In this document: piece by piece, positions 1 to 64,000 of the stretch | Numbering within the stretch: the stretch's first letter is position 1 | Layout: each line of letters opens with the position of its first letter | Assembly: GCA_018830645.1 (NCBI GenBank) | Contig: JAHJSA010000068.1 | Span: 1-64,000, forward strand | Length of the DNA: 64,000 nucleotides | From: Actinomycetota bacterium | GTDB taxonomy: Bacteria > Actinomycetota > Thermoleophilia > RBG-16-64-13 | Direction: 5' to 3' | The notes under the pieces: model-generated | Database searches by the model: none | The model's input: only the letters and a program-made list of their open reading frames with translations | What the model was told of the DNA's origin: nothing | Program-made: the position numbers and the translations under genes

Positions 1-104
1 CGGAGGCGGGTGAGCTGCTCCTCGGTCAAACCGCCCCGGCGAAACCACCTCGGTCGGCGAAGGGCTGAGCTGCACGGGGTGGGGGGCCATATGGTCGGCG
101 AGAA

Positions 105-407
105 GTGCGGAACGTCAGCTCGATGAGCGCGGGAAGCGACCATTCCCTGGCCGTTCGCCTGGACGGTTCTCTGTGGGCCTGGGGCAAGAACAGTTGGGGG
201 CAACTTGGTGACGGCACGTCAACGACGCGCTCGGACCCTGTACGGATCGTCCACAAAGACTGGTCCGCGGTCTTCGCTGGGGACGGGAACTCGTTCGCGC
301 TGAAGCAGGACGGCACCCTCTGGGCGTGGGGACGGAACGCGGCCGGACAACTGGGGGACGGCACGAGGATCGATAGGAGAGCACCTGTCCAGGTTCTGCC
401 CCGATAG
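105..407 (+). CDS. RCC1-repeat protein fragment
   Basis: The 100-residue product contains about two RCC1 repeats, shown by the paired motifs HSLAVRLDGSLWAWGKN and FALKQDGTLWAWGRN, each followed by GQLGDGT. RCC1 beta-propellers normally need about seven repeats, so this is a fragment. The frame is closed by a TGA at 66-68, and no RCC1 repeat is visible in any frame upstream within the window. It may be a decayed remnant or the 3' end of a gene disrupted upstream. The GTG at 105 is only the first possible start in the open frame. No function can be assigned beyond the repeat fold. Confidence 0.5.
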   Translation: MRNVSSMSAGSDHSLAVRLDGSLWAWGKNSWGQLGDGTSTTRSDPVRIVHKDWSAVFAGDGNSFALKQDGTLWAWGRNAAGQLGDGTRIDRRAPVQVLPR

Positions 408-430
408 GCGGTCCTTCGCCTCCTAGAGAA

Positions 431-464
431 ACGAGAAAGCCCCGCATGTGCGGGGCTTTCTCGT
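431..464. terminator. Bidirectional terminator hairpin
   Basis: A perfect 16-bp inverted repeat (AGAAAGCCCCGCA and its complement) closes on a 2-nt centre. The arms begin with A-rich and end with T-rich stretches, so it can terminate both the rightward RCC1 fragment and the leftward tRNA transcripts that converge here. Confidence 0.8.
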
Positions 465-468
465 GTAG

Positions 469-542
469 CGCGCCTGACAGGATTCGAACCTGTGACCTTT
501 GGTTTCGTAGACCAACGCTCTATCCGACTGAGCTACAGGCGC
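469..542 (-). tRNA. tRNA-Arg (anticodon ACG)
   Basis: On the minus strand a cloverleaf runs from GCGCCTG to CAGGCGC plus a G discriminator. The anticodon stem TTGGT/ACCAA encloses the loop CTACGAA, giving anticodon ACG. The T-loop GGTTCGAATCC is intact. CCA is not encoded. This tRNA reads CGN arginine codons, normally after A34-to-inosine editing. Confidence 0.95.
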
Positions 543-549
543 AACATGG

Positions 550-641
550 CGGAGAAGGAGGGATTCGAACCCTCGGTAGGAGCTTAAACTCCTACACTCG
601 CTTAGCAGGCGAGCGCCTTCAGCCGGCTCGGCCACTTCTCC
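550..641 (-). tRNA. tRNA-Ser (anticodon GCT)
   Basis: A 92-nt minus-strand cloverleaf has the acceptor stem GGAGAAG/CTTCTCC and a G discriminator. The anticodon stem CTCGC/GCGAG holds the loop CTGCTAA, giving anticodon GCT (AGC/AGT serine codons). The long variable arm (GTAGGAG...CTCCTAC) is typical of serine tRNAs. It lies 7 bp from tRNA-Arg on the same strand and is probably cotranscribed with it. Confidence 0.95.
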
Positions 642-827
642 TTGCTGTGGGCGGCGTCCCTCTGGAAGGGTGTGTCGCCCCGCGTGGAATGCCCCGGCGG
701 ACGAGGTGCCCCACGCGTCCGCGTATTCTAGCAGAGGGGCGCGGGAGCGTCACGGGAAGGCCACGTTGCGGGCGGTGCCCGTCAGGTGGTAGGCAAGCGC
801 GCTGGACGCGCCCGAGTCACGACCGAG

Positions 828-1550
828 TCACGACCCCCCGTACACGGGCACGAGCGCCCCGGACACCACCCCGGCTCCCGAAGAGATCAGCAGCATGATC
901 ACCCGGGCCACCTCTTCCGCGCTCGGCCAACCGCTCGGGTCGGCTTCGGGCTGGAGGGCGCGGTTCCCCGGCGTGTCCACGTTCCGGGGCAGGATCGCGT
1001 TCACCCTGATGCTTCGGGGTTTGAGTTCGAGGGCGAGGCTGCGCGTGAGCGTGTGCACTCCGCCCTTGGCGACGGCGTAGGCAAGTTGCCCCCCTTTGCC
1101 TTCGACAGGCTCAGCGTTGCCGGCGTTCACGATGACGCCACCTTCGGTCATGTGCGGAACCGCCTCCCGCAGCACGTGGAACACGGTGTACAGGTTCGAT
1201 CCGAGTTGTTCGTCCCACACGTCGTCGCTGGTGTCGGCCACCTTGCCCGGAGCCCAACTACCCACGAGGTTCAACACCACGTCGATACGACCGAAGCAGT
1301 CGATCACGTCGGCCACCATCTCGCGGGTCTGGGCTGGGTCGCGCAGATCGGCGTCCTTCAGCAGACAGTGCGTGTCGGGGATGCCTACCTGGGCAGCCAG
1401 GTCCTCGAGCCGGTCGTGGTGCCGCGACACGAGCACCACCTTGGCGCCGGCCGCGACGAGTATGGGGGTGAGCACGCGGCCTATCCCGCCCGTGGCGCCG
1501 CTGATGAGTACCACCTTGTCGGTGAGGTCGAATGCCGTTGCGTCGTTCAT
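828..1550 (-). CDS. Short-chain dehydrogenase/reductase (SDR) family protein
   Basis: A 240-residue Rossmann-fold oxidoreductase. The cofactor motif SGATGGIG lies near residues 18-25 and the catalytic-type YAVAK (YxxxK) about two thirds along. The ATG at 1550 is preceded by GGAGGA at good spacing, so the longer open frame upstream is not used. The residue 13 positions before the Tyr, normally the catalytic Ser, reads as Asn (context NAGNAEP), and the usual NNAG motif reads NLVG. The protein may therefore be a divergent or non-classical SDR. Substrate is unknown. It stands alone, divergent from the membrane-EEP gene. Confidence 0.85.
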   Translation of the reverse strand: MNDATAFDLTDKVVLISGATGGIGRVLTPILVAAGAKVVLVSRHHDRLEDLAAQVGIPDTHCLLKDADLRDPAQTREMVADVIDCFGRIDVVLNLVGSWAPGKVADTSDDVWDEQLGSNLYTVFHVLREAVPHMTEGGVIVNAGNAEPVEGKGGQLAYAVAKGGVHTLTRSLALELKPRSIRVNAILPRNVDTPGNRALQPEADPSGWPSAEEVARVIMLLISSGAGVVSGALVPVYGGS

Positions 1551-1816
1551 GGTGTCCTCCAGCTGCGGATGGCCCGTCTGCGTCCTGATGATGTCCGATA
1601 CCTTCAGATACCAGGATTCGCCCCGAGCCATGCCTCCGGCGAGGCGATGGGGAGGGCGCACGACAGTCGGCGGTTCCTCGGGTGCGTATTGCGGACAGGC
1701 ACGTCGCGGCCACCCAGCCGTCCCTCGTACGGTCCCCACCTGGGTGAGCTACCGCGCTATCCTTGAGCGGTTCGGCCGAGCCGCGGCCTGACGACACCGA
1801 GCGGGGGAGGGGCGAC

Positions 1817-3937
1817 GTGGACCGGACGACACGGCGTGGTCGGGTCGATGTGGAGGGCTTCGGGGCCGATGTCCTGCTGCCTGCGCTCGTCGTGATGCTC
1901 GGCATGCAGATGCTCCGGGTACTCCTGCCGTTGCTGGTGTACGTGCTCCGCGATCGCGCGGGTCTGCAGGCCACTCACCTGGGAGTCGTCGCTCTGGCCC
2001 TCTTCGCCGGAGCGTTCCTCGTGGGCCCACTTCAGCGGGCTTTGGGCACCCGGCGTTTGATGGTGTTCACAGCAGGCGGTCTGGCGTTGGTACGCTTGGC
2101 GCTGCAACTCTGGACCGGAGACCCCTTCGTGGACCTGGGCTTGGCGATGGCCGGAGCGCTGCTCTTCGTGCTGTTCCTGCCCGCGCTGCGCTCGGCGACG
2201 TCCCTGCTTCTCGGTCTGGCTCTCGACACGGGACTGAACGGTGTGCTCCTCACCTACGACCTCGCGTGGCGCGGCGGCACGAGGGCGATCGTCACGGTGG
2301 CCGTTCTGGCCGCGGTCGTCGGCTACCTGCTCTACACCGGGCGCGGGCGAGAAGAGGGTGGGGGAGTAGGTTCGTGTGGGCGTGCCGGTCCGTGGTTGGC
2401 CGTGGGGCCGGCACTCGCCCTGCAGATGCTGGTGTTCCAGAACGTGGCGCGGACGGCGGCCCTCAGCGACTTGTTCCTGCCCACGGCGGCGCTCCTCACC
2501 CTTGCGGCGCACGTGCTCGGCTTGGTGTTGGTGTCGCAGTCGGCGCCCCTCCTGGGGTCTGTCGCGGCCTCTCGCTGCGAGACGCATGAGGCCGCCCGGC
2601 CGGCGATCCGCCGGGCGCAGGCGGCGGCCCTGGTGTCAGTGGCCGGCGTGGCGCTCGTGTTGAGCATGGCGGTCGCAGCGCCCGCGGGGATGGGGGCGGT
2701 ACTCCAGGTGGTCGCCGGTCAGGCGGCGCTCGCGATCATGGTCGCAGTGGTCGTTGGTTCCGTCTCGGGCGGCCCCTCATCGGCGCCGGGGAAGACGGGC
2801 GCCGCGGCTTGGCGCGGAGGGGCTGGGCGCCAGGGGGCTGGGCGGGCGGCGGCTGGGTCTCGGGTGGCTGGGCGCGGAGCTCGACTCTCCTTGGCGCACG
2901 GGGCGGGCATGGTGGTGTTCGTCGCACTACTCTTCCTGGCCTACTCGGGGTACGACATCGCGCTGCCCTTCTCGGCGGACGTGATCCCGTTGGTGGCGGC
3001 TGTGGCGCTCGGCGCCTGCGCTCTCTGGGCGGTGCTGGGTTCGGGGCGCATCGCCCTCGACGCCGCCGACGTCAGACGTGCAGCGGTGTCGCGACCTCCG
3101 GTCTCCCCGCTCGTCGTGTCGGCCCCACTCGCTCTGGTCCTGGCGCTCGGTGTCGTTTCTTTGGGTCAGGCGCTTCTGCTCGAGCGCCCGGCGGCTCAGG
3201 ACGGGCTGGGGAAGGCCGGACTGCGGGTGATGAACTACAACCTGCACAACGGGTTCGCGACCGACGGCAGGCTTGATCTCGAAGCGCTCGCGGCCACGAT
3301 CGAGGCCGAAGACCCCGATGTGCTCGCCCTCCAGGAGGTGTCGCGCGGTTGGGTGATCAACGGGTCTGTCGACATGCTCGGCTGGCTCTCGGGGCGACTC
3401 GGCATGGTGCCGGTGTATGGTCCGACCGCGGGGCCGTTGTGGGGGAACGCCGTGCTCACCCGGCTTCCGATCGAGTCTGAGGAACTCTTTCCGCTGCCGA
3501 CTGAGGACTTGCTGCTGCGCCGAGGTCTCATCGATGTCTCGCTTGCCCTGGGCGACGCCGGTTCGTTGCGGGTGATCGCGACCCACTACCACCACCCGGA
3601 TGACGGCGGACCGGTGCGCGTGTTGGAGTCCGAGGAGATGCTGCGAGTCTGGGGAGGCGCGTCGCGCACGGTGGTCATGGGCGACCTGAACGGGCGGCCC
3701 GGCGATCGGGAGATCGAGATGCTGCGCGAGGCGGGCCTTGTGGAAGTGCTGGCGGAGGCGGGAGTGTCGCCCGGCTACACCTTCCCGTCGGACGGTCCGA
3801 TCGAGCGCATCGATTACATCTGGGTCACGTCCGACCTGCTCCCGCCGGGGCAAGGCCCGCTCGCCGACGTGCGAGTCACCGCCGGAACTGCGTCGGACCA
3901 CCTGGGCATCGCGGCCACCCTGGGCCTCCGCAGGTAG
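1817..3937 (+). CDS. Multi-pass membrane protein fused to an endonuclease/exonuclease/phosphatase (EEP) domain
   Basis: About 706 residues. Roughly the first 470 form a dozen or so hydrophobic helices with one low-complexity Gly/Ala/Arg insert. The last 230 or so are an EEP fold: NYNLHNG, the metal-binding Glu in LQEV, THYHH, GDLNGRPGD and the terminal SDH. EEP enzymes hydrolyse phosphodiester or phosphate bonds; the substrate here cannot be read. The topology places the hydrolase just beyond the last helix, possibly outside the cell. I chose GTG 1817 because GGGGGAGGGG precedes it; a TTG at 1763 would add 18 residues without a clear ribosome site. A phospholipid or glycolipid head-group role is speculation. 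Confidence 0.8.
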   Translation: MDRTTRRGRVDVEGFGADVLLPALVVMLGMQMLRVLLPLLVYVLRDRAGLQATHLGVVALALFAGAFLVGPLQRALGTRRLMVFTAGGLALVRLALQLWTGDPFVDLGLAMAGALLFVLFLPALRSATSLLLGLALDTGLNGVLLTYDLAWRGGTRAIVTVAVLAAVVGYLLYTGRGREEGGGVGSCGRAGPWLAVGPALALQMLVFQNVARTAALSDLFLPTAALLTLAAHVLGLVLVSQSAPLLGSVAASRCETHEAARPAIRRAQAAALVSVAGVALVLSMAVAAPAGMGAVLQVVAGQAALAIMVAVVVGSVSGGPSSAPGKTGAAAWRGGAGRQGAGRAAAGSRVAGRGARLSLAHGAGMVVFVALLFLAYSGYDIALPFSADVIPLVAAVALGACALWAVLGSGRIALDAADVRRAAVSRPPVSPLVVSAPLALVLALGVVSLGQALLLERPAAQDGLGKAGLRVMNYNLHNGFATDGRLDLEALAATIEAEDPDVLALQEVSRGWVINGSVDMLGWLSGRLGMVPVYGPTAGPLWGNAVLTRLPIESEELFPLPTEDLLLRRGLIDVSLALGDAGSLRVIATHYHHPDDGGPVRVLESEEMLRVWGGASRTVVMGDLNGRPGDREIEMLREAGLVEVLAEAGVSPGYTFPSDGPIERIDYIWVTSDLLPPGQGPLADVRVTAGTASDHLGIAATLGLRR

Positions 3938-4164
3938 AGGGGCCGGGCCGACCGGGCGCCGTGGGGCCGTCCGGGCCGACCGAGCGCCGAGGTCCGGCCG
4001 GTCGGCGCCGTGGGGCCGGCGCCCGACACGCGCCCCGATCTCAGGCCGAGCGCGCCTCGGCATTCGACTGCCCGCCGGGCATCCGCCGCCGCCAACGGGT
4101 ATACTCGATATTCGGTAGGCGAACGCCGGTCGGCCCGCGAGGGCCCGTGCCGGCGACGCGGACC
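3938..4164. other. GC-rich intergenic region before the TPP leader
   Basis: No gene is supported here. Positions 3940-4025 hold imperfect repeats built on GGCCGACCG(G/A)GCGCC that can fold into several hairpins and may end the upstream transcript. A TATACT at 4100-4105 resembles a -10 box for the riboswitch leader, but no convincing -35 lies at the right distance. Confidence 0.4.
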
Positions 4165-4250
4165 CTGCTAGGGGAGCGCTCGGCGCTGAGAGTGTGGCTC
4201 GACCACTGACCCTGCGAACCTGATCTGGGTAATGCCAGCGAAGGGAAGCA
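4165..4250 (+). promoter_or_regulatory. TPP riboswitch (THI element)
   Basis: All conserved THI-box blocks are present in order: GGGGAGC, GCTGAGAG, ACCCTGCGAACCTGATC, then CTGGGTAATGCCAGCG and AAGGGAAGCA. The flanks TGCT and AGCA can form P1. TPP riboswitches bind thiamine pyrophosphate and shut off thiamine synthesis or uptake genes. Here the element precedes a terminator and the thiN-ykoFEDC operon, so the expected output is premature termination when TPP is abundant. Confidence 0.96.
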
Positions 4251-4270
4251 CTGGTTACTCGTACGCCCGA

Positions 4271-4299
4271 GGCGCGGCACCATTGGTGCGCGCCTTTTC
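4271..4299 (+). terminator. Riboswitch-associated intrinsic terminator
   Basis: GGCGC-g-GCACC pairs with GGTGC-GCGCC around an ATT loop, followed directly by TTTTCT. Its position between the aptamer and thiN marks it as the expression platform. Confidence 0.88.
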
Positions 4300-4362
4300 T
4301 CGTTCGAGGGAGTCCTCCCCGCGGCGGCGGTCCGCGTGTCGTGGATGGAGGAGCATGTCATC

Positions 4363-5019
4363 GTGCACGCAGTGATCATAGGCGGGGCAACCCTCGGCGG
4401 GCCGCTCGACCCCGCACTGCTTGCGTCCGCCGACCTCCTCATCGCAGCAGACAGCGGCGCCGACGCACTAGGAGCCGTCGGGCTGCGGCCACACCTGCTC
4501 GTGGGCGACATGGACTCGGTGGCTGAGGCCACCTGGCGCGCACTTGAAGCCGCGGGCGTGGAGACGCACGTGCTCCCGGTCGAGAAGGACGAGACCGACA
4601 CCGAGGTGGCGCTTCGCCTGGCTGTCGATCGGGGTGCGGATCGCATCACCCTCCTCGGGGCGCTCGGCGGCCCTCGTCTCGACCACCTGGTCGCGGGACT
4701 CCTTCTGCTGACCGCAGACTGGCTCGAGCACGTCGACGTGTGCATGGTCGACTGCAGTCACGAGGTGCGCCTCGCCCACGGTGACGTCGTTGTCGACGGA
4801 GAACCCGGCGACATCGTCTCTCTGCTTCCTCTCACTCCATCCGTTCACGAGATCGACACCGAGGGACTGCTCTACCCCTTGCGCGGTGGCTCCCTGCACC
4901 AAGGCGCCGCCCGCGGAGTGAGCAACGAACTGCTCGGCCGACAAGCGCGGGTGAGGCACGGCGAAGGCCGCCTTCTCGTCATCGTGCACCGTCCCGAAGG
5001 AGGACCCCATGACAGATGA
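4363..5019 (+). CDS. thiN: Thiamine pyrophosphokinase
   Basis: Transfers pyrophosphate from ATP to thiamine to make TPP. About 218 residues. Family motifs are clear: GDMDS, the acidic KDETDTE block, GALGGPRLDH and a C-terminal GVSNE. GTG 4363 is favoured because GGAGGAG lies 9 bp upstream; the open frame reaches back to 4336 without a better site. It is the first gene after the TPP riboswitch, and it overlaps the YkoF-family gene, so salvage of imported thiamine precursors is coupled to uptake. The enzyme should be cytoplasmic. Confidence 0.93.
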   Translation: MHAVIIGGATLGGPLDPALLASADLLIAADSGADALGAVGLRPHLLVGDMDSVAEATWRALEAAGVETHVLPVEKDETDTEVALRLAVDRGADRITLLGALGGPRLDHLVAGLLLLTADWLEHVDVCMVDCSHEVRLAHGDVVVDGEPGDIVSLLPLTPSVHEIDTEGLLYPLRGGSLHQGAARGVSNELLGRQARVRHGEGRLLVIVHRPEGGPHDR

Positions 5020-5452
5020 CGATCGAGCTCTGGACGCCGCCCTTGCGTCTGACTTCGCCCACGCGCCTGACGCCGCACGCGCGCCTCGCAGGCCGGAAGC
5101 GACGGGCTGCCAGTTCTCCATCTATCCGCTCACTCAAGCCGACATCCACGCGCCCATCCAGGATGCCATCGCCGCCGCCTCCTCATCGGGTCTGACGGTT
5201 CAGGTTGGACGGTTGAGCACGTTCATGGAGGGACCCGAAGACGAGGTCTTCATGGCGTTGCGCTCCGCGTTCGCGGCTGCGCGCGCGAGCGGGGGGACCG
5301 TCATGGTCGCCACGCTGACCACCGGAGTCCCCGACGACGAGCTCGTGGCACACATTCAATCCACCCGCGTCGACGCGGCGCCGCAGGCGTCGGCGGCGCA
5401 ACAAGAGGAGGCGCCGGACGAGTCCGGGTCTCGCCAGACGAAAGGACAGTGA
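5009..5452 (+). CDS. ykoF: YkoF-family thiamine/HMP-binding protein
   Basis: 147 residues. The core starts near CQFSIYPL and has the tandem beta-alpha layout of the thiamine-binding YkoF/MTH1187 superfamily, with FMEGPEDEVF followed by an alanine-rich helix (FAAARASGGTVMVATL). Bacillus YkoF has two such repeats of about 100 residues; this protein has room for one, so it may work as an oligomer. It overlaps thiN by 11 nt and the next gene by 4 nt, placing it in the TPP-regulated uptake operon. The last 25 residues are low-complexity and probably unstructured. Confidence 0.85.
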   Translation: MTDDDRALDAALASDFAHAPDAARAPRRPEATGCQFSIYPLTQADIHAPIQDAIAAASSSGLTVQVGRLSTFMEGPEDEVFMALRSAFAAARASGGTVMVATLTTGVPDDELVAHIQSTRVDAAPQASAAQQEEAPDESGSRQTKGQ

Positions 5453-6084
5453 GGATGAAAACACAAGAACCTGCCGGCACGAAAAGCCCCCCTGCCACCG
5501 GCTCCTGGTCTGCCGCGTGGACCACCCGTGAGATCGTGGTGGCCGCGGTACTATCGGTGGCGGTGGGGGTGATCTTCTGGACGTGGGGGCTTCTCTGGGC
5601 CACCGCGTTCGCCGCAATACCCTTTCCGGCGAGCTACGCACTGGTGGGGGTGTGGATGATCGGAGGGCTGCTCGTGCCCTACGTGATCCGGCGGCCGGGA
5701 GCCGCGGTCGTGGGGGAACTGGTGGCGGCGTTCGTCAGCATGGTGCTCGTGAGTCAATGGGGCGCGGCGGTCCTGTTGAGCGGGTTGGTGCAGGGAGCGG
5801 CGGCCGAGGCCGTGTTCGCGGGCCTTCGCTATCGCGTCTACTCCACGGCGACACTAATGGTGGCAGGGGCGTTCGCCGGTGTGGCGAGTATCGTCCTCGA
5901 CAGCTTCTTCTACGGCTATTGGGAGGCCTACTCGCCGGCGAGTATCGCCGTGGGAGCGGTCCTGGTCGCGATCAGTGGGGCGCTGCTGGGCGGTGTCGTC
6001 TCGAAGCTCGCGGGCGATGCCTTGGTCGGGACAGGAACGCTCAGCGGACTAGCCATCTCGCGCGAACGGAAGCGGACGCGCTGA
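5449..6084 (+). CDS. ykoE: YkoE-type substrate-binding (S) component of an ECF thiamine/HMP transporter
   Basis: About 210 residues with five or six hydrophobic helices after a short polar N-terminus, matching YkoE, the membrane S component that captures hydroxymethylpyrimidine or thiamine. GTG 5449 overlaps the ykoF stop (GTGA); ATG 5455 is an equally good start. The segment LVGVWMIGGLLVPYVIRRPG and the tail ending in RERKRTR fit the family. It works with the fused ATPase/T-component encoded 16 bp downstream. Confidence 0.88.
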   Translation: MRMKTQEPAGTKSPPATGSWSAAWTTREIVVAAVLSVAVGVIFWTWGLLWATAFAAIPFPASYALVGVWMIGGLLVPYVIRRPGAAVVGELVAAFVSMVLVSQWGAAVLLSGLVQGAAAEAVFAGLRYRVYSTATLMVAGAFAGVASIVLDSFFYGYWEAYSPASIAVGAVLVAISGALLGGVVSKLAGDALVGTGTLSGLAISRERKRTR

Positions 6085-6100
6085 GCATGGGAGGTCTGAG

Positions 6101-9100
6101 GTGAGTGCCGCCCCTCGGACGGGAGCCGGCGATACGGTCGACGGAGCGACGACGCTCTCGGACCGGGCTCGTCACTCGTTGCGGACGTTCACCGGTCCGC
6201 CGCGAATGCGAGTGCGCGACCTCACCTTCCGCTATTCCGAGCGGCGCGACCCGGCCCTGCGCGAGGTCAACTTCGACGTCGCCCCCGGGGAGTCGGTGCT
6301 GGTGCTGGGCCCGAGTGGATCGGGCAAGAGTACGCTGACGCTCTGTCTCGACGGATTGATCCCCCACGTCGTCGAGGGAGAGTACGAGGGGATCGTGCAG
6401 GTGGGCCGTCTGATCGCCCACGAGAGCGATGTGCCTCGTCTTGCCCGTGACGTGGGCCTGGTCTTCCAGGATCCCGAATCGCAGTTCGCCACGCTCACGG
6501 TAGCCGACGAGGTGGCGTTCGGCCTGGAGAGCTTGGCGGTGCCTCCCGAGACGATCGAGGAAGCCTCCGCGCAGGCTCTGGCCGCGGTCGGACTGGCGGG
6601 ATTCGACGGACGGCAGCTCACCACGCTCTCGGGCGGCGAGAAGCAGCGAGTGGCTCTCGCGTCGGTTCTCGCCATGGGGCCCCGGGTGATCGTGCTCGAC
6701 GAGCCCTCGGCCAATCTGGATCCCGTGGGCGCAGTCGAGCTGTTCCGTCATCTCCGCCGGATGGCGCGGGATAGGGGCCATACCCTCATCGTGATCGAGC
6801 ATCGACTCGACGAGCTGGTCGAGTGGATCGACTCGGTGCTGGTGCTGGATGCCTGCGGCCGGGTGCTGTTCAGGGGCGACCCCCGCGAGGCCTTCTACGA
6901 GCGCAGCGCCGAACTCACGGCGGCCGGCGTCTGGCGGCCACGGACGACCGAGCTCGTATTGAGCCTGAAGGAGCGCGGCTGGCCCGTACCGGGCCGACCT
7001 CTCACGATCGCTGAGACGGCGGCCGCCCTGGCGGATACGCCCGGATTGCTCCGCTCTCTCGCGACTTCCGGCGTCAGGGGCGGACCGGCCGACGCGCCCG
7101 AATCTCCCGCTGCGGACGCACCGACTACGGGGCATGGCGCGGTTGCCGGGTCGAATGCGGCGGCGCCGTCCGGACCGGCGGCCACGCCGCAGCCGGCGGC
7201 CGCCTCGAATCCGGCGGGCGCCTCGAATCCCGCGCCCGGGTCCGATGGCGCGGTGTCGCCCGAGTTACCCGCAATCGAAGTGCGCGATCTCACGTATCGC
7301 TACGATCCGGCCGGGCCTCTGGTCCTCGAAGGCGTCTCTCTCGTCATCCCCGAAGCCCGCGTCACCGCGATCGTGGGGGCGAACGGAGCTGGAAAGAGCA
7401 CCCTCGCCGGCTTGATCTCCGGGGTACTACCGACGACCCCGGGGAGCGTGTTCATCGGCGGCCGGGATACCTGCTCTCTCGAAGATCGAGTGCGCTCGAC
7501 GACGGTGGGCCACGTGTTCCAGAACCCGGAGCACCAGTTCGTCACCAACACCGTTCGGGGCGAGCTGGTGTTCAGCCTGACGCAGCACTCGTCTCTGGGG
7601 GATTCCGAGGTTGCGCACGCCGCGCTGGTCGATTCGTGGCTGGATCGCTTCGGACTGTCGGAACTCGCCGAAGCGGGCCCGTTCACGTTGAGCCAGGGGC
7701 AGAAGCGGCGATTGAGCGTGGCGGCCATGCTCATCAGGGGTCAGTCGGTGCTTGTGCTCGACGAACCCACGTTCGGTCAAGACAGACGTCAGGCCGACCG
7801 GCTGATCAGTACGCTCGTAGAGCAAAGCACGCTCGAGCGGCGCACGATGCTCATGGTCACCCACGACATGCGTCTCGTCGCCGAGCACGCCGACACCGTG
7901 GTGGTGCTGGTGGGGGGCGCCGTGGCGTTTCACGGCCCACCCGGCCGGCTCTTCCGCGACGAGGCGCTCCTGCGTCGCGCAGGCCTTACCGTGCCGGCGG
8001 TGGGCGGGCTTGGGTCCCTGCTCCGCGAACTGCACGGTGTGCAGAACGAATTCGTCGCCCCGGCGGAGCTCCTGCTGGCGGCAGGGTTTCCCATCGCCGG
8101 GTCGAGCGACGAGACCGCCCCGGCGCTCGAGGCGCGGGAGTCCGAGCACCTCCACCCGGCGTCGGGCTTAGGCGCGACCGGGACGGGCGGCGACGGTCCA
8201 CGCCCCGCTCTGGAATCGAGTGTGACGTCGCAGGCGGTCGGAGCGCCGCGGACGGTCGACCCCGCCGGCGCCCCCGGCGCTCCCGACACCGTCGGCGCCC
8301 TCGGCGCCCCGGACAGAGACGGGGGAGCGGGCCGAACAGCGGCGGCGGTCCCTACACTCGACCACTACCTTAGGCGGCGCAACCCGGCTCTCAAGCTCGT
8401 GGTGCTGCTCCTCGTCTCGCTCATGCTGACGGCGGTGTTCGACCCCTACACTCCGGCGGCCTTCCTTGCCCTGGGTCTGGTGGCGGGCAGGGTGTTGGGC
8501 GGTCTGACTCCGTGGTCGGTGGCCCGCGCCGTCGCGCCTCTTCTGATCGCGGGCGTGGGCGTGTTCGTGGCCAACATCCTGTTCAATCGCTTGAACGAGG
8601 TGTCCCCGGCCCTGCTGGTGCTCGGCCCCGTGCGGGTGACCGAGGTGGCCCTATCGACGGCCGCTTCGCTCACGTTCCGCCTACTGGCGTTCGCGGTGTT
8701 CTCGGTGGTGTTCGTGCGTACCACAGACGCCGGAGACCTGCTTCTCAGCCTGGTACACCAAGTGCGGCTCGACGAGCGGTTGGTGTTCGGTACGATGGTG
8801 GGATACCGCATGCTGCCGCTGCTCACCTACGAGTACGGGCTCATCAAGGCCGCGCACCGGGTGCGTGGCGTTCGGGGAGGCGGCGGACCCGTGGCGGCGG
8901 CGCGGCGCACGTGGCGCTACGCCATCCCTCTGCTGGCCGGGGCGGTGCGTCGCGCGGGGCGGGTGGCCATAGCCATGGACGCCCGCGCGTTCGGCGCGGG
9001 CCCCCGCACCTATCGCAGACGGTCGCAGGTGGTCGCCGCCGACTGGGTGTTCTTGGTGCTGGGTGTGGCGGTGCCCGCCGGGCTGATCCTGGTGCTGCGC

Positions 9101-9136
9101 CTGGCTGGGGTGACGCGGTTCGGCATCGGGGTGTGA
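6101..9136 (+). CDS. Fused ECF transporter: two ABC ATPase domains plus EcfT (YkoD-YkoC fusion)
   Basis: 1011 residues combine parts usually encoded separately. ATPase 1 (about residues 30-270) has Walker A GPSGSGKST, signature LSGGEKQR and Walker B VIVLDEPSANLD. An Ala/Pro/Gly linker follows (330-395). ATPase 2 has GANGAGKST, LSQGQKRR and VLVLDEPTFGQD. After a second linker the last 270 residues form the transmembrane T component, ending with the coupling motif ARAFG. Together with YkoE and YkoF this makes a complete ECF importer for thiamine precursors. GTG 6101 follows GGGAGG. Family knowledge: YkoD already joins two ATPases; joining YkoC as well is less usual. Confidence 0.92.
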   Translation: MSAAPRTGAGDTVDGATTLSDRARHSLRTFTGPPRMRVRDLTFRYSERRDPALREVNFDVAPGESVLVLGPSGSGKSTLTLCLDGLIPHVVEGEYEGIVQVGRLIAHESDVPRLARDVGLVFQDPESQFATLTVADEVAFGLESLAVPPETIEEASAQALAAVGLAGFDGRQLTTLSGGEKQRVALASVLAMGPRVIVLDEPSANLDPVGAVELFRHLRRMARDRGHTLIVIEHRLDELVEWIDSVLVLDACGRVLFRGDPREAFYERSAELTAAGVWRPRTTELVLSLKERGWPVPGRPLTIAETAAALADTPGLLRSLATSGVRGGPADAPESPAADAPTTGHGAVAGSNAAAPSGPAATPQPAAASNPAGASNPAPGSDGAVSPELPAIEVRDLTYRYDPAGPLVLEGVSLVIPEARVTAIVGANGAGKSTLAGLISGVLPTTPGSVFIGGRDTCSLEDRVRSTTVGHVFQNPEHQFVTNTVRGELVFSLTQHSSLGDSEVAHAALVDSWLDRFGLSELAEAGPFTLSQGQKRRLSVAAMLIRGQSVLVLDEPTFGQDRRQADRLISTLVEQSTLERRTMLMVTHDMRLVAEHADTVVVLVGGAVAFHGPPGRLFRDEALLRRAGLTVPAVGGLGSLLRELHGVQNEFVAPAELLLAAGFPIAGSSDETAPALEARESEHLHPASGLGATGTGGDGPRPALESSVTSQAVGAPRTVDPAGAPGAPDTVGALGAPDRDGGAGRTAAAVPTLDHYLRRRNPALKLVVLLLVSLMLTAVFDPYTPAAFLALGLVAGRVLGGLTPWSVARAVAPLLIAGVGVFVANILFNRLNEVSPALLVLGPVRVTEVALSTAASLTFRLLAFAVFSVVFVRTTDAGDLLLSLVHQVRLDERLVFGTMVGYRMLPLLTYEYGLIKAAHRVRGVRGGGGPVAAARRTWRYAIPLLAGAVRRAGRVAIAMDARAFGAGPRTYRRRSQVVAADWVFLVLGVAVPAGLILVLRLAGVTRFGIGV

Positions 9137-9160
9137 GGCCCGCCTCCTGCTCGCCTCCCG

Positions 9161-9182
9161 CCCGGCTGCTCCCGCAGCCGGG
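9161..9182. terminator. Hairpin between convergent genes
   Basis: CCCGGCTGC and GCAGCCGGG pair over a 4-nt loop in the 71-bp gap between the transporter and the leftward transglutaminase gene. There is no T tract, so termination is inferred from position. Confidence 0.5.
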
Positions 9183-9207
9183 AACCGGGTGAGCCCGGGC
9201 GCCTCGG

Positions 9208-11151
9208 CTACACGGCCTTCACGGAACGCTCGAGCCGGCGTATCACTTCGCGGTGCGCCGGCCGCCCTCCATAGCGGGCATCCAGGTAGACGACGGTGAT
9301 CTCCTCTATCGACACCGCGCCGGAGGGAAGGGCCTGCGCGGCCCGCGCCGCGAAGTCCTGCGGCCCCTCCGCGGGGCCCCGTTCGAGGCCACGCCGGCGC
9401 AGTCTTCGCAAGAGTCTGCTATAGAGCGCCGCTTCCTCTCCTTCCCGCGATACCCGACGCCACAAGAGGGCGGCGGTCAGAAGGGCGGCGACGAGCAGCA
9501 GAAGGGCGGCGGCGTCGCCGAGGCCGTCCACGTCGAGACGCATCTTGAGTGGAGCCGCAAGCGCCGCGGCCACCGACGCGAAGAGCGCGGTCTGCATGTC
9601 GAGGTCGTACCCGAGCACGAGAGCCTGCCAGCGCAACCGCGCCCAGTCCAGCAGCATGAAGGCGTCGGAAGGGGTCTCGACGACCCCGGGTGCCGCCGGG
9701 CCCTGGCCCGGCGGCGTCGGATCGAGGCGCAGCCAACCCTTCCCGGGGATGTACGCCTCCACCCAGGTGTGGGCGGAGAGCTGGCGCACCAGGTAGTAGT
9801 CGCCCGTGGGGTTGTAGTCGCCGCCCAGGTATCCTGCCACCACCCGTGCCGGGACGCCCTCCATGCGGAGCATCAGCGCCATCGTCGAGGCGAAGTACTC
9901 GCAATACCCCACCCTCTGCTCCAGGAACAGCTTCAAGGGGTGCCCGTCTCCCTCGGGGCTGCGCAGTGCGTAGGTGTAGTCGCCCTGGGCGAAGTGTTCG
10001 AGCAGCAGTTGGGTGATGCGGTAGGGATCGCGTTCGTCACCCACCGCGTCGCGGGCGGTCTGGGCGACGATGGGGGGGAGTCCGGAGGGCACCGCGAGGT
10101 TGGCGGCCAGGGTCATCGGGCCGGGCTCTACGGCGGAGTACGGCGACGTATCCGAGGACACGCGGTAGAGCAGGCGGCGGGTGACGGCGCGTGTCGCCTG
10201 CACCGCTCCGTCGTGCACGAGTTCCGGCCCCGAGATGCCGTCGTCGGCGAGCGCGATCCGGTCGAGGCCGAACAGCGTCTTCTGTCCGTGGGGCTCGAGG
10301 TAGATGAGCTGCTCGATGAGGGAGACGGCCCCGGTCGAGGAGAGCCCCCGCGGGAGGGTCTCCTCCGGGAGCGGCTCGCGCCGTGTCCAGGTAAAGCCGT
10401 CGGCGTTCTCCAGCACCAACCCGCGCCAATACGGCGCGGGGAGCAGCGGCCCCTCGTGTGTGGGGAGCTCGGCCCGGAACGCGATCGCGGGGCTCTGCGC
10501 GATCCGACTCACGGAACCGAGGCTTACGCTGTCGGAGAACCCGGTCACCTCGGCCCCCATGCTTACCGCCCCGCGCCACAAAGGGGCCTGCGTGCGGGGG
10601 AGTGCGAGGAAGAAGAGTAGGACGAAGGGCAGGCTTCCCACCATGAGTGCGAGCCCGACGCTCCCCACCCTCTTGAGCGTGGCCTGGGGGACGATACGAC
10701 GGCCGAGCGTCGTGCCGAACGGTAGCCAGAGTAGGGTCAGCGTGCACAGCACCAGGTATCCCATGAACAGCGGCCCGAAGGTGGCGCTCACCGAGATCAT
10801 GGCCGAGCCGATGAGCAGTACGAGGCTGAGCAGCATCACCTGGAGCATGTCACGGGCGGTCTTGGGAGCGAGGAGCTTGGCTCCCATCAGCACCACCGAT
10901 CCGGAGAGGAGTCTGCCGATCGCGCCCGCGGCGCTGGGCGTCCCCAAGGCCACGAGGAGTCCGACCAGCACGAGCAGGTTGATCAGCCAACTGGAGAGCG
11001 GATGGCGCTCGGCGAGATCCCAGCAGAGTCCTATTCCCACCAGTGTCGCCAGCACCAGGGCGTAGACGGGCGACACGTAGAGGAGCACGGGCACCACGCC
11101 GAGCGCGGCCATAGCGTAGGTCAGGAAGATGCTGAGGCGGTCGGCTCGCAT
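9208..11151 (-). CDS. TgpA-type membrane transglutaminase-like protease
   Basis: 647 residues. Residues 1-195 hold several helices (DUF3488-like region), followed by an extracytoplasmic transglutaminase core. The catalytic triad is visible as Cys in RVGYCEYFAS, His in LSAHTWVEAY and Asp in LRLDPTPP. A further helix (LLLLVAALLTAALLW) precedes a C-terminal cytoplasmic helical domain. The family includes TgpA of Pseudomonas, and it regularly clusters with DUF58 and MoxR genes as here (8 bp and 25 bp spacing). A role in envelope protein processing or assembly is inferred from the family. Confidence 0.9.
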   Translation of the reverse strand: MRADRLSIFLTYAMAALGVVPVLLYVSPVYALVLATLVGIGLCWDLAERHPLSSWLINLLVLVGLLVALGTPSAAGAIGRLLSGSVVLMGAKLLAPKTARDMLQVMLLSLVLLIGSAMISVSATFGPLFMGYLVLCTLTLLWLPFGTTLGRRIVPQATLKRVGSVGLALMVGSLPFVLLFFLALPRTQAPLWRGAVSMGAEVTGFSDSVSLGSVSRIAQSPAIAFRAELPTHEGPLLPAPYWRGLVLENADGFTWTRREPLPEETLPRGLSSTGAVSLIEQLIYLEPHGQKTLFGLDRIALADDGISGPELVHDGAVQATRAVTRRLLYRVSSDTSPYSAVEPGPMTLAANLAVPSGLPPIVAQTARDAVGDERDPYRITQLLLEHFAQGDYTYALRSPEGDGHPLKLFLEQRVGYCEYFASTMALMLRMEGVPARVVAGYLGGDYNPTGDYYLVRQLSAHTWVEAYIPGKGWLRLDPTPPGQGPAAPGVVETPSDAFMLLDWARLRWQALVLGYDLDMQTALFASVAAALAAPLKMRLDVDGLGDAAALLLLVAALLTAALLWRRVSREGEEAALYSRLLRRLRRRGLERGPAEGPQDFAARAAQALPSGAVSIEEITVVYLDARYGGRPAHREVIRRLERSVKAV

Positions 11152-11159
11152 GCGGCTCG

Positions 11160-12056
11160 TCAGTCCCCGAACAGCGCCAAGGCTCGCAACTGGCGCTGCC
11201 GGTGCTTGATGCCGGACCCGGGCTCGATGGTCTGCCCCGGGAGACTGCGACCCACGCGGCGGCCATAGCGGTGGGCCTCGAGCACGAGTCCGGTCAGTTG
11301 GCTGAGGCGGTGTTCGATCGTCGGCCCGGGGACGCTGTCGAGCGAGAGGAGGAGCGGGGGAGCGCTCTCCTCCTCGAACTCGTTCACCACCAGGCTGCCC
11401 AGGCGTGCCCAGGCCTTCCAGTTGATGCGGGTACGCGAGTCGCCGTCGGTGTAGGCACGGGTGCCTCTGAAGTCACCCCCCACGCCGAGCCGCCAGGAAT
11501 CCACCCCCGCTTCAGCGCCCATGTGGGAGTAGAAGTCGGTGCGGTCAGGCACGAGCGGCGCGGGATACACCACCACGTCGCACGCGAGGGGGAGAGTGCC
11601 TCCACGGTGGAAGAAGGCGAACGGGAACGACGAGGTGATCACCACGTCACCCAGCGGGTGGATGCCACGGCGCTCGAACCGGAAGGGCAGGAACCCCTCG
11701 GCCTGGTCGTGGGCCGGCACCTCGGGTATGAGGAGCTCTTCGCCGCCCGCGGCGATGTTGAGGAGGAACGAAGGCAGGCGCCTTCTGGTGTTCGTCACGG
11801 TGAGCTTGAGGGCGAGCTGTTGGCCGGCGAACCACTCGCGGGGGGGAGTCACCCCGAGTTCGAGCCCTCGCAGAGCGAGGTAGGCGATCATGCCCGAGAG
11901 CGACATGAGCGCCAGGAGGCCCGCGGTGATCAGGTAGAGGAGGTTGTTCGCCGAGTTCACGGCGGCGACGCCCACGATCAGGGTCAGGCCGATGTACAGC
12001 CACCCCGAGCGGGTGATCCTCACCCGTATGCGTTTGAAGCGGATCGGTCGTTGCAT
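11160..12056 (-). CDS. DUF58 domain-containing membrane protein
   Basis: 298 residues. Two adjacent N-terminal helices (LYIGLTLIVGVAAVNSANN and the following hydrophobic stretch) precede a beta-rich region and the DUF58 signature GGDFRGTRAYTDGDS...INWKAWARLG. DUF58 proteins are often von Willebrand A-like partners of MoxR ATPases. It is the middle gene of the moxR-DUF58-transglutaminase operon and starts at an ATG 25 bp after the MoxR stop. Confidence 0.9.
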   Translation of the reverse strand: MQRPIRFKRIRVRITRSGWLYIGLTLIVGVAAVNSANNLLYLITAGLLALMSLSGMIAYLALRGLELGVTPPREWFAGQQLALKLTVTNTRRRLPSFLLNIAAGGEELLIPEVPAHDQAEGFLPFRFERRGIHPLGDVVITSSFPFAFFHRGGTLPLACDVVVYPAPLVPDRTDFYSHMGAEAGVDSWRLGVGGDFRGTRAYTDGDSRTRINWKAWARLGSLVVNEFEEESAPPLLLSLDSVPGPTIEHRLSQLTGLVLEAHRYGRRVGRSLPGQTIEPGSGIKHRQRQLRALALFGD

Positions 12057-12081
12057 GGTCGGGGCGGCGACTCGTCCCCGA

Positions 12082-12999
12082 TCAGGGGATCGGCACCGTC
12101 TTGATGAGCTCCTCCACCACCTGCTCGCGCCTCACGTTGGCGAACTCGCCGCGAGTCACCAGCCGGTGGCGCATGACGGCCGGAGCGATGGCCTGCACAT
12201 CCTCGGGGATGCAGTAGTCGCGGCCGGCGAGCAGCGCCCAGGCCTTCGCGGCCAACACCGTGGCCTCGGCTCCGCGCGGGGAGACCCCCATCACCAGCTT
12301 CTCCGAGCGACGAGTGGCCCACACGATGTCCAGCACGTATTCGAGCAGGGCGTCGGAGGTCTTGATGAGCCGCACCCGCTCCTGGGCGTCCTGCAGTTCT
12401 TGCAGCGAGATGGCGGGCATGAGCGCCTGCACGCGCTTGCGGCTGTCCAGCCGGGTGAGCAACTCTTTCTCGACGCCCCGCGCGGGATAGTCCATGCGCA
12501 GCGACATGAAGAACCGGTCGAGCTGAGACTCCGGCAGCGGGAACGTGCCGTACTGCTCGATGGGGTTCTGGGTCGCCACCACGAGGAAGGGTTCCTTCAA
12601 GCGGTACGTGGTGCCTTCCACCGACACCTGTCCCTCGCCCATGGCCTCCAGCAAGGCGCTCTGCGTCCGAGGGGTGGCTCGGTTCACCTCGTCCGCCAAG
12701 ACCACCTGCCGGAAGATGGGGCCGGGGCGGAACGTGAAGGTCTGATCCCGGGCGTCGAAGACGGACGTGCCGGTTATGTCGGCCGGGAGGAGGTCGCTGG
12801 TGAACTGGATCCGGCCGAATTGCAGCCCCAGTACGCGCGCCAAGGTGAGGGCGAGCGTGGTCTTGCCGATGCCCGGGATGTCTTCGAGAAGAAGGTGTCC
12901 TTTGGCCAGAACGGTGGTTACCGCCAGCCGGACCACCTGGTCCTTTCCAAGCACCACGCGGCCCACGGCGTCGAGGACACGCTCGAGAGGCTTGTTCAT
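12082..12999 (-). CDS. MoxR-family AAA ATPase
   Basis: 305 residues. Walker A reads EDIPGIGKTT, Walker B VVLADEVNR and sensor 1 VVATQNPIE; the MoxR insert GQVSVEGTTY and the C-terminal lid are present. MoxR proteins act as chaperone-like ATPases that assemble or activate complexes with their DUF58/VWA partners. It leads the three-gene minus-strand operon. Its start at 12999 faces the HerA-like gene, so the 160-bp gap probably carries divergent promoters. Confidence 0.93.
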   Translation of the reverse strand: MNKPLERVLDAVGRVVLGKDQVVRLAVTTVLAKGHLLLEDIPGIGKTTLALTLARVLGLQFGRIQFTSDLLPADITGTSVFDARDQTFTFRPGPIFRQVVLADEVNRATPRTQSALLEAMGEGQVSVEGTTYRLKEPFLVVATQNPIEQYGTFPLPESQLDRFFMSLRMDYPARGVEKELLTRLDSRKRVQALMPAISLQELQDAQERVRLIKTSDALLEYVLDIVWATRRSEKLVMGVSPRGAEATVLAAKAWALLAGRDYCIPEDVQAIAPAVMRHRLVTRGEFANVRREQVVEELIKTVPIP

Positions 13000-13159
13000 A
13001 TGTGATTACTCCACTGTCGGGGAGTGGGCTGTGCTTCTTCTTATCGACATGATGTTCCCCGCCCTTGACGGCGATACACTATGGGGTAGGGGCGGCGGCG
13101 GGTGGCGGCGATGGTTTCAGGGCGGGAGCGAGATCCAGCCGGTGATGGGGAGGGAAGGC

Positions 13160-15721
13160 GTGGAGGACTTCGAGAAGCTCGGCGTGTTCTACTTGGGGCG
13201 CGAGTACGATCTCGCGAAGGGCGAGGTGCAGGACGACCTCTTGCTGTACGACTCCAAGGACCTCGTCACCCATGCTGTCTGCGTGGGCATGACGGGCAGC
13301 GGCAAGACCGGTCTCTGCATCGGCCTGCTCGAAGAGGCCGCCATCGACGGCATACCCGCGATCGTCATCGATCCGAAGGGCGATCTACCCAACCTCCTGC
13401 TGACGTTCCCCGACCTGCAGACGGCGGATTTCCGGCCGTGGGTGAACGAGGATGACGCCGCCCGCAAGAACCTCACGCCCGACGAGTTCGCCCAGAAGCA
13501 GGCTGAGCTCTGGACGACGGGACTGGCCGACTGGGGTCAGGACGGCGCCCGCATCCGCCGGCTGCGCGAAGCGGCGGAGTTCAGCGTGTACACTCCGGGC
13601 AGCAACGCGGGACTCCCCATCTCGGTGCTGAAGTCGTTCTCGGCTCCGGGTCCCGCGATCCTCGAAGACGACGAGCTGCTCCGCGATCGCGTCAGCACGG
13701 CGTCCACCAGCCTGCTCGCCCTCCTCGGCATCGACGCCGACCCCATCCAGAGCCGCGAACACATCCTGCTCTCCACCCTCTTCCACCGGGCGTGGATCGA
13801 AGGTCGCGACCTCGACCTGGGCTCACTGATCCACCAGATTCAGAAGCCACCCTTGACCAAGGTCGGGGTGCTCGACATCGACAACTTCTATCCGCCGAAA
13901 GAGCGGAACGAGCTGGCCATGCGGCTCAACAACCTGCTCGCCGCTCCGGGCTTCCAGGCCTGGCTCGAGGGAGACGCGCTCGACGTGGGTCGGCTGCTAC
14001 ACACAGCCGAAGGGAAGCCGAGGGTCTCGATCATCTCGATAGCCCATCTCTCCGACACGGAGCGTATGTTCTTCGTGTCGCTTCTTCTGAACGAGATCCT
14101 CGGCTGGGTCCGGTCGCAACCGGGCACGAGCAGTCTCCGTGCGCTGGTCTACATGGACGAGATCTTCGGCTACTTCCCACCGGTGGCGACCCCGCCTTCG
14201 AAGAAGCCGCTCCTCACGTTGCTCAAGCAGGCGCGGGCGTACGGCGTGGGCGTGGTGCTCGCCACGCAGAACCCGGTGGATCTGGACTACAAGGGTCTCG
14301 CCAACACCGGCACGTGGTTCATCGGTCGGCTCCAGACCGAGCGTGACAAGGCCCGGGTGTTGGAAGGCCTCGAAGGGGCGGCAGCCGGCGCCGGGGGCTT
14401 CGACAAGGGCGCCATGGAGCAGACCCTTGCCGGCTTGGGCAACCGGGTGTTCCTCATGTACAATGTGCACGAGGACGGCCCTGTGACTTTCCACACACGC
14501 TGGGCGATGTCGTACCTGAGAGGACCTCTCACCCGCACTCAGATCAAGACGCTGGTCGACCCGGTGAGGGCGGCTCATGCGGCGGTCTCCGCCGCGACCT
14601 CCACCTCGACCGCTCAGCCCGCCGCAGCCGATCAGCCCGTGTCGGTGCCTGTCGCTCAACCCGAGGGCACCGCGACCGCCGCGGTGCCCCAGCCGTCCCC
14701 GACCACCCCGCCCGTGACCCCGGCCGCCGTGGCGGCGGCAGGGACGGCGGCGGCAGGGACGGCGGCGGCAGCCTCGGCGGCGAGGCCTCTCCTTCCTCCC
14801 GACGTCACCGAGTTGTTCGTGCCCGTCCGTGGCGGCAGCGGAGACCTCGTGTACAAGCCGGCGCTTCTGGGGGCCGCAGCCGTCCACTTCGTGGACGACA
14901 AGATCGAAGGCACGCACGACAAGCCCGTGTCGGTCTTCCTTCCGATGCGCGACGCGGTTGGGTCGATGGACTGGGCCGCCGCGGAAGGTCTTTCGATCCC
15001 GGTGGACGATCTGGAGCGCGAGCCCGACCCCGCGGCCTCATTCGCCCCGTTGCCCTCTTCGGCCGGCCAAGCCGACAGCTACAAGTCATGGGGCAAGGAG
15101 TTCCACACATGGCTCTACCGGAACCAGGTGCTGGAGCTGCGCAAGAGTGGCGACCTCAAGCTCGTCTCTCGGCCGGGGGAGAGCGAGGGCGACTTCCGGG
15201 TGCGACTTCAGCAGGCGGCCAGGGAGCGACGCGACGCGCTTACGCAAGAACTGCGTGACAAGTACACCGCGAAGCTGGCCAGGATCGACGAGAGTATCCG
15301 TACTGCGGAGCAGGCGGTCAGTCGCGAGGAGGAGCAGGCCAAGGGCGCCAAACTGCAGACCGTGGTCTCGCTCGGCGCGACCCTGCTGGGCGCGTTCACG
15401 GGACGCAAGGCACTGAGCGCCACCACACTCGGCCGAGCCACCACGGCGGCCCGCGGAGTAGGGCGCAGCTTCGATCAAGCCGGTGACGTGGGGCGCGCCA
15501 AGGAGACGGTGGAAGCGAAGAACAAGGAGAAGCTTGCGCTGAGCGCCACATTCGAAGAAGAGGTGGCCGCCCTTGAGTCCAAGATGGACAGAATCCACGA
15601 GGAACTCGAGACGTTTGCGGTCAAGCCCCGCAAGAGCGACATCGACCTGAAGCTCGTCGCCCTGGTCTGGATGCCTTATCGCCGCTCGACAGTGGGCGAG
15701 TTCACGCCGGCCTGGGAGTAG
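13160..15721 (+). CDS. HerA/VirB4-like ATPase of unknown role
   Basis: About 853 residues. A HerA-type P-loop domain has Walker A GMTGSGKTG near residue 45 and Walker B ALVYMDEIF, then the LATQNPVDLDYKGL segment typical of HerA/TraG-like motors. An Ala-rich linker (AAVAAAGTAAAGTAAAA) separates a C-terminal half with long charged helices, probably coiled coil. HerA-like pumps move DNA or act in defence and repair; no NurA or other partner is adjacent, so the role is open. GTG 13160 has GGGGAGGG at good spacing; ATG 13145 and ATG 13049 are in-frame alternatives. Confidence 0.8.
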   Translation: MEDFEKLGVFYLGREYDLAKGEVQDDLLLYDSKDLVTHAVCVGMTGSGKTGLCIGLLEEAAIDGIPAIVIDPKGDLPNLLLTFPDLQTADFRPWVNEDDAARKNLTPDEFAQKQAELWTTGLADWGQDGARIRRLREAAEFSVYTPGSNAGLPISVLKSFSAPGPAILEDDELLRDRVSTASTSLLALLGIDADPIQSREHILLSTLFHRAWIEGRDLDLGSLIHQIQKPPLTKVGVLDIDNFYPPKERNELAMRLNNLLAAPGFQAWLEGDALDVGRLLHTAEGKPRVSIISIAHLSDTERMFFVSLLLNEILGWVRSQPGTSSLRALVYMDEIFGYFPPVATPPSKKPLLTLLKQARAYGVGVVLATQNPVDLDYKGLANTGTWFIGRLQTERDKARVLEGLEGAAAGAGGFDKGAMEQTLAGLGNRVFLMYNVHEDGPVTFHTRWAMSYLRGPLTRTQIKTLVDPVRAAHAAVSAATSTSTAQPAAADQPVSVPVAQPEGTATAAVPQPSPTTPPVTPAAVAAAGTAAAGTAAAASAARPLLPPDVTELFVPVRGGSGDLVYKPALLGAAAVHFVDDKIEGTHDKPVSVFLPMRDAVGSMDWAAAEGLSIPVDDLEREPDPAASFAPLPSSAGQADSYKSWGKEFHTWLYRNQVLELRKSGDLKLVSRPGESEGDFRVRLQQAARERRDALTQELRDKYTAKLARIDESIRTAEQAVSREEEQAKGAKLQTVVSLGATLLGAFTGRKALSATTLGRATTAARGVGRSFDQAGDVGRAKETVEAKNKEKLALSATFEEEVAALESKMDRIHEELETFAVKPRKSDIDLKLVALVWMPYRRSTVGEFTPAWE

Positions 15722-15743
15722 TCAGCTCCGGGCACCGGAGCGA

Positions 15744-17564
15744 TCAGCGGTAGAACCGAATCTCGGAGAGCTGCACCTGGAAGCGGTCGCTCTCCCCGGC
15801 GGCGAGGCGCGTGATCCAGATGCGCCCGGAGGAGACGGGCTGGGCGAACGCGAGCGTCTGACGCTGGAGGCCGTCGAGCGTGCCCATCGGCGTGACGGTG
15901 CCGTCGCCCGCGACCGCCTGCACCTCGGCCAACCATCCCGTGCTGTGAGAGAGCACCTCCATCACCGTCGCCGGAGCGTCGAGGACGAAGGTGATCCCTA
16001 CTCCTGTCTTGGGGAGTCCGCCGAAGTCCGCGTTTCGGTAGAGTTCGGTGACCCACCCCGTCGTGTCGTTGTCGTCGATCAACTGCTCCAAGAGCTCGGG
16101 CCGCTCGGTGTCGTCGCCCTCCGGGTCGTAGTCATCGACCGTACCGACCTTCACTGGGATCGGTTCCCGGGTCACGGTGAGCTGGATCACGCCCCCGCCT
16201 CCACGCTCTCCGGCCGCGGGCTCCTGGGCGAGTACGGTGCCGGGCTGGTCGTCGAGCGAGAGCACCTGCTCTACCACTTCCACTCTCAGCCCGACATCCT
16301 CTGCCGCCGTGTTGGCCAGGTCGAGCGAGCCGCCCACGAGATCGGGCGCGGCGGGTCCCCGAGCGAGAAGGAACCATGCCGCCACCAGGCCGACCACAAG
16401 AAGACCCACGATCCCCACGGTGCGTCTCGACACGCCGCTCCGCCGGCGACCGCGACGCTCGCGCATGACCTGGGCGCGTCGCCGCGTTGAAGACTCCGCG
16501 GTCGACACGTTGGGCGCGATGTCGATGTAGGCCACGGACTCGGGTGGAGGCGGCGCTTGGGTCCCGGGGGGCGGTACCCACACGCCACTCTCGCTCCCGG
16601 ACTCCTTCGTGCTCCGCTGCACCCTGCGCAGGCCGCCGATGAGGCCTCCCGCCGCTTTCGCCTGCCGGAACATGTCGAGCCCCACCAGCGCCCCCAGGAG
16701 CTCGTCAGCCGATTGGAACCGGTTCTCGGGCAGCTTCTCGAGACAGCGCAGGATCACCCGCTCTACGCCGGCCGACAAGTTCGGGACCAGCTCGCTCGGA
16801 GGCTGTGGTTGCGCCCGCACGTGTTGGCGGCCGACTTCCGCAAGCGATTGACCTTGGAAGGGGGGCACTCCGGTCACCATCTCGTAGAACACGATGCCGA
16901 GCGAGTAGATGTCGCTCCGCCGGTCGACCGGCCGGCCCTGCACCTGCTCCGGCGACATGTAGCGGCTGCTCCCGACGATCGACCCCTCCCGGGTGACCCT
17001 CGTCCACTCTTCTCCGGTCGCGATGCCGAAGTCGGTGAGCTTGGCCCTTCCCTCTGCGTCGAGGAGGATGTTCTGCGGCTTCACGTCGCGGTGGACGATC
17101 CCGTTCAGGTGAGCGTGCGCGAGGCCGGAGGCGATCTGGCCCGCGATCTGGCCGGCGTCTCGTCCCTCCAAGGGACCCGTGTTCTTGATCAGATCGCGCA
17201 GAGACCGCCCCTCGACGTACTCGAAGACAAGATAGTCCTCGGTCTCCGACGTGCCTCGATCGATCAGTGTGACGAGGTTCGGGTGGGAGAGTCGTGCGAT
17301 CGCCCGGCCCTCTCTATCGAAGCGGGCACGGGTGTGCTCGTCTTCGCTCATGGGAGGTTCGAGCCGCTTGATCGCTACGTGTCGGTGGAGACGGGGGTCC
17401 CACGCCCGGTACACGGCGCACGTGCCCCCGCGACCGAGTACCGGTCCCAGCACGTAGCGACCGACGTAGAGTTCCACCCCCGCGGAAGAACCTGTCGAAG
17501 ATTCTGTAGAAGGCGGGACGGCGGGGGGTCGGTGCGTTAGTCCTGGTGTTCGGGGGTCAGGCAT
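15744..17564 (-). CDS. PknB-type Ser/Thr protein kinase with PASTA and discoidin-like domains
   Basis: 606 residues. The kinase domain (about 35-300) has the glycine loop GRGGTCAVY, VAIKRL, HRDVKPQN, DFGIA and SPEQVQGR activation-segment features. A single membrane helix (GIVGLLVVGLVAAWFLLA) is followed by one PASTA-like repeat beginning APDLVGGSLD, then a C-terminal beta-rich domain ending LSEIRFYR that resembles F5/8 type C (discoidin) folds. PASTA domains bind muropeptides or lipid II, so it probably senses cell-wall state and phosphorylates cytoplasmic proteins. The discoidin-like tail suggests a glycan ligand; that is inference. Confidence 0.9.
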   Translation of the reverse strand: MPDPRTPGLTHRPPAVPPSTESSTGSSAGVELYVGRYVLGPVLGRGGTCAVYRAWDPRLHRHVAIKRLEPPMSEDEHTRARFDREGRAIARLSHPNLVTLIDRGTSETEDYLVFEYVEGRSLRDLIKNTGPLEGRDAGQIAGQIASGLAHAHLNGIVHRDVKPQNILLDAEGRAKLTDFGIATGEEWTRVTREGSIVGSSRYMSPEQVQGRPVDRRSDIYSLGIVFYEMVTGVPPFQGQSLAEVGRQHVRAQPQPPSELVPNLSAGVERVILRCLEKLPENRFQSADELLGALVGLDMFRQAKAAGGLIGGLRRVQRSTKESGSESGVWVPPPGTQAPPPPESVAYIDIAPNVSTAESSTRRRAQVMRERRGRRRSGVSRRTVGIVGLLVVGLVAAWFLLARGPAAPDLVGGSLDLANTAAEDVGLRVEVVEQVLSLDDQPGTVLAQEPAAGERGGGGVIQLTVTREPIPVKVGTVDDYDPEGDDTERPELLEQLIDDNDTTGWVTELYRNADFGGLPKTGVGITFVLDAPATVMEVLSHSTGWLAEVQAVAGDGTVTPMGTLDGLQRQTLAFAQPVSSGRIWITRLAAGESDRFQVQLSEIRFYR

Positions 17565-17664
17565 GGCCTCTATCTGAGGATGAGGGTTTGGCCGCGGATG
17601 CTCGCGTCTCTTCTTCGCCGCTGCACAGACGGTTCCTGCCCTTGTGGGCGGCGGGAAGGGGACT

Positions 17665-18831
17665 TCATGGTACCGGCATCGGTCGAAGACCTGCGGCGAT
17701 GGCCAGCACCTCAGCCTCCTCGAGCCCGAGGGCAGACACCGCGTAGGTCGTCTCCGAGGCGGTCCATACTACCACCACCGATCGACCGGAGACCCCCAGG
17801 CTCCCGGGTCTGCCGTTCACATCGACCGTGGTGGCTTGGTCGAGACCGGGATCGAACCAGTCGCCCTGCATGAGCGAGAAGCTCACCTCGGGGCGCGCGG
17901 AATCTACGTAGACCATCTCGAATCCCTGGCCGCCGGCCGGGCTCGCTCGGTGGGCGGGGTTGTCACCGCCCGTGACGGGGGCGAGGCCGTCGGGGATAAC
18001 CGTGGGGTAGAGCACGGGGAAGGTGTAGGTGGAGACGAGCACCTGGAACACGGGCGGGGGGGAAGCTCCCTGGGCCTCGCCGTTCGCGCCGGGGTCGGCC
18101 GCACCCGAAGACGGTCCGTTGATCACCGCCACGATCGAGGATCCAGGCGCCATTCGCGCTCCCGCCCGAGGAGATTGCCTGAACACCAGGCCCGGGAGCA
18201 CTTCGTCGGTGACCTCACCCAGGAAGCGGATCGTGAGGTCGGCGGTGGCGGCGGCGGACTCGGCCTCTGCCTTCGTCATGCCGGAGAGGTCGGGCACCGT
18301 GCTCGTTGCCGCCGCCGCCACCCACACGTGCACCGAGGCTCCGGAGGGCAGTTCGCTACCCACCTGGGGCTCCTGGCGGGTCACCGACCCCGGCGTGCCC
18401 CCGGGGTCCGGGTCGGAGCGTACCGCGCCCAGGCGGAGTGCGGCCGATTGGAGAGCGGCTCGGGCCTCCTCGGGTGTCAGCCCCAGGAGGCTGGGCACGA
18501 GCACGTTCGGGGGAGGCCCCGCCAGTGCGACGCGGATGACGGTTCCCCGTCGCACCACGGTGCCCGGGCCGGGCTCCTGGCTCACGACCACGATCTCAGG
18601 GTCGTCGGAGCCCTCAGCCGCCGCCAGCCCGAGCCCCGCTCCTTCGGCCTGCGCGACCGCCTCGGCCAGCGTCGATCCAAGAAGAGACGGCGTGGTCACC
18701 TCGCTGGAACCTGTGGTGGACACAAGGAAAGCGATGGCCGCCGATGCCAGCACCACGGCGATGGCCGCGAACACGAGATAGCCGCTCAGCGGGCGGCGGC
18801 GTGGGAGGTCTAGTTCGTGGGATCCGGGCAC
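17665..18831 (-). CDS. Membrane-anchored triple-PASTA protein without a kinase domain
   Basis: About 388 residues: a short cytoplasmic tail, one helix (LVFAAIAVVLASAAIAFLV), three PASTA repeats (VTTPSLLGS, VLVPSLLGL, STVPDLSGM) and a C-terminal domain that resembles DUF4367 (VNGRPGSL, VVVVWTASETTYAVSALGL). GTG 18831 follows GGGGAGA; the open frame runs far upstream, but that extension lacks protein character and overlaps the PHP and radical SAM genes. It sits 100 bp downstream-to-upstream from the PASTA kinase gene on the same strand, so it may share its cell-wall ligand and modulate signalling. No catalytic residues are seen. Confidence 0.82.
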   Translation of the reverse strand: MPGSHELDLPRRRPLSGYLVFAAIAVVLASAAIAFLVSTTGSSEVTTPSLLGSTLAEAVAQAEGAGLGLAAAEGSDDPEIVVVSQEPGPGTVVRRGTVIRVALAGPPPNVLVPSLLGLTPEEARAALQSAALRLGAVRSDPDPGGTPGSVTRQEPQVGSELPSGASVHVWVAAAATSTVPDLSGMTKAEAESAAATADLTIRFLGEVTDEVLPGLVFRQSPRAGARMAPGSSIVAVINGPSSGAADPGANGEAQGASPPPVFQVLVSTYTFPVLYPTVIPDGLAPVTGGDNPAHRASPAGGQGFEMVYVDSARPEVSFSLMQGDWFDPGLDQATTVDVNGRPGSLGVSGRSVVVVWTASETTYAVSALGLEEAEVLAIAAGLRPMPVP

Positions 18832-19008
18832 GATCTCTCCCCGGGACGCGTCATGACGTTGGGCTCTCAGCGGCCCAGGGTAGCACACGGTCGGGCCGTC
18901 TGGGTCTTCCTCTCGGGGCGGATAGGCACTATTATTGGCTTGTTCTGTCGCATACTGTTGGCCGCATCGTGCGCGGCGACCTCGAAGTCGTCGAGCCAGG
19001 GGAAGGAC

Positions 19009-19209
19009 ATGATCTACTACGTCATCCCACCTGAACTCGAAGAGAGCTACTTCGAAGAGTTCAGGAAGAGATTCGAGAACGTCGAGGGCGTCGAGGTCAT
19101 CCTCGACCGTCGCACGAGCGAACGTCGCACGGACCAAGACCACGGCGGCCAACGGGTCCTTCGCGATCGTCGGCGCCGCCGTGCGCCGGGCACCTTTCCG
19201 CCTGTCTGA
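19009..19209 (+). CDS. Small Arg-rich protein of unknown function
   Basis: A 66-residue product starts with ATG after GGGGAAGGAC. The N-terminal half (MIYYVIPPELEESYFEEF) is acidic and could form a small alpha/beta unit. The C-terminal half is very basic, with repeated DRR/ERR motifs (DRRTSERR, LRDRRRRR). Short proteins with repeated DRR..ERR patterns occur in many bacteria, but I cannot assign a function. It is divergent from the PASTA gene and ends 36 bp before the PHP gene, so cotranscription with the latter is likely. Confidence 0.6.
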   Translation: MIYYVIPPELEESYFEEFRKRFENVEGVEVILDRRTSERRTDQDHGGQRVLRDRRRRRAPGTFPPV

Positions 19210-19245
19210 GTCCGCGCCCAGGCCGTGGCGGCCGGCGGAGTGGTC

Positions 19246-19998
19246 GTGAGTCGCCCAGCACCCCCGAGCCGTCCCCCGTTCCTGCTCGATCTCCACAATC
19301 ACACGCATCATTCCCACGACGGCGTTCTCTCGCCCCTCGAGCTGCTCGAAGCGGCCGCGGAGCGTGGCATCGCGTGTGTGGGGGTCACCGATCACGGCAC
19401 GGTGCGGGGCGGGCTGGAGTGCGCGGAGCTGGCCGCCCGAGACTCCGCTCTGCCTCGAGTGATATGCGGGCAGGAGATCTTCACGGAAGTGGGGGAGATC
19501 ATCGGGCTCTACCTCTCCAGAGAGATCCCCTCCGGTCTGAGTCTGGAGGAGAGTGTTCGGGCCATCCGGGAACAAGGGGGCATCGTGTATCTGCCCCACC
19601 CGTTCGACTCGGTGCGGCGGGCGACCATCCGTCCCGAGGCGCGCACGCAGGCGGCGCTTCTCGGCGACGTGATCGAGGTCGCTAACGGCAGGAGTCTGCG
19701 GGCGGGCTTCGACGAGAAGGCCCTCCGGCTGGCAGCTCGCACGGGCAGCGCTTTGGGAGCCGGCAGTGACGCCCACTATCGGGGAGAAGTGGGACGGGCC
19801 GTCATCGAGGTTGACCGGATGCCCCGCCGAGACGACATCGTAGAGGTGCTTCGCCACGGTCGGCCGGTGCGTCACCGCACCGTCCGCACCGAACTTCTCG
19901 CGTACTACTTCCTGGGACGGGTGGGAGTGGACAAGTTGAGAGGCGCTCTCCGAAGGCGACTCGACCCCGCCGACCCGCGCACGGACCGCCGTGGCTGA
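19246..19998 (+). CDS. PHP-domain metal-dependent phosphoesterase
   Basis: About 250 residues. PHP motifs are present: DLHNHTHHSHDG near the start, VTDHGT, the GQEIFT strand, LPHPFDS and a final GSDAHY. PHP enzymes hydrolyse phosphoesters with a trinuclear metal site. GTG 19246 is preferred because GGCGGAG lies just upstream; GTG 19225 is an alternative. The substrate is unknown. Similar stand-alone PHP proteins act on nucleotides or as tyrosine phosphatases, but no partner here decides between these. Confidence 0.85.
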   Translation: MSRPAPPSRPPFLLDLHNHTHHSHDGVLSPLELLEAAAERGIACVGVTDHGTVRGGLECAELAARDSALPRVICGQEIFTEVGEIIGLYLSREIPSGLSLEESVRAIREQGGIVYLPHPFDSVRRATIRPEARTQAALLGDVIEVANGRSLRAGFDEKALRLAARTGSALGAGSDAHYRGEVGRAVIEVDRMPRRDDIVEVLRHGRPVRHRTVRTELLAYYFLGRVGVDKLRGALRRRLDPADPRTDRRG

Positions 19999-20113
19999 AC
20001 CGCGCCCGAGCGCGCCCGCCCCGGTTGGAACAAGTCCGCCGCGGGTACTGTGCTCTTGCCGCCTTTCGGGATGAGGCGGTCGCTGCCGAAGTGCAGGTGC
20101 AGGGGAGGTCGCG

Positions 20114-21172
20114 ATGACCGAATGCGACGGGAGTTCCGTCCGCGCGGTGCTGTGGGAGCCGTGGCGGGGGAGTACGTCCGTGCACTGCTCCCTCTGCGCC
20201 CACCACTGTCGCATAGAGCCGGGCGCCCGAGGACTCTGTGGAGTCCGCGAGAACCGCGACGGAGTGCTTCGCGCGCTCACCTTCGGGTGCGCGATCTCCG
20301 CGGCCGTGGACCCGATCGAGAAGAAGCCACTCTTCCACTTCCTGCCGACGAGTACGTCGTTCTCGATCGCCACCGTCGGGTGCAACTTCACGTGTTCGTT
20401 CTGCCAGAACTCGGACATCAGCCAGATGCCGCGGGATGGAGGGCACATCCGCGGGAGCCGGTTCCCTCCCGGCGAGGTGGTCAGCCAGGCCGTGGAAACC
20501 GGCTGCTCCTCGATCTCTTACACGTACACCGAGCCCACGGTCTACCTTGAGTACGCTCTGGCGTGCGCGGAGCCGGCGGTGGATGCCGGACTCAAGAACG
20601 TCTTCGTCACGAACGGATATATGACACCCGAGGCACTCGACCTCATCGGCCCGTATCTGCATGCGGCCAACGTCGATCTGAAGTCGTTCGACGACGACTT
20701 CTACCGAGCGTACGTGGGGGCGCGGCTCTCACCTGTGTTGCGTTCGATCCGACAACTCGTGGACATGGGGGTGTGGGTGGAGGTGACCACCCTCGTGATC
20801 CCGGGCTTGAACGACGGCGCCGACGAATTGCGCTCTCTCGCCTCGTTCCTCGTCGACATCGATCCGCACATACCGTGGCATGTCTCCCGCTTCCATCCCT
20901 CGTTCCTTCTGCTCGATCGACCGGTTACTCCTTTGGCGACCATCGAAAGGGCGCTCGCGATCGGGCGGCAAGAAGGACTGCACTATGTGTATGCCGGCAA
21001 CGTCCCGGGAAGCGGGTCCGAGTCGACATCGTGCCCGGAGTGTGGAGTGGTGGTCATCGAGCGCGCCGGGTTCCGCACCGGGAGGGTGCGGCTCGTGGGC
21101 GACTCGTGCGGCCGTTGCGGGGCCCGCATCGCCGGCGTCTTCACGAGCACTGAGAGCAGGGAGCGCGTGTGA
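20114..21172 (+). CDS. amrS: AmmeMemoRadiSam system radical SAM enzyme
   Basis: 352 residues. The radical SAM cluster motif CNFTCSFC covers residues 90-97. An N-terminal Cys-rich block (CSLCAHHC...GLCGVREN) and a C-terminal CPECG...CGRCG pair match the AmrS family, related to pyruvate formate-lyase activating enzymes. Its stop overlaps the start of the Memo-AMMECR1 fusion by 4 nt (GTGA), so the two products are probably made together. The reaction of the AmmeMemoRadiSam system is not established to my knowledge. A GGGAGG site precedes the ATG. Confidence 0.92.
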   Translation: MTECDGSSVRAVLWEPWRGSTSVHCSLCAHHCRIEPGARGLCGVRENRDGVLRALTFGCAISAAVDPIEKKPLFHFLPTSTSFSIATVGCNFTCSFCQNSDISQMPRDGGHIRGSRFPPGEVVSQAVETGCSSISYTYTEPTVYLEYALACAEPAVDAGLKNVFVTNGYMTPEALDLIGPYLHAANVDLKSFDDDFYRAYVGARLSPVLRSIRQLVDMGVWVEVTTLVIPGLNDGADELRSLASFLVDIDPHIPWHVSRFHPSFLLLDRPVTPLATIERALAIGRQEGLHYVYAGNVPGSGSESTSCPECGVVVIERAGFRTGRVRLVGDSCGRCGARIAGVFTSTESRERV

Positions 21173-22545
21173 GCCTCGTAGGCTGTTTCGTGACTCCCCA
21201 CCCTCCCTTGCTCATCCCCGAGGTGGCCAGCGGGAAGATCGCTGAAGTCAGAGCGACCGCCGATGCCATGCGCCTGTTGGCGGAACGGACGCTGTCGCTC
21301 GGGCCGGACGTGGTCGTGATCATGTCCCCACACGCGCCTCTCGACCGGTTCTTCATGGGCCTCAGCGCCGTTGACGAACACGAGGGTACGTTCCGATCCT
21401 TCGGGGCGCCCGAAGTCGGCTTCAAGGCGAGCGGTGGGCTCGAGCTCGCAGAGTCGATCCGGCAGGCCGCCGAGTCGTCCGGGGTCCCGGTTCGCACGTT
21501 CGCGACCGGACGGCGCGTAGATCTGGACCACGGCGTGTTGGTGCCGCTCGTGCTGCTCTTCTCGGGTGCGTCCGAGAACCCGAAGTTGGTGGTGCTCAGC
21601 TTCAGCTACCTCGAGCCGGAAGCGCACGTGGCCTTTGGGCGCGCCGTCGCCTCGGCGATCGACGACCACGATGCGCGGGTGCTCTTCGTGGCAAGCGGTG
21701 ACATGAGTCACCGTCTCATCCCGGGCGCGCCGGCCGGTTTCAGCCCTCGCGGCGCGGAGTTCGACCGCACTGTGGTCGATGCCGTGGGCTCGGCGGATCT
21801 CGAGGCGCTTCTCGCCATGCCGCGGGAGTTGGTACGGGAGGCCGGCGAGTGCGGTCTGCGCTCGCTGTTCACCATGTTCGGCGTGTTGGAGGGCAGAGAC
21901 TTCGAGCCCGAGGTGCTTTCGTACGAGGGCCCCTTCGGCGTGGGATACCTGGTGGCCGACATGGGGCTTCGCGACGACGACGTGGCCCCCTCCGGCGAAG
22001 CGCACGCCGGAAGCGCCTCCGCCGCCGAACACCCGCTGGTCGCTCTGGCGCGTCGAGCGATCGAGGGTCACGTGCGCGGCGAGGGCCTAGTGGAGCCCTC
22101 TCTGCCGCCTGCGATCTCCGGCGAGCGGGCCGGGGTGTTCGTCTCCCTGCACCGGCCGGATGGGAGCCTACGCGGCTGCGTCGGCACGGTCGCGCCCACG
22201 CAGCCGTCGCTCGCCGAGGAGGTGGCTCTCAACGCGGTGAGTGCGGCGACGCGCGATCCGCGGTTCACGCCGCTCGCCTCGGAGGAGCTACTCGGCCTGC
22301 GTGTGGCGGTGGACGTGCTGGGTGAGCCCGAGGAGGTCGCGGGCGTGGCTGACCTCGACCCCGCCCACTATGGGTTGATCGTGAGGACGGACGACGGGCG
22401 GCAGGCGCTCCTGCTGCCCGACCTGCCGGGAGTGGACACCGCGGAGCAGCAATTGCGCGTCACGTGTCGGAAGGGCCGCATCGATCGGAAGGCCGATCGG
22501 TTTCGCCTGTTCCGGTTCCGCGTGACCAGGTACGGCACCCACTGA
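21169..22545 (+). CDS. Memo-AMMECR1 fusion protein of the AmmeMemoRadiSam system
   Basis: 458 residues. About 1-270 form a Memo domain of the class III extradiol dioxygenase (LigB-like) fold: TPHPPLLIPEV, MSPHAPLDRF, HGVLVPL and ASGDMSHRL supply the His/Asp positions. About 290-458 form an AMMECR1 domain with the hallmark LRGCVGT and RDPRFTP motifs. The usual system encodes these as separate proteins beside the radical SAM enzyme; here they are one chain, with GTG 21169 overlapping the amrS stop. Physical fusion supports a direct functional partnership, perhaps a modification step on a shared substrate. Confidence 0.92.
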   Translation: MSLVGCFVTPHPPLLIPEVASGKIAEVRATADAMRLLAERTLSLGPDVVVIMSPHAPLDRFFMGLSAVDEHEGTFRSFGAPEVGFKASGGLELAESIRQAAESSGVPVRTFATGRRVDLDHGVLVPLVLLFSGASENPKLVVLSFSYLEPEAHVAFGRAVASAIDDHDARVLFVASGDMSHRLIPGAPAGFSPRGAEFDRTVVDAVGSADLEALLAMPRELVREAGECGLRSLFTMFGVLEGRDFEPEVLSYEGPFGVGYLVADMGLRDDDVAPSGEAHAGSASAAEHPLVALARRAIEGHVRGEGLVEPSLPPAISGERAGVFVSLHRPDGSLRGCVGTVAPTQPSLAEEVALNAVSAATRDPRFTPLASEELLGLRVAVDVLGEPEEVAGVADLDPAHYGLIVRTDDGRQALLLPDLPGVDTAEQQLRVTCRKGRIDRKADRFRLFRFRVTRYGTH

Positions 22546-22603
22546 ACCTGCTCCCCACGTCCCGAAAGGGTCGTGTATCATGAGGTCGAAGGAGGTAACC
22601 GGC

Positions 22604-23101
22604 ATGGGGCACGGATCGAGCAATACTCGTTCTCGCTTGGACGACTTGCGCTACCTTTCGCGCGGGGAGGGTCCCGCCTGGAAGCGCTTCACGGGTCGGG
22701 TCATCGATCTGCGTCACATCGGTTGGGACGTGGTGGTCAAGGCTATGGAACGCACCGCCGGCCACCGTCGTGGAGCCCGTCCGGACTCCCAGTTGCGCGC
22801 CTCTACGCGCGACTTGCTCGTCAGCAAGAGCCGCGCCGTGCGTCAGGAAGTCGAGGCTTTGGCCGACGCCGTCATGCGGGCCGGCCACTATTCCGCGAGG
22901 GACGATGCGACGAGGGCCGTCAACGCCGTGATGGATGTGGTGCGCGAACGCGTCCCCCCCGAGTTGTTCTCGAAGCTGACCGAGCACCTTCCTTCGGAGG
23001 CCGCACGCCTCCGGCGCGCAGCGTCAGATCGGCTCGCACGCGACGATTCGTTCCCTCGCCTGACGGCTGACGGTCCCGGCGGCGAGGGCGATACCGCCTG
23101 A
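22604..23101 (+). CDS. DUF2267-like protein
   Basis: 165 residues, basic, mostly helical. The segment RDDATRAVNAVMDVVRERVP followed by LTEHLPSEA resembles one repeat of DUF2267, where paired helices carry an L..rLp..QLP pattern. ATG 22604 is set by a perfect AAGGAGGT 7 bp upstream. The stop codon lies inside the first unit of a 16-bp tandem repeat. Function is unknown; in other bacteria DUF2267 proteins often appear near stress genes. Confidence 0.65.
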   Translation: MGHGSSNTRSRLDDLRYLSRGEGPAWKRFTGRVIDLRHIGWDVVVKAMERTAGHRRGARPDSQLRASTRDLLVSKSRAVRQEVEALADAVMRAGHYSARDDATRAVNAVMDVVRERVPPELFSKLTEHLPSEAARLRRAASDRLARDDSFPRLTADGPGGEGDTA

Positions 23102-23177
23102 GTCTCCCGCTGTCTGAGTCTCCCGCTGTCTGAGTCTCCCGCTGTCTGAGTCTCCCGCTGTCTGAGTCTCCCGTTGT
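23098..23177 (+). repeat. 16-bp tandem repeat, five units
   Basis: Four exact copies and one copy with a single change of CTGAGTCTCCCGCTGT run head to tail. The first copy overlaps the TGA stop of the DUF2267-like gene. This looks like slippage-prone minisatellite expansion in a non-coding gap; no hairpin or operator structure is evident in one unit. Confidence 0.95.
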
Positions 23178-23256
23178 CGGAATTCCCTGATGTGAGGCAC
23201 CGCGCTTCCGGCTCTTCGGGCGTCGATCCTGGGTGTCTATCTTCCGAGGTCGATCG

Positions 23257-24729
23257 TCAGCCCTTGACCACGCCCAGCGGCCGTAGGCGCGCCACGCGCG
23301 GCGATACGCCGGCCCGGTCCATGACCCCCACCACGTCGTGGATATCCTTGTACGCCTCCGGCATCTCTTCCATGAGGGTCTTTCTTCCCTGAGCTCGAAC
23401 CACGACGCCGGCGGCGGCGAGCTCCCGATCTATGGCGCGGCCTTTCGCCCGCTTCAGAGCCTGCGTCCGACTCAACGCCCTGCCCGCCCCGTGGCACGTC
23501 GATCCGAAGGTCTGACGCATGGCTTCCTCTGTTCCGCGGCAGACGTAGGAGGCGGTGCCCATGTCGCCTGGTATCAGCACGGGTTGCCCCACGGCTCGAT
23601 AGGCCGAGGGGACCTCAGGGTGGCCGGGGCCGAACGCCCGTGTCGCGCCTTTGCGGTGCACGCAGAGCTCCAGGCGTCGCCCGCCGGATTCGTGTGTTTC
23701 GATCTTGGCGATGTTGTGGGCGACGTCGTAGACCAGGCGCAGGCCGAGGGAGCGCGGCGAGAGGCCGAGGGCCTTCTGCATGGACTCTCCCGTGAGGTGC
23801 ATGATCATCTGGCGGTTCGCCCATGCGTAGTTGGCCGCGCACGCCATGGCGCCGAGGTATCGCCGCCCCTCGGGTGAGTGCACCGGCGCGCACGCCAGCT
23901 GGCGGTCGGGCAGCTCGATGCCGTAACGGGCCGAGGCCGCTCCCATGACCGCTAGGTAGTCGTCGCACACCTGGTAGCCGAACCCCCGGGAGCCGCAGTG
24001 GATCATCACGGTCACCTGACCCTCGCGCAGGCCGTAGGCGGTCGCCGCCTCCTGGTCGAACACCTGATCGACCACCTGGATCTCGAGGAAGTGGTTGCCC
24101 GATCCGAGGGTGCCCACCTGATCCAGGCCGCGCGCGTACGCGCGCTCGCTCACCGCGTCGGGGTCGGCTCCGGGGAGGGCTCCGCCGGCCTCGGTGTGCT
24201 CGAGGTCTGCCGGTTCACCGAAGCCCTGTTCCACGGCCCACGCCGCACCCCGCACCATCAGTTGAACGAGTGCCGGGCTGGTGAGTCGCTCGATGGCCCC
24301 GTGTGAGCCGACGCCGGAGGGCACGTCGCTGAAGAGCCGGTCCACCAGTCGGCCGGTCTTCCCGCTGATGTCCGCCGCATCTAGATCGGTGGCCAGCAGG
24401 CGCACACCGCAGTTGATGTCGTAGCCCACGCCGCCGGGGGAGACCACGCCGTCGTCCACCCGGAAGGCGCCGACACCGCCTATGGGGAAGCCGTAGCCGA
24501 AGTGCATGTCGGGCATCGCCAGCGAGTAGCCTTCGATGCCCGGCAGATGGGCCACGTTGCGTACCTGGTCGAGGCTGGGGTCGGAGCCGAGCCGGCCGGC
24601 CGAGGCCTCGTCGGCGTAGACGCGGCCGGGCACACGCATGCCGCCCGTGGCGGCGATCTCCCAGATGCTCTCCGAGATGCGCGTGAGACGCGCGGGCTCG
24701 CGGTTCGGTGGATGCGCCACGTCGATCAC
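23257..24729 (-). CDS. rtcB: RNA 3'-phosphate/5'-OH ligase RtcB
   Basis: 490 residues. RtcB joins a 2',3'-cyclic phosphate or 3'-phosphate end to a 5'-OH end using GTP and Mn2+. The metal and guanylation residues are visible: DINCGVRL, GSGNHFLEIQ, HCGSRGFG, and the guanylated His in STCHGAGR; the ending VVRAQGRK...AYKDIHDVV is typical. GTG 24729 overlaps the archease stop by 4 nt. It is the last gene of the hsp20-lon-archease-rtcB operon, which links RNA repair to protein quality control. Confidence 0.95.
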   Translation of the reverse strand: MIDVAHPPNREPARLTRISESIWEIAATGGMRVPGRVYADEASAGRLGSDPSLDQVRNVAHLPGIEGYSLAMPDMHFGYGFPIGGVGAFRVDDGVVSPGGVGYDINCGVRLLATDLDAADISGKTGRLVDRLFSDVPSGVGSHGAIERLTSPALVQLMVRGAAWAVEQGFGEPADLEHTEAGGALPGADPDAVSERAYARGLDQVGTLGSGNHFLEIQVVDQVFDQEAATAYGLREGQVTVMIHCGSRGFGYQVCDDYLAVMGAASARYGIELPDRQLACAPVHSPEGRRYLGAMACAANYAWANRQMIMHLTGESMQKALGLSPRSLGLRLVYDVAHNIAKIETHESGGRRLELCVHRKGATRAFGPGHPEVPSAYRAVGQPVLIPGDMGTASYVCRGTEEAMRQTFGSTCHGAGRALSRTQALKRAKGRAIDRELAAAGVVVRAQGRKTLMEEMPEAYKDIHDVVGVMDRAGVSPRVARLRPLGVVKG

Positions 24730-25211
24730 ACATCCAACAGGACGAATGCCTTGAAGGCACCGGAGGCCTCACGGGTCACGTCTAACAGGTGGTACGTCAC
24801 GGCTTTGACCTCCGCCCGCGTCTCGTGCCGAGTGGTATCGAGCCTCTCGCCGCGCACCCGTGCCTGGAAGCGCACGTCGCCGGAGCCGGGCTCTGTGGAT
24901 GAGTCGAGTCGATGCACCTGGGCCGCGACTCCCACGAAGCCCTCCGTCGCGAAGAGGAAGAGCGCTTCTGCGAGCAAGGTGCGCAGCGCCTCGGCGGCGG
25001 ACGCACCCGAAGCGTGCAGCGTCACCTCTCGTCGTTCCTCGACCCGTTCCAAGGCGACCATGCTGTCGTATAACGCGAACAGGGCGTTCTCCACTAAGTT
25101 CGGTAGGTCTACTCCTCGCACCTCGAGCCAGAGGTCGGCCGGGTGGTCGAGTTCCCGGTAGACCAGTGCGCGCGATCCCGGATCGAAGCGGCGCGGTTCG
25201 CTCGTGCTCAA
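24726..25211 (-). CDS. Archease, RtcB activating factor
   Basis: 161 residues. The archease motifs LDHPADLWLEV at the N-terminus and AEVKAVTYH near the C-terminus carry the Asp/His metal ligands. Archease speeds RtcB guanylation and multiple turnover. It starts at TTG 25211 (TTGA overlap with lon) and overlaps rtcB by 4 nt, so the three products are translationally coupled. Confidence 0.93.
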   Translation of the reverse strand: MSTSEPRRFDPGSRALVYRELDHPADLWLEVRGVDLPNLVENALFALYDSMVALERVEERREVTLHASGASAAEALRTLLAEALFLFATEGFVGVAAQVHRLDSSTEPGSGDVRFQARVRGERLDTTRHETRAEVKAVTYHLLDVTREASGAFKAFVLLDV

Positions 25212-27808
25212 TTCACCTTCTTGCGGTTTCGGGTGGCGGCGCTCTTCGCGGCGGCGCCGCCCTTCACAGGGGCGGCACCCTTCGCAGCGGCGCCCTTCGA
25301 CGCTTTGGCGGCCGTGCCCTTCGCAGCGGCGCCCTTCGCCCCGTTGCCCGGCCCGCTGCCGTCGGCCGCCTTCTCCAGGGCCTCCGCGATCACCTCCGAC
25401 ACGTGATTCACGTAGACGAACTTCATGTCCTTGATCACGTCGTCCTTGATCTCGGCCACATCGGCTTTGTTGCGATCGGGCAGGAAGACCTTCTTGATAC
25501 CGGCTTGGCGCGCGGCGATCACCTTCTCTTTGATGCCGCCCACCGGAAGAACCTGGCCCGTGAGGGTCACCTCACCGGTCATGGCGACATCGGCGTCTAC
25601 CGGGCGACCGGTGATCAGGCTGGCGAGCGCCGTGGCCATGGCGACCCCGGCCGAGGGGCCGTCCTTGGGAGTCGCTCCGGCGGGCACGTGCACGTGCAGA
25701 TCGTTCTTCTGGAAGAAGTCGGTGTCGATGCCCATGGCCGGGGCGATGCTCCGGATGTGGGTGAGGGCGGCCTGAGCCGATTCCTTCATCACGTCGCCCA
25801 GTTGCCCGGTGAGGGTGAGCTTGCCGGTGCCGTGCATGGCTCGAGCTTCGATGAAGAGGATGTCGCCGCCGGCGGGGGTCCAGGCCAGCCCCGTCGAGAC
25901 ACCGGGATCGCTCGTGCGCCTCTTCGACTCGCGGAAGAGCTTCTGGCTACCGAGGAGTTCGCGCACCTCGTCGACCCTGACGGTCATGTTCTCGCGAGAC
26001 TCCTCGGCCACCAGGCGGGCGAACTTGCGGGCCACCTTGCCGATCTCGCGCTCCAGGTTCCGTACGCCGGCCTCGCGCGTGTACCCCTGGATGATCGCGC
26101 TGATCGCCTCGTCGGTGTACTCGAGCTGGTCGGAGTTCAATCCGTGTCGCTCCAGTTGGCGGGGGATGAGGTACTGCCGCGCGATGTGGAGCTTCTCTTC
26201 CTCCGTGTAGCCCGACAGGGTGATGATCTCCATGCGGTCGCGCAGCGGCCCTGGGATGGTGTCGAGCATGTTCGCCGTCGTGATGAACATGACCCGCGAG
26301 AGGTCGTACGGAAGGTCGAGGTAGTGATCGCGGAAAGTGTCGTGCTGCTCGGGGTCGAGCACCTCCAGCATCGCGCTGGAGGGGTCGCCGCGCCAGTCGG
26401 CCCCCATCTTGTCGATCTCGTCGATCATGAACACCGGGTTGTTGCTCTCCGCGTCGCGCAGCGCGCGGATGATGGTGCCCGGCATAGCCCCCACGTACGT
26501 GCGGCGGTGGCCGCGGATCTCCGATTCGTCGCGCACGCCTCCAACACTGATGCGGATGAACTTGCGACCCAGGGCGCGTGCGATGCTCTGCCCCAGGCTG
26601 GTCTTGCCCACGCCGGGAGGCCCGGCGAAGCAGAGGATCGGGGCGCTGGGCTGCTCCTTGAGCTTCTGCACCGCGAGGAACTCGAGGATGCGGTCTTTGA
26701 CGTCTTCGAGGTCGTAGTGATCCTCGTCGAGCACTTGGCGGGCGTGGGGGATGTCCAGGTTGTCTTCGGTGAGGACGTTCCACGGAAGCGACAGGATCCA
26801 GTCGAGGTACGTGCGGATCACTCCGTACTCCGCGGCGGCGGAAGGTAGCTTCGCAAGACGGTCGAGTTCCCGCCGCGCCTGCTTCTCCACATCCTCGGGC
26901 AACTCGGCTTCGTCGATGCTCTTGCGCAGCTCGTTCACCTCGGCCATGCCCTCGTCGGATTCGCCGAGCTCCTCCTGGATGGCCTTGAGCTGCTGGCGCA
27001 GGTAGTACTCTCGCTGTGTCTTCTCCATCTCCGAGGTGACCTGGTCCTGGATCTTTGTGCCGAGTTCCAGCACCTCGAGCTCGGCGCTCATGATCTCGGT
27101 GAGACGGCGGAGCCGCTTGGCCACCTCCACCTGTTCGAGGAGCTCCTGCTTGTCTTCGGTCTTGAGCCGCATCGTCGAGGCCATGAAGTAGCCGAGCGCG
27201 GCTGGGTCTTCTATGTTGACAGCCGCCATCTCGAGTTCTTCCGGCAGGTACGGGACCATCTGCACGATCTTCGTATACACCGACACGAGGTTCCGTTGGA
27301 GCGCGTTCAGTTCTTTCGACTCCTCCAAGACATCCGGAAGATCTACCACGTTCGCCACCAGGTACGGCTCAAGGGCGGTGTAGCCCTCGAGCCTGATGCG
27401 GCGCACACCCTGCACGATGATGCGCAACGTGCCGTCGGGCGCCTTGATCATCTTCTGCACGATGGCGAGCGTGCCCACCGAGTAGACGTCGTCGGGCCCG
27501 GGGTGCTCGACCTCCTCGTCGCGCACGGCGACGAGGCCCACCAGCTTGTCCTTGATCAGCACGTCGTCGATGAGACGCACTGAGCGCGGTTGTCCCACGG
27601 CGAGCGGCATCATGGTTTCGGGGAACACCACGGTCTCCTTGAGGGGCAGGATCGGGAGAGTCGAGGGTGTCCGCGTGGCCTCGGGTGTGCCGGGCTGGGG
27701 CTGGCGCACGGGGGCGGCCTCCTCGGTCGGCTCCACCGTCTCCGTCTCGCTCTCTGCGGTTGAGGCGAGCGTCGGGTCCATCTCGGTTCTCTGATCTTCG
27801 GAGTTCAT
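25208..27808 (-). CDS. lon: ATP-dependent protease Lon
   Basis: 866 residues. It has the N-terminal Lon substrate domain (LPILPLKETVVFPE), the AAA module with GPPGVGKTSLG and MIDEIDKMG, and the protease domain with the catalytic Ser in PKDGPSAGVA and the Lys in GGIKEKVIAA. The C-terminus carries an extra Ala/Lys-rich tail of about 50 residues (GAAAKGTAAKASKGAAAK and on), unlike standard Lon. The ATG at 27808 overlaps the hsp20 stop by 4 nt. Cytoplasmic degradation of misfolded proteins fits its coupling to a small heat-shock protein. Confidence 0.96.
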   Translation of the reverse strand: MNSEDQRTEMDPTLASTAESETETVEPTEEAAPVRQPQPGTPEATRTPSTLPILPLKETVVFPETMMPLAVGQPRSVRLIDDVLIKDKLVGLVAVRDEEVEHPGPDDVYSVGTLAIVQKMIKAPDGTLRIIVQGVRRIRLEGYTALEPYLVANVVDLPDVLEESKELNALQRNLVSVYTKIVQMVPYLPEELEMAAVNIEDPAALGYFMASTMRLKTEDKQELLEQVEVAKRLRRLTEIMSAELEVLELGTKIQDQVTSEMEKTQREYYLRQQLKAIQEELGESDEGMAEVNELRKSIDEAELPEDVEKQARRELDRLAKLPSAAAEYGVIRTYLDWILSLPWNVLTEDNLDIPHARQVLDEDHYDLEDVKDRILEFLAVQKLKEQPSAPILCFAGPPGVGKTSLGQSIARALGRKFIRISVGGVRDESEIRGHRRTYVGAMPGTIIRALRDAESNNPVFMIDEIDKMGADWRGDPSSAMLEVLDPEQHDTFRDHYLDLPYDLSRVMFITTANMLDTIPGPLRDRMEIITLSGYTEEEKLHIARQYLIPRQLERHGLNSDQLEYTDEAISAIIQGYTREAGVRNLEREIGKVARKFARLVAEESRENMTVRVDEVRELLGSQKLFRESKRRTSDPGVSTGLAWTPAGGDILFIEARAMHGTGKLTLTGQLGDVMKESAQAALTHIRSIAPAMGIDTDFFQKNDLHVHVPAGATPKDGPSAGVAMATALASLITGRPVDADVAMTGEVTLTGQVLPVGGIKEKVIAARQAGIKKVFLPDRNKADVAEIKDDVIKDMKFVYVNHVSEVIAEALEKAADGSGPGNGAKGAAAKGTAAKASKGAAAKGAAPVKGGAAAKSAATRNRKKVN

Positions 27809-28335
27809 TCGTCTGCTCCCTCAGGCTCGGTGGAGCGGTCGATGTGGGGGCGTGCGTCTGCGGGTGTGGCCCAGGCGTCGGTCTCGGTATCCTTGTTGAC
27901 TATGGGGATGCGCTTGCTGCCCCCGCGCTCCGTCACTGGAAGGGAGATCTCGAGGAACCCGTGATGGTAGTGGGCCGTGGCCCGTGCGGGGTCGACTTCC
28001 ACCGGCAACAACACCCGCCGTTCGAACGGGCCGTACGCGATCTCCATCTGCTGGTACACCTTGTCGCGGTGTCCGTAGTCGACTCGGTGTCCTCGTATTC
28101 TGAGCACCCGCTCCTCCACCTCGAGGTCCACTGAGGCGGGGTCGACGCCGCCGAGCTCGAGGCGCGCGATCATGGCACCCTCAGACTTGCAGTAGTACAC
28201 GTCCACGTTCGGTCTGAACGCGCTCTGCCCACGGCCGACGACGCGGTTCGCCCCCATGAGCTCCAAGAACATCCGATCCACCTCGTTCTGGAGCCGACGG
28301 AAGCTCGGAGGCTCGTTCTTGTCGCGTGGGTTCAC
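27805..28335 (-). CDS. Small heat-shock protein (Hsp20/alpha-crystallin)
   Basis: About 176 residues. The alpha-crystallin core shows RPNVDVYYCKSEGAMIARLEL, then VDLEVEERVLRIRGHR, FERRVLLPVEVD and the closing GFLEISLPV; the I-P-I (RIPIVN) tail anchor is present. GTG 28335 follows GAGGGAG. The open frame continues upstream through the divergent promoter, but that part is not protein-like. It holds unfolded proteins for refolding or for Lon, which is encoded next with a 4-nt overlap. Confidence 0.92.
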   Translation of the reverse strand: MNPRDKNEPPSFRRLQNEVDRMFLELMGANRVVGRGQSAFRPNVDVYYCKSEGAMIARLELGGVDPASVDLEVEERVLRIRGHRVDYGHRDKVYQQMEIAYGPFERRVLLPVEVDPARATAHYHHGFLEISLPVTERGGSKRIPIVNKDTETDAWATPADARPHIDRSTEPEGADE

Positions 28336-28453
28336 GTGCGGTCTCCCTCGATGCGCTTGGCGTGCGGACGTCGATGCAGCTGGCGTATGGGCGGTCCACG
28401 AACGGTTCACTACGATATTGCCCCAGGACGCAGTGCGCAAACCGCGTGGGTCC

Positions 28454-28484
28454 GCGCGACTCCCCGCGCGACTCCCCGCGCGAC
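28454..28484. repeat. GCGCGAC(TCCCC) direct repeats in the hsp20/S2P divergent promoter region
   Basis: Two exact 12-bp units GCGCGACTCCCC and a third partial GCGCGAC lie midway between the hsp20 and site-2 protease starts. They could be a binding site for a regulator of the heat-shock operon. No CIRCE or HAIR element is recognisable in the 193-bp gap. Confidence 0.6.
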
Positions 28485-28528
28485 ACTGCTGTTTGTGGCC
28501 GTCGAGCTCAGGGGACCGTGAGTGCATC

Positions 28529-29674
28529 ATGCGTTGGTCCTACAGGATATTCCGCGTCTTTGACATCGACGTGCGGGTGCATGCCACGTTCTTCTTCATC
28601 GTGGCCTACTTCGCATACGCGTGGGGTACCGCTCGCGAGCCCGGAGGGATCTATGGCGCCTTCTACGGAGTCGTGCTGGTGCTACTGCTGTTCGCCCTGG
28701 TGGTCATGCACGAGCTCACCCACTCTCTTGTGGCCCGGTCGTTCGGAGTAGGGGTGCGCGACATAACGCTGTTGCCCATCGGCGGCATGGCCGTGATGGA
28801 CGAGATGCCCACAGAGCCGCGCGAGGAGCTTCTTGTGGCCGTGGCCGGGCCGATGTCGAACGTGGTCGTGGGGGTGGTCATGGCTGCGCTCGCCCCTCTG
28901 CTGATCGACGCTTCGCTGTTCGGCGACTTCGGCAGGCTCTCCGACGCCCTCTTGGCGCCCGGTTTCCAGGGCGCCTACCTGTACCTTCTCTTCGTGAACC
29001 TCATGTTGGCCGTGTTCAACCTGCTTCCCGCGTTCCCGATGGACGGGGGGCGCGTGTTCCGCTCCCTTCTCGCCATGCGCATGGGCCGAGCCAAGGCTAC
29101 CCGCGTCGCGGTGGGTGTGGGCCAGGTGCTGGCGGTCGCGCTGGGTGTGCTTGGAGTGTTCGGCGGCGGCATCCTGATGGTGGTCGTGGCGGTGTTCATC
29201 TTTTTCGGCGCCCAGGCGGAGGGCAAGGGAGACGAGATGAAGGGTGTTCTGGAGGATCTCCGGGTCGCCCAAGCCGTGAACGTGGGGGTGGAGACCGCAC
29301 GGCCCGAGCAGAGCATCGGCGAGCTGGCGGCCCGCCTCTTCCACACCTACCAGGCGGACTTCCCCGTGGTGTCTCACGACGGCTCCGTGCTCGGTGTGGT
29401 CACCCGCGACAGACTCATCTCCCTCCTCGGACAGCATGGGCCCGAGTTCCCGGTCTCCGAGGCGATGCGCGTCGACGTACCCACGGGCGGCCTCACGGAC
29501 TCGGTGTACGATGTGTTCCAGCGCATGCAGAGCTCGGGTTCCCGGGTGATGCCCATCGTCGAGCAGGGCCGCTTCGTCGGCATGGTCTCGTTGGAGGACA
29601 TAGGAGAGGTGTTCGCCCTTCTCTCGGCGACCGGACCGGAGTTCGCGGAGAGAGTGCCTCGAGAGCCCAGGTGA
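28529..29674 (+). CDS. Site-2 protease family metallopeptidase with CBS pair
   Basis: 381 residues. Zinc-protease motifs HELTHS (HExxH) and NLLPAFPMDGGRV lie in a five- or six-helix membrane core of the M50 family (S2P/FtsH-distant, SpoIVFB-like group). The C-terminal 130 residues form two CBS motifs (FPVVSHDGSVLGVVTRDRL and VMPIVEQGRFVGMVSLEDI), which bind adenine nucleotides. Such proteases cut transmembrane regulators such as anti-sigma factors; no substrate is adjacent. ATG 28529 is chosen because the preceding open frame lies in the promoter region of the divergent hsp20 operon. Confidence 0.9.
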   Translation: MRWSYRIFRVFDIDVRVHATFFFIVAYFAYAWGTAREPGGIYGAFYGVVLVLLLFALVVMHELTHSLVARSFGVGVRDITLLPIGGMAVMDEMPTEPREELLVAVAGPMSNVVVGVVMAALAPLLIDASLFGDFGRLSDALLAPGFQGAYLYLLFVNLMLAVFNLLPAFPMDGGRVFRSLLAMRMGRAKATRVAVGVGQVLAVALGVLGVFGGGILMVVVAVFIFFGAQAEGKGDEMKGVLEDLRVAQAVNVGVETARPEQSIGELAARLFHTYQADFPVVSHDGSVLGVVTRDRLISLLGQHGPEFPVSEAMRVDVPTGGLTDSVYDVFQRMQSSGSRVMPIVEQGRFVGMVSLEDIGEVFALLSATGPEFAERVPREPR

Positions 29675-29811
29675 ACACCCCCAGGCGGGTTTGTCTTGGC
29701 GTTTCCCGGGTACGAACAGCCCGTTCGGCGGCCGGACGATGCGCTCGTCATCACTCGATCTGATAGGAGGCGGAGATAGGGTCTGAGTCAGATCAGACGA
29801 CGCGCTGGTCC

Positions 29812-30495
29812 ATGGTGGTAGACCTCGATGTCTGCACCGGCTGCCAAGCCTGCGCGGTGGCCTGCCTCGCCGAGAACAACGTGGGGATCGTGGGCGAGGA
29901 AGAGGCGGCCATCGGCCGCGCTCAGCATTGGATCCGTATCGAGCGCTACTGGGACGAAGGCGAGTATCCGGAGGTTCGCGCTCAGTTCCTACCGGTGATG
30001 TGTCAGCAGTGCGGCAAGGCCCCCTGCGAGCCGGTGTGCCCGGTCTTCGCTTCGGTGCACTCCGAGGACGGCTTGAACAGCCAGGTGTACAACCGTTGCA
30101 TAGGCACCCGATATTGCGCTCACAACTGCCCCTACAAGGCCAGGGTCTTCAACTTCTTCGCCCCTCAGTTCCCCTCTCCGCTCGAACAGCAACTGAACCC
30201 TGACGTCACAGTGCGCAGCGTGGGCATCATGGAGAAGTGCACGTTCTGCGTGCAGCGCATCAGACGGGCGCGCGAACAGGCCAGGGTCGAGGACCGGCCC
30301 ATCGCCGACGGCGAGATCATGCCGGCGTGTGTGCAAACCTGTCCGCCTGGAGCACTGGTGTTCGGGGATGCCGGAGACCCCGATTCACAAGTGTCGCGCC
30401 TGATGGCGAGTCGTCGAGGCATCCGCCTGCTCGAGGCGTTCAACACCGAGCCGTCGGTGGTCTACCTGAAGCGAGAGGGCGGCTTGGATGTCTGA
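29812..30495 (+). CDS. Alternative complex III iron-sulfur subunit (ActB2-like)
   Basis: At least 227 residues with four ferredoxin-type clusters: CTGCQACAVAC, CQQCGKAPCEPVCPV, CIGTRYCAHNCPYK and a final CTFCV...CVQTCP. This is the DmsB/HybA/NrfC-like family that forms the B2 half of ActB. Related proteins start further upstream with an RW(G/S)MV segment. Here RWSMV is encoded, but between the in-frame stop at 29764 and the ATG the only codon with a ribosome site (AGGAGG, 5-nt spacing) is ATA at 29776. The true start may therefore be an ATA. It leads a five-gene ACIII operon. Confidence 0.88.
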   Translation: MVVDLDVCTGCQACAVACLAENNVGIVGEEEAAIGRAQHWIRIERYWDEGEYPEVRAQFLPVMCQQCGKAPCEPVCPVFASVHSEDGLNSQVYNRCIGTRYCAHNCPYKARVFNFFAPQFPSPLEQQLNPDVTVRSVGIMEKCTFCVQRIRRAREQARVEDRPIADGEIMPACVQTCPPGALVFGDAGDPDSQVSRLMASRRGIRLLEAFNTEPSVVYLKREGGLDV

Positions 30496-32092
30496 ACGGG
30501 GTGGACCGGGGTCGGTAGGAAGGGGTGACCGACCCGGGCCGACGCCGGTGTCCGGGTCGACGCGAACCGGCCCGACCACGGAAGAGGCCGCGCTGGCCTT
30601 TGAGGCGGCTGGGGTCAAGACCGCGCCGGCCCTCACCGAGGAAAACCTGCGCGACCTCGACCGCGACCTCGACGCCCGAGTGTTCGGCGCCATGCAGAGC
30701 ATCAGCATCCGCTACCTGCTGCTCGTGGGGTTCTTGGGGTCGGTGGTGGCCTTCGGCGCGTTCGCCTTCGGTTGGCAGATCTACAAGGGCATCGGAGTCG
30801 CGGGCATCAACCGCCCGGTCTTCTGGGGCTTCTACATCGCGAGTTTCGTGTTCTGGATCGGCATCAGCCACGCGGGCACGCTGGTGTCGGCCATCCTGCG
30901 GGTGCTGAAGGTCGAATGGCGCATGCCGCTCACCAGGGCGGCGGAGGCCATGACGCTCTTCGCTCTCATGATCGGCGGGCTGTTCCCGATCATCCACCTG
31001 GGTCGAAACTGGCGTTTCTACTGGATGATCCCCGTGCCGAACGAGCGCGGGCTCTGGCCGAACTTCCGGTCGGCGTTGATGTGGGACCTGCTCGCGATCC
31101 TCACCTACATCACGGCGAGTTCCCTCTTCCTACTGCTCCCTCTGATACCCGACCTCGCCACCGCACGCGACCGCACGCGCGGTCTCCGCCGCCGCATCTA
31201 CGGGCTCCTGTCGTTCGGCTGGCGTGGCACCCAACAGCAATGGCATCGTCTGCACGTGGCCATGAGGGTGTTCACGATCGTGGTGATTCCGATCGCAGTG
31301 AGCGTGCACACCATCGTCTCGTGGGACTTCGGCATGACGCTCGTGGAGGGCTGGCGCAGCACGGTGTTCGGCCCCTACTTCGTCATCGGCGCCATCTATT
31401 CGGGCATGGCGGCACTGATAACCGTGTTGGTGCTCGTGCGCCGTTCGCTCAAACTCGAAGACTACGTGACGCTGCGACACTTCGACCGCTTGGGGAAGGT
31501 ACTGCTCGCGGTGTCGGTGATCTGGTTCTACATGTTCTGGGCGGGGTTCCTCACGGACTGGTACGGCGGGAGCACCGTGGCGAAGCTGATCCAGCACGAA
31601 CACCTGGTGGGCCATTCCGCCGTGCTCTTCTGGACGATGATGGTGGTGAACGTGCTCATCCCGTTCATCCTTCTGTGGTTCCGCAGAGTGCGCACGTCGA
31701 TGACCGCCATGCTGGTCATCAGCCTACTGGTGAACGTGGGCATGTGGATCGAGCGCTTCCTCATCGTCACGTCACCCGGGATCAACTCGCTCTCGTACAA
31801 TTGGGGTTCTTACACTCCCCAATGGCCCGAGATCGCCATAGCCACGGCGACCTTCGCCGCCTTCGCGCTGCTCTACGTCTTGTTCTCGAAGGCGCTGCCG
31901 CTGATCTCCCTCTGGGAGGTCAAGGAGAGCTGGCGGGTCGACCGGTGGCGTCGCGAGGGTCTCATCGAGGCCGAGAGCGACGTGCCGCCCCTCACTATGG
32001 GTGTCCCGGCGGTGACGGGAGCAACGGCGGTGACGGGAGCAACGGCGGTGACGGGAGCAACGGCGATCGGCGGCCGAGGAGGCGCATCGTGA
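30488..32092 (+). CDS. NrfD/ActC-type integral membrane quinol-binding subunit
   Basis: 534 residues with about ten transmembrane helices after a soluble N-terminal 70. The NrfD family features ISHAGTLVSAILR, HLGRNWRFYW and SVHTIVSWDF (ActC-like) are present. ActC binds quinol and passes electrons to the iron-sulfur subunit. It overlaps the upstream gene by 8 nt. The C-terminus has a short Thr/Ala/Gly repeat (AVTGATAVTGAT) from a 15-bp tandem DNA repeat. Confidence 0.9.
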   Translation: MSERGGPGSVGRGDRPGPTPVSGSTRTGPTTEEAALAFEAAGVKTAPALTEENLRDLDRDLDARVFGAMQSISIRYLLLVGFLGSVVAFGAFAFGWQIYKGIGVAGINRPVFWGFYIASFVFWIGISHAGTLVSAILRVLKVEWRMPLTRAAEAMTLFALMIGGLFPIIHLGRNWRFYWMIPVPNERGLWPNFRSALMWDLLAILTYITASSLFLLLPLIPDLATARDRTRGLRRRIYGLLSFGWRGTQQQWHRLHVAMRVFTIVVIPIAVSVHTIVSWDFGMTLVEGWRSTVFGPYFVIGAIYSGMAALITVLVLVRRSLKLEDYVTLRHFDRLGKVLLAVSVIWFYMFWAGFLTDWYGGSTVAKLIQHEHLVGHSAVLFWTMMVVNVLIPFILLWFRRVRTSMTAMLVISLLVNVGMWIERFLIVTSPGINSLSYNWGSYTPQWPEIAIATATFAAFALLYVLFSKALPLISLWEVKESWRVDRWRREGLIEAESDVPPLTMGVPAVTGATAVTGATAVTGATAIGGRGGAS

Positions 32093-32610
32093 AGGGGAAC
32101 GGGTTCGTCTCCGCCCGGGTCGATGGGGAGCAAGGCGTGGCCTCCGCGCTGAAGGCCCTGCGCGAGGCGGGAGTACCGCGCGAACGCATCGAGGTGCTCT
32201 CCGACCTGCCCCTGCCTGAGAGCGTGCTCGGCGGCCGGATGCGGGCCACGAAGGTGCTGCGGTGGACCGCCGCCGGCCTCGTCATCGGCCTGCTCACGGG
32301 TGTGTTCTTCTCGGTCGGCACCCTGTTCCTGTACCCTCTGCTCGTGGGCGGCGAGGCTGCGCGCGTCGCGCCACCGAACTTCATCATCATCTACGAACTC
32401 ACCATGTTCGGCATCGTCGTGGCTACCGCTCTCGGGTTCTTTCTCGAGACGCGCGGGCGGGGCCCGCGCAGGCCTTACTTCGAGGGAGTGAGCGTGGGGG
32501 AGATCTTCGTGGTGGTCGATCTGCCGCCCGACCTCGTCCCCTCACGTGTGCGGTCGGCGCTCGAGTCGCATGGCGCGGAACCTCTGCCCGACCAGAGTGA
32601 GACCACATGA
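32089..32610 (+). CDS. ActD-like DUF3341 membrane subunit of alternative complex III
   Basis: 173 residues. It has the DUF3341 layout: a small alpha/beta N-domain (SARVDGEQGVASALKALREAG), two helices, and a short C-terminal soluble segment. GTG 32089 overlaps the actC stop and has GAGGAGG upstream. Its own stop overlaps the next ATG (ATGA). In ACIII structures ActD sits beside ActC in the membrane. Confidence 0.87.
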   Translation: MKGNGFVSARVDGEQGVASALKALREAGVPRERIEVLSDLPLPESVLGGRMRATKVLRWTAAGLVIGLLTGVFFSVGTLFLYPLLVGGEAARVAPPNFIIIYELTMFGIVVATALGFFLETRGRGPRRPYFEGVSVGEIFVVVDLPPDLVPSRVRSALESHGAEPLPDQSETT

Positions 32611-34379
32611 GCGACGAGACCACGCGCATCGAGACATCCGCGGCGCCCGATGCTGGAGTGCATGAGGCGGGTGTGTCCCACGCGGCGCCCGACGCCGGAG
32701 TGCCCGAGCGAGCGGGTGTGCCGGGTTCGGAAGCCGCCGGCGGCTCGCGGCGGCAGCGCCGCATCCTGATCGGTTTGCTCGCTGTCGTCGTCTTGGCGGT
32801 GCTGGTCGTGCTGGTGGCCCAGCTGTTCACCGGGTGCTGGGTCGACGTGGGGAACGAGATGGGCCGGCAACCGAATGTCGGCTATGTGGAACCTCCGCGC
32901 GGGTCGGCTCCCGACGAAGCCGTGCCCTTCCAGGGGCCTGACGTCATGCCCGGCCTCGGGTCGCCGGCCAACCCGGTCACGCGCACCGCCGAGTCGGTCG
33001 AGCGCGGCGGCCGCAGCTACGGCATCTTCTGTCTGCCGTGCCACGGCGAGGTCGCTCCGGGCGGGCAACCGGGCATGGTAGGCGAACTCTTCGCTCCGCC
33101 GCCGCCGAACCTGGCCGATCAAATCGACTCGCTGATCGACGGCGACATGTTCCTCGCGGTGACCAAGGGCTTCGGGCGCATGCCGGCGCTGGCTTCCAGG
33201 TTGTCGGTGGAGGAGCGCTGGCACCTGGTCAACTACCTGCGCGAACAGGGCGATGGTGGGTCTCCGCCCGCGGCGGAGTCGGCCATCTTGCGTGGTGCCC
33301 AGCTGTTCGGGGTGCAGTGTGCGTCATGTCATGGACCTTCCGGTCAGGGAGCCCTGGGCTCTTCGCTCCATCCGTCGACCCTTCTGAGCGAGGCCTCTCT
33401 CGGCGAGATCAAGTCTCTACTCCGGGCCGGACGGCCCTCGGTCGGCATGCCTTCTTTCGGGGGCCGCCTGTCCGAGCAAGACCTCGACGATCTGGCAGCG
33501 TTGCTGATACAGCTCCAAGAGCGGGGATCGTCGGCGCTCGAGGATCCCACGGGCCGGCTCCGGGAGACCACGACCACGCTCCCGGGCGCCACCACGACCA
33601 CCACCGAGACGACCGGCACAACGGTCCCCACGACCAGCACCACGATCGTGGGCGCGACCACGACCACATCGGGCGGCGGGGTGGCGGCGAGGGCGCTGGG
33701 ACAGAAGGTCTACAGTGCCAACTGCCTGGGCTGCCACGGGGTCGACGGGTCGGGTGGTCTTGGCCCACGTTTGAAGCCGAGCCCATTCGTCGTCGGCTCC
33801 AGTGACGACGTGGTGCGCGGGATCATCGAGAACGGGGTGGCGGGAACGGCGATGCCAAACTGGCGCGGGCGTCTGTCGGCCGACGAGATCTCCGCGCTGG
33901 TCGATCTTCTGCGCATCTGGCAGGAGCCTTCGCCGTCGGGGGCCGCCGAGACGGGCGGACCCGCTGAGACCATCCCCTTCTCTCACAAGGCACACGTGGC
34001 CAAGGAGGTCGCCTGTCTCTTCTGTCACAGTGCGGCTGCTCGTGGCCCAGCCGCCGACGTTCCGGCCCTTGAGTTGTGCGTGGGGTGCCACCGCTGGATA
34101 TCCACGCAAACGCCCGACACCCAGGCGGTGCTCGACGCCTTCGACGAAGGCAGGGTCGTGTCGTGGGCGCGGGTCTACAACCTCCCCGATTTCGTGTTCT
34201 TCAGCCATCAGCCACACGTGGCAGTGGCCGGCGTCGACTGTGCCACGTGCCATGGCGACGTGGGTTCCATGACGCTCGCCAAGCGGGCCGTGCGCCACAC
34301 CATGGGCTTCTGTCTCGGGTGTCACAAGCAGCAGGCCGACAGTCAGCGGCTGATCGACTGCCAGATCTGCCACAAGTAG
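32607..34379 (+). CDS. Octaheme cytochrome c: ActE-like, two cytochrome c and pentaheme ActA-like domains fused
   Basis: 590 residues with one N-terminal membrane anchor and eight CXXCH sites at about residues 142, 238, 373, 470, 491, 545, 569 and 585. The first three lie in three class I cytochrome c domains; the first resembles ActE. A Thr-rich linker (330-360) separates domains two and three. The last five sites form a class III-like pentaheme unit matching ActA. ACIII usually encodes ActA and ActE separately. The fusion makes a continuous periplasmic electron wire from the quinol site to an acceptor. Heme insertion would depend on the ccm genes at 55-62 kb. Confidence 0.88.
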   Translation: MSDETTRIETSAAPDAGVHEAGVSHAAPDAGVPERAGVPGSEAAGGSRRQRRILIGLLAVVVLAVLVVLVAQLFTGCWVDVGNEMGRQPNVGYVEPPRGSAPDEAVPFQGPDVMPGLGSPANPVTRTAESVERGGRSYGIFCLPCHGEVAPGGQPGMVGELFAPPPPNLADQIDSLIDGDMFLAVTKGFGRMPALASRLSVEERWHLVNYLREQGDGGSPPAAESAILRGAQLFGVQCASCHGPSGQGALGSSLHPSTLLSEASLGEIKSLLRAGRPSVGMPSFGGRLSEQDLDDLAALLIQLQERGSSALEDPTGRLRETTTTLPGATTTTTETTGTTVPTTSTTIVGATTTTSGGGVAARALGQKVYSANCLGCHGVDGSGGLGPRLKPSPFVVGSSDDVVRGIIENGVAGTAMPNWRGRLSADEISALVDLLRIWQEPSPSGAAETGGPAETIPFSHKAHVAKEVACLFCHSAAARGPAADVPALELCVGCHRWISTQTPDTQAVLDAFDEGRVVSWARVYNLPDFVFFSHQPHVAVAGVDCATCHGDVGSMTLAKRAVRHTMGFCLGCHKQQADSQRLIDCQICHK

Positions 34380-34401
34380 GCGAAGAGACGAGGGAGACGG
34401 C

Positions 34402-36666
34402 GTGTTCACGGAGATGAGCAGAAGGGACTTCTTCAAGAAAGCCGGTGTGCTCTCCGCTGCCCTGGCCCTGAGTGGATGCGGGGGCGACCGCGCCGAAGAG
34501 AGGCTGGTGCCGTTCCTTCGTTCTCCGGAGGAAGAGCTGGCCGGCGTCTTCACGCACTACGCCAGCCTGTGCCGGCAGTGTCCCGCCGGGTGCGGCATCC
34601 TGGTGGCCACTATGGGAGGCCGCGCCCACAAGCTCGAGGGCAACCCTCGCCACCCCCTGAACCAAGGAAAGCTCTGCGCGCGCGGACAGGCCGGGCTGCA
34701 GGCCCTCTACAACCCCGATCGGCTCGTCGGTCCGCAGGCGCGCGCGGGCGCGGCCGGCGGCTTCCAGTCGATCACATGGGAAGAAGGGCTCGGCCGCCTG
34801 ACCGAGGCGCTGAGCGCGGCGGCTTCCGGCTCGGGGTCCGGGGCGGTGCGGGTGTACGGTGGCCAGCTTCCCGACCACACCTACGGCGTGGCGGCGCGTC
34901 TCCTTGCCGGGCTCGACGGCGGCGTCCCGGGTGTCGGATCCTCGGAGAACGGCGCTCGGCCCCTTGTCTGGAACCTACACCGGGCGCTCGACGGCGCGGG
35001 GATTCTGGACGCGGTCTCCCGCGAGATGTACGGCTCGTCGGCGACAGGGCTGCCGTTCTTCGATCTGGCCTCAGCCGAGGTCGCGGTCTCGTTCTCCGCC
35101 GACCTCTTCGGCACGTGGCTCTCGCCGGTGTACTTCGGCAGGGCCTACGGCGAGATGCGGCGCGGCCGGGGCGTCACCCGCGGGTACCTCGCTCAGGTGG
35201 AGCCGCGACTCTCGGCTACAGGTGTCAGCGCCGACGAGTGGTTGGCGGTTCCGGGCGGGCGTGAGGCGCATGTGGCGCTCTGCCTGGGACGGGTGATCCT
35301 CGACGAGGGGCTCGCGGCCGGCTCGCGGCCGGCGGGTGTGGACGCGGTGTTCCAGGATGTGGATGCACGCGGCCTCGCCGCCGACCTCGGGCTCTCCTTC
35401 GAGCGGCTGGTGCGCCTCGCCCGTATCTTCGGGGTCTCGCAGGCTCCTCTGGCGATCCCCGGCGGCGGCCTTGGAGCCGCCCAGAACGGGGCCGACGCCG
35501 TGCGCACCGTCATGGCGCTCAACCTACTGGTGGGGGCGCACGAGAGCACCCTGGGCGCGTCGTCGGCCAAGCCCGCCGACTCGATCCTCGCCACCGAGAC
35601 CGTCTCCTCGTTCGCCGAGGTACGCCAAGCTATCGAGGACATGCGGTCCGGCTCTGTGGACGTGCTCCTGGTTCTCGACGGCGATCCCGTGCACGATCTC
35701 CCTGCTTCGTCGGGGTTCTCCGAGGCCGCCGCCAACGTGGGCCTGATCGTGGACTTCTCGCCGTTCCCCACCGACACCGGTGAGACGCTGGCGCATCTCT
35801 GTCTCCCCGCGCCCACGTACCTCGAGACCTGGGGGTACCACGTGCCTCAGCCCGGCCCGGGGTTGGCTATCGTGGGTGCTCAACAGCCGGTGGTGCGGCA
35901 GCTGCACGACACCCGCTCGCCCGTGGACGTGCTCCTCGCGGCCGCCAAGGGCGTGGGCGGTCGGGTCGCCGAGGCACTGCCGTGGGAGAACGAGGTGGCA
36001 TGCTTGAAGGACGTCGTGGACGGCCTACGCGAACGGACCGACGCCTCCATAACCTCCGGGGATCCCGAAGCCTTCTGGATGCGTTGGCAACAATACGGCG
36101 GTTGGTGGGCCACGCAGCCCGACGCGGATCCCCCGGCGCCGCGGGCCCTGAGGCCGGGGTTGGCCACGTCCGCGGCCGCGGACGTGGGGGAAGACCCCGT
36201 CGAGGACGGGAGTCGGTTCCTACTGAGACCGTACGTGTCTCTCACGCTCGGAGATGGCCGTCACGCGAACCAACCCTGGCTGCACGAGACGCCCGACCCC
36301 ATGACCTCGGTGATGTGGGACACCTGGGTCGAGATCGCGCCTTCCTCGGCCGAGCGGCTGGGTGTCTCCACCGGCGACATGGTCAAGGTGACATCGTCGG
36401 TGGGATCGGTCGAGGCGCCCGTCTACGTGTACCGGGGCATCGGGCCCGACGTCGTCGCGATGCCCCTGGGCGGGGGTCATCGTGCGTACGGCCGCTACGC
36501 GGCGGGGCGAGGGGTGAGCGTAGGCGATCTCATCGAGCCGGTAGTCGGCGCCGAAGGTGAGCTGGCGTGGGGCACGACTCGCGTGACTCTCGAGCCCACC
36601 GGCGGGTCGAAAGCTCTGGCCACCCTCGAAGGCTCCGAGTCGACGGTGGTCCCGGAAGGCCTGTAG
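34402..36666 (+). CDS. Molybdopterin oxidoreductase-like ActB1 subunit with Tat signal
   Basis: 754 residues. The Tat motif SRRDFFKK begins a signal with a lipobox-like LSGC. The molybdopterin oxidoreductase fold follows. The cluster motif CRQCPAGCG...CARGQ provides four Cys, so a [4Fe-4S] cluster near the N-terminus is plausible. In known ACIII the B1 half of ActB keeps this fold but lacks the molybdenum cofactor; whether one is bound here cannot be read. It is the last ACIII gene, 22 bp after the octaheme gene. ActB is therefore split in two genes at opposite ends of the operon. A true molybdoenzyme is the main alternative. Confidence 0.85.
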   Translation: MFTEMSRRDFFKKAGVLSAALALSGCGGDRAEERLVPFLRSPEEELAGVFTHYASLCRQCPAGCGILVATMGGRAHKLEGNPRHPLNQGKLCARGQAGLQALYNPDRLVGPQARAGAAGGFQSITWEEGLGRLTEALSAAASGSGSGAVRVYGGQLPDHTYGVAARLLAGLDGGVPGVGSSENGARPLVWNLHRALDGAGILDAVSREMYGSSATGLPFFDLASAEVAVSFSADLFGTWLSPVYFGRAYGEMRRGRGVTRGYLAQVEPRLSATGVSADEWLAVPGGREAHVALCLGRVILDEGLAAGSRPAGVDAVFQDVDARGLAADLGLSFERLVRLARIFGVSQAPLAIPGGGLGAAQNGADAVRTVMALNLLVGAHESTLGASSAKPADSILATETVSSFAEVRQAIEDMRSGSVDVLLVLDGDPVHDLPASSGFSEAAANVGLIVDFSPFPTDTGETLAHLCLPAPTYLETWGYHVPQPGPGLAIVGAQQPVVRQLHDTRSPVDVLLAAAKGVGGRVAEALPWENEVACLKDVVDGLRERTDASITSGDPEAFWMRWQQYGGWWATQPDADPPAPRALRPGLATSAAADVGEDPVEDGSRFLLRPYVSLTLGDGRHANQPWLHETPDPMTSVMWDTWVEIAPSSAERLGVSTGDMVKVTSSVGSVEAPVYVYRGIGPDVVAMPLGGGHRAYGRYAAGRGVSVGDLIEPVVGAEGELAWGTTRVTLEPTGGSKALATLEGSESTVVPEGL

Positions 36667-36725
36667 CGGGCGGGCCGGGGGGCCGGGGTCAGGCGGGCCT
36701 GTCGTGTGGCGCTCTACGGTTGTTG

Positions 36726-36757
36726 CGGCGATGGCGCCCGCTCGGGCGCCATCGCCG
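36726..36757. terminator. Strong hairpin between convergent genes
   Basis: A perfect 14-bp stem, CGGCGATGGCGCCC with its complement, closes on a GCTC loop in the gap between the ACIII operon and UPF0182. No long T tract follows, but position and strength suit a bidirectional terminator. Confidence 0.65.
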
Positions 36758-36776
36758 TCTCACGAGGTTCCCGTTC

Positions 36777-39700
36777 CTACTGCGGCACGGTCGCGTTGCC
36801 CTCGAGGGCGCTGAGCACTCGGCCCAGTTCCTCGATCATGCGTCCGTACTCGGCCCAGTCTCCGCCGCGTTGCGCGGCGAGGGCGGCCTCGTAGTACCGC
36901 TGCGCGAGCGCCGCGAGCTCAGCTGGGTCGGTGGGTAGCGCCGTCCCCGGATCTGGCGTCGTGCTTGGGATGGTGGTCGTCGTCGCTCCGGTCGCCGGCG
37001 GCGTGGTGGTGGTCGTCGTCCCGCCGGGCACCGTGGTGGTGGTGCCCGCTATGGTGGTGGTCGTGGCGCCGGTGCCTCCGAAGAGTTCGGCGAGGCCGCC
37101 GGCCAGGGTCTCGTTCATCACCATGCGGTTCTCGTAGCTCACGATCACGCGGGTGAGTTCGGGGATCGGGTTGTCGCCCGAGGCCTGCAGGTACATGGGC
37201 TCCACGTAGAGGAGCGAGTCCTCCACCGGCACCACGAGCAGGTTGCCCCTGATCACCTGGCTGCCCGCCTGATCCCACAGGGTGAGTTGCTCCGAGATGC
37301 GCGGGTCGTTCGAGATGCGCTTTTCAATCTGGGCCGGTCCGTAGAAGATCCGGTCCTTGGGGAACTCGAAGACCACGAGGTCCCCGTACGCGTCGCCGTC
37401 CATCCTGGCGGCCACCCAGGAGATCATGTTCTCCTTGTTGGCCGGGGTGAACGGTTGGAGCAGGAGGAACTCCTCCTTCTCTTCGCCGGGGAGCGCCATG
37501 ATCACGTAGTACGGCACCATGGAGATCTGCTGGCCCGCGTACAGCTCGGTGGGGATCATCCACACGTCTTCCTTGTTGTAGAACACCTGCGGGTCTTGCA
37601 TGTGGTAGACGCCCAGCACGGCGGTCTGGATGGTGAAGAGGTCTTCCGGGTAGCGCAGGTGCCTTCGCAGGTCTTCGGGCATCTGGTCGCCGGGGGTGAA
37701 GAGTTCGGGGTACACCCGGCTCAACGTCTTGGCGATGGCGTCGTCGGGATCGATCTGGTAGAAGGTCACCGTGCCGTCGTAGGCGTCCACGACCACCTTG
37801 ACCGAGTTCCGCAGGTAGTTCAGCGAGCCGTGGGGCTGGGAGTAGGGGAAGCGGTCTGTTGACGTATACGCGTCCCAGATCCATACCAGGGTCCCGTCGT
37901 CTCTGATTACCATGTAGGGGTCGCGATCGAAACCGAGGAACGGCGCTATCGCGCGCACCCGCTCGGTGATGGTACGCTTGAACAGAATCTTCGATTCAGT
38001 GGTGAACTGCTCGCTGAGCAGGAGTTTCAGCGTGCCCATGCGGATGCTGAAGGCCGCACGGCGCCAAAACGTGCCTACGCCGACGCCGCCCTTGCCGTCG
38101 TACTCGGTGAACACGTTGTCGTCACCGCGTCCGTAGTCGAATTCCTTGGCCGTCGTCCCCACGAGCACGTACTCGTTGCCCGCCTCGCCGTAGTAGATGC
38201 CCGGTCGTGTGATCGTGAGGTCTGGGTAGCGGCTTTGGGGTGGGATGTCCTGCACGAAGAAGTCGGGAAGCCCCTCGCGGGTGGCTCCGTTGACTCGGCT
38301 CACCACCGCGCCGTAGCCATGCGTGTACGTGAGGTGCTCGTTCACCCAGGTGCGGGCACGAGCGTCGAGCTTCGTCACCTCGAACTCGCGCGCCGCCAGC
38401 GTGACCTGCCGGTACACGCCGTCCACCTCGTATCTGTCGATGTCGACATCGCGGAACCCGTAGTAGGGGCGCAGTTCCTGGAGCTGCTTGTAGGCGTCGA
38501 GGAGCGGCCGTGGATCCCAGAGACGGATGTTATCGATGGTGTTGGAGTTGTTCTCGATGTCCTCCATCGTCAACTGTTGTTGAGCCGGGAAGGGCAGGGT
38601 CTCAACGCCGTCCAAGTCGAACGCCCACCTCGTCGCCTTGATGTTCTCCGCGATGTAGGGAGTCTCCGCCTCGAGTTCGTTCGGCGACACCCGCCACTGC
38701 TGGATGACCGCCGGATACACCTGGCCCGCCAACAACCAGACCGCAACCAGAAGACCGACCGCAGCGATGGGGAGTCTCCAACCCCGATAGTGGATGTTCA
38801 CCAGGAGGATCGCGGCGGCGATCACCGAGACGATAGCCAGGATCCTGAGGACCGGCAAATCGGCGATCACGTCGGTATAGCTGGCTCCGAACACGACCCC
38901 GCGAGGGGAGAGGACCAGCGACCACGCCGACAGGGCGTAGTCCGCCGCTTTGAGGAGGAGGGCTATCGCCGCCAGGGACGACAGGTGTCCCTTGACGTGC
39001 GGCGCGAGGCTGAACCCTCGCTTCTCGTCGGCTACGACGGCCCGATCGAATACGTAGACGCCTATGGTGCCCGCCAGAGTGAGGAAGAGTGCGAAGCTCA
39101 GGAAGGCGAGCGCGCGCTCCAGTAAGGGCAACGTGAACACGAAGAACGAGGCGTCCTTGCCGAACACGGGATCGGTGTAGTCGAAGGGCGTCCGGTTGAG
39201 GAACATGAGGGTCTCTTGCCACAGGCCACCCGCTCCCACGGCGAAGAAGAAGCCGAGCGCCAGGGAGGCCGCAAGGATCACCTTCGTCACGGAGCGATCC
39301 TGCGTGGGGATGAGCTCGAGCACGTCGTCGCGGCCCTGTACGCCAGAGAGACGGATGCGCGGGGAGAGGCGGCGGGCCAAGTAGAGGTTCGAGAAGAAGA
39401 TCGCCACGAACGTGACCCATCCAACGGCGCCCAGGGCGACGCGAGCCCAGATGCGGGTGAAGAACACCTCCTCGAAGGCGACCTCACGGTACCAGAGCAG
39501 CTCGGTGTAGAACGTCACCGCGAGGATCACGAGCAGCAAGAAGCCCGGCACTGCGAACGCGAGCACCATGGGAAGCCTGCTTCTCGGCCCCCTGCGGCCT
39601 GTCTTCTTGCCGCCTCCCTGGGTCCCGCTTCCCCCTTGGCCCCGCCCTCGCTCGTTGATCCAGCGCAACAGCATGTCGAGCGCTTCGGAGCCGGTCTTGG

Positions 39701-39809
39701 GAGTCCTCGGCCCGTTGGAGGGCTTTTCGTCGAATCCGCCTGTGGGGGCTATGGTGGCCTCCTTGGAACGCTCGAGTGGCCGCGCGTGACCGCGCGTGGC
39801 CGCCCGCAC
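36777..39809 (-). CDS. UPF0182 family (COG1615) membrane protein
   Basis: About 1010 residues. Six or seven N-terminal helices are followed by a long extracytoplasmic domain with conserved UPF0182 segments (FDYTDPVFGKDASFFVFTLP, LTYTHGYGAVVSRVN). A Thr-rich linker near 920-960 precedes a helical C-terminus. The function of the family is unknown. The open frame starts at GTG 39809. The strongest ribosome site, AAGGAGG, stands 5 nt before an in-frame ATA (39752-39750) 19 codons later, so the true start is uncertain. Confidence 0.88.
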   Translation of the reverse strand: MRAATRGHARPLERSKEATIAPTGGFDEKPSNGPRTPKTGSEALDMLLRWINERGRGQGGSGTQGGGKKTGRRGPRSRLPMVLAFAVPGFLLLVILAVTFYTELLWYREVAFEEVFFTRIWARVALGAVGWVTFVAIFFSNLYLARRLSPRIRLSGVQGRDDVLELIPTQDRSVTKVILAASLALGFFFAVGAGGLWQETLMFLNRTPFDYTDPVFGKDASFFVFTLPLLERALAFLSFALFLTLAGTIGVYVFDRAVVADEKRGFSLAPHVKGHLSSLAAIALLLKAADYALSAWSLVLSPRGVVFGASYTDVIADLPVLRILAIVSVIAAAILLVNIHYRGWRLPIAAVGLLVAVWLLAGQVYPAVIQQWRVSPNELEAETPYIAENIKATRWAFDLDGVETLPFPAQQQLTMEDIENNSNTIDNIRLWDPRPLLDAYKQLQELRPYYGFRDVDIDRYEVDGVYRQVTLAAREFEVTKLDARARTWVNEHLTYTHGYGAVVSRVNGATREGLPDFFVQDIPPQSRYPDLTITRPGIYYGEAGNEYVLVGTTAKEFDYGRGDDNVFTEYDGKGGVGVGTFWRRAAFSIRMGTLKLLLSEQFTTESKILFKRTITERVRAIAPFLGFDRDPYMVIRDDGTLVWIWDAYTSTDRFPYSQPHGSLNYLRNSVKVVVDAYDGTVTFYQIDPDDAIAKTLSRVYPELFTPGDQMPEDLRRHLRYPEDLFTIQTAVLGVYHMQDPQVFYNKEDVWMIPTELYAGQQISMVPYYVIMALPGEEKEEFLLLQPFTPANKENMISWVAARMDGDAYGDLVVFEFPKDRIFYGPAQIEKRISNDPRISEQLTLWDQAGSQVIRGNLLVVPVEDSLLYVEPMYLQASGDNPIPELTRVIVSYENRMVMNETLAGGLAELFGGTGATTTTIAGTTTTVPGGTTTTTTPPATGATTTTIPSTTPDPGTALPTDPAELAALAQRYYEAALAAQRGGDWAEYGRMIEELGRVLSALEGNATVPQ

Positions 39810-39922
39810 CGGGCGACTGTCTGCTCCCTAGTCTACCTTGTCCGTGTCCGCATCGTGATTGTGCGCGTCAGGGATCCTGAGGGCGGGGGCTCCGCACTTG
39901 TGCGGCGCTCCCCGCCACGAGC

Positions 39923-39948
39923 GAGGGCGGCCCCGTTGGGCCGCCCTC
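39923..39948. terminator. Hairpin downstream of the small membrane protein gene
   Basis: GAGGGCGGCCC and GGGCCGCCCTC pair over a CGTT loop, 50 bp beyond the minus-strand stop at 39998. It lacks a T tract on either side. Confidence 0.5.
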
Positions 39949-39997
39949 CAAGAGTCGCTTCGCGCGCAGCCGTCCCGGCCGCGCGTTGGACGGGTCG

Positions 39998-40132
39998 TCA
40001 GACCGCGTAGACCCACATGGCGAGTACGAGCAGTACGACCGCTGCCACGGTGACGCTCAACATCACGAAACCGAAGGACCTCGGCACGGCGGTCTCGATC
40101 GCAACAACGGGATGATGCTTCTGCGCTTCCAT
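39998..40132 (-). CDS. Small single-pass membrane protein
   Basis: A 44-residue product from an ATG preceded by a G-rich site (GGGGGG). A short cytoplasmic N-terminus (MEAQKHHPVVAIETAVPR) precedes a helix rich in Val/Leu (SVTVAAVVLLVLAMWVYAV) that reaches the C-terminus. No homologous family is recognised. It is divergent from the DtxR gene. Confidence 0.45.
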   Translation of the reverse strand: MEAQKHHPVVAIETAVPRSFGFVMLSVTVAAVVLLVLAMWVYAV

Positions 40133-40361
40133 GTGCCCCCCTATTGGTACCTGAACTGTCTTCCGGGCCCCTCGCCGCGTGACGGCGCCCTCCTGATTTC
40201 GTTCATATCGGACGAAAACATCACGACCTTGAGTGCAATCCATGCGGCGCTTTCTGTCTGATGCAGCTGTCAATACTCCGCTGATATACTTTCATGGACC
40301 ATCGGTGTCGCCTGCCCCACGTGTCGCCATCGTGGGTCGCCCCCGAGGAGGAAGTCGACCC

Positions 40362-41051
40362 GTGCCCACCCAGGCCATCGAGGAGTACCTCGAGTCCATC
40401 TATAAGCTCAACCTCCGCGGAGGCAGGGTGATCGCCGCGAGGCTGGCCGAAGACCTCGGTGTGTCGGCTCCCACAGTCACCGAGATGGTGCGCCGCCTGC
40501 GCAAGGCCGAACTCGTGATCACCGAGGCAGACAAAGAGATCGTGCTTACCGACACCGGGCGAGAGGCGGCCGAGGTGCTCATCAGGCGCCACCGGCTCTC
40601 CGAGCGGCTGCTCACCGACATCCTGGGCATGCCATGGTCTCAAGCGCATGAGGAGGCGTGCAAGTTCGAGCACGTGATCTCTCCCGCGGTCGAGGCGAGG
40701 CTGGCACACGTGCTCGACTACCCCTCGACGTGCCCGCACGGGAACCCCATCCCGGGCATGGGCACCGAAGGAGACGACCTCGTGCGCCTCAGCGACACCC
40801 CCGTGGGGTCTCGGGCCGTGCTCAGGTGTGTCGAGGCCGAAGACGAGGAGCTCCTCACGTATGTGGAGGGGCTGGGGTTGGTGCCCGGGGCCGAGATCGA
40901 CGTGCTGGGCTATGCTCCGCTCGAGGGCCCGGTGGATGCCTTGGTGGAGGGAGTCCGCGTCTCGGTGGGGTTGGCAGCCGCGGAGCGTCTTCTCGTGAGG
41001 ATCGCCGACCCTGAGGAGAGGAACCGGGGGGGCGGGCGTACCGAGGGCTAG
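40362..41051 (+). CDS. DtxR/MntR-family metal-dependent transcriptional regulator
   Basis: 229 residues. The N-terminal winged helix reads IEEYLESIYKL...RLAEDLGVSAPTVTEMVRRL; the dimerisation domain has the metal ligands HRLSERLL, ..EEACKFEHVIS and CPHGNPIP; and a C-terminal FeoA/SH3-like domain follows. Such proteins repress iron or manganese uptake genes when metal is bound. GTG 40362 follows GAGGAGGAAG. No DtxR box is recognisable near its own start. Confidence 0.92.
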   Translation: MPTQAIEEYLESIYKLNLRGGRVIAARLAEDLGVSAPTVTEMVRRLRKAELVITEADKEIVLTDTGREAAEVLIRRHRLSERLLTDILGMPWSQAHEEACKFEHVISPAVEARLAHVLDYPSTCPHGNPIPGMGTEGDDLVRLSDTPVGSRAVLRCVEAEDEELLTYVEGLGLVPGAEIDVLGYAPLEGPVDALVEGVRVSVGLAAAERLLVRIADPEERNRGGGRTEG

Positions 41052-41107
41052 CCTCGCGGTGTGAGGGCGCTCGTCAAGCGGACTCGCTTGCTAAGCGGAC
41101 TCGCTCG

Positions 41108-41419
41108 TCAAGCGGGTTCTACGTCGTGCCGCGCTACCGGCCCCGTCTTCACGAAGCGTTGGAGTATTTCGATCAGCTCGGCGACCGCCTCGTCCGCGTT
41201 CTCACCCCTCGTGATCGCGTCCTTCACGCACCCCTGGACGTGATCCTCAAGCACGATCAGCCCGACTCCCTGCAGCGCGGCGATGACAGAGGAGATCTGC
41301 GTGAGTACATCGACGCAGTACTTCTCTTCGTCGATCATCCTCTGGAGCCCTCGCACTTGGCCCTCGATCCGCCGTAGGCGCGCCAGTAGCTTCGGTTTGT
41401 CGTCGATGTAGGATGCCAC
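41108..41419 (-). CDS. csoR: CsoR-family metal-sensing repressor
   Basis: About 103 residues. The all-helical CsoR fold shows RLRRIEGQVRGLQRMI. The ligands Cys35 (KYCVDVL), His60 and Cys64 (LEDHVQGC) match the Cu(I) C-H-C set of Mycobacterium CsoR; persulfide-sensing CstR lacks the His. GTG 41419 is taken as start; an ATG at 41494 is possible but has no ribosome site. The gene is divergent from a CopZ-like chaperone gene, which fits copper control. Operators of the right type also stand upstream of thioredoxin (42732) and a ferredoxin operon (50297). Confidence 0.9.
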   Translation of the reverse strand: MASYIDDKPKLLARLRRIEGQVRGLQRMIDEEKYCVDVLTQISSVIAALQGVGLIVLEDHVQGCVKDAITRGENADEAVAELIEILQRFVKTGPVARHDVEPA

Positions 41420-41531
41420 GTCCCGCTCGCTTTCCGCATGCCTATCGAGCCGGCCGGAGCACGTTCGATCCGGCCTCGATCGCCCTGGCCGCATAGGGCT
41501 GGGGGGTATCGGGTACTATACAGTATTGACT

Positions 41532-41565
41532 TCCGCGAAGTAAGCGCACGTCCGCGAAGTAAGCG
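41532..41565. repeat. Paired 15-bp direct repeat in the csoR-copZ gap
   Basis: TCCGCGAAGTAAGCG occurs twice with a 19-bp period, between the divergent csoR and copZ starts and next to a TTGACT. It may be a binding site or a relic of duplication. Confidence 0.7.
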
Positions 41566-41613
41566 GGGCACCGTGTGTTGTCGACTCCCGACGTTGCGAA
41601 AAGAGGTTCACCC

Positions 41614-41823
41614 ATGATCGCGAAGACCTACTCCGTCCCCGACGTCAGCTGTGAGCACTGCAAACGCGCCATCGAGGGGGCGCTTGGCCCGATGAAGGGC
41701 GTTTCACGAGTGCTCGTGGACATCGATCGGAAGTCAGTGGACGTCGACTTCGACGAGTCCGTCACGCCGGAGTCCGAGGTGCTCGCGCGCCTCGATGAGG
41801 AAGGCTACCCTGTCACCGACTGA
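41614..41823 (+). CDS. CopZ-like heavy-metal-associated (HMA) domain protein
   Basis: 69 residues forming one ferredoxin-like HMA domain. The metal site reads SCEHC (CxxC) after a first strand, and the ending DEEGYPV is typical of the family. These proteins carry Cu(I) to an exporter or repressor. No CopA ATPase is in the window. AGAGG lies 8 bp before the ATG, and the gene is divergent from csoR. Confidence 0.88.
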   Translation: MIAKTYSVPDVSCEHCKRAIEGALGPMKGVSRVLVDIDRKSVDVDFDESVTPESEVLARLDEEGYPVTD

Positions 41824-41836
41824 TGCCTGCGGAGGG

Positions 41837-42550
41837 TCACCCGGATGCGGTGGTCTCACCCCGGTGGGCGCGCACGAACCACCACAGCACGAGGATGACG
41901 GTCGAGCCGATCGCGAACGCGGTGATGAGCCCGATGTCCTCCGGGTTGGGCACGCGTGGGTGGCTGCCGAACCCGTAGTCCACGAGGTCGTTGATGCCGT
42001 ACCACACCGCCACGAGCAGAGCGTGGTGGAGCCGTGGGCGAAGGAGGGGCACCAGCAGGAGCCCTTCCAGCACCATGCCGAAGTGGTTCGCGCTGAGGAC
42101 GACGGCTTCGATCGAGTAGCGTCCACCCGAGAGCGCGTTGGTGAACCACACCCAATCGGTCCACAGCCCGTACTTGACGCACCCGGTGACGGCCAACAAC
42201 CCGAGGAACTCCCAGCGTCTACCGTAGTGGAAGGCGAGTAGGGCGAACGCCCAGAGGGTGGCGGAGAGCGGGCTGTCGGGCACGAACGGCCACAGGTAGA
42301 GCGGTGCGGCCAAGATGTCCGGACCATACCAGTAGATGTACCCTGAGACCGCACTGAGCAGGTTGATCGCGACGAGCGTCCACACGATCCACGAAGTGCT
42401 CACCACCCGGTGCGAGAGCCTCCGCCACAGGCCCACGACCCCCGTACGTGCCACGCGTGTGGGATCGGGCGACTGGTCGGGAGTTGAGGCGGATCCCCGG
42501 GGCTTGGATTGCATGGGCTCGGCGGTCACGCCGGCAGTATACCGAACCAC
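41837..42550 (-). CDS. DUF1405 family membrane protein
   Basis: 237 residues, about six helices. The family pattern is clear in IYWYGPDIL, WPFVPDSPLSATLW, VTGCVKYGLW and ANHFGMVLEGLL. Function is unknown. GTG 42550 gives the full open frame; ATG 42514 would shorten the polar N-terminus. It is convergent with copZ. Confidence 0.85.
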   Translation of the reverse strand: MVRYTAGVTAEPMQSKPRGSASTPDQSPDPTRVARTGVVGLWRRLSHRVVSTSWIVWTLVAINLLSAVSGYIYWYGPDILAAPLYLWPFVPDSPLSATLWAFALLAFHYGRRWEFLGLLAVTGCVKYGLWTDWVWFTNALSGGRYSIEAVVLSANHFGMVLEGLLLVPLLRPRLHHALLVAVWYGINDLVDYGFGSHPRVPNPEDIGLITAFAIGSTVILVLWWFVRAHRGETTASG

Positions 42551-42884
42551 AGTCTCGAACCACGGGTCCGACGGTCGCGAACCAGGAGTCGCCCTGCTTC
42601 GGGACGCTCGGCCCGGCGTCGAAAGGCCGTGTTACGGTCGTCGGAAACAAGGGTAGAGTGAGTGCGTCGCATCGGGGAGTCCCCACGTGGACCAAGGGGG
42701 CTCCTTGTCTGCGGTCGGCCCGCTTGCTAAGATACCCCTATGGGTATACGTCGGACCAGAAGCCCCGTACGAGGGCGAGGTCCGAGATGTCGGGCATCGA
42801 ATCACCTCTGGTCACCTTCGCATCGCGGTGTACAGCAGGGGAGGGGTCGTCCGGACGCAACGAGAGAAGGAGAGGTTGAGAGAC
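42551..42884. other. Gene-less stretch upstream of thioredoxin
   Basis: No coding gene is supported in 42551-42884. It contains the divergent start region of the DUF1405 gene and, at 42732-42747, one operator-like inverted repeat. No clear -35/-10 pair was identified. Confidence 0.5.
42732..42747. promoter_or_regulatory. CsoR/CstR-type operator-like inverted repeat
   Basis: ATACCC-CTAT-GGGTAT, a perfect 6-bp inverted repeat with 4-nt spacer. It has the same architecture as the site at 50297 and fits A/T-flanked G-tract operators of CsoR-family repressors. It lies about 140 bp before the thioredoxin start. Confidence 0.6.
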
Positions 42885-43211
42885 ATGGGCAGTGATATGG
42901 TCGAGGATCTGAATGCCGAATCGTTCGACACCACCGTACTGGCAGCTGACGGCTCGGTGATAGTGGATTTCTGGGCTCCGTGGTGCGGGCCGTGCAAGAT
43001 GGTCGGGCCGGTGCTCGAGAAGATCGCGGCCGACCACGCAGGCAAGGCGAAAGTCGTCAAGGTCAATGTTGACGAGAACCAGGAGCTCGCCGCCAAGTTC
43101 GGCATAATGAGCATCCCGACCGTGATTCTGTTCGAAGGTGGGAAGGTCAAGCAGCAGCTTATCGGCGCGCGCAGCCAGAAGGACTACGAGCGCGAGTTCG
43201 GCCTCGCCTGA
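42885..43211 (+). CDS. trxA: Thioredoxin
   Basis: 108 residues with the full thioredoxin fold and active site WCGPC (in DFWAPWCGPCKMVGP); the cis-Pro is in SIPTVILF. It reduces protein disulfides in the cytoplasm. ATG 42885 follows AAGGAGAGG. It is the first gene of a short cluster with the selenoprotein candidate (22 bp downstream) and an FmdB-type protein, ended by a terminator at 43798. Confidence 0.95.
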   Translation: MGSDMVEDLNAESFDTTVLAADGSVIVDFWAPWCGPCKMVGPVLEKIAADHAGKAKVVKVNVDENQELAAKFGIMSIPTVILFEGGKVKQQLIGARSQKDYEREFGLA

Positions 43212-43232
43212 GAGGTCCGAGGAGGTCAATAG

Positions 43233-43562
43233 ATGATGAATACCGTCAAGACGGGTGAGATGATCGTAGTAGGCTCGCGCATGTTCGACGCGTGCCGCGG
43301 AGGTGGCTGAGCGCCTCCTCTGTCTCTGGAAGAGACGGTCGGCTATATCAATCGCTACCTGCAGCAAGACTACGGCGACCACGTCAACGAGGGCTACATC
43401 GATGTCGATAGTCCCGCCATGAAGGAGTATCCTGCCTTAGCGGAGGCGGTGGAGCTCGGTCGCGGCGTCCCGCTCGTCCTGGTGGGCGACACGGTGAAAT
43501 CGCCGGCGGCTCTCTCGTTCGCGTGGATCGTCAACGAGTTCAAGGCCTTGGGGGTACTGTAG
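43233..43562 (+). CDS. Putative selenoprotein with thioredoxin-like fold (in-frame TGA = Sec)
   Basis: A 109-residue product if TGA 43308-43310 is read as selenocysteine. GAGGAGGT precedes ATG 43233 (ATG 43236 also possible). Cys21 and Sec26 make a C-x4-U pair after a first strand (MIVVGSRM). Downstream come a helix (SLEETVGYINRYLQQDYGD), a strand (EGYIDVD), the cis-Pro-like GVPLVLVGD and a last helix (IVNEFKALGV), an order similar to YuzD/DUF1462 and other thioredoxin-like proteins. Protein character continues across the TGA in the same frame to TAG 43560. A hairpin starts 11 nt after the TGA. The same operon encodes thioredoxin. Without Sec this would be two meaningless pieces. Confidence 0.78.
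43311..43336 (+). promoter_or_regulatory. Candidate bacterial SECIS element of the thioredoxin-like selenoprotein
   Basis: Eleven nt after the TGA the hairpin GTCTC-TGGAA-GAGAC begins (43322-43336). The spacing and a G-containing apical loop match the minimal bacterial SECIS recognised by SelB. Confidence 0.65.
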
Positions 43563-43564
43563 AC

Positions 43565-43783
43565 ATGGCTTCGTATGACCTTAAGTGCTCCGGGTGCGGC
43601 CGGCAGTTCGAAGTGTTCGTGCAGGGCTTCTTGAAAGACCAGCACCGCGTGTGCCCGGACTGCGGCGGCTCGGAGGTCGAGCAGCTGTTCACCGGGTTCA
43701 TGATGGGCTCCATGGGAGCCCGCGACTCGGTCGCGTGCGCCTCGGCGCCGCCCTCCGGCTGTTCGCATGCCGGCTTCGGCTGA
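43565..43783 (+). CDS. FmdB-family zinc ribbon protein
   Basis: 72 residues. The FmdB pattern YDLKCSGCGRQFEV with CPDCGGSEVEQLF gives a four-Cys zinc ribbon; the end is Cys/Ser-rich. Function of the family is unclear; members are often found near redox or methyl-transfer genes. The ATG is 2 bp after the selenoprotein stop, so it belongs to the trx operon. The longer frame from 43523 overlaps the selenoprotein and is rejected. Confidence 0.88.
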   Translation: MASYDLKCSGCGRQFEVFVQGFLKDQHRVCPDCGGSEVEQLFTGFMMGSMGARDSVACASAPPSGCSHAGFG

Positions 43784-43797
43784 GCGCACTGAATGAT

Positions 43798-43816
43798 GGG
43801 GGCCCGTGGGGCCCCC
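43798..43816 (+). terminator. Intrinsic terminator after the trx cluster
   Basis: GGGGGCCC pairs with GGGCCCCC around GTG and is followed by GGCTCTTTCT. It separates trx-selenoprotein-fmdB from the ccmH-like gene. Confidence 0.75.
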
Positions 43817-43871
43817 GGCTCTTTCTACTCGGCCCACACGGGCCAAGCCGGACGTTGTGGAGGTGGCGAAG

Positions 43872-44381
43872 TTGAGTGGTGTGTTGTTCAGCGGAGTCAT
43901 CGCGTCGTTGGCGCTGGTGCTCTCTCTCGGCGCCGCCTCGCCCGTATCCGCGGCAGGACTGACTCCGCAACAGGAGTCGCTCGCGTCCGACCTCGACGGC
44001 AAGCTCATCTCTCCGTGTTGCTGGACCCAAACCATCGCCGTGCACGACAGCGAGGCGGCCGAGCAGCTCAAGGCGCAGGTGCGCCTGCTCGTGGCTCAGG
44101 GCATGGGCGAGGACGAGGTCCTCGACACCATAGTCGCGCAGTACGGCGAGGAGATCCTGGCGGCTCCCCGGGCGTCCGGCTTCAACCTGCTCGCCTACGC
44201 GCTCCCGACTCTCCTCATCGCGCTCGGGGTCGTGGTCATTGTGCTGCTCGCGCTGAGATGGCGTGGCGACCGTATCGAGGTCCTACCAGTGATGGTTACG
44301 GCAGGCGAACGGGGCGCATCCGCGGAGCCGAACCCCCTCCATTCCCGCCTCGACGAGGAGCTCTCCCGCTTCGATTCTTGA
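43872..44381 (+). CDS. CcmH-family protein with adjacent Cys-Cys in place of the LRCxxC motif
   Basis: About 169 residues: signal peptide, soluble CcmH-type domain (YGEEILAAPRASGFN) and one C-terminal helix followed by a cytoplasmic tail. The active site reads SPCCWTQT instead of the LRCxxCQ of standard CcmH. Family CcmH proteins reduce apocytochrome thiols before heme attachment. TTG 43872 is set by GGAGGTGG 6 bp upstream. A second, more standard CcmH is encoded at 58307. It stands before the hydrogenase genes rather than in the ccm operon, so a specialised client is possible. Confidence 0.82.
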   Translation: MSGVLFSGVIASLALVLSLGAASPVSAAGLTPQQESLASDLDGKLISPCCWTQTIAVHDSEAAEQLKAQVRLLVAQGMGEDEVLDTIVAQYGEEILAAPRASGFNLLAYALPTLLIALGVVVIVLLALRWRGDRIEVLPVMVTAGERGASAEPNPLHSRLDEELSRFDS

Positions 44382-44436
44382 GTCGCCGACCCCCCGCTCC
44401 GCGCGGGAGCGTCAACGTGCGCCGGCGAGCCAGGAT

Positions 44437-44488
44437 CACTCGGCGAGTGAGGACCGCTCGTCTACTCGGCGAGTCAGGACCGCTCGTC
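44437..44488. repeat. Two 26-bp direct repeats with internal ACTCG-G-CGAGT palindromes
   Basis: ACTCGGCGAGT(G/C)AGGACCGCTCGTC occurs twice with a period of 26 bp, each copy starting with an 11-bp inverted repeat. They lie in the 400-bp gap upstream of the hydrogenase operon and could bind a regulator. The rest of 44382-44679 shows no gene. Confidence 0.7.
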
Positions 44489-44679
44489 GACCTATGGGGA
44501 CCGTTCGTGCGTGGTAACCCGCACATTCGCCGACCGGCTCTATCTCGTGAGGCCTGCGGGCCCTACAATCCTCCAAGGCTAGGCGCGGGGGGCGTTGCCG
44601 GCCAATCTCCACGATCTTCACGGTTGTGTACTCCCGCGCTTGCTTCGTTTCGGAGTCGGGCGAAGAGGGAGGTCACGCT

Positions 44680-44784
44680 TTGGGAATCACCCGCTTGGAG
44701 TTCTTCAAATCCTTGTACGGCAGCGCCGCGGGTTCATCTGTGGTCGCCTTCGTACGGGCCATGTTCAGGGGGGGAGCGTCGTGA
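44680..44784 (+). CDS. Short open reading frame coupled to the hydrogenase small subunit
   Basis: TTG 44680 follows GGGAGGT by 6 bp and encodes 34 residues (begins MGITRLEFFKSLYGS) ending in a TGA that overlaps the GTG of the small subunit. It may be a translated leader that couples translation, or a relic. No family is recognised. The spacing and overlap are the only support. Confidence 0.4.
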   Translation: MGITRLEFFKSLYGSAAGSSVVAFVRAMFRGGAS

Positions 44785-45887
44785 TCGACATCCTTGCCGC
44801 GCGCGGCCTCACCCGGCGCGACTTCCTCAAGGTCTGCGGCGGCTTGGCGGCGGCCATGGGATTGGGCCGGGCGGCCGTCCCCGACATAGCCAAGGCCTTG
44901 GAACATGCCGCGAAGAGGCCGCCGGTCATATGGCTTGATTTCCAGGAATGCCTGGGCTGTACCGAGTCCCTCTCGAAGAGCCGCTATCCCGACTTCCTGA
45001 ACATAGTCCTCGACATGATCAGCCTCGAGTACAACGAGGCGCTCATGGCCGGTGCCGGGCATCAGGCGGAGGCGAAGCTCAAGCAATCGATGGCCGACAA
45101 CAAGGGCGCCTACGTGCTGGTGGTCGAGGGTTCGGTGGCCACCAAGATCCCGAGCGCCATGACCATCGCCGGCCGCACTTCGATCGACATAGCGCGTGAG
45201 GCGCTCACCGATGCCGCACTCGTGATCGCTGTGGGCAACTGCGCCTCGTTCGGCAACGTGCAGGCCGCCCACCCCAACCCCACCGGGGCCATGGGCATGC
45301 TGGCGTTCATGGAGCAGGAGGGCATCGACACGGGCAAGCTGGTGCAGTTGCCTACGTGCCCGGTCAACCCTATCCACGTCACCAGCACTGTGAGCTACTT
45401 CCTCACCTACGGGAAGCTGCCCGAGGTCGACCAGTACCGGCGGCCCAAGATCTTCTTCGGTCGCAAGGTGCACGACGAATGTCCTCGGCGCGCCCATTTT
45501 GACGAGGGGCGGTTCGTGGAGGTGCTGGGCAGCCCCGAGGAGTTCGAACGGTACTGTCTCTACAAGATGGGGTGCCGCGGGCCGCAGGCCTACTCCGATT
45601 GCGCCACCGTCCTCTGGAACAACAAGGCCAACTGGTGCATAGGTACCGGTCAATGCATCGGCTGCAGTGAGAAAGACTTCTGGGATGAATTAACGGACTT
45701 CTACGCCCCCATGCCCGGGGTGGCTGTGCCGGGCTTCGGCGGGATCCGTGTAGGCGCCGACAGCGTGGGCATCGGGTTGGCCGCGGCGACCGGCGGTGCC
45801 ATCGCCGCCCATCTGGCCGTCAGCGCGATGAAGGGCCGTATCGGCAGGAACTCCGACGGCACGGTCGCGGAAGAGAAGGAGGAGTAG
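44781..45887 (+). CDS. [NiFeSe] hydrogenase small subunit (iron-sulfur, Tat-exported)
   Basis: 368 residues. The Tat signal LTRRDFLK leads a hydrogenase small subunit: ECLGCTES (proximal cluster), VGNCASFG, LPTCPVNP, then the medial and distal cluster cysteines (HDECPRRAHFDEGRF, KMGCRGPQAY, NWCIGTGQCIGCSE). It carries electrons from the large subunit to the membrane cytochrome b. GTG 44781 follows GGGGGAG. The GTG overlaps the short upstream frame; the large subunit ATG follows its stop directly. Confidence 0.93.
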   Translation: MIDILAARGLTRRDFLKVCGGLAAAMGLGRAAVPDIAKALEHAAKRPPVIWLDFQECLGCTESLSKSRYPDFLNIVLDMISLEYNEALMAGAGHQAEAKLKQSMADNKGAYVLVVEGSVATKIPSAMTIAGRTSIDIAREALTDAALVIAVGNCASFGNVQAAHPNPTGAMGMLAFMEQEGIDTGKLVQLPTCPVNPIHVTSTVSYFLTYGKLPEVDQYRRPKIFFGRKVHDECPRRAHFDEGRFVEVLGSPEEFERYCLYKMGCRGPQAYSDCATVLWNNKANWCIGTGQCIGCSEKDFWDELTDFYAPMPGVAVPGFGGIRVGADSVGIGLAAATGGAIAAHLAVSAMKGRIGRNSDGTVAEEKEE

Positions 45888-47525
45888 ATGGCCAAGGTCG
45901 TCATCGATCCGGTCACACGCATAGAGGGCCACCTGCGGGTGGAAGTCGAGATTGAGAACGGCAAGGTCGTCGACGCGTGGGCTTCGAGCACCATGTTCCG
46001 CGGCCTCGAGATGATCGTGGAGAACCGTCCCTGGATGGACGCGTGGCACTACACGCACAGGGTATGCGGCGTGTGTCCCACCCCGCACGGTCACAACTCC
46101 GCCATGGCGCTCGAGAACGCGGCGGGTGTCTCTCCGCCGCCGAACGGACGTCTCATGCGCAACCTGCTTGAGTGTGCGCAACTCCTGCACGATCACGTGC
46201 TGTGGTTCTACATCTTGAACGGGCTCGACTACGTCAACGTGGTGAGCGCGCTCTCGGCCAAAGCGTCCTCGCCTCAACTGCAGGCGGTGCAGACACGGCT
46301 CAAGGCCTTCGTCGACTCGGGGCAGCTCGGCTTCCTCGAGAGCGGCTACTGGGATCACCCGGCCTACGCCCTCGACCCCGAACTCAATCTGCAACTTGCC
46401 GCCCACTACCTCGAGTCGATCAAGGTGCAGGCCGTCGCGTCGGAGGCCTCGGCCCTGTTCGGTGGCAAGTTCCCCTACCATATGTCGACCCCACCGGGCG
46501 GGTTCTCCTCGGTGCCGCACCAGGACCAGATCGACCGCTTCGAAGCCAAGGTGCGCGAGGTCAAGGCTTGGATCGACGGCACCCTGGTGCCCGACCTCCT
46601 CGCGATCGCCCCCTTCTACCTCGACCAGGCGGGTATCGGTCAGGGTCATGGCAACTACTTCAGTTGGGGCGTCATCGACGAAGATCTCGAGGGTGGCGAC
46701 CCCTACAAGCGGCTCTTCCCGCGGGGCGGCATCTTCGGAGCCTTCGACGGCAACCTCACCGTGCAGCCAGTGGACCACGAGGCCGACGTGCGCGAGTGGG
46801 TCACGAGTTCCTGGAACACTCAGTACGAAGGAGCCCTGCATCCTTGGGAGGGCATCACCGGCCCGGACTTCACCGGGAAGGAAGGCATCGGCGAGATCGA
46901 CCGCGAGGGTCGCTACGCCTGGGAGAAGAGCGCGCATCTGAAGGGCGGTCCCGTGGAAGTGGGTCCGCTCGCCCAGATGCTCATAGCCTATCTCGGCGGA
47001 CCGGCGGACCATCCCGCCAAGAAGCTCATCGACGACACTCTTGCCGCCGTCGGCCAGGCCGGCAACCCGGCGGTGCTCCTCTCGAACCTCGGCCGCATCG
47101 CGGCGCGGGTTCTCAAGGTGAAGATCATCGGCGACAAGACCCTGGACTACATCGCGCAGTTGCGGGCCAACATGGCCGCGGGCGACATGAACTTCTACAC
47201 GCCCGTGCCCAAGAACCCCACCGGCCGCGGCTTCAGTGGCTGGGACGCCCCGCGCGGCTCGCTGTCCCACTGGGCCACCCTGGAGGACGGTTTGGTGAAG
47301 CACTACCAGATCGTGACGCCGTCAGGCTGGAACTTCGCGCCGCGGGCCGGTGACGGTCGCGTTCGAGGCCCGGTGGAACAAGCACTGGTGGGCACGCCGG
47401 TCGCAGACCCGGAGCGCCCCTTGGAGGTGTTACGGACCTTACACTCCTTCGACCCCTGAATGGCCTGCTCGGTTCACGTGATTGAACCGAAGAGCAACAA
47501 GATCCTCAAGTTCCGCGTCAAGTAG
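45888..47525 (+). CDS. [NiFeSe] hydrogenase large subunit, selenocysteine-containing
   Basis: 545 residues when TGA 47457-47459 is read as selenocysteine (residue 524). H2 oxidation or evolution occurs at a Ni-Fe site held by Cys60 and Cys63 (RVCGVCP), Sec524 and Cys527: the C-terminal motif reads DP-U-MACSVH, matching DPCxxCxxH of [NiFe] enzymes with the first Cys replaced. The frame then continues VIEPKSNKILKFRVK to TAG 47523, a 15-residue tail of the kind removed by a maturation protease after His530. A hairpin begins about 10 nt past the TGA. Stopping at the TGA would remove two of the four nickel ligands. It is secreted with the Tat-signal small subunit. Confidence 0.93.
47469..47490 (+). 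promoter_or_regulatory. Candidate bacterial SECIS element of the hydrogenase
   Basis: TCGGTTCA and TGAACCGA form an 8-bp stem over the loop CGTGAT, starting about 10 nt after the Sec TGA. Size and position match bacterial SECIS hairpins within the coding sequence. Confidence 0.75.
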
Positions 47526-47535
47526 GCCGGTGATC

Positions 47536-48132
47536 ATGGCGAAGCTGCAGCTCATACGGAAGCACGACATCATCGAGCGGTTCATGCACTGGGTGCACCT
47601 GGTGAACATGATCCTGCTCGTGCTGTCGGGCCTGCAGATCCACTTCCCGGCGTTCAACGTCTTCGGCAGCATGAGCACGGCTCGATTCGTGCATTTCGTC
47701 GACATGTACGTGTTCTTCTTCGTCGGCGTGTTCCACGTGTACCAGTTCTTCGCAACAGGCAAGTGGAACTCGGCCGGGCCCACGCCGCGCAACATGGCCG
47801 GCACCGGTGCGGTCATCAAGTACTACCTGTTCATGGCCGACACGAAGCCGGAGTACGGCAAATACAACCCTATGCAGATCATCACGTACTTCCTGCTGTT
47901 CGCCGTCTCCGCAGTCATGGCGGTCGTGGGCTTTGCGCTCTACTGGCCGGTGCAGCTGGCGGTGGTGGTGAACGCCTTCGGGGGGTTGATGACGCTGCGA
48001 CAGGTGCACTACATCCTGTCGTGGGTGTTCATCTCGTTCAGCATCGTGCACGTCTACCTGATCCTGACTCAGCCCCTCAAGTACACCAAGGCGATGGTCA
48101 CGGGGCACTACTGGAAGCGTGCCGGAGGGTAA
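47536..48132 (+). CDS. Membrane-anchoring cytochrome b subunit of the hydrogenase
   Basis: 198 residues, four helices. Heme-ligand His candidates lie in ERFMHWVHLV, FVGVFHVYQF and the pair QVHYILSW...IVHVYLI, as in HydC/HyaC-type b cytochromes. It passes electrons between the hydrogenase small subunit and quinone. ATG 47536 lies 11 bp after the large-subunit stop; the frame shown upstream from 47482 overlaps the Sec-dependent C-terminus and is not used. Confidence 0.9.
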   Translation: MAKLQLIRKHDIIERFMHWVHLVNMILLVLSGLQIHFPAFNVFGSMSTARFVHFVDMYVFFFVGVFHVYQFFATGKWNSAGPTPRNMAGTGAVIKYYLFMADTKPEYGKYNPMQIITYFLLFAVSAVMAVVGFALYWPVQLAVVVNAFGGLMTLRQVHYILSWVFISFSIVHVYLILTQPLKYTKAMVTGHYWKRAGG

Positions 48133-48197
48133 CCCTTCTGCATAGTCACCCACGCACCGGCCCGCGCCCATCGGCGCCGGCCGGTGCGGTCGGCTCT

Positions 48198-48236
48198 CGA
48201 GACGCCGCCACCCCCCCAGGCGGCGTCTCGCCTTTT
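48198..48236 (+). terminator. Intrinsic terminator of the hydrogenase operon
   Basis: CGAGACGCCGCC pairs with GGCGGCGTCTCG over a C-rich loop, followed by CCTTTTCC. Confidence 0.88.
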
Positions 48237-48330
48237 CCGGTTTGGAGTGCCTCCGTGCATGGAGGCGGGTTCGTTTCCGGGACACCCCTGAACGGGTACA
48301 TCCACAGAAACGCCGCCCTCGGAGGGACCC

Positions 48331-49278
48331 GTGCCTGCGGAGCTGCAGAGTGCAGACCTACAGAGATCCGTTCACTACGACGTAGTCGTGGTCGGTGCCG
48401 GGCCCGCCGGCATCTCGGCCGCCATCAACATCGCCAACCGTAAGCGCACGGTGCTGGTGCTCGACTCCCAGTCCCCGTTCTCGAAGGCGGGCAAAGCGCC
48501 CGCCGTGCCCAACTATCCGGGATTCACCTACGCCACCGGAGAGCAGCTCGGCGAGGCGTTCCTCGAGCACCTCGACCGCTTCGAGGTGCCCCTCGTGCTT
48601 GAGAAGGCCTCGAAGATCATGGCCGACGACGACGGGTTCCTCGTGTTCACCGACCGTGAGATGTACCGGGCGAAGGTGGTGATCCTCGCCACCGGGGTGC
48701 ATCGGTTGACCGATCTCGAGGGTGAGGACGCCCTGGTGGGGCGAGGGGTGAGCTACTGTGCCAACTGCGACGGCCGTCTGTTCGGCGGGCGGGAGGTGGC
48801 CTACATCGCCTACAGCCCGGACGGGGAGGAGGAAGCCTCCGTTCTAGCCGAGGAACTCGGCGTCACCGTCAACTACCTGCCGCTGTACGTCGAAGAGCCG
48901 AGCCTGCCCGAGAGCGTGAAGGTGTTGCCGCGAGAGCGCCCCGACCGGCTGTACTCCCGCGACGGCAAGGTGGCTGTGGAGTTGAAGAGCGGCCCCCTGT
49001 TGGTCGACGGCGTGTTCGTGCACAAACCGAGCGTCGCTCCCGGCGACTTGGTCGAAGGCATCCGGGTGGAAGATGGGCACGTGACGGTCGATCGGCACAT
49101 GGCGACCGGACTGCCCGGCGTGTTCGCGGCGGGGGACGCGACGGGCGAGCCGTACCAGATCGCGAAGGCCGTGGGCGAAGGCCAGGTGGCGGCCCTGCAG
49201 GCTCTCCGATACCTGCGCGAGCGCGCACGTGCACCCGCCTCGGAAGAGCCGCCGGTGCCCGCCGCGGCCGCATCGTAG
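48331..49278 (+). CDS. Thioredoxin reductase-like flavoprotein lacking the usual NAD(P)H motif
   Basis: 315 residues. The FAD motif VVGAGPAGISAA is near residue 21, ATGVHR follows, and the redox pair is CANC (143-146). The C-terminal FAD motif GVFAAGDAT is intact. Where thioredoxin reductases carry a GGGxSA NADPH loop, this protein reads AYIAYSPDGEEEAS. Flavoprotein thioredoxin reductases that use ferredoxin lack the NADPH motif, so a ferredoxin-dependent reductase is possible. GTG 48331 follows GGAGGG. Nearby are thioredoxin, hydrogenase, a ferredoxin and rhodaneses. Confidence 0.85.
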   Translation: MPAELQSADLQRSVHYDVVVVGAGPAGISAAINIANRKRTVLVLDSQSPFSKAGKAPAVPNYPGFTYATGEQLGEAFLEHLDRFEVPLVLEKASKIMADDDGFLVFTDREMYRAKVVILATGVHRLTDLEGEDALVGRGVSYCANCDGRLFGGREVAYIAYSPDGEEEASVLAEELGVTVNYLPLYVEEPSLPESVKVLPRERPDRLYSRDGKVAVELKSGPLLVDGVFVHKPSVAPGDLVEGIRVEDGHVTVDRHMATGLPGVFAAGDATGEPYQIAKAVGEGQVAALQALRYLRERARAPASEEPPVPAAAAS

Positions 49279-49306
49279 CGCGGGCGGCGCCCGAGCACGC
49301 GGCGCC

Positions 49307-49705
49307 CTAGCGCACTACGGCTCCCCTCCACCCCTGGATGCCTTGGGCCATGTCGAACACGTCTTTGTAGCCCGCCGCGCTGAGCATCGCCGCAGCCTCG
49401 GCGCTTCGGCCGGCCGTGAGACAGTACACGATGATCGGGCGGTCGTCGGGCACCTCACCCATGCGCGACTTGAGTTGCTGCACGGGTATGAGGACGGCGC
49501 CGGGGATGTGGCCCGCGTCGAACTCGCTTTGGGTTCGAACGTCGAGCAGGAAGACCTGTTCTCCCGAGTCGAGTCGCTCCCTCACCGTCTCCGGGCTGAT
49601 CGAGGTGTATGTGCCCGCGCATCCCGAGAGTACTGCGATTGCGCCCACTATCGCCGCCGCCGCAAGCGCGGCGAGGGTACGGCGTGCGGTCCTGTGGCGG
49701 CTCAC
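49307..49705 (-). CDS. Rhodanese-domain lipoprotein
   Basis: 132 residues. A basic N-terminus and a helix end in the lipobox LSGC, so the mature protein is a membrane-anchored lipoprotein outside the cytoplasm. The rhodanese fold has DVRTQSEFDAGHIPGAV and the active Cys in YCLTAGRS. It transfers or binds sulfane sulfur. It overlaps the cytoplasmic rhodanese gene upstream by 4 nt. Confidence 0.9.
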   Translation of the reverse strand: MSRHRTARRTLAALAAAAIVGAIAVLSGCAGTYTSISPETVRERLDSGEQVFLLDVRTQSEFDAGHIPGAVLIPVQQLKSRMGEVPDDRPIIVYCLTAGRSAEAAAMLSAAGYKDVFDMAQGIQGWRGAVVR

Positions 49706-50037
49706 TGCTTCACGTCGAAGGGCCAGCGGCTGATGCCGCCCTCCATGTTGTAGACGTTCTCGTACCCGAGTTCCACCAGGAGTAGCGCTCCACGTTTGCT
49801 TCGGGCTGCGCTCAGGCAGTAGAGGATGATGTCACCGCTCTTCTTCAGCTCTTGGTGTCTGCGAGGAAGGTCGTTCAACGGAATCAGCTTCGCCTTCGGG
49901 ATGTGGCCCTGCGAGAACTCACCCGGGGAGCGGACGTCGATGAGCTGCACGTGTGCGTCGGCAACCAGGCGCGCCTTGACGTCGGCCGGAGAAAGGTTGG
50001 CGTATCCCTGCGGCTCGCGACTGAACAACTTGAACAT
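49702..50037 (-). CDS. Cytoplasmic rhodanese-domain sulfurtransferase
   Basis: 111 residues. Rhodanese signature DVRSPGEFSQGHIPKAK and active Cys in YCLSAARS. No signal peptide. ATG 50037 follows AGGAGTGAG. It is the middle gene of a ferredoxin-rhodanese-rhodanese operon whose promoter region has a CsoR/CstR-type operator, a family that in other bacteria controls copper or persulfide detoxification. Confidence 0.92.
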   Translation of the reverse strand: MFKLFSREPQGYANLSPADVKARLVADAHVQLIDVRSPGEFSQGHIPKAKLIPLNDLPRRHQELKKSGDIILYCLSAARSKRGALLLVELGYENVYNMEGGISRWPFDVKQ

Positions 50038-50081
50038 CGATCTCACTCCTGGTTTGGGGTGTGCCCTCCGGCTGATACCGG

Positions 50082-50276
50082 TCAGGACTCCTTCATGGAA
50101 ACGGCTTCGTACGGGCACTCCTCGACGCAATCGCCACATCCCATGCAGTCCGAGGGCTTGACGATCGCCTGTTCGTCGAGACCCATCTTGACGATCGCCT
50201 TGGTGCGGCAGGCCTTGCGTGCCGGGCACGGAGAACAGGCCTCGCAGCGCGCGTAGTCGATCTGTGCGAGTCTCAC
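50082..50276 (-). CDS. Two-cluster ferredoxin
   Basis: 64 residues. The first cluster motif is CEACSPCPARKAC and the second CMGCGDCVEECP, giving two [4Fe-4S] sites. GTG 50276 follows GAGGAG with 8-nt spacing. It begins the minus-strand sulfur operon 20 bp from the inverted repeat at 50297. It could donate electrons to the thioredoxin reductase-like flavoprotein encoded downstream of this operon; that is inference. Confidence 0.88.
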   Translation of the reverse strand: MRLAQIDYARCEACSPCPARKACRTKAIVKMGLDEQAIVKPSDCMGCGDCVEECPYEAVSMKES

Positions 50277-50296
50277 CTGCCCTGCTCCTCGGTCAG

Positions 50297-50312
50297 ATAC
50301 CCATGGGGGTAT
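50297..50312. promoter_or_regulatory. CsoR/CstR-type operator-like inverted repeat
   Basis: ATACCC-ATGG-GGGTAT, a perfect 6-bp inverted repeat with a 4-nt spacer, 20 bp before the ferredoxin start. It is the second copy of the architecture found at 42732. Confidence 0.62.
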
Positions 50313-50396
50313 ACGATGCATCATGGTAGACGACGCGGCCGAGGTTTTCAAGGAAGGGGGTCGAGCGCCGGAGGAACCTGCTCGCTGCGGACCTAG

Positions 50397-50455
50397 TCTA
50401 CTCAGTGTAGAGTACTGGAGCAACGCACTGGGTTCTCGTCACTACATCGTGTAGT
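50397..50455. promoter_or_regulatory. Two BlaI-type operator-like inverted repeats upstream of the TPR gene
   Basis: TCTAC-TCAGT-GTAGA (50397-50411) and ACTAC-ATCGT-GTAGT (50441-50455) keep the 5-nt spacer of the TACTAC-N5-GTAGTA family seen at 53449, 53468, 62016 and 63651. They lie 67 to 125 bp before the TPR gene. Confidence 0.7.
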
Positions 50456-50521
50456 ATCCCGTTTCGACGTTCTCCAGTGACGGCACAGCGGAAAATCGGA
50501 CGGTCGAAAGGAAGCGCGCGG

Positions 50522-51208
50522 ATGAACAGGAACTACCTTGTCGCCATCATCGTGGCGGCCGTCGTCGTGGTCGGCCTCATCGTGGTGGTACCCAACCTCG
50601 ATGGCGGGAACACCGGCGGAACCAGCGGAACCACTGTTGGATCCGCGCCTCCCATCCCGGAGGACGCTACCGTGCCCGAGGGCCATCCCGACCTGGGGGA
50701 AGGCTCAGATACGACCGGCGCGGACGCCACTCTCGAGGCTCTCGTGGCCGAAGCTGAGGCCGCCTACGAGGCCGATAAGACCGACCTGACGGCAGTCCTG
50801 GCGCTCGGAGACGCGTATCTTCAGGCGAGCCGGTTGGACGAAGCGACCCGCGTGTTGAACGAAGCCCTGGCGATCGATGCAGGGAACGCCGACGCCAAGG
50901 CCGGTCTGGCCATGGTCGACTTCGTGAACGGTGACACCGCGGCGGCGCAGAGCAAGCTTGAAGCTGTCATCGCTGAGTCCCCCGACTCGCAGGTGGCCCT
51001 CTACGACCTCGCGGTGGTCTACTTCTCGACGGATCAGCGCGACAAGGCGAAGGACACGTGGGCGAAGGTGGTCGAGGTCAACCCGCTGAGCGAGTTGGGC
51101 GAGATGGCGAAGCAGTTCATCGATCTCATGGGTCAGACGGAGACCTCGGGCGGCAGCCCGCACGGCGCCGATGGCTCGGCGGGGACCACGGTCACCACGA
51201 GCCCGTGA
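50522..51208 (+). CDS. Membrane-anchored tetratricopeptide (TPR) protein
   Basis: 228 residues: one N-terminal helix (YLVAIIVAAVVVVGLIVVV), a Gly/Thr linker, then about three TPR units (ALGDAYLQASRLDEATRVLNEAL, AKAGLAMVDFVNGD, ALYDLAVVYFSTDQRDKAKD). It resembles the TPR part of CcmI/NrfG-type cytochrome assembly factors, which hold apocytochrome C-termini. ATG 50522 follows AAAGGAAG. Two BlaI-type sites precede it, linking it to the ccm regulon proposed here. Confidence 0.85.
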   Translation: MNRNYLVAIIVAAVVVVGLIVVVPNLDGGNTGGTSGTTVGSAPPIPEDATVPEGHPDLGEGSDTTGADATLEALVAEAEAAYEADKTDLTAVLALGDAYLQASRLDEATRVLNEALAIDAGNADAKAGLAMVDFVNGDTAAAQSKLEAVIAESPDSQVALYDLAVVYFSTDQRDKAKDTWAKVVEVNPLSELGEMAKQFIDLMGQTETSGGSPHGADGSAGTTVTTSP

Positions 51209-51274
51209 TCGGGTTCGACCAGCCGGCCCTCTGGGGCCTCACCGGCCTCGGGGGCCTCACCGAGAGAGTCGCTC

Positions 51275-52162
51275 TTGTATCCTGAACTCTTCAGCATAGG
51301 CCCCGTGACCATCCACTCCTTCGGAGTGATGATGTCGCTGGCCTTCCTGGTCTCGGGGGCGGTGGTCGCGTGGCAGCTCAAGCGTCGGGGGATAGACCCG
51401 GAGCTCGCGTACTCGCTGCTCATCGCCGCCATCGTCGGCGGCGTGGTGGGCGCCAAGCTGCACTACCTGATCGTGCACCCCGATCAGTTCCGCGAAGCGG
51501 TGTTCAGCGGCTCGGGCTTGATCTGGTACGGCGGGTTGTTCGGAGGCGTCATCGCCTGCACTGCGGTAGCGGCGCTGTCGAAGCCGCGCACGGCGCTCGT
51601 GGCCGACGCGGTGGCTCCCGCCCTCGCGGCCGGCTATGCCGTCGGCCGGGTGGGGTGCCTGCTGAACGGCGACGACTACGGTGTCCCCACGAGCCTGCCC
51701 TGGGCGATGTCGTTCCCCCTGGGCTCTCCGCCGACGGATCTTCTGGTGCATCCCACCCAGATATACGAGAGTCTTATGTCGCTCGTTATCCTGGGTGTTC
51801 TGCTGTGGGTGCTCGCCCCTCGCCTCAAGCGGGCCGGCGCCTTGTTCTGGTCGTATGTGGGCTTGGCCGGCGTCGAGCGGTTCATCGTGGAGTTCGTGCG
51901 CACGAACGACGAAGTCCTCGTGGGCTTCACGCAGGCCCAGGTGATCAGCGTGGTCCTCATGGCGGCCGGCGTCGCCGGCGTGTGGTGGCTCGAGTCGCGC
52001 ACCGCCGGCCTTGCGGCCGCCGGCGGTGGCTCCGCGAGAGGTCGCCCAGGAGACCGGCGGGTTCGGTCCGCCCCTTCGTCGCGAGCCTCTACCAGTGACT
52101 CGAAGGCGGGCGGCCGCAAGGTGGGCGGCTCGAAGAGCCAAACCAAGCACAGGCGTGCGTGA
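51275..52162 (+). CDS. lgt: Prolipoprotein diacylglyceryl transferase
   Basis: 295 residues with about seven helices. Lgt features include SFGVMMSLAFLVSG, the signature GRVGCLLNGDDYG and the YESLMSLVI segment. It transfers diacylglyceryl to the lipobox Cys of prolipoproteins such as the rhodanese at 49307. TTG 51275 is the start. The basic C-terminal tail of about 55 residues is an actinobacteria-like extension. Confidence 0.93.
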   Translation: MYPELFSIGPVTIHSFGVMMSLAFLVSGAVVAWQLKRRGIDPELAYSLLIAAIVGGVVGAKLHYLIVHPDQFREAVFSGSGLIWYGGLFGGVIACTAVAALSKPRTALVADAVAPALAAGYAVGRVGCLLNGDDYGVPTSLPWAMSFPLGSPPTDLLVHPTQIYESLMSLVILGVLLWVLAPRLKRAGALFWSYVGLAGVERFIVEFVRTNDEVLVGFTQAQVISVVLMAAGVAGVWWLESRTAGLAAAGGGSARGRPGDRRVRSAPSSRASTSDSKAGGRKVGGSKSQTKHRRA

Positions 52163-52231
52163 GAGTGGGCTCCACGCGGACGCATCGACTTGCGCGTCAA
52201 TAGGAAAAACCGACCTTCAGGAGTGGTCTCA

Positions 52232-53392
52232 ATGGCCTTCGGCATGACTTCGCGGATCCGGCGCGCCGTCCTCTACATCGCACTGCTCGTGGCGGCCTCG
52301 CTGATCCTGGCCGCATTCATCGCTGCCCGGCCGGTCGCAGCCGAGGAGCACACGACCACCTCGAGCACCTCGGCCACGTCGACCACGTCCGGCACGACCG
52401 ACGAAACGACCTCGGTCACGACGGGCGGTACGACCAGCGTGACGACCACAGCCTTGGTCGCTCGACCCGGCGTCACACCCGCGCCCGAAGGCTACGAACC
52501 GGTGAACCCCGGTCTGTTGGCCGCGCAGATGGGGGTGCAGATCTGGCCGGAGTACGACACCAAGGACGTGCTGGTGCTTCTCGACGTCACCCTGCCGGCT
52601 ACCACCGTGTTTCCCTACTCCTTCAGCTTCTACGTGCCGAAGGGGGCGAGGCTCGCCGGCTTGGCGGAGATCACCGAGGCCGGCGGCTTCGACTACACCC
52701 TCGGGGTACCTGTGCAGGTGCCCGGTGAGGTGATGGACCTCGTGACCGTCACGGTACCCAAGCGCCCGGTGTTGCGTCTCGAGTACTACTACGATCCAGG
52801 CGTCGGCGCTCCTGGTCAGAAGTCGTTCCCGATCCTCTTCCAGGCTCCCGCCGACGTGGGTTCGCTGTCCTTCGGCGTGCAGCAACCATTGGACGCTTCC
52901 GCCTTCACGACAGAACCGGCCCTATCTCAGTCGTCCACCGACTCCCAGGGCTCCACCTACTTCTTCACGAACTTCTCCGCCATCAAGGCGGGCGAGATGG
53001 TCGAGGTGCAGGTCTCCTACACGAAGACGAGTGCCGATCCATCGTTCTCTTCCGGTTCGACCGGCAGCGATCCGGTACAGTCGACGAACAGCAACCTTCT
53101 CCTGCTGATGCTCGCGGCCATCGTTCTCGTTATCGGGGGGATGGTCGCGTATCGTCTGTTGGGCCGCCGTGAGCCTGCGCCCGCCGGCAGGGGCGCCGCT
53201 TCGCGGGCGGGTGGAAGTGCGGGCGGTCGGCCGGCTTCGCGATCCGATGGTCGATTGAAATCGCGCGCCTCCGGCGGTCGGGGCTCGAGTGAGGATGCGG
53301 GCGGGCCCGCACGGTTCTGCACGCAATGCGGAAGCCGCCTCCAGAAGAAGGATCGTTTCTGCCCGTCCTGCGGACACCCGCGGGAATCCTGA
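52232..53392 (+). CDS. Exported-domain membrane protein with C-terminal zinc ribbon (paralogue 1)
   Basis: 386 residues: signal or anchor helix, a Thr-rich linker, an extracytoplasmic beta domain containing QIWPEYDTKDVLVLLDVTLP and FYVPKGA, a transmembrane helix (LLLLMLAAIVLVIGGMVAY), and a cytoplasmic end with a zinc ribbon CTQCG...FCPSCG. CAGGAG precedes ATG 52232. It shares its plan with the protein at 53589; both belong to a family I do not recognise by name. The ribbon may recruit a cytoplasmic partner while the outer domain senses or binds something. Confidence 0.75.
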   Translation: MAFGMTSRIRRAVLYIALLVAASLILAAFIAARPVAAEEHTTTSSTSATSTTSGTTDETTSVTTGGTTSVTTTALVARPGVTPAPEGYEPVNPGLLAAQMGVQIWPEYDTKDVLVLLDVTLPATTVFPYSFSFYVPKGARLAGLAEITEAGGFDYTLGVPVQVPGEVMDLVTVTVPKRPVLRLEYYYDPGVGAPGQKSFPILFQAPADVGSLSFGVQQPLDASAFTTEPALSQSSTDSQGSTYFFTNFSAIKAGEMVEVQVSYTKTSADPSFSSGSTGSDPVQSTNSNLLLLMLAAIVLVIGGMVAYRLLGRREPAPAGRGAASRAGGSAGGRPASRSDGRLKSRASGGRGSSEDAGGPARFCTQCGSRLQKKDRFCPSCGHPRES

Positions 53393-53448
53393 TGGTCTGC
53401 TGAATCCGGCTGCCTGGACGGCAGGCCGGTTGCTGGGATTCCGCCCCT

Positions 53449-53490
53449 ACTACGGTATGTAGTTGATTCCTACTACACAGCGTAGTAGGA
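53449..53490. promoter_or_regulatory. Two BlaI-type operator-like inverted repeats upstream of zinc-ribbon paralogue 2
   Basis: ACTAC-GGTAT-GTAGT (53449-53463) and TCCTACTAC-ACAGC-GTAGTAGGA (53468-53490, 9-bp arms). Both have the 5-nt spacer; the second is the longest copy in the window. They lie 100 bp before ATG 53589. Confidence 0.78.
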
Positions 53491-53588
53491 TGCCGCAGAA
53501 GTAAGCGCCGGCGTTCACAAGCTTGGTGGTTGGGCGGATCCATATGCCGGCGTACGGACCGGATACCAGCGGCACGAGGGGATCCAGC

Positions 53589-54545
53589 ATGAGTAGTTCT
53601 GGCGGAAGACGGTATGTGAGGGCGGCGCTTGTGGTACTGACCTCCTTGGCGTTGGTGCTGCTGCTCAGTCCGGCAGCGTTGGCCGCCGGGATGTCGGCTT
53701 CATCGATGAAGGTATCGATTTGGCCCGAGTATGACGACCCCCGCGTGTTGGTGATATACCAGGCGGAACTCGATGAATCGGTGCAGCTTCCCGTGGACGT
53801 GACCTTCAACGTGCCGAAGGGAGCCGACATCGCGATGGCGTGCGAGGTCGACCCTTCCGATGGACACTCCTGCAAACCGTTCCAACTTATCGACCAGGGG
53901 GACTATCAGAGCCTCACCTATACTGTCGAGGCCCAGCGGAAGGTCTTCTTCGAGTACTACTACGATGCCTTCCCGGTCGGGCAGGCGCAGCGCGAGTTCG
54001 ATGTGCCTCTTCGCCTCACCTTTCCGGTGGCCGAATTGACGGTCGAAGTGCTGGAACCCGCACGATCGAGCGGGTTCGTTCTGAATCCCGACTTCCCCCG
54101 GCAGACCCGGGACTCCAAGGGGCTCACGTATTATCTCCAGACAATCGCGTCTCCCGCTCTTGAGGAGCCGGTGACGGTTGGCATCTCGTACAGCAAGCAG
54201 GACGCTGATCCTTCGGTGGCTCCTTCCTCTGATGGTTCCCCACCGAGTCCGGCCGCCGCCGGCGGAAGCACCGGTTCTTCGAACGGCAAGACCTTTGCGT
54301 TCCTCGTGGTGGTCGTTGGCATCGCCGCACTCGGTTTGGGGGGCTACAGCGCGTTCCGGCCCCGCCCAGCGGTGGCCCGGAGTCGAGATACGACCCCGAA
54401 TAGGAGGCCTTCGAGGCCGGTGCGCGAGGTCCAAGGCGGCGACGGCAGGTCGGCTCGTGGGCAAGGCAAGTTCTGCACTCAGTGCGGCGAGAAGATAGGT
54501 GGGCGCGACCGCTTCTGCCCCGACTGTGGCAACGAGCAAGGCTGA
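53589..54545 (+). CDS. Exported-domain membrane protein with C-terminal zinc ribbon (paralogue 2)
   Basis: 318 residues with a cleavable-looking signal (VLTSLALVLLLSPAALAAG), the domain beginning SIWPEYDDPRVLVIYQAELD with FNVPKGAD, a helix (FLVVVVGIAALGLGGYSAF) and the ribbon CTQCGEKIGGRDRFCPDCG. It mirrors the gene at 52232. GAGGGGATC precedes ATG 53589. BlaI-type sites upstream suggest regulation with the ccm genes downstream. No enzyme motif is visible. Confidence 0.75.
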   Translation: MSSSGGRRYVRAALVVLTSLALVLLLSPAALAAGMSASSMKVSIWPEYDDPRVLVIYQAELDESVQLPVDVTFNVPKGADIAMACEVDPSDGHSCKPFQLIDQGDYQSLTYTVEAQRKVFFEYYYDAFPVGQAQREFDVPLRLTFPVAELTVEVLEPARSSGFVLNPDFPRQTRDSKGLTYYLQTIASPALEEPVTVGISYSKQDADPSVAPSSDGSPPSPAAAGGSTGSSNGKTFAFLVVVVGIAALGLGGYSAFRPRPAVARSRDTTPNRRPSRPVREVQGGDGRSARGQGKFCTQCGEKIGGRDRFCPDCGNEQG

Positions 54546-54581
54546 TCAGGTGCGTGCACGCGACCTCGACGGGCTGCCGGT

Positions 54582-55163
54582 ATGAAGATGCGGCCGTTGG
54601 TCACCGCTATCGTCTTGGCGATCGTCGGCGCTATGGCGGTGTGGTCCTTCTGGGCCAACGTGTTGGATCCGCACCCGGCGGGTGCCCCGAGCGCTGCGGC
54701 GCCGAGCTCCGCGCCCCCGAGTTCCGCGCCCCCCGCGGAGAGTTCGCCGCTGCCGCCGGCGCTCGCCGGCCTGCCTCTCGTGGCCGAGTTGAGCGGAGAG
54801 CAGGGCCTCGCCTCCGTGGAGGAACTCCACGGCAAGGCGCTCGGCGAGGGGTTCGACGCGGCGTGGGTGGGTGAGTACGAGAGCCAAGGTCGTGCCACCC
54901 TGTGGGTGAGTAGGTCGGTGCGTGAGATCGACGCCGAGGAGCTGCTGGTACGCATGACCGATCGCATCATGGAGGGAGACTCACCTTTTTCCCGGCCGGT
55001 GCCGATTGAAATGCAGGGCGTGCCGGCATACCGGCTGGAAGGCATGGGCCAGGTGCACTACTACTTCCGGTCGGGCGGGTACCTCTATTGGCTGGGGATA
55101 GACGCCCCGTTGTCCGAGGCCGGACTCGGCGAGTTGGTCGCTGCCGCGAAGGTAGTGAAGTGA
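54582..55163 (+). CDS. Exported protein of unknown function
   Basis: 193 residues: N-terminal helix (LVTAIVLAIVGAMAVWSFW), a Pro/Ser/Ala linker and a soluble domain (about 65-193). That domain ends in paired strands (VHYYFRSGGYLYWLGID) and a helix (GLGELVAAAKVVK), similar in shape to small sensor or anti-sigma outer domains. No family is recognised. It lies between the zinc-ribbon gene and ccmE1 on the same strand and is probably cotranscribed with them. Confidence 0.65.
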   Translation: MKMRPLVTAIVLAIVGAMAVWSFWANVLDPHPAGAPSAAAPSSAPPSSAPPAESSPLPPALAGLPLVAELSGEQGLASVEELHGKALGEGFDAAWVGEYESQGRATLWVSRSVREIDAEELLVRMTDRIMEGDSPFSRPVPIEMQGVPAYRLEGMGQVHYYFRSGGYLYWLGIDAPLSEAGLGELVAAAKVVK

Positions 55164-55228
55164 GATATGGACGACGTGAAGCGTGAACGGCGAGATGTGA
55201 TGGTCGTCGAGCGAAGGAGCGGGTCGCG

Positions 55229-55690
55229 GTGACGGAATCGAATGTGGCGCCTGTGGCGGTGGGCGGTTCGGGGCGTGGGTGGAAGATGATCGCTGGTGCA
55301 ATCGTGCTCGTGTTGGCCGCGGGCTGGTTGCTGCTCTACGCGACTGTGGGCGGCGACTTCTACATGACCGTGGGCGAACTCGGGGAAGCCGGCGACGCCG
55401 CCAACGTGCGAGTGGGCGGGCAGGTCGTGCCGGATAGCGTCACCCAAATGGGAGATACGGCTACCTTCACGATACGGGATGAGTCCGGCGCTGCTCTCGA
55501 CGTGGTCTATACCGGAGCGTTCCCCGAGCGTTTGCGGTCGTACGAATACGTCGTGGCCACGGGTTCCGTGCAGCCCGGCGGTCCCTTCGAGGCTGTGGAG
55601 GTTCTGGTAAAATGCCCCGACAAGCTCTTCGCTGAGAAACTCACCAATGGCGTCCTCGGTGGAGTGGGTCTCGAAAGGGTCCTCTATTGA
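55229..55690 (+). CDS. CcmE-like heme chaperone 1 (Cys-type)
   Basis: 153 residues: one N-terminal anchor helix and the CcmE OB-fold (NVRVGGQVVP, TFTIRDESG, LDVVYTGAFPERL). Standard CcmE binds heme through the His of HDENY. Here the equivalent segment reads KCPDKL with Cys at residue 129, as in the CxxxY-type CcmE of sulfate reducers and archaea, but the Tyr position is Leu. GTG 55229 follows AAGGAGC. A second Cys-type CcmE follows, so this copy may have a changed role. Confidence 0.82.
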   Translation: MTESNVAPVAVGGSGRGWKMIAGAIVLVLAAGWLLLYATVGGDFYMTVGELGEAGDAANVRVGGQVVPDSVTQMGDTATFTIRDESGAALDVVYTGAFPERLRSYEYVVATGSVQPGGPFEAVEVLVKCPDKLFAEKLTNGVLGGVGLERVLY

Positions 55691-55766
55691 GCACTCCATC
55701 CCTCATTCTCGCAGTGCCTCACGAGATCACCGGCCGGTCGTTGTCGTTCCCGGAAGGGGTAATCGC

Positions 55767-56189
55767 ATGGAGTCAAAGAAGCTGAAGTTCCTGGTGGGCG
55801 GTGTTGTGATCATAGGCGCGATCGCCACGCTGGCCTTCTTCGCGGTCCGCGAGAACATGGTGTACTACTACACGGTCACGGAGATGCTCGACAAGGGCCA
55901 GTCGGCGAACGTGCGCGTGGCGGGCGACCTGGTCAGCGGAACCCTTGTCAAGGGCAGAGTGGGCGAGCCCATCGAGTTCGAGATCTACGACAAGGAAGCC
56001 ACGGAGAACACGCTGTTCATCGAGTACACGGGCGCTGTGCCCGACACGTTCGTGGACGATCCGAACCAGCCTGTGGAGGTCGTCGTGGAAGGGGACTACC
56101 TTTCGGACGGCACCTTCGCCGCAGACTTCCTCATGGCGAAGTGCCCGAGCAAGTACGAGAGTGCGGAGAGCGCGGCTGCGGGGAAGTGA
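55767..56189 (+). CDS. ccmE: CcmE-like heme chaperone 2 (CxxxY-type)
   Basis: 140 residues: anchor helix and OB-fold (NVRVAGDLVSGTL, IEFEIYDKE, FIEYTGAVPD). The heme-binding segment reads AKCPSKY, with Cys126 and Tyr130 keeping the CxxxY form described for natural Ccm variants. GGAAGGGG precedes ATG 55767. It holds heme covalently for transfer to apocytochromes through CcmF. It sits 130 bp before ccmF. Confidence 0.88.
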   Translation: MESKKLKFLVGGVVIIGAIATLAFFAVRENMVYYYTVTEMLDKGQSANVRVAGDLVSGTLVKGRVGEPIEFEIYDKEATENTLFIEYTGAVPDTFVDDPNQPVEVVVEGDYLSDGTFAADFLMAKCPSKYESAESAAAGK

Positions 56190-56313
56190 CCGGTCGGACG
56201 GGTGCGCCTCGATCATGGGGCGCATCGTATTCTCGGGACGATGGACAAGTGGAGTCGCTGGCTGACGCCGTCGTACGCCGACGGCACATGAAAGGCACGG
56301 AGGATCAACCTAT

Positions 56314-58317
56314 ATGAATCAGATCGGCTATTCGGCGCTGTTGCTGGCGGTTCTCACCTCGGCCTTCGGGTTGGTCGCGCCGTTGATCGCGGTGCGCACC
56401 AAGAGCCGGGGGTGGATGAAGACCGCCGAAAGAAGCGTGTACGGACTGTGCGCGGTCTCGCTGGTCGCGTCGGCCGCGCTCCTCTACGCGCTCGTGACGC
56501 GCGACTACACGAACGAATACGTCTACAACTACACGTCGAACGAGCTCTCGTGGTTCTACACGTTCTCTGCGTTCTGGGCCGGCAACTCCGGTTCGTTGCT
56601 GCTGTGGCTGGTGATCCTTGCCGTCTTCACGGCTGTGGTCGTATGGCAGAACCGCGCCAAGAACAGGGAGATCCTGCCGTACGTGATCTCGATCCTGATG
56701 TCCATCGCACTCTTCTTCTCCCTCATGATGGTGACCTCCCGCGGGTCGAACCCCTTCGCGATGGTGCCGGCGGGCGTCTTCCCGGCCAACGGTTCGGGTC
56801 TCAACCCCATGTTGGAAAACCCGGGCATGGTCGTGCACCCCATCACTCTTTTCCTGGGCTACGTGGGCTTCGCGATCCCGTACGCCTTCGCGATGGCCGC
56901 CCTCATAACACGGAGACTCGGCGACTTCTGGATCCGCTCTACGCGACGCTGGACCGTCTTCGCCTGGATATTCCTTACGATCGGCAACATCGTGGGCGCG
57001 TGGTGGGCCTACGTGACGCTTGGCTGGGGCGGATACTGGGCGTGGGATCCCGTGGAGAACGCCTCCTTCATGCCGTGGGTCACCGGCACGGCCTTCCTTC
57101 ACTCCGTGATGATCCAGGAGAAGAAGGACATGCTGAAGGTGTGGAACATCGTGCTCATAGTGGCCACCTTCTCGCTGACCATCTTCGGCACGTTCCTCGT
57201 CAGGTCCGGCGTCGTGAGCTCGGTTCACAGCTTCGGCCAGAGCAGCCTGGGCTTCTTCTTCTTGGGCTTCCTGGGGCTGATCCTCGTGTTCTCGCTGAAC
57301 CTGCTGTTCAGCCGCCTCGACATGCTCAAATCCCGCAACGAGTTGGATAGTTTCGTTTCGCGTGAGTCGAGCTTCCTGCTCAACAACCTGCTCCTCGTGG
57401 GCATAGCGATGACCGTGCTCTGGGGCGTGCTCTTCCCGATCATCAGCGAAGCCGTCACCGGCAACAAGGTGACGGTGGGCCCGCCGTTCTTCGATCAGGT
57501 GATCGCTCCCATCGGCCTGGTCCTCATGTTCGTCACCGGCATATGCCCCCTGATCGCCTGGCGACGCGCCACCTTGGCCAACCTCCGCAAGAACGTTACC
57601 TACCCAGGTCTCGTGGCGATCGTGGTCCTGGTGGCCCTCATCGTGACCGGGATGCGCCACACGTACGCGATCATCAGCTTCACTCTCTGCGCCTTCGTGG
57701 TCACCACCGTACTCATGGAGTTCGCCCGCGGTGCGTGGGTGCGGCGGGAGATGTCGGGGGAGAACCTCGCCAAGGCGCTCCTGTCGCTCACGTGGCGCAA
57801 CAAGCGGCGTTACGGCGGCTACATCGTGCACATCGGGGTCATCTTGTTTCTGTTTGGAGTCACGGGCTCGTATGCGTTCAAGCAGCAGGAATCGCGCACG
57901 ATCACAAAGGGGGAGTCCATCTCGGTGGGAGGGTACGAGGTTACCTACGATAGCTTCGACTCGTACGACACCACCGAGAAGCGTGTTGGCACTGTCACGT
58001 TCACGGTGTCCGAGAACGGGCGGTTCCTTGGGACCGTGGCTCCGCGGAAGGAGTATTACTTCGCGAAGGATCAGCCGTGGACGCGCATAGACCGCCACGT
58101 CACTCTGGAGCGCGACGTGTACGTGTCCCTACTCGACTACTCAGCCGAGACAGGCGAGGCCAACGTCGAGGTTCGCATCAATCCTCTGGTGAGCTGGTTG
58201 TGGATCGGGGGGATCGTGATGGTCATCGGCGGTATTGTCGCCATTTGGCCTGACAAGCGTGACGCTCAACGTCTGGCGGCTCGCTATGAAAGACAGGTGA
58301 GGCTGCATGAGATCTAG
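56314..58317 (+). CDS. ccmF: Cytochrome c heme lyase subunit CcmF
   Basis: 667 residues, about 14-15 helices. The tryptophan-rich WWD motif WGGYWAWDPVENASFMPW and flanking periplasmic His residues (MVVHPITL, RHTYAI region) bind heme during ligation to CXXCH apocytochromes. A large periplasmic loop follows near the C-terminus. The stop overlaps ccmH by 11 nt. Confidence 0.95.
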   Translation: MNQIGYSALLLAVLTSAFGLVAPLIAVRTKSRGWMKTAERSVYGLCAVSLVASAALLYALVTRDYTNEYVYNYTSNELSWFYTFSAFWAGNSGSLLLWLVILAVFTAVVVWQNRAKNREILPYVISILMSIALFFSLMMVTSRGSNPFAMVPAGVFPANGSGLNPMLENPGMVVHPITLFLGYVGFAIPYAFAMAALITRRLGDFWIRSTRRWTVFAWIFLTIGNIVGAWWAYVTLGWGGYWAWDPVENASFMPWVTGTAFLHSVMIQEKKDMLKVWNIVLIVATFSLTIFGTFLVRSGVVSSVHSFGQSSLGFFFLGFLGLILVFSLNLLFSRLDMLKSRNELDSFVSRESSFLLNNLLLVGIAMTVLWGVLFPIISEAVTGNKVTVGPPFFDQVIAPIGLVLMFVTGICPLIAWRRATLANLRKNVTYPGLVAIVVLVALIVTGMRHTYAIISFTLCAFVVTTVLMEFARGAWVRREMSGENLAKALLSLTWRNKRRYGGYIVHIGVILFLFGVTGSYAFKQQESRTITKGESISVGGYEVTYDSFDSYDTTEKRVGTVTFTVSENGRFLGTVAPRKEYYFAKDQPWTRIDRHVTLERDVYVSLLDYSAETGEANVEVRINPLVSWLWIGGIVMVIGGIVAIWPDKRDAQRLAARYERQVRLHEI

Positions 58318-58861
58318 CACGCATCCCAGGCGCCGAGTGGTTCGTGCTTCCGCCAAGGTGGCCTCGCGGCCGGTCTTGCCTTGGCCGGCCATGCTGCTCG
58401 GCGCCGTCGTGGTCGCGGTTGCCGCTCTATTGTTCATCGCGATGCCCGCCTCCGCGGCGCCGCCGGTATCGAGTGTGGCCGACGAGCTCATATGTCAGTG
58501 TGGGTGCGGCTCGGTGCTCACGGTGTGCCCGCACCAGGAGTGCGGCTGGGGCATCCCGGCCAAGCAGTACATCGGGCAGCAGCTGGAAGCCGGCCGTTCG
58601 CCGGAGGACCTCGTGCAGTACTACGTGGACGAATATGGCGAACAGGTTCTGGCCGCTCCCACGAAGCGTGGCTTCAACATGGTGGCGTGGGTGGCGCCGT
58701 TCGCCGCGCTCATCATCGGCGCCGTAGCGGTGTACTTCCTTATCGGTGTGTGGGCGCGGCGCAATGGATCGGATACGGAGACGGTGTCGGTTCGCGAGAC
58801 CGACCTCGCTCCTGAGAGCCTACAACGCAGGCTCGATGACGAGCTGCGGGAGTTCGATTGA
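58307..58861 (+). CDS. ccmH: Cytochrome c maturation protein CcmH (second copy)
   Basis: 184 residues: signal anchor, the Cys-rich active segment LICQCGCGSVLTVCPHQECG, the CcmH core YVDEYGEQVLAAPTKRGFN and a C-terminal helix. It reduces and presents apocytochrome thiols. Unlike the copy at 43872 it has several closely spaced Cys. The two proteins share the same ending (RRLDDELREFD versus SRLDEELSRFD), which shows common origin. Confidence 0.92.
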   Translation: MRSSTHPRRRVVRASAKVASRPVLPWPAMLLGAVVVAVAALLFIAMPASAAPPVSSVADELICQCGCGSVLTVCPHQECGWGIPAKQYIGQQLEAGRSPEDLVQYYVDEYGEQVLAAPTKRGFNMVAWVAPFAALIIGAVAVYFLIGVWARRNGSDTETVSVRETDLAPESLQRRLDDELREFD

Positions 58862-58925
58862 AGCGCGGTGAGTATCGCCGGGGCGCCCCGCGGGTGGCGT
58901 CGATCGTCGTCAGCGCGAAGGAGTG

Positions 58926-59543
58926 ATGCAGAACGTGTTCGAGATGCTGATCCAGGTGATTCTGGCCCTATCGGTGGTGGCCTTCGTCGGCTACCCGCTC
59001 CTCAAGGGCGCGCAGGCGGGCGAGGACGAAGAGCAGCCACTCTCCGTGGAGTTCGAGGATCTACTCCGCAGGAAGGAGTCAACGTACTCCGCCCTGAAGG
59101 AACTGGAGTTCGATTTCAAGATGGGCAAGCTGTCCGACAGGGATTACGGGGAGATCGACGCGCGCTATCGCGAGGATGCCCTGGAGATACTCGAGGCGAT
59201 CGAGGAGGCTGAGAAGGGGCCGTCTTCGGTCGGCTCCGGGGCCAAGCGTCGCGCCAAGAGCACCGGGCGTCAAGCGGAGAGCCGCCCCTCAGCGTCTCCG
59301 CGGCCGAAGCCCGCGAAGGCGACCACCATCGGGAGGACGGCAGCGACTGTCACCTGCGCCGACTGCGGTCGCGAGAACCCGCCGGGTTCCCGCTTCTGCG
59401 CCTCGTGTGGCGTCGATCTCGAAGAAGCACCGACCGGCGCCGGTGCAGTCGGCTCTGACCAGCTCGTCTGCGACGAGTGCGGGCGTGACGTGGCTGCCGA
59501 TCACCGGTTCTGCGCCGGCTGTGGCGCGGAGGTGGAGGCCTGA
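58926..59543 (+). CDS. CcmI-like membrane protein with two C-terminal zinc ribbons
   Basis: About 205 residues: one helix, then the CcmI-type stretch LLRRKESTYSALKELEFDFKMGKLSDRDY, a Ser/Pro/Ala/Lys linker, and two zinc ribbons (CADCGRENPPGSRFCASCG and CDECG...FCAGCG). The plan matches the two zinc-ribbon membrane proteins upstream and recurs in this organism's ccm region. The role is inferred from position between ccmH and ccmA. GAAGGAG stands unusually close to ATG 58926; GTG 58923 or 58935 remain possible. Confidence 0.8.
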   Translation: MQNVFEMLIQVILALSVVAFVGYPLLKGAQAGEDEEQPLSVEFEDLLRRKESTYSALKELEFDFKMGKLSDRDYGEIDARYREDALEILEAIEEAEKGPSSVGSGAKRRAKSTGRQAESRPSASPRPKPAKATTIGRTAATVTCADCGRENPPGSRFCASCGVDLEEAPTGAGAVGSDQLVCDECGRDVAADHRFCAGCGAEVEA

Positions 59544-59611
59544 GATCACCGGTCGTCGAGGAGGCGGGTGGGGACCGGGGCATCCGGGGCGACACGACCG
59601 GGGGCCGGGAC

Positions 59612-60331
59612 TTGGCCATCCGCGTGAAGGGCCTATGGAAGTACTTCGATCACTTCCCGGCGATCCGTGGGCTCGACGTGGAGTTGGAGCTCGGGCGGTT
59701 CCTCACGGTGTTCGGACCCAACGGAGCCGGCAAGACCACCCTGATCAGGGTGCTCTCCACCCAGATCCAGCCCTCGCAGGGCGAGGTTGAAGTGGGGGGG
59801 TGCGTACTTCCCGGCCAGGCGTACCGCCTGCGCCGGCACGTGGGAGTCATCTCGCATAACACGTACCTCTACCCGAACTTGACGGCGCGGGAGAACCTGA
59901 CGTTCTTCGGGCGCATGTACCGGGTACCCGACCTCGGCGACCGCATCAAGACGCTTCTGGAAGAGGTCGGTCTGAGCGGTCGTCGCGACGACCTCGTTCG
60001 TACCTACTCGAGGGGCATGCAACAGCGGCTCTCCATCGCGAGGGCACTTCTGCACGACCCCGATATCATGTTCCTCGATGAGCCTTACACGGGGCTTGAT
60101 CAGCACGCATCTAGGATGCTGCGCGACGTTCTGAAGACGCTCCATACCGGTGAACGCACACTCGTGATGACCACCCACAACATCGAGCAGGGTCTCGAGA
60201 TGTGCGACGAGGTGGCCATCCAAGTGCGCGGGCGCCTCGTCTTCAGGGAGAATGTCGGCGCCATCGACCGCGCCGGCTTCGAGCAGACCTATTTCGATCA
60301 CGTGGGCAAGGACTTCCGTTGGGATTCCTGA
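59612..60331 (+). CDS. ccmA: Heme ABC exporter ATPase CcmA
   Basis: 239 residues. Walker A GPNGAGKTT, signature YSRGMQQR, Walker B IMFLDEPYTGLD and H-loop MTTHN. CcmA with CcmB drives release of heme-loaded CcmE from CcmC. TTG 59612 is the start. The C-terminus overlaps ccmB by 13 nt. Confidence 0.9.
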   Translation: MAIRVKGLWKYFDHFPAIRGLDVELELGRFLTVFGPNGAGKTTLIRVLSTQIQPSQGEVEVGGCVLPGQAYRLRRHVGVISHNTYLYPNLTARENLTFFGRMYRVPDLGDRIKTLLEEVGLSGRRDDLVRTYSRGMQQRLSIARALLHDPDIMFLDEPYTGLDQHASRMLRDVLKTLHTGERTLVMTTHNIEQGLEMCDEVAIQVRGRLVFRENVGAIDRAGFEQTYFDHVGKDFRWDS

Positions 60332-60996
60332 GCCAAGCTTGGGTCATCGCCCGCAAGGACATCATCGGGGAACTCCGAACCCGGGAGACAGTCCTCTCCA
60401 TGCTGCTCTTCGGCTTCCTTGTGATCTTGATCTTCAACTTCGGCATCGAGCCGGGGCTGCGGGAAGAGAACCTCGTGAAACCCGGTGTGCTCTGGGCGGC
60501 CTTCACCTTCGCCGGTATCCTCGGGCTCAACCGCAGCTTCATAGCCGAGAAGGAGAACGACTGCCTGCAAGGCCTGCTGCTCTGCCCGGTGGACCGCTCC
60601 GTCATCTACCTCGGCAAGTTCTTCGGTAACTTCATCTTCACCCTGAGCATGGGCTTGGTGGTGTTCCTGTTCTTCTCGGTGCTGTACAACGTGAATCTGG
60701 TGCAGGTGGCACTGCCTCTAGGCGCCATCCTCGTGCTCACGACCATCGGGTTCACCGCTGTCGGCACACTGTTCTCGGCGGTATCGGTGGGGCTGAAGAC
60801 GCGCGACGTGATCCTCTCGATCCTGCTCATCCCGGTGATGGTGCCCGTGGTACTCGCCGCGGCGAAGTCCTCGGGGCGCGTGCTCGACGGCGATTCGCTG
60901 GCCGGCGCCGGCCTGTGGCTCGCCTTGTTGGTGGTCTATGATGTGATCTTCCTGACAGTGGCGATCATGCTGTTCGACTACGCTGTGGAGGAGTGA
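60319..60996 (+). CDS. ccmB: Heme exporter membrane subunit CcmB
   Basis: 225 residues, about six helices. CcmB features include ARKDIIGELRTRETVLSMLLFG and the E-N-D block FIAEKENDCLQGLLLCPV. TTG 60319 follows AAGGA and gives the standard family length; the stop overlaps ccmC. It forms the membrane pore of the CcmAB complex. Confidence 0.92.
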   Translation: MGFLSQAWVIARKDIIGELRTRETVLSMLLFGFLVILIFNFGIEPGLREENLVKPGVLWAAFTFAGILGLNRSFIAEKENDCLQGLLLCPVDRSVIYLGKFFGNFIFTLSMGLVVFLFFSVLYNVNLVQVALPLGAILVLTTIGFTAVGTLFSAVSVGLKTRDVILSILLIPVMVPVVLAAAKSSGRVLDGDSLAGAGLWLALLVVYDVIFLTVAIMLFDYAVEE

Positions 60997-61793
60997 TGAC
61001 GACCGTGTCTCGAGGGAGTTCCGTGGAGCACGACACGCAGGCGGCCGTCGCGGGTGGAGGATCCTCCGGCGGTGGCGCGACCACAGCGACGGCCGTTCAT
61101 CCAACCGGCGCCGAGCGCCCCCTGTGGCTCGACGTTTTGGGCGTGGCGGCCATCGCCTCGGTACTCGTGGCGCTGTACGGCGCCATCATCTGGGCGCCTA
61201 CCGAGGCGGTCATGGGCCACGTGCAGCGCATCTTCTACTTCCACATGCCGAGCGCCTGGGTGGCGTTGGGACCCGCGTTCACCATCGTCTTCATCTGTAG
61301 CATCGTGTACCTCGTGAAGAAGGATCTACGCTACGACCGGATCGCGGGGGCCTCCGCGGAGCTGGGAGTGCTCTTCACCACGATCACGCTTCTCACCGGA
61401 CCGCTGTGGGCCAAGCCCATTTGGGGCGCCTACTGGACCTGGGACCCGCGTCTCACCACCACGCTGGTCCTCTGGTTCATTTACGTGGCCTACCTCATGC
61501 TCCGGTCCTCGATCACCGAGGGGCACAGGCGCGCCCGGCTCTCAGCCGTGTTCGGCATCGTAGGGTGGATCGACGTGCCGATCGTCTTCATGTCAATACG
61601 GTGGTGGCGTACTATCCACCCCACCTTGGTCACGGGGGAGGGGATGAACCTCGATAGTTCGATGCAGGCCGTCCTCGTATTCGCGCTCGGCGCCATCTCC
61701 CTCCTGTATGTCTACCTTCTCGTCGTGCGGGTCCGTCAGCTCGACATGGGCTCGCGCATCGATCGTCTGCGTCAACAATCCCACCTGCGCTAG
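60996..61793 (+). CDS. ccmC: Heme handling protein CcmC
   Basis: 265 residues, about six helices after a 40-residue Gly/Ala-rich N-terminus. The WWD-type motif GAYWTWDPRLTTTLVLW and His residues (FYFHMPSAW, RTIHPT) attach heme to CcmE. ATG 60996 overlaps the ccmB stop (TGATG), with GGAGG upstream. Confidence 0.94.
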   Translation: MTTVSRGSSVEHDTQAAVAGGGSSGGGATTATAVHPTGAERPLWLDVLGVAAIASVLVALYGAIIWAPTEAVMGHVQRIFYFHMPSAWVALGPAFTIVFICSIVYLVKKDLRYDRIAGASAELGVLFTTITLLTGPLWAKPIWGAYWTWDPRLTTTLVLWFIYVAYLMLRSSITEGHRRARLSAVFGIVGWIDVPIVFMSIRWWRTIHPTLVTGEGMNLDSSMQAVLVFALGAISLLYVYLLVVRVRQLDMGSRIDRLRQQSHLR

Positions 61794-61804
61794 GAGTCGC
61801 CTGC

Positions 61805-61948
61805 ATGAATGAGCTAGGTTTCCTGTTCGCCGGATACGCCGTAGTCTGGGTGGCCCTCGGTGGGTACATGCTCGCTGTCGGCCGTCGGCAGTCCACGCTG
61901 CGGCGAGAGATCGCCCGGCTCGAACAGGAGTTCCGCACCGGAGAGTGA
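61805..61948 (+). CDS. ccmD: Small CcmD-type membrane protein
   Basis: 47 residues starting 12 bp after ccmC. One helix (FLFAGYAVVWVALGGYMLAV) is followed by a basic segment RRQSTLRREIARLEQEF, the usual CcmD layout. CcmD assists release of holo-CcmE from CcmABC. Confidence 0.85.
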   Translation: MNELGFLFAGYAVVWVALGGYMLAVGRRQSTLRREIARLEQEFRTGE

Positions 61949-62015
61949 CTGGTACGACCCGCCATCCTGGTCTTCTTCCCGGGCGGTCGGGAGTCCGTGG
62001 GCTCTTGCTGTGCTC

Positions 62016-62032
62016 TACTACGACTGGTAGTA
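62016..62032. promoter_or_regulatory. BlaI-type operator-like inverted repeat upstream of blaI
   Basis: TACTAC-GACTG-GTAGTA, full 6-bp arms and 5-nt spacer, 31 bp before ATG 62064. Location before the repressor gene suggests autoregulation, as in known bla/mec systems. Confidence 0.82.
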
Positions 62033-62063
62033 TTCGGCCACAGCTGAGACGAGGTGGTTGCGC

Positions 62064-62501
62064 ATGGGTGGAGCGGTGAATCTCAACACGGGTCAAGAAG
62101 GGCTGCGTCAGGTACTCGGCGAACTCGAGGCCGAGATCATGGAGTGCATGTGGGATCGCGGCTCTTCGTCGGTGCGCGAGATCTACGAATGTCTCGCCGA
62201 GCGGCGTGAGATCGCATACACCACGGTCATGACGGTGATGGGCAGGCTGGCCGACAAGGGCCTGCTCAGCCGCCGGCAGCAGGGTCGGGCCTATCTGTAC
62301 AGCCCGTCGGAGACGCGTGATTCGTTCTGCGCCGGGGTCGTGCGGAGTGTGGTGGAGGGTCTCTTCGGGGGCGCGAACCGCCCCGTGCTCGCCCACTTCG
62401 TGGAGCAGCTGTCGAACGAGGATGGAGCCGATCTCGACATGCTGGCCGCGATCATCGATGAGAAGCGCCGGGAGCGGCGATCATCGACACCTTCGGCCTG
62501 A
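62064..62501 (+). CDS. BlaI/MecI/CopY-family transcriptional repressor
   Basis: 145 residues. The winged helix shows LEAEIMECMWDRG, SVREIYECLAERREIAYTTVMTVMGRLADKGLL and RAYLYSP. BlaI repressors bind TAC...GTA palindromes and are inactivated by proteolysis triggered by a BlaR1-type membrane protease, encoded next. GAGGTGG precedes ATG 62064. No beta-lactamase or penicillin-binding gene is nearby, so the classical drug response does not fit the context. Confidence 0.93.
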   Translation: MGGAVNLNTGQEGLRQVLGELEAEIMECMWDRGSSSVREIYECLAERREIAYTTVMTVMGRLADKGLLSRRQQGRAYLYSPSETRDSFCAGVVRSVVEGLFGGANRPVLAHFVEQLSNEDGADLDMLAAIIDEKRRERRSSTPSA

Positions 62502-62536
62502 CAGTCACCTACGCGCTCATCCTGGCCGGGCCTTGG

Positions 62537-63562
62537 TTGGTCCGCCGCTTCCTCGAGGGCCGTGCGCGGCCGCGCACTCTGGCCTACACCTACCTCGCCA
62601 CTCTTCTCGCCGCCGCGGGCGCTACGCTCGCCCTGCTCGTATCGCTCTTGCTGCGGTATCTGCCGCACGGCCTGCTCACTCGGGCGGGGCTGGCGTGCGA
62701 TATGGAGGAAGCCTGTGCGACGCCCCTACCGCCCTGGGCGGGGTCCACCTTCTCCTTCCTCATCGGCGGAGTGATCGTAGGGCTCGTGCTGTTCGCCGGG
62801 GTCGCGATATATGGGCAGACCAGTAGCTCCACGCGTAGACGACTCGACGTGGTGAGTTCGGCGATGGAGTTCCCGGGTACGGTCCCGTCGGGCCTGCGTG
62901 GACGGGTGTACCTCGTCGACGACCCCGCGCCCGTCTCCTACACCATCGGCTTCTGGAGGCCTCAAGTCATCGTGTCTTCGGGTCTCCTTGCCACCCTCGA
63001 CGCAGACGAGCTCAGTGCAGCCCTCGCGCACGAGGAGGGCCACGTAGCAGCGGCCGACAACCTTATAGTGCTCGTGGCGCGGACGCTCGCTCTGACCTTC
63101 GCTCTAGTGCCCGGCGTGGGCATGGCCTACGCCCGGTTGCGCAAGGCGCAGGAGCGGGCGGCCGACGAGTTCGCCCGCGATCGCACCGGCGACGGCCTTC
63201 TGGTGGCCGCCAGTCTCACTAAGTTCGCACGTTCACTGCTCCCGCCGGCGCCTTCCCGCCGGGTCGAGATCGCGACCACGTCTTTCGCCGAAGAGGGAGA
63301 TGTCAGCGAACGTGTACGCGGCCTCCTCTCCAACGGCCGTGTCGCCACCTCGAAGCGCCGGCTGGCCGCGATAGCCCTCGTCTTCGTGGTGCTTGTGACC
63401 ACGTTCGCCGGCAGCGCCCTGGCGTTCACCGGCGTCACGTTGGCCTCGCGGTCGGATTGCTCGGCGTGCCATGAGTCTCGGGTGGCGTCCACCGGCGCTG
63501 CCACGATGCACGAGGACCCGAGCCTGCACGCGGAGTGCGTGGATACCGTCGTTCAGTACTGA
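62537..63562 (+). CDS. BlaR1-like M56 metalloprotease with a C-terminal CXXCH heme motif
   Basis: At least 341 residues. The zinc motif HEEGH (165-169) lies between helices, with the downstream QERAADEFARD segment of M56/M48 enzymes. The last helix ends SALAF and is followed by CSACH (308-312), a MH and HAEC segment, but no penicillin-sensor domain. The CXXCH should face outside and could take covalent heme from the Ccm system. Start uncertain: the TTG 62537 drops a first helix (TFGLTVTYALILAGPW) that fits the family. An in-frame stop at 62459 leaves only ATC 62480/62483, which follow GGGAG, or CTG 62498. Confidence 0.85.
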   Translation: MVRRFLEGRARPRTLAYTYLATLLAAAGATLALLVSLLLRYLPHGLLTRAGLACDMEEACATPLPPWAGSTFSFLIGGVIVGLVLFAGVAIYGQTSSSTRRRLDVVSSAMEFPGTVPSGLRGRVYLVDDPAPVSYTIGFWRPQVIVSSGLLATLDADELSAALAHEEGHVAAADNLIVLVARTLALTFALVPGVGMAYARLRKAQERAADEFARDRTGDGLLVAASLTKFARSLLPPAPSRRVEIATTSFAEEGDVSERVRGLLSNGRVATSKRRLAAIALVFVVLVTTFAGSALAFTGVTLASRSDCSACHESRVASTGAATMHEDPSLHAECVDTVVQY

Positions 63563-63650
63563 TCGCGTAGCCCGGCGCGCCGCCTCGTCTCGCCCGACCC
63601 TCCTGCGCCCAGAGGGGTAACACCCGCCCAGTCACGGGGCCTTGTCCATC

Positions 63651-63667
63651 TACTACGCTCTGTAGTA
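63651..63667. promoter_or_regulatory. BlaI-type operator-like inverted repeat upstream of the last gene
   Basis: TACTAC-GCTCT-GTAGTA, full arms and 5-nt spacer, 43 bp before the GTG at 63711. Confidence 0.82.
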
Positions 63668-63710
63668 AGATGCCTGCAGCGTATACACCCTGTGCAGGGG
63701 AGATGAAGAC

Positions 63711-64000
63711 GTGGCGAAGAAGCAGGCGGCCCCGAGGGGCGATCTGAAGGAAAAGCGGGAGCGTTTCGAGGAGGCGGGCAAGTTCCCCGTGGGGAAGCTG
63801 ATCTCGGTGAGCGTCATCGTGCTCGGGCTCGCGTTCGGCGGCTTCGCGGCGTACCAGTACTTCGTGGTTCCGCAGGCGGTGGGTGGCGCGACCGTGGACT
63901 CCGGCGTTACGTATCCGGCGGGTCGGGTGCCCATGGTCCCGTTCGATGGAGCGCAGCAGACTGCCGAAGGCCTCTCTTTCCCCGTGCAGACTCTGAAGGA
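63711..64000 (+). CDS. Membrane-anchored exported protein, 5' part
   Basis: The window ends inside this gene. GGGGAG precedes GTG 63711. The product starts with a charged cytoplasmic segment (KEKRERFEEAGKFP), one helix (LISVSVIVLGLAFGGFAAY) and an outer segment beginning VTYPAGRVPMVPFD. The last feature resembles the start of DUF2318-type domains, which are membrane-anchored and carry C-terminal cysteines, but the visible part is too short to be sure. Its BlaI-type site links it to the proposed regulon. Confidence 0.6.
   Translation, partial: MAKKQAAPRGDLKEKRERFEEAGKFPVGKLISVSVIVLGLAFGGFAAYQYFVVPQAVGGATVDSGVTYPAGRVPMVPFDGAQQTAEGLSFPVQTLK

Follow-up and report, generated by a model that had tools for sequence, protein, structure and literature searches.

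BlaI and BlaR1 are the textbook system for beta-lactam sensing, and a BlaI-type repressor gene placed beside an M56 membrane protease with no penicillin-binding domain raises two questions: what such a pair senses, and which genes it controls. For sensing by M56 proteases of this kind, the literature that we found offers PetRP only. Judged by title and abstract, none of the papers found linked a BlaI/M56 pair to cytochrome c maturation (ccm) genes; a 2015 paper by Durand reportedly has copper and cytochrome c assembly in its title. The pair considered here lies in the window, meaning the whole stretch of 64,000 nucleotides that was analyzed (contig C68:1-64000 of a high-GC assembly of 3.87 Mb).

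The repressor gene (62064-62501, + strand) encodes a protein of the BlaI/CopY type that matches Penicillinase_R (PF03965) with an E-value of 9e-31. Its top NCBIfam match is CopY_TcrY (E 1e-16), although the score of 61.4 bits falls below the curated family cut-off of 121.95 bits. A profile search found a single strong BlaI genome-wide, with a second match just clearing the cut-off. Directly downstream, in the adjacent-repressor arrangement of BlaR1 and MecR1, is the M56 gene (62483-63562, + strand), whose product is the only M56 match of the genome in the profile search. It matches Pfam M48 (1.6e-10) and M56 (9e-9), both above cut-off, and houses the HExxH-type zinc protease motif HEEGH at 63029-63043 within the M56 domain. 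These are its only Pfam matches, and the roughly 44 residues that follow the last transmembrane helix leave no C-terminal penicillin-binding domain. The sequence-only reading had described an M56 protease with HEEGH and CSACH motifs, beside BlaI and lacking the penicillin-binding domain, and the Pfam matches, coordinates and tail length confirm that description. The nearest named relative found is a metagenome-assembled genome of an uncultured “Actinomycetes bacterium”, whose M56 protein is 81% identical, and a scan of genome contigs returned one true relative, L022. Another candidate from this comparison, L023, was rejected as a short match inside what seems to be an HtpX-type protease. A sequence search of the PDB with the M56 protein returned HtpX alone (E 0.02), and structure prediction from two sequences gave an unusable model (pLDDT 38, pTM 0.25).

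The M56 gene has no ATG, GTG or TTG upstream of the first transmembrane helix, and comparison of start codons makes an ATC at 62480 or 62483 the likely start. The same standard codons are missing ahead of this helix in most of 21 homologues, and the start-codon column holds a conserved ATC or ATA, with an ATG in G095 and, in G072, a position one codon past a stop codon. The comparison suggests a non-standard start codon within 62480-62485, which may keep expression of the protease low.

Upstream of the pair lies a System I ccm operon on the + strand, running from a zinc-ribbon gene to a CcmD-like ORF (53523-61948) and assigned mainly by Pfam. It is headed by a zinc-ribbon membrane protein (53523-54545) and a hypothetical protein (54582-55163), followed by two CcmE-domain proteins (55229-55690 and 55767-56189), CcmF (56314-58317), CcmH (58307-58861), a protein in the CcmI position (58923-59543), CcmA (59612-60331), CcmB (60319-60996) and CcmC (60993-61793). 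The last member is an ORF of 47 amino acids (61805-61948), which is called CcmD-like by position alone, since its single Pfam match is below cut-off. The pair had been placed directly after ccmD in the earlier description; the order ccmC, 47-residue ORF, blaI and M56 stands, while the ccmD identity is positional only. Secreted or membrane paralogues with a C-terminal zinc ribbon recur at palindromic sites and as the first genes of ccm operons (52190-53392, 53523-54545, L016:8882-10084 and L019:7399-8457).

On the other side of the pair, an FtrD-like (PF10080) gene begins at 63711 on the + strand and runs past the end of the window to C68:64346. Beyond the window it is followed by genes for two FtsX permeases, an ABC ATPase, a TlpA-like thioredoxin and CcdA. 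The TlpA-like gene (L015:7489-8244; contig C68:67489-68244) has an in-frame TGA at the position of the first redox cysteine, in the context W-TGA-P-x-C, and a gene of this form is common to G001, G005, G010, G012 and G014. A hairpin follows the TGA in six genomes, five of which have a tRNA-Sec above cut-off, and the product is a probable selenocysteine TlpA.

A palindrome with the consensus TACTAC-N5-GTAGTA, to which no strand is assigned, connects these genes. An exact copy, TACTACGACTGGTAGTA, is found 25-31 bp upstream of blaI (62016-62032), with equivalents in G001, G005 and G012 and with one mismatch in G010 and G014. A second exact copy, TACTACGCTCTGTAGTA, is located 43 bp before the FtrD-like gene (63651-63667) and is conserved in G001, G005, G010 and G014. 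The ccm operon is preceded by a doubled site, made up of a copy with one mismatch (53448-53464) and an exact copy (53471-53487) with equivalents in G001, G005, G010, G012 and G014. Another site with one mismatch (50440-50456) precedes a TPR gene (50477-51208) by 20 bp and has an equivalent in G001. Genome-wide, eight exact palindromes were observed against 0.03 expected from base composition, and the distance from site to gene is 20-145 bp for blaI, ccm, the FtrD-like operon and other genes. Outside the window, one exact site precedes the gene for a 1440-residue cytochrome with 35 CXXCH motifs, and the remaining exact sites are found before a second ccmF operon, the gene of a zinc-ribbon paralogue, a gene akin to the YHS-type targets of relatives and a gene for a 70-residue secreted protein. 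A site with one mismatch also precedes genes for a secreted protein and a NapH-like polyferredoxin. For patterns with one mismatch the control was uninformative (30 against 14), and the statistics were therefore limited to exact sites, for which the control gave 0-2. No beta-lactamase gene is found at the sites in the window, and the sites on contig C15 of G010 and C43 of G014 have no clear target gene.

The order ccm, palindrome, blaI, M56, palindrome and FtrD-like/ABC/CcdA operon is kept in G001, G005, G010 and G014, with the FtrD-like gene unmatched in G010, and is partly kept in G012 and G004. Family members that carry the pair, eight genomes in all, have 8, 9, 5, 3, 8, 2, 2 and 0 exact palindromes, against none in nine of the ten genomes without it, the tenth having one site and being 64% complete. 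Seven genomes encode a CcmF of the window type (at least 67% identity), and each of them has the pair; of the 11 genomes that lack this CcmF, one carries the pair. The Mann-Whitney p for palindrome counts is 4e-4 and the Fisher p for CcmF is 2.5e-4, values that are optimistic because related genomes were treated as independent. From the autoregulatory position of the site and this co-occurrence, we infer that BlaI binds the palindrome. The wiring of the pair to cytochrome c maturation genes is well supported at the level of sequence, and we consider it highly likely that the genes behind these sites form a regulon under its control. A link of BlaI and M56 to cytochrome maturation genes had been guessed from the window, and the palindromes at blaI, ccm and the FtrD-like/ABC/CcdA operon, kept across genera, lend it good support.

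BlaI and M56 orthologues also occur in a sister family (f6). Most of these loci have a related site upstream of blaI, and in several a homologous polyferredoxin operon (30.5% identity, E 3e-73) is preceded by paired sites. In the genomes of the 13 sister-family M56 orthologues whose tail reads CX3H...C, no full CcmF was found; a fragment of 71 residues lies at the end of a contig in G067. With the pair and its sites present where no full CcmF is found, the ccm wiring in the window's family looks like a later addition to an older regulator. Palindromes with one mismatch also occur in the sister family upstream of PCYCGC-type secreted proteins (L138:252-671 and L139:4788-5141, both on the - strand), the PCYCGC match having been examined for L139 alone; PCYCGC (PF13798) is an uncharacterized family.

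What the protease might sense is suggested by its outer parts. In most of 22 homologues, hydropathy and positive-inside counts assign the C-terminal tail and the loop between TM2 and TM3 to the outer side of the membrane and the protease region to the inner side. CSACH (63458-63472) is predicted to face outward, as the sequence-only reading had supposed, and not the cytoplasm. The loop contains a CX5C motif (62696-62716) that is present in all nine sequences of the window's own family; the sister-family loops have a single Cys. The tail spans 44 residues (63428-63559) and also contains HAEC (63527-63538). At least one Cys is present in the tail of all 22 orthologues, making it the most constant tail residue, and His is likewise conserved in most. 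The window species and G001 share all six Cys and His residues of the tail, but only 13 of its 30 other residues (p 0.014). The exact motif is more variable. A CXXCH (CSACH, CSTCH or CAACH), followed by H-x2-C, is found in three of the 22 orthologues, from the window species, G001 and G005, while the tail reads CALSH...HH in G012, SP[TA]CH...PH..YCTGH in G010 and G014, and CX3H...C, mostly with an extra His, in the 13 sister-family proteins. With these variants, CXXCH is a special case of a wider Cys/His site, and the conserved feature, as read from the alignment and predicted topology, is an extracytoplasmic Cys/His cluster. Among the further residues that had been called conserved, the H-x2-C of HAEC is kept in the three species, while of MH only the His is found in the nearest relative, and no homologue supports the idea that HAECVDTV is a decayed second CXXCH. 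More distant BlaI-linked M56 proteins of the phylum that lack the penicillin-binding domain often have tails with Cys, some of the form CX5C...CC. Four or five Cys are seen in the outer tails of the BlaI-linked M56 proteins L153, L158, L161, L162, L163, L169 and L170, for example CGMGPECAAMNYECCK. The tail of the window protein is probably the sensor.

We propose a switch similar to PetRP. BlaI would bind TACTAC-N5-GTAGTA and repress its own operon, the ccm operons and the FtrD-like/FtsX/ABC/Sec-TlpA/CcdA operon, as well as the genes for the multihaem cytochrome, polyferredoxin and small proteins that resemble metal-binding ones. The M56 protease would be embedded in the membrane, its active site on the cytoplasmic side, and the outer CX5C loop together with the short outer Cys/His tail would form the sensor site. 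A soft metal bound at this site, with Cu(I) as the likeliest, would trigger cleavage of BlaI and derepress the regulon, leading to more cytochrome c assembly and more thiol and selenol reduction. The cleavage of BlaI, the direction of the response and the ligand are parts of the scheme that we infer. We give a switch in which a soft metal at the cluster gates BlaI cleavage, and hence cytochrome c assembly, about an even chance of being right, and hold a metal ligand, with Cu(I) as the leading candidate, to be a similarly balanced proposition.

Several pointers lead to a soft metal. A secreted protein of 70-72 residues with the pattern H..H[MC]...G-H...C...C and variable Met is encoded downstream of a palindrome in five genomes (L018:8889-9101, -; L121:4519-4737, -; L130:4411-4629, -; L129:4831-5049, +; and L128: about 1537-1752, -), and this Cys/His-rich family has no convincing Pfam match. 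In G001 and G005 the targets include YHS-type proteins, to which one target in the window's genome is related; the YHS Pfam matches among targets or paralogues in G005 and G012 are weak and below cut-off. Genes for copper-type P-ATPases or HMA proteins lie within about 5 kb of palindromes in G000, G005 and G012, a link by proximity. The small secreted protein, the YHS-type targets, the nearby copper ATPase and HMA genes, and the precedent of PetP all point in this direction. The copy of the secreted protein in the window's genome contains PHAECTGH, and the M56 tail contains LHAEC; a weak match to the secreted protein in G003 was set aside as apparently antisense to a ccmC-like gene. Against a fixed metal site, the set of possible tail ligands varies from three Cys to one. 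Against copper, BlaI scores below the CopY cut-off, and the FtrD-like and polyferredoxin targets are equally compatible with iron. Sequence alone does not separate soft metal, thiol state, iron and heme as the signal.

The sequence-only reading had proposed a different signal, in which CSACH receives heme c from the Ccm machinery and this attachment, or the redox or ligand state of the heme, gates cleavage of BlaI as a feedback on Ccm throughput. System I requires both Cys and the His of CXXCH. The window species, G001 and G005 have an outer CXXCH beside ccm, followed by H-x2-C, the regulon is one of cytochrome c maturation, and in the window species the motif is predicted to lie outside, in a genome that encodes System I. 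However, G012, G010 and G014 are identically wired but lack one Cys of the motif, and the 13 sister-family orthologues have CX3H...C tails in genomes in which full CcmF was not found. Conservation of CXXCH among M56 homologues near ccm, which had been suggested as a check, holds in the nearest genera and fails beyond them. With the motif in three of 22 orthologues and lost in proteins that keep the ccm wiring, heme on CSACH is not upheld as the general signal, and we regard gating by covalently attached heme as very unlikely. We give just as little credence to a narrower version, in which the tail became a true c-heme site in the window's genus and its nearest neighbors and the protease, with heme c bound covalently, reports assembly capacity; if it were true, Ccm's own product on a signaling protease would provide that report.

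That the Cys/His tail binds metal or reports thiol state is more probable than that it carries heme. As a thiol-disulfide sensor, the protease would use disulfides of the loop and tail Cys to report the outer redox state, which decides whether the CXXCH of an apocytochrome can accept heme. The constancy of Cys in the tail (22/22) and of CX5C in the loop (9/9 in the family), the occurrence in the regulon of CcdA together with what is probably a selenocysteine TlpA, and the Cys-only tails of distant relatives are all consistent with this, but His is conserved in most tails as well, the sister-family loops have a single Cys, and the His/Cys-rich secreted target would be left unexplained. We consider a thiol sensor unlikely. 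It is also conceivable, but rather improbable, that non-covalent binding of Fe2+ or free heme to the tail adjusts the cytochrome genes and the FtrD-like, iron-transport-like ones to the supply of iron or heme. The FtrD-like (PF10080) protein and Fer4_5 polyferredoxins among the targets, and the polyferredoxin operon with palindromes in the sister family, would fit, while Cys/His sets are unusual ligands for Fe2+ and the nearby copper ATPases and Cys/His-rich secreted target favor a softer metal.

The palindrome links a pair that lacks the penicillin-binding domain to a complete System I ccm operon, a thiol and selenol reductant pathway and a multihaem cytochrome, and the conserved outer Cys and His residues offer a concrete, mutable sensor site. 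Together, these make two questions testable: how M56 proteases without a penicillin-binding domain are activated, and how cytochrome c assembly is tuned to outer metal or redox conditions.

Among known systems, an arrangement of FtrD-like, FtsX, ABC and thioredoxin genes is known from iron-uptake clusters. The target operon here resembles these in its FtrD-like protein, paired FtsX, ABC ATPase and thioredoxin, but FTR1 and P19 genes are not seen and the operon stands behind a BlaI-type site. CopY/TcrY repressors provide the top NCBIfam match to BlaI and share its Pfam family; BlaI here, however, reaches half the curated cut-off score, has no CXC metal motif by reading and has a protease partner. 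As in BlaR1/BlaI and MecR1/MecI, an M56 zinc protease lies beside a BlaI repressor, with palindromic sites that include an autoregulatory one. The defining penicillin-binding sensor domain is absent, with a 44-residue Cys/His tail and an outer loop instead, and the pair is therefore not BlaR1. In Synechocystis, copper-activated PetP degrades the BlaI-like repressor PetR (PMC7896320; PMC13421787). PetR/PetP (slr0240/slr0241) likewise combines a BlaI-like repressor with a BlaR1-like M56 protease that lacks the penicillin-binding domain, and it controls electron-transfer targets, the plastocyanin and cytochrome c6 genes, by copper, whereas the predicted regulon here is composed of cytochrome c maturation, multihaem cytochrome and metal or thiol genes. 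The likeness to PetRP is by description alone, the system here being known from its sites before ccm and the multihaem cytochrome. By this analogy, the pair would be closest in its working to PetRP, with BlaR1/BlaI as a further likeness.
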